A model generated the notes under the pieces. The model searched no databases. It worked only from the letters and a program-made list of their open reading frames with translations, and was not told the DNA's origin. 26,654 bases of DNA, taken from positions 1 to 26,654 of IMG/VR virus record IMGVR_UViG_3300010233_000226; one strand, 5' to 3'. This document shows, piece after piece, positions 1 to 26,654 of the stretch (position 1 is its first letter; each line of letters begins with the position of its first letter). The stretch comes from a virus. The translations under genes and the position numbers were made by a program.

Positions 1-5
1 TGATT

Positions 6-113
6 ATGGATTTAGACTACTGGATTAAAAAGAAAGGATATGAAGCAATTCTAAAAGAATTAAGTCCACAAGCAAAAAGTATACTCCACGATTATTATGC
101 TTGTAAATGTTGA
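6..113 (+). other. Short ORF at the left edge, upstream of the polymerase fragment
   Basis: An open frame runs from the window edge (first ATG at 6) to TGA at 111-113 and would encode about 35 residues ending YYACKC. It overlaps the polymerase frame by 17 bases in a different phase. The residues do not resemble the segment that normally precedes motif A in family A polymerases. It could be the tail of an intron-borne homing endonuclease, the end of an unrelated upstream gene, or chance. I do not recognise it. Confidence 0.3.
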
Positions 114-807
114 CGCGTCGGCCTTGGAGTGGATTTGTGCTGCCTACCTATCAAAAGACAAAGTAGCATATGAAGAAATCAGAGCAAAGGTTGATCAACA
201 CACAGCCAACCAAATACGATTTGGGCTACCTACGCGACTCATCGCAAAGACCTTTGTATTCAGACTCATTTATGGTGGTTCAGCGTACTCCTATGCAAAT
301 GACCCTGATTTCGAGAGCGTCAAAGGAAACGAAAAGTTCTGGCAAGAGGTAATAGATGAATTCTATTCAAAGTACCAAGGAATCAGCCAATGGCACACCG
401 ATCTTATATCAGAAGTTACAACTTCTGGAAAGCTACGAATGCCTACAGGCAGGATATATAACTTCAAGTCTGAAGCTAGGCGTGGAGATATCGTCTGGCC
501 GAGGACGAAGATTTTAAATTATCCAGTACAGGGACTTGGTGCAGACTTAATGGCAATCGCACGAGTCAGTGCGTTCCGCCGATTTAAAGACCAGCGAATA
601 GAAGGAGTACTGATATCAACGATTCACGATTCAATAGTAGCTGACGTAAAATCTCATGAAGTAGAACGTGTTTGTCAATTGTTTCACAATGTATTTGAAT
701 CAATTCCCCTCAATTTCAAGCGAGTTTCTGGTGTAGAATGGGATCTCCCGACACGTTGCGAAGTTTCCTTCGGACCTAATAAATTTGATTTGACAGAGTG
801 GAAGTAG
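97..807 (+). CDS. DNA polymerase family A, C-terminal catalytic part only
   Basis: Palm and fingers of a T7/Pol I-type replicative polymerase. Motif A is VDASALEW (residues 5-12, catalytic D6). The O-helix is R47-xxx-K51-xxx-F55-xxx-Y59-G60, motif C is IHDS (H177, D178), and NYPVQGLGADL (141-151) is the Q-helix region. F55 occupies the position of E. coli Pol I F762, a residue known to discriminate against dideoxynucleotides. The exonuclease and thumb domains are absent: the frame has stops at 52 and 61, and the only ATG, at 97, lacks a Shine-Dalgarno sequence. The fragment is therefore probably a 3' exon after an intron, one half of a split polymerase, or the result of a frameshift; 97 is only the first possible start. 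The family call is secure, the gene structure is not. Confidence 0.9.
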   Translation: MLVNVDASALEWICAAYLSKDKVAYEEIRAKVDQHTANQIRFGLPTRLIAKTFVFRLIYGGSAYSYANDPDFESVKGNEKFWQEVIDEFYSKYQGISQWHTDLISEVTTSGKLRMPTGRIYNFKSEARRGDIVWPRTKILNYPVQGLGADLMAIARVSAFRRFKDQRIEGVLISTIHDSIVADVKSHEVERVCQLFHNVFESIPLNFKRVSGVEWDLPTRCEVSFGPNKFDLTEWK

Positions 808-818
808 GATGGTATAAT
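790..818 (+). promoter_or_regulatory. Consensus sigma70 promoter
   Basis: TTGACA at 790-795, exactly 17 bp, then TATAAT at 813-818. Both boxes match the bacterial housekeeping consensus perfectly. The -35 box lies in the last codons of the polymerase gene and the -10 box just after its stop. A start near 825 is expected. It would drive the ssDNA-binding protein and the downstream replication genes with host RNA polymerase. Confidence 0.85.
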
Positions 819-824
819 AATCAT

Positions 825-943
825 ATTAACAGCTTGATCTGTTGACTCTAGCCCCTTAAGGCTGGGGAAGGTCCTGCGTAGCGGGGCGGCACCAACCCAG
901 TAGTATAGTAAGCTGGACTAACTATAATCGGAGAAACAACTAA
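825..943 (+). ncRNA. Structured 5' leader of the SSB gene
   Basis: About 120 transcribed but apparently non-coding bases follow the promoter. Visible pairings are AACAG/CTGTT (828-832 with 839-843), CCCC/GGGG (852-855 with 864-867), GTCCTGC/GCGGGGC with a GTA triloop (871-877 with 881-887, two G-U pairs), CCAG/CTGG (897-900 with 913-916) and TATAGT/ACTATA (904-909 with 921-926). The last two interleave, as in an H-type pseudoknot, and lie just before CGGAG and the ATG at 944. It could be a regulatory leader or a stable RNA. I recognise no known family. Confidence 0.45.
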
Positions 944-1450
944 ATGCAAATCGAAGTTCTGAGTGTGTCCGTAGAGGACAAAGGCAAGTATAAATCCATG
1001 GAAGTAGCCTACAAAGGTACTGATGGCAAAGTAACCAGTAAGAAGATGGTGTCCTTTGGTTCACAAGAAGCAGCATACAAAACCCTCTCTACTGCCAAGC
1101 AAGGAGATGTGTTCCAAATTCAGTCTGCCAAGAACGACAAGGGCTACTGGGATTGGATTGGAATTGAACAAGGAACTGGAACCTCTGTAGTGACCGCCGC
1201 GAAGCCAGGCGGGAACGCTACTCCAAAGAGTACATATGAGACCGCTGAAGAGCGTGCTAACCGTCAAGTACTCATCGTTCGTCAGTCCAGTGTTTCTAAT
1301 GCAATCGCATTTCTTAACATGAATGCAAAGGCAAAGTCTACTGTACAAGATGTAATCGAAGTAGCAGAAGTCTTTGAAAGCTATGTCTTCGGAAAGAAGA
1401 GTGCTCCGGCTGGTGTCTTTGATGACATGCCTGACGATATTCCACTGTAA
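944..1450 (+). CDS. Single-stranded DNA-binding protein (phage type)
   Basis: A 168-aa protein expected to coat single-stranded DNA at the replication fork. The N-terminal ~80 residues are beta-rich and consistent with an OB fold. A basic/polar linker follows, then a segment containing ANRQVLIVRQSS (about 105-116) that is typical of phage SSB-like proteins. The C-terminus is acidic and ends DDMPDDIPL, like the partner-binding tip of bacterial SSB (DDDIPF). It is the first gene after the sigma70 promoter and structured leader, with GGAG at 930-933 as ribosome site. The exonuclease gene starts six bases after its stop. The call rests on the tail, the motif and the context rather than on an alignment. 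Confidence 0.75.
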   Translation: MQIEVLSVSVEDKGKYKSMEVAYKGTDGKVTSKKMVSFGSQEAAYKTLSTAKQGDVFQIQSAKNDKGYWDWIGIEQGTGTSVVTAAKPGGNATPKSTYETAEERANRQVLIVRQSSVSNAIAFLNMNAKAKSTVQDVIEVAEVFESYVFGKKSAPAGVFDDMPDDIPL

Positions 1451-1456
1451 CCAGTA

Positions 1457-2290
1457 ATGAAGGCGCTAATCGATGGTGACATCGTAGCCTTCCGATGTGC
1501 CGCTTCAGCCGAGGATGCAGATGAGTACATCTGTATCTCTCGGTTGGATCATCTGATGGATGAGATTCTTTACGCATCAGATTCATCCGAGTACGAATGC
1601 TTTATTTCAGGGGAAGGAAACTTTAGATACAAAGTCTTCCCTGACTATAAAGCAAACAGAAAAGACACACCACGGCCTCGCTGGTTAGATCGTTGTCGAG
1701 AACACCTAGTAACAAAATGGAAAGCAGAGTTTGCACACGGCTGCGAAGCAGACGACATGCTTGGTATTCGTCAAACAGACGACACCATCATCTGTTCCAT
1801 TGACAAGGATCTTCTTCAGATCCAGGGGAAACACTACAACTTTGTAAAAGGCGTCTGGTTTGATCAAACCTACATAGAAGGAATGCGATTATTCTTTCAG
1901 CAACTTCTTAAGGGTGATACTTCAGACGGAATCAAAGGACTCAAAGGTGTAGGAGAAGTTGGAGCAAGGAAGTATCTTGAAGGTTGTGATACAGTTACAG
2001 AAATGTACAACGTCTGTAAAGAACAATACGAGAACCGGAACGACGACATGATGCTGACGTACGGCAAGTGTCTTTGGATCTGGCGAAAGGAGAACGATAT
2101 TTGGAATCCAGATCCGTTAACTGGCTTGCACCGCTCCAGCTCAGAGGAGGGGGAGAAGTCCGACTCTACGATTCAGACGGTGACTTCAGTAGACCGGTCT
2201 TTGGATCATATTGGACCGGGGAACGATGGATACCTTGCTCCTGGACTCTCACTGGACATCACCTCTCCCCAAAATATCCAAGAGGTCTAG
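1457..2290 (+). CDS. FEN-type 5'-3' exonuclease
   Basis: Flap or 5'-exonuclease of the Pol I N-terminal/T7 gp6 superfamily, acting in primer removal, end resection and host DNA breakdown. The metal ligands are visible: D6/D8 in LIDGD, the YKANR helix (64-68), the acidic cluster EADD (97-100), DKD (116-118) and GDTSD (153-157). A helix-hairpin-helix-like stretch, GLKGVGEVGARK (161-172), follows. Recognisable similarity fades after NDIWNPDP (about 213-220). The final ~55 residues are Ser-rich and overlap a more protein-like reading in another frame (see 2068-2337), so the extreme C-terminus may be incidental or the region may be recoded. No clear Shine-Dalgarno is seen; translation is probably coupled to SSB. 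Confidence 0.9.
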   Translation: MKALIDGDIVAFRCAASAEDADEYICISRLDHLMDEILYASDSSEYECFISGEGNFRYKVFPDYKANRKDTPRPRWLDRCREHLVTKWKAEFAHGCEADDMLGIRQTDDTIICSIDKDLLQIQGKHYNFVKGVWFDQTYIEGMRLFFQQLLKGDTSDGIKGLKGVGEVGARKYLEGCDTVTEMYNVCKEQYENRNDDMMLTYGKCLWIWRKENDIWNPDPLTGLHRSSSEEGEKSDSTIQTVTSVDRSLDHIGPGNDGYLAPGLSLDITSPQNIQEV

Positions 2291-2337
2291 ATATAATTAA
2301 TGTCAATACCGAAGAAACGGACCCCAGATGCGCCTGA
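2068..2337 (+). CDS. Small phage protein overlapping the exonuclease 3' end
   Basis: Frame -1 relative to the exonuclease. From about residue 25 it reads like a compact folded protein: GEVRLYDSDG, GSYWTGERWIPCSW, then HHLSPKYPRGLDI. The Trp-rich style (a described object with given and modified residues) resembles small accessory proteins in other phage genomes, but I know no function for it. The start is uncertain: GTG at 2068, TTG at 2101, or entry by a -1 slip from the exonuclease at the G-run GAGGAGGGGGAG (2144-2155). It overlaps the next gene by 38 bases. The overlapped exonuclease frame looks far less like protein, which supports this frame. Confidence 0.55.
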   Translation: MSLDLAKGERYLESRSVNWLAPLQLRGGGEVRLYDSDGDFSRPVFGSYWTGERWIPCSWTLTGHHLSPKYPRGLDIINVNTEETDPRCA

Positions 2338-2779
2338 TTACAGGTCTCACTTTGAACGCGAAGTCGGAGAGTTCCTCGGAATTAGAGCCATACACGAACC
2401 AGAAAGAATCTACTTCACTCAACCGAGTAAGCAGAGATTTTATCTCCCTGACTTCAAGACTGAGGGGGGTATCTTCATTGAGTGTAAGGGCCGCTGGGTT
2501 GCCTCAGATCGCCAGAAGCATGTGTGGCTCAAGGAGCAACATCCAGACAAACGAATCATCCTCTTATTCCAAGATGCGAAGATTCGATTAAGTAAGAGAA
2601 GTAAAACTACTTACGGAGAATGGGCAACAAAGAATAACCTAGAGTGGTATAGTTGGAAAGATGGATTCCCAGAGGATATAATAACAAAAAATGAGACTCG
2701 AAACAGTAGTGGAAACAAAAGAAGGCCCAGTAAAAATAAAAGCAAACTTGTCCCAAGAACAAGTAAAGTTTCTTCTTGA
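2300..2779 (+). CDS. Endonuclease I (T7 gp3-like Holliday junction resolvase)
   Basis: A 159-aa PD-(D/E)xK nuclease; T7 endonuclease I is 149 aa. E19 (in HFEREV), D51 (YLPDF), E61 and K63 (IECKG) line up with T7 E20, D55, E65 and K67. A later TTYGEWATKN segment matches the TSYGEF region of the T7 enzyme. The known family role is resolving branched DNA and helping to degrade host DNA as a domain-swapped dimer. The last ~25 residues are basic and polar and overlap the next gene by 89 bases. No strong ribosome site is seen before ATG 2300. Confidence 0.9.
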   Translation: MSIPKKRTPDAPDYRSHFEREVGEFLGIRAIHEPERIYFTQPSKQRFYLPDFKTEGGIFIECKGRWVASDRQKHVWLKEQHPDKRIILLFQDAKIRLSKRSKTTYGEWATKNNLEWYSWKDGFPEDIITKNETRNSSGNKRRPSKNKSKLVPRTSKVSS

Positions 2780-2882
2780 GATAGGTCTTAATCTAACTCT
2801 AGCAAGGGGGGCCATGCCTTTTGCTAGCAAAGAAGAGTACTCCATTCATGATCTCCATCAGGGAGATGGTACTCCGCAATGA
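2691..2882 (+). CDS. 63-aa hypothetical phage protein
   Basis: Starts inside the endonuclease I gene (89-base overlap) and ends in an ATGA overlap with the next gene. AGAGGA lies upstream of ATG 2691. The protein has a short beta-type N-terminus (EGPVKIKANL) and then a helix (QEQVKFLLEIGLNLTL) of a kind often seen in tiny phage proteins of replication regions. Function is unknown. The tight coupling on its 3' side supports it as a real gene. Confidence 0.6.
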   Translation: MRLETVVETKEGPVKIKANLSQEQVKFLLEIGLNLTLARGAMPFASKEEYSIHDLHQGDGTPQ

Positions 2883-3616
2883 AAATCCTTCTACTAGATA
2901 TTGAAACGGCCCCCAATCTTGTTCATGTATGGGGATTATGGCAGCAAAACGTAGGCCTTCCACAGATCATCGCAGCAGGATATGTGATGTGTTGGTCTGC
3001 AAAATGGCTTGGTGAAGAGAAGATCTTCTTTGACTCTGTTCACCGAAATACTCCTAAGCAAATGCTCAAGAATATCCATACTCTTCTTGATGAAGCGGAT
3101 GCAGTAGTTCACTACAACGGCACCAAGTTTGACATCCCTACTCTGAACAAAGAGTTCTTACTTCACAAGATGACTCCTCCTGCACCATATAAGCAGATTG
3201 ATCTCTTGCGAGTTGCTCGCTCTCAATTTAGGTTCCCGTCTAATAAGTTGGACTATGTTGCTCAAGCACTCAAGGTGGGAAAGAAACCAAAGCATGCTGG
3301 ACATGAACTCTGGATACGTTGTCTTGATGGAAAAAAAGAAGCTTGGCAACAGATGGAAGAGTATAATCGGAATGATGTGGTCCTTCTTGAAGGGGTATAC
3401 TATCGACTCCTGCCATGGATCAAATATCATCCAAATAGTGGGCTATATACCGACGAAGCCGAAGTCTGCCCAAATTGTGGTAGTAAACACCAGCATCGAC
3501 GTGGGTATGCATACACTTCGACTTGTAAGTATGCACGATTTAAATGCCTTGATTGTGGGGCTTGGTACAGAGGGAGGAAGAATCTTGCAACAACAGAACG
3601 ATTCGCAAGCGTATGA
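2879..3616 (+). CDS. DEDD 3'-5' exonuclease with C-terminal zinc ribbon (RNase H-like fold)
   Basis: Residues 1-180 carry the DnaQ/YprB-type exonuclease signature: LLDIET (D7, E9), HYNGTKFDIPTL (D85) and YNRND (Y162, D166), the layout of DEDDy enzymes. Residues 190-235 form a zinc ribbon with CPNCG (C197, C200) and CLDCG (C223, C226). The nuclease probably trims 3' ends, and the ribbon may bind nucleic acid. Because the neighbouring polymerase is broken in the window and its proofreading domain cannot be seen, this gene could be a separate editing nuclease or a recombination or decay enzyme. Its start overlaps the previous stop (ATGA). Confidence 0.85.
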   Translation: MKILLLDIETAPNLVHVWGLWQQNVGLPQIIAAGYVMCWSAKWLGEEKIFFDSVHRNTPKQMLKNIHTLLDEADAVVHYNGTKFDIPTLNKEFLLHKMTPPAPYKQIDLLRVARSQFRFPSNKLDYVAQALKVGKKPKHAGHELWIRCLDGKKEAWQQMEEYNRNDVVLLEGVYYRLLPWIKYHPNSGLYTDEAEVCPNCGSKHQHRRGYAYTSTCKYARFKCLDCGAWYRGRKNLATTERFASV

Positions 3617-3815
3617 CACCGCAAACCTTTGTGGTACTGCTCCTTGTTCTAATACTCGTGTGATTACAGGACATGTCTACCCGTTTGATACAGTCAAACC
3701 TTCCGCTCTTGACAAGGCTTATGCTGAACGAAGTAACAGAGGAGTCCGAGAACTCTCCTACAACTCAGAGACAAAGAAGTATGAAGAATATAAAACCAAA
3801 GCAAAGGCCGATTAA
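3585..3815 (+). CDS. 76-aa hypothetical protein with TTG start
   Basis: The start is TTG at 3585, chosen because GGAGG (3573-3577) lies seven bases upstream and no ATG is available nearby. The start overlaps the exonuclease end by 32 bases. The protein contains GTAPCSNTRVITGHVYPFD, then a Lys/Glu-rich helical tail. A longer open frame extends upstream from 3198, but that part reads as a shadow of the exonuclease gene. No family recognised. Its end overlaps the metalloprotein start by 35 bases. Confidence 0.6.
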   Translation: MQQQNDSQAYDTANLCGTAPCSNTRVITGHVYPFDTVKPSALDKAYAERSNRGVRELSYNSETKKYEEYKTKAKAD

Positions 3816-4131
3816 GATAAACGTAGGGGGAATCCCCTACGTTCTAACCTTCATGCCTTGGAAGGATGTTGACCACTCAAAGAAAGCAAGTGGTCTCTTT
3901 GGGGAAGTTGATTACTTGACACACTCAATTCATGTGGCAAGTGACGTTCCTAAAGAGAAACAACAACTAACAGTTATCCATGAAACCCTTCATGCCATCA
4001 TCTCTGAATACAACATCAGAGAAATGAAGAGTCCTGAAGGAGAGCACTACGAACACACAATAGATCTACTTAGTTTGGGTCTCTGCTCTGTTCTCAAATC
4101 ATTAAACTTGGAGATCCCACATGAGTCTTGA
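3781..4131 (+). CDS. Small HExxH metalloprotein
   Basis: A 116-aa protein with a zincin-type VIHETLHAI helix (H67, E68, H71) and a downstream acidic helix (EHYEHTIDLL, about 88-97) that could give the third ligand. Such small HExxH proteins are common in phages and are loosely related to the ImmA/IrrE type peptidases; the substrate is unknown. ATG 3781 is preferred over an in-frame ATG at 3673 because residues before it are non-conserved in style and overlap the upstream gene. Its stop overlaps the holin start by 11 bases, suggesting translational coupling. Confidence 0.7.
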   Translation: MKNIKPKQRPIKINVGGIPYVLTFMPWKDVDHSKKASGLFGEVDYLTHSIHVASDVPKEKQQLTVIHETLHAIISEYNIREMKSPEGEHYEHTIDLLSLGLCSVLKSLNLEIPHES

Positions 4132-4525
4132 TCCAGTAACAGCTCTACTTGACATTGGAGGTAAAGTAATTGATCGTATCTGGCCTGACCCAACTCAAGC
4201 AGCTAATGCTAAGTTTGAGTTATTCAAGTTGCAACAAAGTGGTGAGCTTGCTCAAATTGCAGGACAACTCCGTATCAATGAGGTTGAGGCGGAAAACCCT
4301 AGTCTCTTTGTTTCAGGTTGGCGGCCGTTTGTTGGCTGGGTTTGTGGTGGTGGGCTTGTCTATGCTTTTGTGGGTCAGCCTCTTCTCTCTTGGGCCAGTG
4401 GTGTATATGGCTTTGCTATCCCTCCTACTCTTGATGTTAGCACTCTCCTTACTGTACTCGGTGGGATGCTTGGTCTTGGGGGTCTTCGGACTGTAGAGAA
4501 ACTAAGTGGGGTTGACAGGAAGTAA
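4121..4525 (+). CDS. Holin, 3TM family
   Basis: A 134-aa protein. The N-terminal 60 residues are soluble (IWPDPTQAANAKFELFKLQ, then NEVEAENPSLF). Hydrophobic segments follow from about 63 to 125, including GWVCGGGLVYAFVGQPLLSW and LLTVLGGMLGLGGLRTVEK. The SLFVSGWRPFVGW junction is the hallmark of the 3TM phage holin family. It would form inner-membrane lesions releasing the GH108 endolysin encoded at 6615-7118. It lies in the rightward block, not beside the endolysin, so the lysis genes are divided between opposite strands. Confidence 0.88.
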   Translation: MSLDPVTALLDIGGKVIDRIWPDPTQAANAKFELFKLQQSGELAQIAGQLRINEVEAENPSLFVSGWRPFVGWVCGGGLVYAFVGQPLLSWASGVYGFAIPPTLDVSTLLTVLGGMLGLGGLRTVEKLSGVDRK

Positions 4526-4526
4526 A

Positions 4527-4700
4527 ATGATAACCCTAGCAGAAGTAATCCTTAGTCTTAAAAGGATTGACGAGATTTCTTTGCTGGAGATCCTTGAGAT
4601 CTCTAGCGAGGATATCGTTGATCGTTTCACCGACAAAATTGAAGACAAATATGATGCACTCGCCGAAGATTTCGAAGAAGAAAAAACGGAAGGACAATAA
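4527..4700 (+). CDS. 57-aa acidic hypothetical protein
   Basis: Starts at ATG 4527, one base after the holin stop, with AGGAAG at 4516-4521 as ribosome site. An earlier in-frame GTG at 4506 has no such site. The product is almost all helix-forming and ends in an acidic stretch (ALAEDFEEEKTEG). No family recognised. Position directly after the holin could mean a lysis accessory role, but nothing in the residues shows it: there is no membrane segment. Confidence 0.65.
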   Translation: MITLAEVILSLKRIDEISLLEILEISSEDIVDRFTDKIEDKYDALAEDFEEEKTEGQ

Positions 4701-4806
4701 TGATTCTATCCACGGTAAAATAAAATACCAACTTCGAAGGCAAGTAGAAAAAGAGGGACAACAACTAGTGGAAGAATATAAAAAGAATGATAAAAGAGAG
4801 GTTTAA
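4651..4806 (+). CDS. 51-aa Lys-rich hypothetical protein
   Basis: Frame +1 relative to the preceding small gene. Possible starts are ATG 4651 and ATG 4654. The product begins MMHSPKISKKKKRKD and continues with a charged helix to KKNDKREV, suggesting a nucleic-acid-binding or structural peptide. It overlaps the previous gene by 50 bases and the ribonucleotide reductase start by 20, which fits the coupled style of this operon. Without it an 86-base gap (4701-4786) would remain in a region that otherwise has none. Function unknown. Confidence 0.45.
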   Translation: MMHSPKISKKKKRKDNNDSIHGKIKYQLRRQVEKEGQQLVEEYKKNDKREV

Positions 4807-6424
4807 AACAAGTTTCGCAAAGAGGATCTTCCACCAGAAGTACGCACAAGGTCCAGAGGATACTTGGGATGCTCTCTGTGAACGAGTAGTAGAGGATGTC
4901 TGTGGTACTAGGTGGGGCAAAGACCATGCTCTAATGTCTGATGGTGATCGTAAACAACTAGTAGAATATATGATCACTATGAAATTCGTGGCCGGAGGCA
5001 GATATCTCTATTATTCTGGGAGGCCTTTTAGTGCTTGGAATAATTGTTATTTGTTGAGGTGTGAGGAAGATACACGAGAAGAGTGGGCTAACGTAACTTG
5101 GCGAGCAATGAACTGCCTTACTACAGGAGGTGGAATTGGCATTGATTATTCGATCTTGCGACCAGAAGGTAAGCCTCTTTCCCGTACAGGAGGAATCAGC
5201 AGTGGCCCTCTTCCACTTATGCATGCAATTAATGAAGTCGGACGAAGTGTCATGCAGGGTGGAGCGCGGCGTAGTGCAATTTATGCGTCGTTAAATTGGC
5301 AACATGAAGACATTCCTAAATTCATGGTAGCAAAGAACTGGAATGAACTCACGGTTAGAGAAAAGGCAGCAGACTTCAACTTCCCTGGTCCTCTTGATAT
5401 GACCAACATCAGTATTAATTACGATGATGCATGGGGCTGTGAAGTCGGTAATCCAGTCTTCCTTGAGAACTGCAAGCAAGCAATGATGACCGGGGAACCT
5501 GGATTCAGTTTCAACTTTGGAGATAAAGAGAATGAAACGTTGCGAAATGCCTGTACTGAAGTTACGTCAGAAGATGACTCTGACGTTTGCAATCTTGGGT
5601 CAGTCAATCTTGGCAATATTGAGTCTCTGGAAGAATTCAGAGATGTCATTTCCTTGGCTTCAAAGTTCCTCGTCTGTGGTACACTTAGAGCCGATCTTCC
5701 TTACGAGAAAGTCTATAAGGTTCGGGAAAAGAACCGCCGTCTTGGACTCGGCCTTATGGGTATCCATGAATGGCTCCTTAAGCGAGGCGCAAGTTATGAG
5801 GTCACTGAGGAACTAAAACAATGGTTAGGAGAGTATAAGAGTGGATCGGAACGAAGTGCTAACGAACATTGTGAACGGCTGTATATCAGCAACCCTGTCG
5901 CATACAGAGCCATTGCCCCTACTGGAACAATTGGAATTCTTGCTGGAACTACAACGGGGATTGAACCACTTTTTGCCGTTGCTTACAAACGACGTTATCT
6001 CTCAGATGGTACAAAATGGAAGTATGAGTACGTCGTCGATAGTACTGCCGACCTCCTCATCCGAGAGTATGGACTCAACCCCGACACAATTGATACTGCC
6101 TACAAGTTAAGTCATGACTACGAACGACGAATCAAATTCCAAGCGGACATACAAGATTACATTGATATGTCGATTAGCTCCACAATTAATCTCCCGCCTT
6201 ATGGAAGCAAGGGAAATTCAGAGCAAAACATTGTGGAGTTTGCTACGACTCTTGCCGAGTATGCGCCGCGTCTTCGTGGATTCACCTGTTATCCAGATTC
6301 AAGTCGAGGAGGTCAACCCCTAACTGAAGTACTGTACGAGGATGCAATCAAGCACAAAGGAGTTGTTTTTACAGAGCATGACATCTGTGAGATCGGAGGT
6401 AAGGGTGGAACCTGCGGAGTCTGA
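4787..6424 (+). CDS. nrdJ: Ribonucleotide reductase, adenosylcobalamin-dependent type (class II)
   Basis: Catalytic subunit making deoxyribonucleotides for phage DNA synthesis. Visible family landmarks are NNCYLL (redox C87), MTGEPGFSF (234-242), NACTEV (N254, thiyl-radical C256, E258), CNLGSVNLGN (C268, the second redox Cys), APTGTIGILAGTTTGIEP (377-394) and SSTINLP (464-470). C534 and C543 near the C-terminus are candidates for reductant delivery. The 545-aa length, the QGGARRSAIYASLNWQHED segment and the absence of an NrdB gene in the window favour the B12-dependent class. No ATP-cone is present, so allosteric activity control is probably lacking. The gene overlaps small genes at both ends. 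Confidence 0.88.
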   Translation: MIKERFKTSFAKRIFHQKYAQGPEDTWDALCERVVEDVCGTRWGKDHALMSDGDRKQLVEYMITMKFVAGGRYLYYSGRPFSAWNNCYLLRCEEDTREEWANVTWRAMNCLTTGGGIGIDYSILRPEGKPLSRTGGISSGPLPLMHAINEVGRSVMQGGARRSAIYASLNWQHEDIPKFMVAKNWNELTVREKAADFNFPGPLDMTNISINYDDAWGCEVGNPVFLENCKQAMMTGEPGFSFNFGDKENETLRNACTEVTSEDDSDVCNLGSVNLGNIESLEEFRDVISLASKFLVCGTLRADLPYEKVYKVREKNRRLGLGLMGIHEWLLKRGASYEVTEELKQWLGEYKSGSERSANEHCERLYISNPVAYRAIAPTGTIGILAGTTTGIEPLFAVAYKRRYLSDGTKWKYEYVVDSTADLLIREYGLNPDTIDTAYKLSHDYERRIKFQADIQDYIDMSISSTINLPPYGSKGNSEQNIVEFATTLAEYAPRLRGFTCYPDSSRGGQPLTEVLYEDAIKHKGVVFTEHDICEIGGKGGTCGV

Positions 6425-6524
6425 TCAGAGTACCTTTGGACTTGTATTTCCTAAAAGAGAAGGCACTACTATCTGTAGATACTGCTATAATCTAATAGAA
6501 AAATGTAACTGTGGTTGTAGATAA
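6405..6524 (+). CDS. 39-aa Cys-rich micro-protein after the reductase
   Basis: GTG start at 6405 with GGAGGT (6395-6400) five bases upstream, both inside the reductase gene (20-base overlap). The product has five cysteines: C24-x2-C27-x6-C34-x-C36-x-C38, like a half zinc ribbon or a redox-active peptide. It is the last gene of the rightward block. Translational coupling suggests co-production with the reductase. A role in reductase re-reduction or zinc-dependent binding is only a guess. Confidence 0.5.
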   Translation: MEPAESDQSTFGLVFPKREGTTICRYCYNLIEKCNCGCR

Positions 6525-6534
6525 TGTATAAACT

Positions 6535-6564
6535 GTAAAAGAAAAGAGCCCCGAAAGAGGCTCG
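6535..6564 (-). terminator. Rho-independent terminator of the leftward late block
   Basis: Read on the minus strand: GAGCC (6563-6559), an eight-base loop, GGCTC (6550-6546), then TTTTCTTTT (6545-6537). It lies just downstream of the endolysin stop at 6615. On the plus strand the stem is not followed by a U-run, so it does not explain where rightward transcription stops. Confidence 0.75.
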
Positions 6565-6619
6565 ATGAATTCTGTAAAGGACTAAAAACTACTGTATGGT
6601 TATCACACAGCAATTCATC
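6564..6619. repeat. Inverted repeat at the convergent junction
   Basis: GATGAATT (6564-6571) is the exact reverse complement of AATTCATC (6612-6619). CTG/CAG inside extends the stem by three pairs after one unpaired base. The right arm spans the endolysin stop codon and the left arm abuts the terminator stem. It could be a 3'-end stabilising hairpin or an RNA processing site. Confidence 0.5.
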
Positions 6620-7118
6620 CGTTACTGTTCGTTACTATATCCACGTACTTAGACAAGTCGTTACACCTGTTTAGCCAGCCTTTGATATATTTATTGAGGG
6701 CTGGCTTTTTCTTTACTAGATCTAGATAGTACTGGATACGACGTTGGATAAACCAGCGACTCTTTCTTGAGTCCCTACTTTTTCTTTCCCCCTCCAGATC
6801 CTTTTTTTCGTTTAGTTCCGCAAGCCATGATCTACTCCTTCCCACTCCACAGTTAACAGCAGAATCGAACACAGCAATAGCAAGTGCTGGTTCCATATCA
6901 ATAGTTACTACTTTATTCCAGTAATCCTTCTCGTACAGACGGAACGCTTCCTCCTTTGTGAGGCTCTTGATATCTATGTCAGGATAGGCTTTCTTACTGA
7001 TCCCAAACTTGGTCTCACCACCAGGGTCTTCTTTGTCAAAAGAGTATCCGCCATTCTCCTTGTTTTCCCACTCATGTAATGCTACAAAGATCATTGCTTG
7101 ATTAAAAGTTAGACTCAC
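6615..7118 (-). CDS. Endolysin, GH108-type lysozyme
   Basis: A 167-aa peptidoglycan glycosidase of the GH108 family. The N-terminal signature ENGGYSFDKEDPGGETKFG (about 21-39) contains the conserved DPGG-T-GI block, with the catalytic Glu near residues 16-21. LYEKDYWNK (61-69) and FDSAVNCGVGRS follow as in relatives. No signal peptide or membrane anchor is visible, so export is expected through the holin encoded at 4121-4525. The start is GTG 7118, overlapping the upstream stop as GTGA. GGAGG inside the preceding gene lies about seven bases before it. The basic segment around GERKSRDSRKSR is unusual. It is the last gene before the terminator. Confidence 0.88.
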   Translation of the reverse strand: MSLTFNQAMIFVALHEWENKENGGYSFDKEDPGGETKFGISKKAYPDIDIKSLTKEEAFRLYEKDYWNKVVTIDMEPALAIAVFDSAVNCGVGRSRSWLAELNEKKDLEGERKSRDSRKSRWFIQRRIQYYLDLVKKKPALNKYIKGWLNRCNDLSKYVDIVTNSNG

Positions 7119-10100
7119 TTGTATTCCTCCATACGACCAGCTTTAAATCGCTGCATATATGACTTGACCTGACCCTTCTGGTTCAAGATCCGAGCATCCT
7201 CACGAGAGATACTCCTCTGGTGAATAGCTGCTTTGATCTGGTCTTTGATCTGCTTTGCAGTCATCTCCTCTTTTTGAGCAAGTTCATATCCACGCTCAGT
7301 CCTGTTCTGATTACCAGTGTCAAGACCATCAATGATCATGTCGATTGCCTTCTGAGAGTTAGCAATCTTATTCTTATCATTCGCTTCCTCAGCTTGGATC
7401 ATAGCTCTAGACTTAGAAGTAGAGATTGTACTAGAACCAAGTGCTTGTCCTAGTTGTTCCATCCCTGTCTGCTCTACCTGTCCATACCCTCTATTACCAC
7501 CAGGAACCATCTGCCTGTTATCAGAATCATACCGAAACTTGTCAATCAGATAGCGTTGTCCAGGGAAAACCTGGAACTTCAGATCAGCAGCACGTTGCTC
7601 TGCGTCAGTAGTGTCAGCACCAGTCAGCTTTTTTGACTTCACAAGAGCAACTACAGCTACATCCAGAGCAGACTTAATAACCGGGAACAGACTCAGAATA
7701 CTTGCTTGTTGTTGGTTTCCTTCTCCTGGAATTACCGGATTGAACCGGAGAGAACTAGAGATGTCTAGACCAGTACCAGCAGAGAGAACTCCATGAGTAG
7801 CAGCATCATTTGCAAACTCTTCTGATGTACCTACTGCTTTGTATAGACCAGCAGAGAATTGAGCAAAGATATTCTTATGAGTAAGCATGCTTTCCATCAC
7901 AGATTTTGGAATAGAATCCTCAACATCATTCCATCCAAGAGACTTAGCTACATGAATAAAGGCGAGACGGATTGTTTCATACTCAGTCAAGAGTGGAAGA
8001 CCAATAGAACCTGCCATGATCATCGTAGTCAGCATCGTAGAGATTACAGGAGCCATAGCCCTAATCTTCTCAATCCCACCCTTACTCTGACCTATAAGTT
8101 TTAAGTCACCTACAAGATTTCCAAGAGAAGCCAGACCGTACTTCTGCAACGGAGCAATCGCCTGTCCAACCAACCCCAACCTATTCAGAAATGGGGAGGT
8201 ATGAGTACGATCATACATAACCATAGTGTTATCTACAGCGTTGACCACATTACTCTTGAGCTTGTCTCCAGTCATACCCATATCTTTGTAGAAATGGTAT
8301 GCTGTAGCAGCAGTCATGTATCTAGATACAGAGTCACCAATACCAGCGACAGTCTGCCCTGTAGCCCAGCCAAAGGCCTTACTTAGTGTCTTGTTAGACT
8401 TAGAGTCAAAGATAGGGAACTCGTTAATTTCATTCTTGAACTGCGGGTGCATCGAGTCAGTAGTGTTTGCTACTTCTTTCATGAATGACTTAAATCCAGC
8501 ATCACCACCAGACATGATTGTTCCGAGACCTTTTCCTGAAGCAAGCATGGTGTCTAGCAAAGAACCTTCCTTGAGGAACTGTCGTCCTGCAAAAGGGGCA
8601 GTCAAAACCTGACCAGCAGTGAAACCAATACGGGAAGTAAGAGCACTAATATAGAACAGTTGAGCGAACATACCCATTGTCTTGTCAACAACAGGAACAT
8701 CGGGGTAGTAGAACCTGTCTTCTTTGCCACGAGCAGAGTCAATCTTTGAAACAACCTTTGAGAACAAACTATCTACACCTTCTCGAACCTGATCAATCGC
8801 TTCAGCAACCTTGTACTTCTTCTGGTTGTTCATAGCAATATCAGTTAGATACTTAGAAGTATCATACTGATTAGGGAACTTCTCCTGAAGAGCACGACCA
8901 GAGTCATTCTCCCAGAAGTCAACCATACTCCTGTTTATTAGAGTTTTCTTATGTTGTACCGCAGCTTCATTAATGTAACTCTCAAGACTCTTGAAGAAGT
9001 CTTCTCCATTCTGTTTGCGAGTCTTCATGAGACGGTTCCCCTCAAACCCAGAGAATCCCATACGACGAATGTTGTGCTTACCAATGGTAGCATTCTCAAC
9101 CATTCCTTGTTGGATGGCGTCCAGTGTCTCCATGGTCCAGTCGTGTCGTTTAGTACCCCTCTCATGGGAGTTCTCAAGAATGTCCCGAACAATACCAAAG
9201 GACTCCGCAAGGACAGCACCACGTTCTGTGTTAAAGTCAATAAGTTCTGTGGTCGCATGTCCAAGTTCTTGTGCTTTCTTTGCCCAACGTTCCGCAATCT
9301 CCTTAGTAGGGAAGGACTCAATGTGAGTCACATCTCCAAGAGAAGTCTTCAATCCTACTGCGAAGTCTCCCTTACGCACAGCATGGATATAGCCATTTAC
9401 TCGCCTAGTACCAGTAGTAGTCTGGATGGTATCGTACAATTTCTGAAGCAATTCAATTGTCTTCTTTTGAATATCAGAGAAGCCAGAGAGATCCTGCTTA
9501 TCATGCCGTTGCTTCTTATTAGCGTTATCAACCATGAACTCAGAGACAACTATCTTATCATTAGCAGACAGACGCGGAACTACCTCCGCCAGTGTATTCG
9601 GATTCTCGTAGTGCTTCAGGGTCATAAATGGACCAAAACCTTTATGTTCCACATTAGAAGCATTGCCAGCCCACCACTCACGCTTGAGAGCAATCTCAGT
9701 ATCGTAGGCAGATTTAATTCGTTTGAAGACTTCCCAGACGATTGGGGCCTCTCGTTTAATACCTTCAACAAACTGTCCCATACCAAAGATCTCACGAGAA
9801 ATCTTACTAGAAGGATCAGCAGTGGAGAGATGAGGATCTTGCAGAAGTTCCGCTGAGGACCTCATGTTGGTAGTATCAATTACATTGTTTACTTCCAGAG
9901 CACGAGAGATCTTCTCGGCAGAGTCAGTCTTCTGTTCTACTTCTTTCTCGAATGGGGTCTTTTCACCGAAGTCAAATGAAGATTTGTTTGCTTCTGCTTC
10001 TTGAGCATCTCTCCGTGAAAGATCCTCCAGAGTTACTTCACTCCCCTTTTCAAAAATAGGGGGTGCTTTATCAACAGGAGCAGTGGGTTCCTCTTTCTGT

Positions 10101-11707
10101 GCTCGCTCTGCAACACGATCCTGGAAAGAGTTAAGAAGTTTCCTAGGCATCCGACGAGTACCCGGCTCTCCTTCATGAAGCCCTTGTGCTCTCCATTCAG
10201 CGGCAATCAGATTGTTCATACGACCTTCATAGTCTTTAACAGATTCTCCTTCTTTCTGCTTGACTACGTTGTGTGTAGCTTCATGGATCTCAGCGAATAG
10301 TTGGAGACCACGAGGACTCCCGAACGCTGCTTGCTGTTCAGGAGAAAGAGAATCAAATAGACGTTTGGCTTCCTCTGGGTTAATGTACAGCTTCCCGTCC
10401 CTATTCTGACCAAGAATCTTTCTTCCAGCTCCATCAGAAGAGAAGAGATCATTAGCAACAGTTACATCACTACGAAATGCTTCTCCGGTAGGAAGTGTGT
10501 TCTTGACCCGTTGTTGTTCGTCAAGAAGGATTTGATGAAAGTCATCTTCAGTCTGGAGAGGTTCTTTAGATTGAGATTCGCTTAGACGTTTGTACATCTC
10601 AGCAGGAGACTCATTCTCTGCTTGTTCTAGAGTGAGGGGTTTATCTAGACCAATCCGACTCTTGTTAGTCTCATCAATGAAGTCAAGATTCAACTGACGG
10701 ATCTGTTCCTCCTGAGATACAGGAGATTCTCCATTCTTATACTTATCAAGAATTGCTTGATGGTCAGTCTTCTCTTTGAGAAGAGCATCCCTCTTATCAG
10801 AGAGAGACAGCCAGAAGTCTCTCTGCTTCTCAGACATTCCTTCTTTGGGACCGTTAACCAAAGAGTCCATCTGTTCTGAGATCTTATAGATCTGCTTGTC
10901 AATACTATTTACTAGTCCCTCAGTACGAGCAACAAATGAAGCATCAAGAGACTCTCTAGTAGGAACACCAGTTTCGTCTAATGGAACTTCAGTAGGAGCC
11001 TTCCCTTTGCTAGGAAGCATGTGGCCCATAACGTGGCCCGGAATGTAGGCAGCAGCGTAGTCTCCCGGAGTCATATCAGGAAGAGCTTGCACACCAGCAT
11101 CAGAACGAATGGCATTCTGTACAGGATGATTCAACAAAGCTTCTTGTGCCACGTTGGTACCACCTTGAAGTACTCCGTTAGCCATACGACCAGCAACACC
11201 TATCTTCTGGGCAGCACCCATAGTAGCCATGTTGAGGCCAGCATCAGCACCCATTGCTGCAAGAGCATGGCCTGTATCAGAACCATCATCAAGCATGCGA
11301 AGACCTGTTTCAGTAGCACCACCAGCAATAGCCATACCAGCAGTAACTGGATTCAAATAAGCAGGGATAGCCCCAAGAGCTTTGAATACTTTACCACCCT
11401 CACCACGATCTACGGTTGCTTCTTGATCCTGATTTTCTTTACGAAGTCTTTGAACATCTCCGATAATCTCATCACGACGTTCTCCTGTAGTAAGAGTAGA
11501 CGCAGCAGCCCCCATAGCGTTGGCTATAGACTTACCTACATCACGAAGACCGGCCCCCATATCCTCCAAAGGATTTGTCTTCTCTTTTTCTACTTGTGGT
11601 TGTACCTCACCAAGAGAATCTAGATGAGCAAGAGTCTGTTTCCATTCATCAGGACTAAGTTCTCTATCAGCAGAGAACTCATGCCCTTTATATTGATAGG
11701 TAGGCAT
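7115..11707 (-). CDS. Giant internal virion / DNA-ejection protein (1530 aa)
   Basis: The largest gene of the window, third in a run of three Gln/Ala-rich proteins after the tail genes, where P22 encodes its ejection proteins. Ala/Gly-rich, membrane-compatible stretches occur near residues 110-135, 1000-1040 (FYISALTSRIGFTAGQVL) and 1215-1240 (MLTTMIMAGSIGLPLL). Charged coiled-coil-like sequence fills much of 260-450. An HEATH motif at 475-479 (IHEATHNVV) is a possible zincin active site. The C-terminus is a polar helical domain ending RFKAGRMEEYK. Large size and mixed domains recall polyvalent phage proteins injected with DNA. No lysozyme signature was seen. The role is inferred from position and composition. 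Confidence 0.7.
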   Translation of the reverse strand: MPTYQYKGHEFSADRELSPDEWKQTLAHLDSLGEVQPQVEKEKTNPLEDMGAGLRDVGKSIANAMGAAASTLTTGERRDEIIGDVQRLRKENQDQEATVDRGEGGKVFKALGAIPAYLNPVTAGMAIAGGATETGLRMLDDGSDTGHALAAMGADAGLNMATMGAAQKIGVAGRMANGVLQGGTNVAQEALLNHPVQNAIRSDAGVQALPDMTPGDYAAAYIPGHVMGHMLPSKGKAPTEVPLDETGVPTRESLDASFVARTEGLVNSIDKQIYKISEQMDSLVNGPKEGMSEKQRDFWLSLSDKRDALLKEKTDHQAILDKYKNGESPVSQEEQIRQLNLDFIDETNKSRIGLDKPLTLEQAENESPAEMYKRLSESQSKEPLQTEDDFHQILLDEQQRVKNTLPTGEAFRSDVTVANDLFSSDGAGRKILGQNRDGKLYINPEEAKRLFDSLSPEQQAAFGSPRGLQLFAEIHEATHNVVKQKEGESVKDYEGRMNNLIAAEWRAQGLHEGEPGTRRMPRKLLNSFQDRVAERAQKEEPTAPVDKAPPIFEKGSEVTLEDLSRRDAQEAEANKSSFDFGEKTPFEKEVEQKTDSAEKISRALEVNNVIDTTNMRSSAELLQDPHLSTADPSSKISREIFGMGQFVEGIKREAPIVWEVFKRIKSAYDTEIALKREWWAGNASNVEHKGFGPFMTLKHYENPNTLAEVVPRLSANDKIVVSEFMVDNANKKQRHDKQDLSGFSDIQKKTIELLQKLYDTIQTTTGTRRVNGYIHAVRKGDFAVGLKTSLGDVTHIESFPTKEIAERWAKKAQELGHATTELIDFNTERGAVLAESFGIVRDILENSHERGTKRHDWTMETLDAIQQGMVENATIGKHNIRRMGFSGFEGNRLMKTRKQNGEDFFKSLESYINEAAVQHKKTLINRSMVDFWENDSGRALQEKFPNQYDTSKYLTDIAMNNQKKYKVAEAIDQVREGVDSLFSKVVSKIDSARGKEDRFYYPDVPVVDKTMGMFAQLFYISALTSRIGFTAGQVLTAPFAGRQFLKEGSLLDTMLASGKGLGTIMSGGDAGFKSFMKEVANTTDSMHPQFKNEINEFPIFDSKSNKTLSKAFGWATGQTVAGIGDSVSRYMTAATAYHFYKDMGMTGDKLKSNVVNAVDNTMVMYDRTHTSPFLNRLGLVGQAIAPLQKYGLASLGNLVGDLKLIGQSKGGIEKIRAMAPVISTMLTTMIMAGSIGLPLLTEYETIRLAFIHVAKSLGWNDVEDSIPKSVMESMLTHKNIFAQFSAGLYKAVGTSEEFANDAATHGVLSAGTGLDISSSLRFNPVIPGEGNQQQASILSLFPVIKSALDVAVVALVKSKKLTGADTTDAEQRAADLKFQVFPGQRYLIDKFRYDSDNRQMVPGGNRGYGQVEQTGMEQLGQALGSSTISTSKSRAMIQAEEANDKNKIANSQKAIDMIIDGLDTGNQNRTERGYELAQKEEMTAKQIKDQIKAAIHQRSISREDARILNQKGQVKSYMQRFKAGRMEEYK

Positions 11708-11711
11708 CTAG

Positions 11712-12800
11712 TTACCTTTTAATAGTTACACCGGGAGGAAGAGATGGTTGTTCTACCTTTAGAGCAGAGTCTCCTGGCTCGGGAGTAGGAGCAAATTTAC
11801 TCTTAGCAAACAGTTGATCTTGCTGAGTCTGAAGTGTCCTCATCATACCAACGGCCTGTTCTCTCTCCTTAGCAAGTTGTTGCTTGCGTTGTACAATGCG
11901 ACTGGAGATTTCTTCCTTAGTAAGTTTCTTACCATTCACAGTTTCTCCCATGAACATCGAAGGAGTAGTAGCTTGGTACTCTGTTTCGATCTCTTTGATC
12001 CTACCATCAAGTTCCTTCTTCTGTCCACTCAGATGATTCATCAAGTTAGTACGAGCAGTCTCATCACGAGCACTATTGATAGCGTCCGTGTTAGCCGCAG
12101 TAGCATCAGCGTGAATTCTTGCTACATTCTCCAGAGTAGTATTATGAGCTTCTCCAACAGCGGCACGACCAGCAATTTCAGGTTGAGTAATATACAGACC
12201 ATGTGACTTGTTGTTAGCATCTTGTTCAGCCATCTTCTGAAGAACAGCAGGAACCATAGTAAGAATCTGTTGATTCTGCTCTAGTTTCTTTTTAAGAAGT
12301 TCTGGATTGGTCAAAAGTTGTTGGACATCTTGAGGTTGCATTCCAAGTTGTGGGGCCATCTCAAGAGCTTTAGTTACAAAATTAAGATCAGAACCACCTC
12401 CCTGTTCAAGAGCAGAAGCAAGTCCCATCAATCCCATAGTCTGCTGGTGAGTTTCTGCAAGAGCCTTCTCTACATGTGTTTTAGGAACTCTTGCTAGATT
12501 CTCTTGAATCTTTGCTTCCATATCTGACTGTTGAGTACCAGCAGCAGTAGCACCCTGTGCGATATCAACTTGATTCTTTCCCATGATACCACCCTGACGA
12601 AGTGCCTCCATACGAGGATCGTTATAGTCAGATACAGCTCGACCAGCTTCAACACCTTTAATAGCATTACCTAGTTGAGATTCTTGAAGAGACTGCAGAT
12701 TAGCAGCATCAATTTCACTCTCTCTATTTCCTGCCATAATTCCAGCAAGACCTCCCCAAGGCTTGTATTCAGTATCCATACCTTGAATTTGATTAGCCAT
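11712..12800 (-). CDS. Probable internal virion / ejection protein (362 aa)
   Basis: A Gln- and Ala-rich, almost wholly helical protein: EAGRAVSDY and NQVDIAQGATAAGTQQ, then a long coiled-coil-prone segment from about 230 to 335 (KKELDGRIKEIETEY, RIVQRKQQLAKEREQ). The C-terminal tail is Pro-rich (PSLPPGVTIKR). Lack of membrane segments and position between the 604-aa and 1530-aa proteins suggest a capsid-internal protein ejected with the DNA, as with P22 gp7/gp20. No family is recognised with certainty. Confidence 0.6.
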   Translation of the reverse strand: MANQIQGMDTEYKPWGGLAGIMAGNRESEIDAANLQSLQESQLGNAIKGVEAGRAVSDYNDPRMEALRQGGIMGKNQVDIAQGATAAGTQQSDMEAKIQENLARVPKTHVEKALAETHQQTMGLMGLASALEQGGGSDLNFVTKALEMAPQLGMQPQDVQQLLTNPELLKKKLEQNQQILTMVPAVLQKMAEQDANNKSHGLYITQPEIAGRAAVGEAHNTTLENVARIHADATAANTDAINSARDETARTNLMNHLSGQKKELDGRIKEIETEYQATTPSMFMGETVNGKKLTKEEISSRIVQRKQQLAKEREQAVGMMRTLQTQQDQLFAKSKFAPTPEPGDSALKVEQPSLPPGVTIKR

Positions 12801-12802
12801 GA

Positions 12803-14617
12803 TTAGTCCCCATTAAACAAATCTGCTAGTTTGAATCCATTAAGTACTCCTTGTGCTCCTTGTAGTATGGGAGAATTTTGGTTTCTAACCATAGAAGCAT
12901 ACGCTGGAATAATTGAATCCTGAGCAGCATATGGATTGCTAGCGAATCCACCAGCAAGGGAAGTCGCTCGTTGAGTTTGATTTTTTTGCCATAATGAGGC
13001 AAGATCAGTATTCATACGACCACTATTCAGATAACCACCACGACTTCCATTTTTAGCGGCAGCTGCCCGAGCTTGATTAACAAAGTCATGTCCAGCTCCT
13101 TGCATAAAAGTATCATACCCATACATAGGATCTTGTTGAGTCTGACTCCACATATTATTGGCAGTCATTCCTCGCTGAGCATTAGAATCAGACGACAATC
13201 CAGATTTAGAATACTGATCTGCTAATAGAGCCTGAGCTTTCTTTCCCTGATTCCAAGAGTCAAGGGCTCCTAGACCGCGTACTCCGATCTCTAGCGGAGA
13301 AGGAGCTTGAAACAACTTAGACAGGATTCCATTAGTATTCATCTTACCACCTATTGGGTTAGTTAGCATATCCTTCATACTCATACCACCATTTTTAATA
13401 GTGTTCGCGTAGCTTTGAAACCTATTAGTACTACCGGAAGTGTCCATTCCATTAGGAATGTCTGCTCCATTAGTTCCATAGTCTACCGCTTGTTGTATAT
13501 CTGCCGGGGTATCATAGTCTGGAGTATATGGAGTAGTGTTAGTAATTCCGTCGTATTTGGGCAACTCGCCACTACCTGGATTCCAAGCTGAGGCATCTCC
13601 AGACAAAGAGGTAGTCCCAGTGTTACTTAAAGAAGATCCCTCTGGATTGAGAGCACTCTGGTTCCAACCACTAGGACTAAGGTTCTGAGATAGTTCCCTG
13701 AATCCCTGCTCCATATTTCCAACAGAAGTTGGAACCTCCGAAGCAATAGGATTAGATATTGAAGGTTCTGAACCAGTAGTAGGATCAACAGTCAATGGAC
13801 TTGTATCTGAAAATAGATTGGACAAATTTCCTGCTGGAGTATACCAACTACCACCTTCTGCACCAGAACCAACTCCACCCATTTCTCCACCAGCATAGGT
13901 CATTGCAGCAGCAGCAAGTCCTTTACCGATGTCACCACCACTATTAGCCACAGAGTATACACCAGCTCCGATTGGCCCTCCAAAGTAGGAGGCAGCAAGT
14001 TGACCAGCCCAATTTAGAAGGTCGTTACCAAAAAGACCACCATTAGCATTAGCTCTTTTAGCTTGTTCTCCTGCTGATTCTCTAAAATTGAAGTCATTTC
14101 CAGAAGATACATCAGAGGGACTTAGATATTTATTACCTCCAGTTTGAGATAAGTACCCAGCTTGCTGTGGACTAAATTGGTTATCAAACAAATCCTGGAG
14201 ACCCCAACGACTTCCTTGTCCGTAAGAATCTAACATTCCGATAGGATCAGAAAAAAAGGCCGTCTGTTCATTATTTAAATTATTTGGATTTGCTCGTTGA
14301 TATGCTACTAATTTATCAACATTAGGATCATTAACAGCAGTATTAATATATCCCTGAGATTCCGAATGTGCACCACGTCCAACATCACTCCAAGTACCAT
14401 CTAGGTTTTTAAATTGAGCAGTTCCAGCTTCATTCTGTCTGGCCCAATCCCCACCATCAAAGTTCCAAGAGGAAGCACTCTGTTGCTGTTGTGGTTGATT
14501 ATACAATCCCTGTAAACCAGGTCCTACAGAGGTAGCTCCTTGTGTACTGAAAGCATTCGGACCCTCATCTGGTTTCTCTTCCATCTCACCTGTTTCTGGA
14601 TTGAGCCATTGTGCCAT
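12803..14617 (-). CDS. Probable internal virion / ejection protein (604 aa)
   Basis: Begins MAQWLNPETGEMEEKPDEG and is rich in Gly, Ser, Asn and Gln (QPQQQQSASSW). A hydrophobic Ala/Gly segment, LLNWAGQLAASYFGGPIGAG, lies at about 200-220 and continues into an Ala/Gly-rich region. The middle is low-complexity and presumably disordered. The C-terminal part has AAAAKNGSRGGYLNSGR and a helical end (VLNGFKLADLFNGD). First of three large proteins downstream of the tail hub genes. Function by synteny with P22-type ejection proteins. Confidence 0.6.
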   Translation of the reverse strand: MAQWLNPETGEMEEKPDEGPNAFSTQGATSVGPGLQGLYNQPQQQQSASSWNFDGGDWARQNEAGTAQFKNLDGTWSDVGRGAHSESQGYINTAVNDPNVDKLVAYQRANPNNLNNEQTAFFSDPIGMLDSYGQGSRWGLQDLFDNQFSPQQAGYLSQTGGNKYLSPSDVSSGNDFNFRESAGEQAKRANANGGLFGNDLLNWAGQLAASYFGGPIGAGVYSVANSGGDIGKGLAAAAMTYAGGEMGGVGSGAEGGSWYTPAGNLSNLFSDTSPLTVDPTTGSEPSISNPIASEVPTSVGNMEQGFRELSQNLSPSGWNQSALNPEGSSLSNTGTTSLSGDASAWNPGSGELPKYDGITNTTPYTPDYDTPADIQQAVDYGTNGADIPNGMDTSGSTNRFQSYANTIKNGGMSMKDMLTNPIGGKMNTNGILSKLFQAPSPLEIGVRGLGALDSWNQGKKAQALLADQYSKSGLSSDSNAQRGMTANNMWSQTQQDPMYGYDTFMQGAGHDFVNQARAAAAKNGSRGGYLNSGRMNTDLASLWQKNQTQRATSLAGGFASNPYAAQDSIIPAYASMVRNQNSPILQGAQGVLNGFKLADLFNGD

Positions 14618-14618
14618 A

Positions 14619-15347
14619 TTAAGAGATCCTATACCAAGTTGTGTTACTAAGTTTATAAACCCAAGCAGCGTTTCCGTTTACAGCTACGGTAGCAAGTGCT
14701 CCATTAAGTGTCTGCCCAGCTCCTGGATTGTGCGTAAGAGCAGTTACTATCTGAGTGCTGGTAATAAAGACTTCTTGACCATCAGCAGGATTTGTTGGCA
14801 TTACTACAGTAAGAGTAGCGAGAGTACCAGCAGGTTCTATAATAAAATATTTAGTTGTATCTCCAATAGTTTTTGATTGTCCTGTTGTAGGAACAACTTG
14901 TTCTATTGTTTTATATCTAACATGTTCAGAAGATGTGAGATGATAATACTCATTGGTAGTTCCCCCTTGCTGGGAATCCATACTATTGTGATCATGTTTG
15001 TGAAGAGTGGTTGCTCCAGCATCTGTTAGGTCAGTCCAATTAGTACCAGTAAAATTAGCAGAATCTCTGTCAGTAGAGTGGTAGTGAAGAGTACTACTTC
15101 CTGCATCTGTTAAGTCTGTGTGCTGTGCTGAAGTGAGATGGTAATATTCTCCAGTAGTGCCCCCTTGAAGAGCCTGTAGAAGTTGATGACTACGACTAGC
15201 AATACTAGATAGAGTAGAACTAGTAAAATCAATAATACTCCAAGGGACAGAGCCTACAGTACTGATGTAGTTACGGAGTTGCCTGAACCACTCAAGCCAA
15301 GCGTAGGAACCTGTTTGATCTAATACAGGAGGAGGAGGTAGTGGCAT
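14619..15347 (-). CDS. His-rich fibre or needle-like tail protein
   Basis: A 242-aa protein that starts MPLPPPPVLDQTG, then a helical Trp-rich head (YAWLEWFRQLRNYIS). The middle (about 60-155) has two related units: GGTTGEYYHLTSAQH followed by LHYH, and LHKHDH followed by GGTTNEYYHLTSSEH. HxH motifs of this kind bind metal ions in trimeric fibres such as T4 gp12. The last third is beta-rich (IEPAGTLATLTVVMPTNPADGQ) and ends in a Trp-Tyr strand. It sits where P22 encodes the tail needle gp26, just after the gp10-like gene, so needle or fibre is likely; trimerisation is inferred. Confidence 0.65.
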   Translation of the reverse strand: MPLPPPPVLDQTGSYAWLEWFRQLRNYISTVGSVPWSIIDFTSSTLSSIASRSHQLLQALQGGTTGEYYHLTSAQHTDLTDAGSSTLHYHSTDRDSANFTGTNWTDLTDAGATTLHKHDHNSMDSQQGGTTNEYYHLTSSEHVRYKTIEQVVPTTGQSKTIGDTTKYFIIEPAGTLATLTVVMPTNPADGQEVFITSTQIVTALTHNPGAGQTLNGALATVAVNGNAAWVYKLSNTTWYRIS

Positions 15348-15348
15348 G

Positions 15349-16977
15349 TTAATGTGTCCCTACGTCGACTTCAAACTCGATTGCTTCTATCCGAAAATCT
15401 TCATTTGCAGAATGTTGTACATTGAACGCTCGTCTCCTAAATGAACCACAACGAGCAAACCAAGGACGAGTTGCAGATAAAGTATTAAGGGTACTCCAAG
15501 TAGCGTAATCATCATCACTCCATCTGATTGCGTAGGTAGAACCAAGATCCCCAACTACTGTGAGGTTATGCATGAACTTCCGGTTCATTGTGGAGCCGTC
15601 ATACTTAGACGTATAGACATCACCAAGGATAGCTATAGAGTTGTCTTGGAATATCGCTGGATCAAGTATGTAGACATATCCATCAGTATTATGAAGAAGA
15701 GCACTCTTTCCGTTACCAATATCCGCTTGGTAGTTGTAAGTAAAGGCCACATGAGTACTAGCACTGTTAGTACTCCACTCATGCCATACTTTTTCTTCTA
15801 CATCGTAGACAAGAGTACATGAAGTAAGATTAATAACAAAGAACAGATGCCCCTTAGTTCGCAAACCATACCCTTTGGCAGAAGCAAGGTTAGTTCCTTC
15901 TGCATCAAGAACTCGTTCGATTCCCTCAGTAGATACCTTCTTAGGAGAGAACCCTTCTAGTAACCATACAGCCCTACCACCAGACTGGGATTGTCCTACA
16001 AAGATACAGAAGCGTTCATTCTCATATACAGCATATGGAGCAGCACATCCCATCTGAAGAACAGTTCCCTCGTTACGGGCAAAGGGAGTTCCAGAAGCAT
16101 TAGCAGCATCATAAAAGAACTCAGATGAAGTAGTACCGAAGGCTATAAACTGGTTGTTCTGCCTTGCAAGTCCTACCACATTATCAGGCCACATCTCAGC
16201 GGAGCAGAAGTTACTTCCACCCCATCCATAGATGTTATCTGTATCTGAGTTATAGATGTCTAACGTATTGGCTTTAGGAAGAATCATGTAGCCATCAATA
16301 AACTTAGGAGTAGGTACATGTGGAGTAGGGAAACCACCGTACTCTCCTTCGCAAGTCCAAGTAATTCCACCATCCACTACTGTAGAACCAATTGTAATGG
16401 GCCAAGTAGGTTGAGTACCACCAGAACTACCAGTATCAGCTGTAACCTCATAGTAGTAGCCATTAACTACTGTAGGAACTCGACGATCTCCAATAGCGTA
16501 GTTTGTATTAAGAACCCATACTCCATAAGTTTGGTTTACTTGAGTCACAACCCCAGAGGTGTTAACTACCCATCCGTCGGTACCGTCAGCAAGGAAGAGA
16601 TAGGAGACACCAGCGTTATCAAACTCTACAAAGCCGCACGGACCTGTAGTAGTATTAAGAGTCTGCTTTGCAGTTCCGTTTTCGTATAGAACACCAGCAA
16701 GGACAGAGTAATACTTAGCATTCCAGTAAGTGAAACCACGAGCAGTGGCACCACCAGACTTTACCTGAGTAGACTGAGTAAGACCAGGACGCTTGACACA
16801 GTAAGCTTTCTTGGAGTCAGTAACTTCATTTTTAAGTGTCTCTTGAAAGCAGTTGATGAACCGTTGATCTTTATTACGAGAAGAATTCCGATACATGAGT
16901 GTTCCGACAACAGGAAACCTCTCAGGAATAGTTTTTGTACTAATTCCAGAGAGTTGCTGTCTAGACGGAGACCTCAC
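15349..16977 (-). CDS. Packaged-DNA stabilisation / tail hub protein, P22 gp10-like
   Basis: A 542-aa beta-rich protein beginning RFPVVGTLMYRNSSRNKDQRF within its first 45 residues. This is the typical opening of the P22 gp10-type stabilisation family (FPL.G..Y....S...QR.IN.y.E). Repeated short strands with D/G/W follow, consistent with a beta-propeller-like fold, and QNNQFIAFGTTSSEFFYDA in the middle fits the family. In P22 the homologue closes the portal channel after packaging and binds the needle. Start is GTG 16977, immediately after the gp4-like stop. The neighbours on both sides agree with the assignment. Confidence 0.82.
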   Translation of the reverse strand: MRSPSRQQLSGISTKTIPERFPVVGTLMYRNSSRNKDQRFINCFQETLKNEVTDSKKAYCVKRPGLTQSTQVKSGGATARGFTYWNAKYYSVLAGVLYENGTAKQTLNTTTGPCGFVEFDNAGVSYLFLADGTDGWVVNTSGVVTQVNQTYGVWVLNTNYAIGDRRVPTVVNGYYYEVTADTGSSGGTQPTWPITIGSTVVDGGITWTCEGEYGGFPTPHVPTPKFIDGYMILPKANTLDIYNSDTDNIYGWGGSNFCSAEMWPDNVVGLARQNNQFIAFGTTSSEFFYDAANASGTPFARNEGTVLQMGCAAPYAVYENERFCIFVGQSQSGGRAVWLLEGFSPKKVSTEGIERVLDAEGTNLASAKGYGLRTKGHLFFVINLTSCTLVYDVEEKVWHEWSTNSASTHVAFTYNYQADIGNGKSALLHNTDGYVYILDPAIFQDNSIAILGDVYTSKYDGSTMNRKFMHNLTVVGDLGSTYAIRWSDDDYATWSTLNTLSATRPWFARCGSFRRRAFNVQHSANEDFRIEAIEFEVDVGTH

Positions 16978-16978
16978 T

Positions 16979-17692
16979 TTACCAGTTCCTCATTTCAGCT
17001 TGAAAGTACATTGAACCTTCTTCTGTACCGAATCCTAGAGCCTCTGTGCGAAGTTCCTTTGCACGACTACGAAGATCCTGTCGTTCTTGTAGACCAAGTC
17101 CATACTCAGGAGCAAGACGATCTGCAAGACCAAATTTGATTGCATCATACCACTCTTGCGGGAAATCAGGTTCGTCTGTACTTACATCAAAGTCCTCAAA
17201 AGGACGTTGGTAAACTATCTTGACAGTACAGTTAGCAATAGAAGTAGTATCAGGAACTGGAAATAAATGAAGAACCCCAGTGGTAAGCAACGGTTCGTAG
17301 AAGAGTTGAATAGGTTGTCCTGTGCTGGTCTTATTTCCAAGTTGTTCATACTCTTGCCGAGTAAGAATTCTCATTGGAATATCTATCTCTGTGGTAGTAT
17401 TGTGAAGGAATGCTTGGATAACCTTTAACGGCTTCGGAGTATTAATAGTAGCACTAACACCAATTGTGTAGTCAGCAGTTGCAGTCAGAGTCACAGCATA
17501 CTTCTTGATGGCCCATAAAGGCATACCATCAGCTTGCAGTGCCTTTACAAACATGTTCAAGGCTTCTGCTGCTTCTGTTACTTGAGTGGTTGTAGGAGTC
17601 TCTCCTTGAGCTACAGCACCACAGTTACGAAGTGCTCCTGCAATAAGAGAGTCTCTAGAGGTAGCGAAGTTTGTGGAACCAGAAGTACTCAT
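16979..17692 (-). CDS. Head-to-tail connector / tail accessory factor, P22 gp4-like
   Basis: A 237-aa protein with SLIAGALRNCGAVAQGETPT near the start and a long helix (EAAEALNMFVKALQADG). LWAIKKYAVTLTATADYTIG and RPFEDFDVSTDEPDFPQEW then lead to a C-terminal helical segment (LADRLAPEYGLGLQ). This layout matches the gp4-type accessory factors that bind beneath the portal and prepare it for the gp10 hub. T7 tail tubular protein A is the functional counterpart. No peptidoglycan hydrolase domain, as found in P22 gp4, can be recognised from sequence alone. Confidence 0.8.
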   Translation of the reverse strand: MSTSGSTNFATSRDSLIAGALRNCGAVAQGETPTTTQVTEAAEALNMFVKALQADGMPLWAIKKYAVTLTATADYTIGVSATINTPKPLKVIQAFLHNTTTEIDIPMRILTRQEYEQLGNKTSTGQPIQLFYEPLLTTGVLHLFPVPDTTSIANCTVKIVYQRPFEDFDVSTDEPDFPQEWYDAIKFGLADRLAPEYGLGLQERQDLRSRAKELRTEALGFGTEEGSMYFQAEMRNW

Positions 17693-17694
17693 TA

Positions 17695-18033
17695 TTAGTC
17701 CTTTATCACTAGTCTACCACTAAACTGAATTGCTTGCGATCCGTCATATACATCTTCTGCTGGCATCCAATTCTTGTATTCGGGAGAATCAGCACCATAC
17801 ACCTTAGCTCCTAGATATCCTTTCCATCCAAAGAGGTTCCAGCTTATGAACGGGAGTGGGATGTAGCTGTAGAAACGCCAGATGGATGTAAAGTACGGCG
17901 GCTTGAACCAGTTGCCCTCGCTTCCAAGCGGGTGCAGCACATCGCCCCATCGCAGCGCGAACGTGATGCCGAAGGTGACTCGCTTCGGATTAGTGATGCC
18001 TTCGTCACACGTAGTGATCTGAAAGACTTTCAC
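17695..18033 (-). CDS. 112-aa hypothetical protein of the tail region
   Basis: Start GTG 18033. The protein is rich in aromatic residues (NWFKPPYFTSIWRFYSYIPLPFISWNLFGW), giving a moderately hydrophobic centre. Similar small proteins accompany tail-fibre genes in proteobacterial phages; I know of no tested function. The 5' two-fifths of the gene is GC-rich (CTCGCTTCCAAGCGGGTGC style) while the 3' end matches the AT-richer surroundings. A recombination border therefore seems to fall inside the gene near 17.9 kb. Confidence 0.6.
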   Translation of the reverse strand: MKVFQITTCDEGITNPKRVTFGITFALRWGDVLHPLGSEGNWFKPPYFTSIWRFYSYIPLPFISWNLFGWKGYLGAKVYGADSPEYKNWMPAEDVYDGSQAIQFSGRLVIKD

Positions 18034-18037
18034 AGTA

Positions 18038-18223
18038 TCACCAGCCCGCCATGTCGCAATACTTCTGCCCGTCAGGACTCGTATCAGCGAGGAACTCAGC
18101 TTTCTGTTCTACGCTGTAATTCCTACACTTCACACGCTTGAGTTCTGTTTCAGTTTTTTCCAGCCACGCCGCTTCGAGCGTGTCGGATTTGATGTCGTGG
18201 GTTACTGCGGCTAGGTAGATCAC
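18038..18223 (-). CDS. 61-aa hypothetical tail-region protein
   Basis: Start GTG 18223 overlaps the previous stop (GTGA). Contains YLAAVTHDIKSDTLEAAW and KCRNYSVEQKAEFLAD. I associate this pattern with small proteins placed just after tail-fibre genes in Burkholderia, Achromobacter and similar phages; that is recollection, not a search. It lies in the GC-rich segment, so it probably travelled with the fibre gene. Function unknown. Confidence 0.6.
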   Translation of the reverse strand: MIYLAAVTHDIKSDTLEAAWLEKTETELKRVKCRNYSVEQKAEFLADTSPDGQKYCDMAGW

Positions 18224-18966
18224 GCTGTTACTCCTTTGATAATTGCAAAGCTAAGATTGACAGCGTCTGTTAATGCCCCCGCCGTTATGTTTCTGACCGC
18301 CAACGTGAAACTTCCTGCTGCTGTGCCGTCGACCCACACTTGGTATGCACCAGCAGTAACTCCATCTCGAATTGTCACTACCACACAATCCGTTACAGCC
18401 ATCAAGGAGTTGTTGACCAGAAAACGCTCCGTGGTATTCGCCCCCAACGAGGCATTGTTCATAATGATCTGACCAGTCGGTTTGTTCAGCGTGACTGCTG
18501 TAGACTTACTCGTCGCCTGCGTTACCGTACCGCCTGCGCCTGTGCCGTAGCCAACAGATATAGCGGGAGATACAGTCCCGACTAGCGCAGGCGTAACTGT
18601 CAGGGCTAGCGTACCAGAAATCGATTGCGCCCCGGAAGTTTGCCCGATATAAACGTCATAACCTCCATCTGCGTTTCTCAGCACCGCCGAGGTTTGCTTG
18701 TTCACCCCCGCTTGAGAGTTTGAAAGCGTCCACGCTACAGAGGAATCGGCCTTATTGGTATCTAGCCGAATGCCTGCATTGACCGCTGCTTGCGTGGAGT
18801 TAATTGCCAGTGGCGAGGGCGATGCTACGGTGATTGTTTGTACAGCGGTGAAGGTGTTGGCTACCGCTTTCTCTGCTTTGTCCGTATTCAGATTAGTAAA
18901 GTTAGCATCAGCTTCTGCCCAAGTAAGAGTAGTTCCTTTACCAGCTCTAGTTACAATAGTAGACAT
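18220..18966 (-). CDS. Tail fibre / receptor-interaction protein (248 aa)
   Basis: The N-terminus TRAGKGTTLTWAEADANFTN is a common attachment module of phage fibres (T-RAGKG-LTW-EAD-NF-NL). The rest is Thr/Ser/Ala-rich repetitive beta sequence ending NLSFAIIKGVTA. The AT-richer DNA encodes only the attachment head; from about 18.88 kb downward the gene is GC-rich, the expected pattern for swapping a receptor-binding shaft behind a conserved head. Two small genes follow with overlapping or very close junctions. Confidence 0.7.
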   Translation of the reverse strand: MSTIVTRAGKGTTLTWAEADANFTNLNTDKAEKAVANTFTAVQTITVASPSPLAINSTQAAVNAGIRLDTNKADSSVAWTLSNSQAGVNKQTSAVLRNADGGYDVYIGQTSGAQSISGTLALTVTPALVGTVSPAISVGYGTGAGGTVTQATSKSTAVTLNKPTGQIIMNNASLGANTTERFLVNNSLMAVTDCVVVTIRDGVTAGAYQVWVDGTAAGSFTLAVRNITAGALTDAVNLSFAIIKGVTA

Positions 18967-18968
18967 AA

Positions 18969-19250
18969 TTAAGAAGTCCCAAAATAGTCGTCAGAAACAT
19001 ATGAATCGTCCACGTACAAACTGTAGTTAACAATCACAAAGGTGTCTGTTGGTTGTGGCCTTGAAAACGGTACTGAGATCCTGTCATTCCTAGCACGAAT
19101 GAAGTCAAGACTATGGCGAGGTTCCCAGCATCCCTTACAGACACGGAAGCCATCCCACCGTTCTCTTGTCTTAGATGCTTTGACCTTCTGTGAACATACG
19201 TCACAGATTACATTCCAGTCACCTGAAACGTAAGACCAATTTTTACCCAT
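18969..19250 (-). CDS. 93-aa Cys-rich protein (zinc-ribbon type)
   Basis: WNVICDVCSQKVKAS (C16, C19) and RWDGFRVCKGCWEPRHSLDF (C38, C41) give a four-Cys metal site. The WDG-RVC--CWE-RH-DFIR motif recurs in small proteins encoded among phage tail genes; their function is unknown. Its 3' half reads as a short beta domain (TFVIVNYSLYVDDSYV). It overlaps the membrane protein gene upstream by eight bases. Confidence 0.65.
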   Translation of the reverse strand: MGKNWSYVSGDWNVICDVCSQKVKASKTRERWDGFRVCKGCWEPRHSLDFIRARNDRISVPFSRPQPTDTFVIVNYSLYVDDSYVSDDYFGTS

Positions 19251-19437
19251 GGTTCTGAACTAGAGTCTCAACAACAGTAAGGCGAGTATTCAGAGAGGTA
19301 ATGTTCTCTCTAAGATCACTCTCAAGACTATTAACAGAGACTTTCACTTCCTTTATCTCACTCTTAATTCCGTTAAGAACGTAGACAATCAGGAAACCAA
19401 TAATAGTAGTAAGATACGGAAGGAGTTCTGCACCCAT
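19243..19437 (-). CDS. 64-aa membrane protein with coiled coil
   Basis: ATG 19437 is chosen because GGAGGT lies four bases upstream; a longer in-frame start at 19470 lacks this. Residues 5-24 (LLPYLTTIIGFLIVYVLNGI) form one membrane helix. The remainder is a heptad-type helix (KEVKVSVNSLESDLRENITS, then LNTRLTVVETL). The layout resembles an inner-membrane spanin or a small holin-like accessory, but no lipoprotein partner gene is evident, so this is only a possibility. Confidence 0.6.
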   Translation of the reverse strand: MGAELLPYLTTIIGFLIVYVLNGIKSEIKEVKVSVNSLESDLRENITSLNTRLTVVETLVQNHG

Positions 19438-19438
19438 G

Positions 19439-19513
19439 TTAACCTCCAAAGTAGGCTGTGTACAAAGCACACGTGATGTTCCATTCTACAGATTTAAAGT
19501 AATTTTTACTCAT
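19439..19513 (-). CDS. 24-aa micro-ORF before the membrane protein
   Basis: ATG 19513 to TAA 19441-19439 encodes MSKNYFKSVEWN and then ITCALYTAYFGG. Its last codons contain the GGAGGT ribosome site of the membrane protein, whose ATG follows its stop after one base. This geometry fits a leader peptide coupling translation. The upstream AAAGAAA is a poor ribosome site, so expression is uncertain. Confidence 0.3.
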   Translation of the reverse strand: MSKNYFKSVEWNITCALYTAYFGG

Positions 19514-19583
19514 TGTTTTCTTTATGGGTTACACATCTGGAGCCCTAGGCGAAGATGCACTCATTGTGAAGAGTGGTTGCGAA

Positions 19584-20435
19584 TTAATACGCCGCCACTA
19601 CTCGCTTATTCGGATGTGCGGCAATCTGAGCATCGACGTAGGCGCGGAGTGACGCCACAGATTCAGATGAATCCCCAATCACTACAGCCACGTGGTGTGT
19701 GACCCATTCCTTGCCCACCCACCATGCCGCTCCATTATTCGATTGATAGACACCGACTCGAAGAGCGGGAGGGCTTATTTCTGACCCGCTATCGTCCCAT
19801 GTGTTCTTGATTCCGTTGGAGGTATAGACCTGCACCCCATTCACAGTCCACTCATACACTCCGTTTGCGGCGGCGACATGAGTACCGTCGGCCCAAGTGA
19901 TCCTTGCAAATATCTCTACCTCTTGCCCGGCGACAACCGGGAGAGAATAGAAGTCGTTGCTGGATATACCGGTTGTCCACTGCCTGAACACCAGTGTTGA
20001 ATCAAGCAAGTGAATGGAAAACGCCGGTTCATGTGGGGCAACTGGCCCGGCAACCTCATGTAGCTGGAATACAACAACATCAGCAGAGGCGCCAATACTC
20101 GCTCCACCGGGAGGGATCGGAATAAATCGTCCGTAGTAGGTGTATTGGGAGCCCCACGGAGAGTAGGTAACGCCTCCACCTACATTCACTTCCGCTCTCA
20201 GCGTCCACGTTGAATATGGATCACCCAGTGACGGGTGCGCATCGTAGGCGCTCTGGTTGATCCGGCACTTGAGCACGTTGTAGCCTCGACCCTTTGGATC
20301 ATCAGCAGGCTGGATGAAGTCGTTGAACTTCGTAACCAATTGGCCGGCATACGCTGTTTGCGGCGAGTTGACTGAGTCTCGGGTAGTATTGAAACTACCC
20401 GGAGCACAGTAGGCACCGCCAGAAATGATGCTCAC
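19584..20435 (-). CDS. Tail protein resembling polysaccharide lyases (jelly-roll)
   Basis: A 283-aa protein. YTYYGRFIPIPPG, VVVFQLHEV and PAFSIHLLDSTLVFRQW follow the pattern of heparin-lyase-type polysaccharide lyases: a strand ending YGR, then Q-x-H, then P-x-x-x-x-L. The fold would be a concanavalin-like beta sandwich. Later NGVYEWTVNGVQVYTSNGI and a short C-terminal helix follow. In a phage tail cluster this suggests a capsule- or LPS-degrading or binding depolymerase. Start GTG overlaps the previous stop (GTGA). The gene is in GC-rich DNA unlike the flanks. Activity is inferred; the catalytic residues cannot be assigned. Confidence 0.55.
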   Translation of the reverse strand: MSIISGGAYCAPGSFNTTRDSVNSPQTAYAGQLVTKFNDFIQPADDPKGRGYNVLKCRINQSAYDAHPSLGDPYSTWTLRAEVNVGGGVTYSPWGSQYTYYGRFIPIPPGGASIGASADVVVFQLHEVAGPVAPHEPAFSIHLLDSTLVFRQWTTGISSNDFYSLPVVAGQEVEIFARITWADGTHVAAANGVYEWTVNGVQVYTSNGIKNTWDDSGSEISPPALRVGVYQSNNGAAWWVGKEWVTHHVAVVIGDSSESVASLRAYVDAQIAAHPNKRVVAAY

Positions 20436-21262
20436 GAGAACATCCAGTTGGGCATCGGGCTGGCGGGATGGCGTGCTACCCAGTCGTAGATCCTGGCCAG
20501 AACATTGGCATTCGGCATCAAACCCGTTAGCTGATATGCAGCGAGACCAGCAATTTTATATGCGTCGGTGTTCTGCCCGTTGTTCAGGCTGTTGCCGATA
20601 ATCATGGTGTTTCCGCCCGCCAGACTCTTACCGATCATCCCGGCAGTTGTTGCAGATGCTGCTGTCGTTAGACCGTTACAGCCCATCACCATGTTTCCGG
20701 TCGCCGGGTTGCACACCCACACATAGCTGTGCTCGACCGGTGCCGTCGCACCATCGACGAGTTGGCCGTCCGTCGTTGCGGGCGCAAAAACTGTCACCTC
20801 ACTGTTATCAACAGAACTCAACGTGAGTTTTACCCGTGCAGTTGTTGCTGCCGGTGGAACTATGATCTGAATGCCGCCTGGGGAGGCAGTTGTCGTGAAT
20901 GACGAAAGTATAAAGTCATTCGCCGCTGGATAAGTCGCGGCCACCTTCTTGACCCGCAGCGCGATAACTACCGGACCGATTGCCAGAGATAAATCATGCA
21001 CCGCCGGCAGGAGCGTGCAGTATTTGCTTGCCCCACCCCCGACTGTCGCGTACCCGCCGTTTGCCCACAGAGTGGCCGCAGCATAACCCGCTAGTCGAGG
21101 GGCCGCAACGCCAGTACCTGCAATGTTGTTGATCTGGTCATCTGTTGCCACCTGTTCGGCACGCAGAAAGTATTTGCAGAATGAGTAATCTGCCGAGAGC
21201 AATCCAGCAGTAAGACAGTTGTTCTCGGGGCTGACAAGGACAGCCTGCATTTTATTTGTCAT
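20432..21262 (-). CDS. 276-aa tail or receptor-module protein, lectin-like style
   Basis: Ala/Thr/Gly-rich, beta-type protein. A short helical N-terminus (LSADYSFCKYFLRAEQ) precedes strands such as GPVVIALRVKKV and GGIQIIVPPAATTARVKLTL. The end is IGNSLNNGQNTDAYKIAGLA followed by RIYDWVARHP. The late segment, with a helix reading LARIYDWV, resembles laminin-G/concanavalin-like carbohydrate-binding modules in phage tail proteins. The gene lies in GC-rich DNA and its stop overlaps the lyase-like gene. Function unproven. Confidence 0.5.
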   Translation of the reverse strand: MTNKMQAVLVSPENNCLTAGLLSADYSFCKYFLRAEQVATDDQINNIAGTGVAAPRLAGYAAATLWANGGYATVGGGASKYCTLLPAVHDLSLAIGPVVIALRVKKVAATYPAANDFILSSFTTTASPGGIQIIVPPAATTARVKLTLSSVDNSEVTVFAPATTDGQLVDGATAPVEHSYVWVCNPATGNMVMGCNGLTTAASATTAGMIGKSLAGGNTMIIGNSLNNGQNTDAYKIAGLAAYQLTGLMPNANVLARIYDWVARHPASPMPNWMFS

Positions 21263-21263
21263 G

Positions 21264-21734
21264 TCAGTCTCCGAACGTTACTTGCAGTGAGTGAGTGCCT
21301 GATGTGATCGGCGCGCTGGCCGAGACATCCACCCGCGTAATAACCGCATCGGAGATCAGCACTACCTCATCGCCTATCGTGATCGTCGCATCACGTCGCA
21401 AGGAGTTTTGTGAGGCCGCGAGCCCTTCCACGGCGTTCAGAGCGTTGACCGAGATGTAAAGTAATTCCGTGCCAGCCGCGCCGTTATTGCGGGAGACAAT
21501 TCGCGCTTTGTGTCCCGTGCCGCCGGCTACGGTAATCGCCGCCGTGGTCGAGACTGCCGCCGTTGATACAGCACCGGTTACGACAGGGCTGTCCAGCGTG
21601 TCGTTTGGGGCGCGCGACTTGTATGCGGTCACATCATTGATGAGTAACCCCGTAATCATCCCGGTGAGGGGATCGATTTCAGCAATTACTTCATTACCAA
21701 AAGAACCTAATTTAGTATTAACAGAAGTAGTCAT
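21264..21734 (-). CDS. 156-aa phage structural protein
   Basis: First ~25 residues (KLGSFGNEVIAEIDPLTGMI) are encoded by AT-rich DNA like the upstream genes; the remainder by GC-rich DNA. It is beta-type and Ala/Val/Thr-rich, with GELLYIS-like strands and a C-terminal VDVSASAPITSGTHSLQV. The hybrid composition suggests the N-terminus attaches to the virion and the remainder belongs to an exchanged module. No family recognised. Confidence 0.5.
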   Translation of the reverse strand: MTTSVNTKLGSFGNEVIAEIDPLTGMITGLLINDVTAYKSRAPNDTLDSPVVTGAVSTAAVSTTAAITVAGGTGHKARIVSRNNGAAGTELLYISVNALNAVEGLAASQNSLRRDATITIGDEVVLISDAVITRVDVSASAPITSGTHSLQVTFGD

Positions 21735-21738
21735 AAGG

Positions 21739-22077
21739 TTATACTCCCATTAAGAGAGTTACAGTTGCGTTAGTACCAGAGATAGAGGAAACATTTCCAC
21801 GTAAGTACTTCCAAGTTGACTCATTTACAAAACCATCTGTAGTAGATACAGTTCCAAGAGTTAATGAAATAGTACCTAGAGTAAGCCAGTTTGTACCATC
21901 ATTAGATCCTTGCACTAAGATGGAAACAGCTCCAGTGCCGGCTGATGTAGTTCCACTAGCTTGGAAAGAAACTCTGGTTGATGGTTTTAGATATGAACTA
22001 CCTTCACCTGTTGCAATTACATCAGTAAGTAGATTATGAACTCTACCTGTTTGGATAATATTTACATTCATTGACAT
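21739..22077 (-). CDS. 112-aa beta-type virion protein
   Basis: Contains VSILVQGSNDGTNWLTLGTI, the discoidin-like strand-turn SNDGTNW common in phage minor structural proteins. The start region has GAGGT nine bases before ATG 22077. It follows a terminator-like hairpin and has the AT-rich composition of the capsid region. It could be a head decoration or tail-associated protein. Confidence 0.5.
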   Translation of the reverse strand: MSMNVNIIQTGRVHNLLTDVIATGEGSSYLKPSTRVSFQASGTTSAGTGAVSILVQGSNDGTNWLTLGTISLTLGTVSTTDGFVNESTWKYLRGNVSSISGTNATVTLLMGV

Positions 22078-22129
22078 TTTTAATTACCTCATGTTAGGAA
22101 TAACTTCCGGCATTCTCTGCGACAACAAT

Positions 22130-22156
22130 GAGAAAAAGCAGGGGTTTCCCCCTGCG
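22130..22156 (-). terminator. Terminator-like hairpin after the 142-aa gene
   Basis: On the minus strand GCAGGGG (22155-22149), GAAA tetraloop, CCCCTGC (22144-22138), then TTTTTC. Seven perfect pairs with a GNRA loop and a U-run make a strong intrinsic terminator, placed between the 142-aa and 112-aa genes. Genes downstream continue in the same direction, so it must be leaky, bypassed or followed by an unseen promoter. Confidence 0.8.
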
Positions 22157-22159
22157 ATC

Positions 22160-22588
22160 TTAGAATGTGAAGCCAGATTGTGGGAAGTAGTACTCTGCCT
22201 TAATCAACCAAGGACCACCAGTAGTCTCAGCACCAACACCAACATACTTAGCTTGGATCAGAGTATCCGCAGTAACTTGGACACCGAGTTTAGTACCACC
22301 AGCAACACCAGCTTGGTGATAGCCTTGCCCAGTAGTACTCTTGACACTAAACGAAGTTAGGACTTCATTAGTAGTACCAGGGTTAGTACCAAGGTGAATA
22401 ACAGCAGTAGTGGTAGCATCTGAATTGGTAACACCCATCACATACACACCAGCCAGAACAGCACCGGAAGGAAGAGTGAAGGCATCAAACGCGGTAGTAT
22501 CGGTACGTGCAACTTGAACAGTCTTGCACAGGATACCAATTGCGGGAGGCGTTGTAGAAGTAACTACTTGGTTAGGACGAACGGCCAT
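22160..22588 (-). CDS. 142-aa probable virion protein
   Basis: A beta-rich protein with VVTSTTPPAIGILCKTVQVA and LPSGAVLAGVYVMGV, then a His/Gly segment and a C-terminal WLIKAEYYFPQSG. The style resembles head decoration or minor tail proteins. A strong AAGGAG precedes ATG 22588. It overlaps the glycosyltransferase gene by 17 bases and is followed directly by a strong hairpin terminator. Exact role unknown. Confidence 0.55.
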   Translation of the reverse strand: MAVRPNQVVTSTTPPAIGILCKTVQVARTDTTAFDAFTLPSGAVLAGVYVMGVTNSDATTTAVIHLGTNPGTTNEVLTSFSVKSTTGQGYHQAGVAGGTKLGVQVTADTLIQAKYVGVGAETTGGPWLIKAEYYFPQSGFTF

Positions 22589-23267
22589 TGAAATCTCCTT
22601 TTTCTGTTAACAGGCGATGATCATAATCTTTTCGCCCTACGTGTTTCAGATTGATTGTTGGATGAATATACACAGGATGTCCATTCTGGTACAACAGGTT
22701 GAAGTAATACATATCTTCTCCCCAGTATGTTCCATTAAAGACCCCAGTTTTAAATACATCTACTACAGTAGACTTGTCTCTATCTTGGTAAGTATCCCTA
22801 CCAACCAGCAACGGTTCTATGATTGAACGATGTTGACAAGAGAAACCCATACCACAGCCACGAGCTGGAATCAATCCGTCTTCCGTATATTCAATGGTCT
22901 CATTGTTCAGAGGCTTGATAAAGAATATTGGAGCGTCTTGTCTTGCACAGTAGGTAGCTGCTACTGATTTCCTAGTTACACATAGGGCTAATACTTGTAG
23001 AAAGTCCTGCACAGTGAAGATAATATCATCATCCACCCAGAAGATATAGTCGTAATCTGTTGCAAGGAATCTTGCAAGAGTGCTATTACGTGCTGTCATC
23101 GGAAGACTATTCCCACGTTCGGAAATGATACAAAGATCAACTCCATACTTAAGAACATCTCTAGATAACTCCGATAGAACAAGACCAAGTTCTACTGGGA
23201 TATATCCACTATATGATGGTAACGCTAATGCTACCTTCACTCCATCTACACTGACTGCTCCAGCCAT
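22572..23267 (-). CDS. GT-A-type glycosyltransferase
   Basis: A 231-aa protein with a Rossmann-like start (KVALALPSYSGYIPVEL), RNSTLARFLATDYDYIFWV and the metal/nucleotide-sugar motif DDD (79-81). Later ARGCGMGFSCQHRSI and YWGEDMYYFNLL follow, where E/D could be the catalytic acceptor-site pair of GT2-like enzymes. It lies directly after the capsid gene in the structural block. Possible substrates are virion protein, phage DNA or host surface sugars; nothing here decides. It sits between two terminator hairpins with the 142-aa gene. Start ATG 23267 is preceded by AGGAG. Confidence 0.8.
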   Translation of the reverse strand: MAGAVSVDGVKVALALPSYSGYIPVELGLVLSELSRDVLKYGVDLCIISERGNSLPMTARNSTLARFLATDYDYIFWVDDDIIFTVQDFLQVLALCVTRKSVAATYCARQDAPIFFIKPLNNETIEYTEDGLIPARGCGMGFSCQHRSIIEPLLVGRDTYQDRDKSTVVDVFKTGVFNGTYWGEDMYYFNLLYQNGHPVYIHPTINLKHVGRKDYDHRLLTEKGDFNGRSS

Positions 23268-23297
23268 ATTAACTCCTATTAAATTGTAGTAGAACTC

Positions 23298-23331
23298 AAA
23301 AAAGAAAACAGGGGGAACTTAATCCCCCTGT
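23298..23331 (-). terminator. Terminator-like hairpin after the capsid gene
   Basis: On the minus strand ACAGGGGG (23331-23324), eight-base loop, CCCCCTGT (23315-23308), then TTTCTTTTTT. It starts nine bases past the capsid stop. Such a leaky terminator behind the coat gene would raise coat mRNA over downstream genes, as known in other phages. Confidence 0.82.
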
Positions 23332-23339
23332 GTTGTTAC

Positions 23340-24248
23340 TTAGGCTCCCATCGAACCATACACACCACGAGGGTCACTCCAGCCGAACGAGTAACGAGCT
23401 GATGCCTTGAACTTAGCGTTCTCAGTATCAAAATCATTATCCATCTCGAACTGATCACCACGGCGTTCGAAGTACTTCATACCATCAGACACGTCCGTAC
23501 GAATGAACCAAGCATCGGTATCAGTCAGGAAGTGATTAACGGTAGGATCATCAAACAGACCAAGTGCCTTAACAGCATTCGGATCGTTCAACTCAGTACC
23601 AACGCGACCATCAGCCTTCAAGATACGATAGGCTTCAAAGCGCAGTTGACGCGGGATAATCAGTTGCTTCGGTTTCGCAGCGATAATCAGACCACGGTCG
23701 TCAGTGAAACCTTCAATATCAATACATGCTTGTTCCAGAGCAGCTTCACTCAGGTCAGCAGTAGTACCGATAATGTTGGAATACGTACCACCAGAGACGT
23801 CGACGTGCGAAGCACTCAACATCACGATACCATCACCACCAGTGTAGCCAGAGGTAATAGCACGATTGTAGACGTTAGCCGCCACAATCTCCTTCGTGAT
23901 ACGCATGCTGCGAGCCAGCGCATTAGCCTTCTTCTTACCTACGATGTCGTACTGGTCATCCTCATAGATCTCACGAGTGATGATGAAACCCAGTGCATAC
24001 ACAACGTGTTGGTAGCGGGTCGTGAAACCTTGCCGTTCGCTGTCGTACGTTACCGGAGCACCTTCAGTCTTGATTGCGGCAAGACCCAGAGAGCTGACAC
24101 CAACATCTTCTTCGTATGCTTTCTTAGAAGTATTCTTCTCGAACAGTTGATCCCATTCAGGAGCATATTCGTTGTACTTCTTACCATACCATGCATTCAC
24201 GCCAGGCCAGAGGGCCTTAGCAAAACTACCAGAAGTAATAACACCCAT
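23340..24248 (-). CDS. Major capsid protein, HK97 fold
   Basis: A 302-aa coat protein. The N-terminal GVNAWYGKKYNEYAPEWDQL, YQHVVYALGFIITREIYED, ITKEIVAANVYNRAI and the late segment DAWFIRTDVSDGMKYFERR followed by RYSFGWSDPRGVYG are typical of the compact HK97-type coats of Mu-like and podoviral phages. No N-terminal delta domain is evident, and scaffolding is supplied by the gene at the right edge. GGGGAG before ATG 24248 and a terminator behind fit high expression. Codon use is regular and, with the long stretches of CGT/GAA-type codons, unlike the small genes around it. Confidence 0.88.
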   Translation of the reverse strand: MGVITSGSFAKALWPGVNAWYGKKYNEYAPEWDQLFEKNTSKKAYEEDVGVSSLGLAAIKTEGAPVTYDSERQGFTTRYQHVVYALGFIITREIYEDDQYDIVGKKKANALARSMRITKEIVAANVYNRAITSGYTGGDGIVMLSASHVDVSGGTYSNIIGTTADLSEAALEQACIDIEGFTDDRGLIIAAKPKQLIIPRQLRFEAYRILKADGRVGTELNDPNAVKALGLFDDPTVNHFLTDTDAWFIRTDVSDGMKYFERRGDQFEMDNDFDTENAKFKASARYSFGWSDPRGVYGSMGA

Positions 24249-24263
24249 TATAAATCTCCCCTA

Positions 24264-24869
24264 TTAGATGCCAGTAGTGCCAACAGCACCAAACTGATGT
24301 CGATTGAACATTACCAGTACTTTCGCCGAAGCTGCCACTTCATTACCAACCTTCTGCGAGAAGCCAAGCAGACGGAAGTTCAGAGTGTTAGTCGTAGAAA
24401 AAGTACCTACGTCAATTGTAGCTGGACTAGTAACAGTAGTAGTGGTTCGGGCAGCATTAGCTACAGTAGCATTCAGACCAATGTCAGTGACAGCAGGAGT
24501 ACCATTACTGGTCTCTACTTCCATCACGATATCAGGACTGTCCGCTACCAGAACATAACCAGAACCAGATACTGCAATTTGTGCAGCACCAGGGAGATCA
24601 AGAGAAACTGCACCGGTAGTCATTTTACCGGAAGGGTCAAACTTGGATTGCATGATACCAACAACAACGCCAATAGGAACCTCAGTAGTAGCCAGGTCTG
24701 CTGACGGGTTACCGTAGGCATCCAAGGAACTACCATGTTTCAGAGTATCACCTACCAGGATTTCATCCGCAGCAGATGCAATGTAATACAGGTTAGCTTG
24801 CCCATTATAGGGAGAGCCATTCAAATGCTTAACAGGACGAAACCCGTTAATCTTCGAAGTGTTTGCCAT
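24264..24869 (-). CDS. 201-aa capsid-associated structural protein
   Basis: Begins MANTSKINGFRPVKHLNGSP, an opening I know from phage structural proteins encoded next to the coat gene. It continues with a beta-rich, Ala/Thr/Val-rich body (VPIGVVVGIMQSKFD, AQIAVSGSGYVLVADSPDI) and ends LVMFNRHQFGAVGTTGI. A head decoration or cement protein is likely by position, 15 bases before the coat gene. Its ribosome site lies inside a nine-base-pair hairpin (24878-24927). Confidence 0.65.
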   Translation of the reverse strand: MANTSKINGFRPVKHLNGSPYNGQANLYYIASAADEILVGDTLKHGSSLDAYGNPSADLATTEVPIGVVVGIMQSKFDPSGKMTTGAVSLDLPGAAQIAVSGSGYVLVADSPDIVMEVETSNGTPAVTDIGLNATVANAARTTTTVTSPATIDVGTFSTTNTLNFRLLGFSQKVGNEVAASAKVLVMFNRHQFGAVGTTGI

Positions 24870-24872
24870 AAT

Positions 24873-24927
24873 TAAAAACCTCCATCAGAGAGTTAAGTTT
24901 TGTTACCCCCAACCTTTGGATGGAGGT
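24873..24927 (-). promoter_or_regulatory. Hairpin enclosing the ribosome site of the 201-aa gene
   Basis: On the minus strand ACCTCCATC (24927-24919) pairs perfectly with GATGGAGGT (24886-24878); the GGAGG in the second arm is the only good ribosome site for ATG 24869. TTTTT follows the stem. It could act as an attenuator/terminator, a translational lock, or both. Confidence 0.6.
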
Positions 24928-24936
24928 CTTCGTGAT

Positions 24937-25332
24937 TTACGCTACAGATACCTTTCCGTAGTCAGCAGCTTCACGAGCCTCTTTAAGTGTTCCGCGTTCA
25001 ATATCGTCTACATGTTTGGCTTTGGCTGCTTGATCTTCATCATACCAATCTTTAGGGATTCGCATAACAAAGGCCTTCATACCATTACCTACAGAGACTT
25101 GAACCGGACTACCTTCCTTGGTTGGACTTGCGATACGGCGATCCCCTACCTTGATGTTCTGGTCTTTGACTATTTCATAGCCCATTTCCTCGAACTGAGA
25201 GATGCGATCACCATCATCATTTACAACACGATATTCAAAGCCCGGCTCTTTGCCAGAGACTGTTAGGACATTGCGGGTACCACTAATCGAGGTGCGACGT
25301 GGCTTGCGCTTTGTAGTAAGTTTATCATTCAT
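24937..25332 (-). CDS. 131-aa hypothetical structural-region protein
   Basis: A basic N-terminus (KLTTKRKPRRTSISGTRNVL) is followed by a compact beta/alpha part (FEYRVVNDDGDRISQFEEMG), AFVMRIPKDWYDEDQAAKA and a charged helix. Proteins of this type occur before coat genes in other podoviruses; the role is unknown and it might help head assembly. A good AGGAG precedes ATG 25332. Confidence 0.6.
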   Translation of the reverse strand: MNDKLTTKRKPRRTSISGTRNVLTVSGKEPGFEYRVVNDDGDRISQFEEMGYEIVKDQNIKVGDRRIASPTKEGSPVQVSVGNGMKAFVMRIPKDWYDEDQAAKAKHVDDIERGTLKEAREAADYGKVSVA

Positions 25333-25336
25333 TTTC

Positions 25337-25792
25337 TTAATCTCCTAAGTATTCGTTAGCTCTACTCAATAGAGCTTTGCTATCCTTAAACAATCCTAAA
25401 GCTGTATTACAAGTACTACAGAGTAGTCCACGGATTTCTCCTGTAGTATGGCAGTGGTCGACACAAGCAACATCAACACCATGCTCTATTCCTTTATGAG
25501 CCTTCAGAGGGGTACTACAAATCGCACAGGAGAAGACTTGTTTTTGAAGTAAGCCTATATACTCTTCCCAAGAGAGGTTGTAGTTCCTTTTAACAACATC
25601 CATTCGTACCTTTTCAGGATTCTTCTGTTTCCAGAGTTTTCCTGCTAGGTTTGTTGTCTCCCTGTTGGCTCTTTTTGAATAGAAAGAAACGCACTCTTTG
25701 CAATGATATGTATGACCATCCTTCCTTTTATTATCTTTATTGAAGAAAGAAAGAGCATACTCTACCTTACATCTAGAACATTTCTTCATCAC
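25337..25792 (-). CDS. Endonuclease VII-like HNH nuclease
   Basis: A 151-aa protein. The N-terminal zinc knuckle has C5, C8, C31 and C34. The C-terminal endonuclease VII/HNH module has CAIC (C89, C92), VDHCHTTGEIRGLLCSTCN (D112, H113, H115, C125, C128, N129) and then ALGLFKDS, matching the T4 gp49 core. Such nucleases either resolve branched DNA before packaging or behave as freestanding homing endonucleases. The position between scaffold and structural genes, with the start overlapping the scaffold stop, and the extra N-terminal finger favour a mobile freestanding gene; endonuclease I already supplies resolvase activity. Confidence 0.85.
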   Translation of the reverse strand: MMKKCSRCKVEYALSFFNKDNKRKDGHTYHCKECVSFYSKRANRETTNLAGKLWKQKNPEKVRMDVVKRNYNLSWEEYIGLLQKQVFSCAICSTPLKAHKGIEHGVDVACVDHCHTTGEIRGLLCSTCNTALGLFKDSKALLSRANEYLGD

Positions 25793-26654
25793 TCACCCTT
25801 GATCCGTTTCAGATCTCGTATGTACTCTTCCTTTGTTAGGATATTCTGTCGCACAAATGTCATCATTACCTTACGCTCATCATCAGTAAGAGGATAATTA
25901 GAATCACTCTCAGCTGGCTTCTTGCTTGGGGTTGATGTGCCTCCCTCAACTGCTGAGGGTCTTGACTTATTAGGATTCGTGAATTGCTCTGGGTAGAGCT
26001 TCTTAATCCGCTTTTCAACATACTGTAGAATACTGTCTGGATCTAGTTCAGGATTAGAGGCCGCGTGTGCCGTTCCAATCTGGTCTGCCAGAACAGTAAG
26101 TTCTGCGTTAGTTTTATACCATGGATTCCTAGAAACCCACTGGACAAAGTTAGGATGAGGAGCAGCAGCCTGTTGTTGCTGTTGGCTACGAGCAACTGCT
26201 TCTTGGGCCTTGGCATCTGCGATCTGATCATCAATAGCAATCAGAGCGTCAGCATCACCGGATTCAAGTGCAGCCTTCTTTTCTTCGCGGAGAGATTTAA
26301 GAGCCTTTTGAAACTCAGCTTCCTTAACCTTCTCATGATGTGCTTGAAGGGCCTTGAGAGCCTTTCGAGTTTCACGAAGTTCCTTACCTACGTTGTCAAT
26401 CTTCTCAAAGAGAGGTTTACGCCTTACGAACTCAACAGCGTCAATGAAGTCTTCTTCATTACCTTCAAACTCACTCTTAGGACGCCAGCCCATGTCGAGT
26501 GCTTTCTGTTCAACAGCAGATGGTGCACTAGATTCGGGGGTAACTTCTTTCTCTCCCTCGATATCTTCTCCATCAGTCTGACCTACAACTTCTTCGTCTA
26601 CCAGATAACGTCGAAGACGCAGATGATATTGTTCGTAGTGCCAGGGCCGCAGGC
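25789..26654 (-). CDS. Scaffold-like protein, N-terminus beyond the window
   Basis: The frame is open from 25791 to the right edge with no stop. An internal ATG at 26493 begins MGWRPKSEFEGNEEDF, but the upstream residues EQKALDMGWRPKSEF match the usual family context, so the true start lies further right. The product is acidic N-terminally (GEDIEGEKEV), then a long charged coiled-coil region (RETRKALKALQAHHEKVKEA). A Gln run (QQQQQAAA), an NPWYKTNAEL helix and a basic/acidic C-terminus ending IRDLKRIKGE follow. This is the layout of P22-type and podoviral scaffolding proteins that guide coat assembly and leave the procapsid. Its place upstream of the coat gene agrees. Confidence 0.75.
   Translation of the reverse strand, partial: LRPWHYEQYHLRLRRYLVDEEVVGQTDGEDIEGEKEVTPESSAPSAVEQKALDMGWRPKSEFEGNEEDFIDAVEFVRRKPLFEKIDNVGKELRETRKALKALQAHHEKVKEAEFQKALKSLREEKKAALESGDADALIAIDDQIADAKAQEAVARSQQQQQAAAPHPNFVQWVSRNPWYKTNAELTVLADQIGTAHAASNPELDPDSILQYVEKRIKKLYPEQFTNPNKSRPSAVEGGTSTPSKKPAESDSNYPLTDDERKVMMTFVRQNILTKEEYIRDLKRIKGE

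Follow-up and report, generated by a model that had tools for sequence, protein, structure and literature searches.

The window, i.e., the whole stretch of DNA analysed here (26,654 nucleotides of the virus record IMGVR_UViG_3300010233_000226), carries near its start, on the plus strand, the C-terminal part of a split DNA polymerase of family A (97–807) followed by a gene for a 168-aa OB-fold, SSB-like protein with an acidic tail (944–1450). The 136 intergenic nucleotides that a preliminary description of this DNA had reported between the two genes are indeed present, with the polymerase stop at 807 and the ATG of the SSB-type gene at 944. A plus-strand sigma-70 promoter (TTGACA-17-TATAAT with a TG extension, 12/12) lies at 790–818, within the 3′ end of the polymerase gene. 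This extended promoter is perfect and places the predicted start of transcription near 825, and the RNA described below, upstream of which lies the polymerase piece, would thus form the 5′ part of the transcript. On the same strand, a Shine-Dalgarno-like GGAG, recognised from the sequence, stands at 930–933, beyond the conserved fold.

In the region 1–807, the family A polymerase of the window is split before the VDASALEW motif, and the start of the window falls inside the insert; in another locus (L026), an HNH-looking ORF occupies the position of the polymerase-splitting insert. Split polymerases have been described in the related OM43 phages (PMC10580990). Far from this locus, amid structural genes, a minus-strand ORF (25337–25792) resembles an endonuclease VII/HNH-type nuclease.

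The protein encoded at 944–1450 had no PHROG match, no PDB sequence match, and no significant Pfam match. Its AlphaFold model, built from 15 relatives, presents an OB-like strand order with a mean pLDDT of 76.6, and the top Foldseek matches of the model were mostly OB-fold chains, including ssDNA-binding ones, all with E above 0.001. On the basis of the modelled fold, the position, and the acidic tail, "SSB-like" appears a reasonable name for this product.

To find relatives of the leader, we used both the downstream protein and the leader itself. The scan of viral_contigs for relatives of the SSB-like protein gave 24 loci, and the upstream sequence was inspected at 22 of them (L015 and L017 begin too near the gene); only one of the 22, L001, carried the RNA at the polymerase-SSB junction. 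By eye, the SSB gene is preceded by TTGACA promoter-like sequences in L005, L008, L009, L011, and L024, where the RNA is absent from the junction. A conserved string of the element led to L025, shorter DNA patterns to L030, L032, L034, L038, and later L149, and a covariance model built from six members to the diverged copy L143, located within the contig of L024. The element of L038 has the same sequence as that of L032 and was counted once, giving eight distinct members: the window, L001, L025, L030, L032, L034, L149, and L143. Among these, L030, L032, and L034 are close kin, thus the independent changes are fewer than the cell counts given below. Positions 826–925 of the window are a full match to the covariance models R1 and R2. 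Model R2 found no additional convincing member in 43 whole viral records, the search for relatives of the leader DNA in named phages and plasmids returned nothing but one chance match, and the RNA is absent from the Pol-SSB loci of three named relatives. Several candidates were rejected: the L027 match and, after inspection, the remaining pattern-search loci were judged to be chance; L119, a Bacteroides locus, has the P5 string alone; the G031 match is antisense within an RNR reading frame; and L144 reaches 14–16 bits with the P5 loop missing.

In the window, the structured RNA element spans 826–925 on the plus strand, by full covariance-model match, with an RNA of roughly 95 nt (all features below are on the same strand). 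The junction J1/2 (GCUUGAUCU, 832–840) ends in AUCU (837–840), identical in 8/8 members of the alignment A3, and leads into the 5′ strand of helix P2 (841–845), whose partner strand lies at 892–896; A845 and C892 are mismatched in the window. Hairpins P3 (846–867, paired as 846–853/860–867) and P4 (871–887, paired as 871–877/881–887) cap P2. They are separated by J3/4 (AAG, 868–870; AAR in the members having P3/P4), and P4 is followed by J4/2 (GGCA, 888–891), identical in the seven members with P3 and P4. Hairpin P5 (897–916), formed by CCAG, the 12-nt loop UAGUAUAGUAAG (901–912), and CUGG, abuts P2. The unpaired conserved parts are therefore AUCU ahead of P2, AAR and GGCA flanking P4, and the P5 loop (UANUNUAGUAAG). 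The diverged member L143 is without P3 and P4 and retains AUCU, P2, and P5.

This fold overlaps in part with the one previously proposed. Among the three hairpins of the preliminary description, the second and the third correspond to P3 and P4 and show compensatory changes, while the first (826–832/839–845) is not kept in relatives and competes with P2, a helix that is supported by covariation and had been missed. Likewise, of the two interleaved stems thought to form a pseudoknot, 897–900/913–916 stands as P5, with one double change, seen in L143 (CUAG/CUAG in place of CCAG/CUGG), but 904–909/921–926 has 5–6 bp counterparts only in the window, L001, and L025, none of which clearly beats shuffled flanks. 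A closing helix P1 was also considered and rejected, being not clearly above shuffled flanks (in the best case, L149, 5% of the shuffles were equal). A conserved short peptide across the element was discarded as well, as it clashes, by eye, with the length changes between members.

Compensatory substitutions in relatives, set in advance as the test of a structured leader, proved abundant; the structured RNA is not refuted by this comparison and, given these changes, is present. In the eight-member alignment A3, standard pairs fill 98.4% of the paired cells and double changes occur in 12 of the 17 pairs; A3 was fitted to the covariance model, thus these counts are biased towards the fold. Double changes affect 5/5 counted pairs of P4 and four of the five P2 pairs, with GUUGG/CCAAC, GAUGC/GCAUC, GACAC/GUGUC, and GAUAA/UUAUC among the variants. 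None of 500 shuffles reached the A3 values for paired percentage, double-change pairs or cells, or covariation score, and the covariation signal collapsed when the partner columns were slid by 1–3 positions. The picture was the same in the unfitted MAFFT alignment A1 of six members, on which RNAalifold, unprompted, recovered the same four helices. The folding energy of the window leader is ordinary (z of −0.68 and −0.71); the leader stands out solely by cross-phage comparison and not by folding energy. Furthermore, the presence of G-U pairs on the plus strand fits an RNA read in the gene direction; the opposite strand would give A-C. Overall, we consider it virtually certain that the conserved fold, with P2 capped by P3/P4 and abutting P5, is real. 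In the window, L001, and L025, a competing lowest-energy fold disrupts P5, and a two-state switch of the RNA between P5 and this predicted fold is possible.

We then compared the genomic settings of the eight members. The RNA stands before an SSB-type gene in six of them (the window, L001, L030, L032, L034, and L149). In L030, L032, and L034, it lies between a full-length polymerase and an SSB-type protein, whose L030 version matches the gp2.5-like phrog_112 (E 3.3e-5), whereas the window type matches no PHROG. In L149, it is flanked by the polymerase and another SSB-type protein, and the longest nucleotide alignment shared by the SSB-type genes of L149 and L030 is 11 bases. The RNA thus stands before three dissimilar SSB-type proteins, and the phages that carry it fall into two groups whose polymerases and SSBs are of different types. 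In L025, it is located 3′ of the SSB gene and 5′ of an exonuclease gene. In L143, it comes after an RNR gene and is immediately followed by a terminator-like hairpin; no gene lies downstream, and a lysozyme-like gene converges from the opposite side. This terminator was read by eye, as the automatic scan omitted a loop exceeding its limit. In general, a same-strand replication gene follows the RNA in 7/8 members, with its start codon roughly 20–75 nt away. In the 150 nt preceding the L143 copy, no plus-strand promoter-like site of at least 9/12 was found, and the best promoter-like site of L034 (3225–3252) is inside the polymerase gene, more than 100 nt upstream of the RNA. The L025 and L143 placements, together with the dissimilarity of the SSBs, do not fit one operator for one SSB, and the RNA is very probably not SSB-specific.

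Some genes around these copies appear interrupted. In L025 (4781–5400), the exonuclease gene is seemingly interrupted about 10 codons in by an ORF (4813–5328) with the look of an endonuclease VII-type nuclease. In L143 (1–2315), the RNR gene is seemingly interrupted by a 221-aa ORF (818–1483) resembling a homing endonuclease.

Close relatives of the phages carrying the RNA are cleanly without it, and these empty sites are precise. In the L030 group, the same junction is without the RNA in L123, L124, L125, L127, and L129–L132. Between filled (L120, L121, and L133) and empty (L123 and L124) loci, identity is 80–93% for the SSB, 92–98% for the polymerase, and 90–96% for the downstream sequence. 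The string AACACATTGAGCC, which is the polymerase end in the empty L123, survives as a relic on the 3′ side of the RNA in L120; an old polymerase-end relic is also found 3′ of the RNA in L030, and the relic of L120 recurs as the end of the nuclease gene of L134. The presence of this relic in both L120 and L134 favours gain by insertion over loss. Across phages, the gaps at the polymerase-SSB junction measure −1 to 48 nt, about 80 nt, 109–136 nt (with the RNA), or 329–627 nt (with ORFs or a tRNA). Endonuclease VII-like genes occupy the junction in L126, L128, and L134, an ORF with an HNH match below the cut-off in L024, other ORFs in L002, L004, L007, L022, and L135, and a tRNA-Gly (TCC) in L018 (2906–2981). 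Homing genes close to essential phage genes are known (PMC10448857). From the comparison of these junctions, we infer that the RNA occupies a homing-type slot as an accessory cassette and would have entered it by homing or recombination.

The RNA represents a new family within a known kind, the phage structured RNAs. No match at the gathering cut-off to any of the 4227 families of Rfam 15 was found anywhere in the window, and at E≤10 the region 1–1500 gave one weak CRISPR match alone; no match at E≤1 was obtained for L001, L025, and L026. The ARAGORN model for tRNA/tmRNA is not matched by the RNA, and no description of it was found in the open-licence literature. The hammerhead ribozyme has an invariant CUGANGA...GAAA core, which the L143 stretch CUGAUAAGACGAAAC recalls by eye. 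We rejected this candidate, as the equivalent nucleotides vary and pair in P2 in other members, with compensation, and there is no Rfam hammerhead match. Like the Racr RNA anti-CRISPRs (PMC10651486), the RNA would be a solitary small accessory RNA in phage genomes; unlike them, it is without significant similarity to CRISPR repeats, among the repeats held in Rfam (the best match of the window, CRISPR-DR54, has 19.6 bits against a gathering threshold of 39, E = 0.81).

The leader forms a compact structured RNA that belongs to an undescribed family and is read in the same direction as the replication genes, and its anatomy, as seen in the sequences compared, most likely points to an RNA that would bind a factor. 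In the explanation that we favour, an accessory RNA cassette would enter the phage junction by homing or recombination, would be strongly expressed in the window from the promoter at 790–818, and would expose the P5 loop together with the junctions AUCU and GGCA for recognition by a trans partner, which could be a second RNA or a protein of host or phage origin. Taken in full, trans partner included, this statement is tentative, and we hold it at somewhat under an even chance. A free RNA (small RNA or decoy) is slightly preferred over action within the SSB message, because the L143 copy keeps AUCU, P2, and P5 without P3/P4 and is followed by a terminator-like hairpin but by no gene. The stable phage small RNA that the preliminary description had named as its second option is thus a possible reading. 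A more specific form, in which a family of phage-encoded trans-acting RNAs would spread via the homing-endonuclease slot at the polymerase end and would, for example, inhibit a factor of host defence or RNA handling or serve as its decoy, seems unlikely. The main rival of the trans-partner reading is a cis-acting leader, a 5′ UTR that would control the replication gene behind it in the manner of a riboswitch or in response to a protein; for this control, P5 might alternate with the long-range helix GCUU(G/A)/UAAGC. The nearby start codons in seven members, the location of the window RNA between promoter and ribosome site, the lowest-energy fold that breaks P5 in the window, L001, and L025, and the pairing of GCUUG or GCUUA with UAAGC in the window, L001, and L149 are all coherent with it. 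However, the alternative helix is missing or mismatched in L025, L030, L032, L034, and L143, the ribosome site lies outside all conserved pairing, the downstream proteins vary (three SSB types, and the exonuclease in L025), L143 has no downstream gene, and close relatives manage without the RNA. We consider this second reading somewhat unlikely.

Action like that of the put RNA of phage HK022 ranks after the cis leader. The put RNA acts via the zinc-binding domain of RNA polymerase; here, the RNA would bind the host RNA polymerase during elongation, so that it pauses or terminates less within the replication operon. The put RNA consists of two stems, about 70 nt, just downstream of PL (PMC9378689), and in the window the RNA begins at a perfect sigma-70 promoter, with two abutting hairpin domains near the transcript start that resemble put in outline only. 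On the other hand, it contains a three-way junction on P2, the L143 copy precedes only the terminator-like hairpin, and the best promoter-like site of L034 is distant, which makes this mode of action improbable. Just as improbable is an element of message stability or processing, such as an RNase barrier, exchanged between phages: it would agree with an RNA that occurs in 5′ leaders and that, in L143, follows the RNR gene close to where the transcript of this gene presumably ends, but the strict conservation of loop and junction nucleotides goes beyond the needs of a simple barrier hairpin. Autoregulation by the SSB, the function initially suggested for this leader, finds its model in the T4 gp32 operator, which includes a pseudoknot overlapped by the segG homing endonuclease gene and an unstructured tail whose UUAAA/UAAA repeats extend across the ribosome site (PMC535899). 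As in the T4/RB69 gene 32 operator, a structured RNA lies just 5′ of a phage SSB gene, in six of the eight members, at a junction visited by homing endonucleases. In contrast to that operator, the RNA has no conserved pseudoknot, its second stem being confined to a few members; the 27-nt tail of the window (917–943, ACUAACUAUAAUCGGAGAAACAACUAA) contains no UUAAA/UAAA repeats; and the element also occurs outside SSB leaders (after the SSB gene in L025, before no gene in L143), precedes dissimilar SSBs, and is missing from close relatives and from the majority of phages that share the SSB type. An autogenous operator is thus very improbable.

Returning to the RNA as an accessory element with a possible trans partner, the presence of the cassette at these junctions suggests that the slot of homing-type nucleases can apparently carry a non-coding RNA. 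An RNA family supported by covariation and absent from Rfam, together with natural pairs of close relatives with and without it, offers a clean handle, for comparison and experiment alike, on the function of accessory phage RNAs, and the RNA cargo of homing-type nuclease sites would become directly testable.
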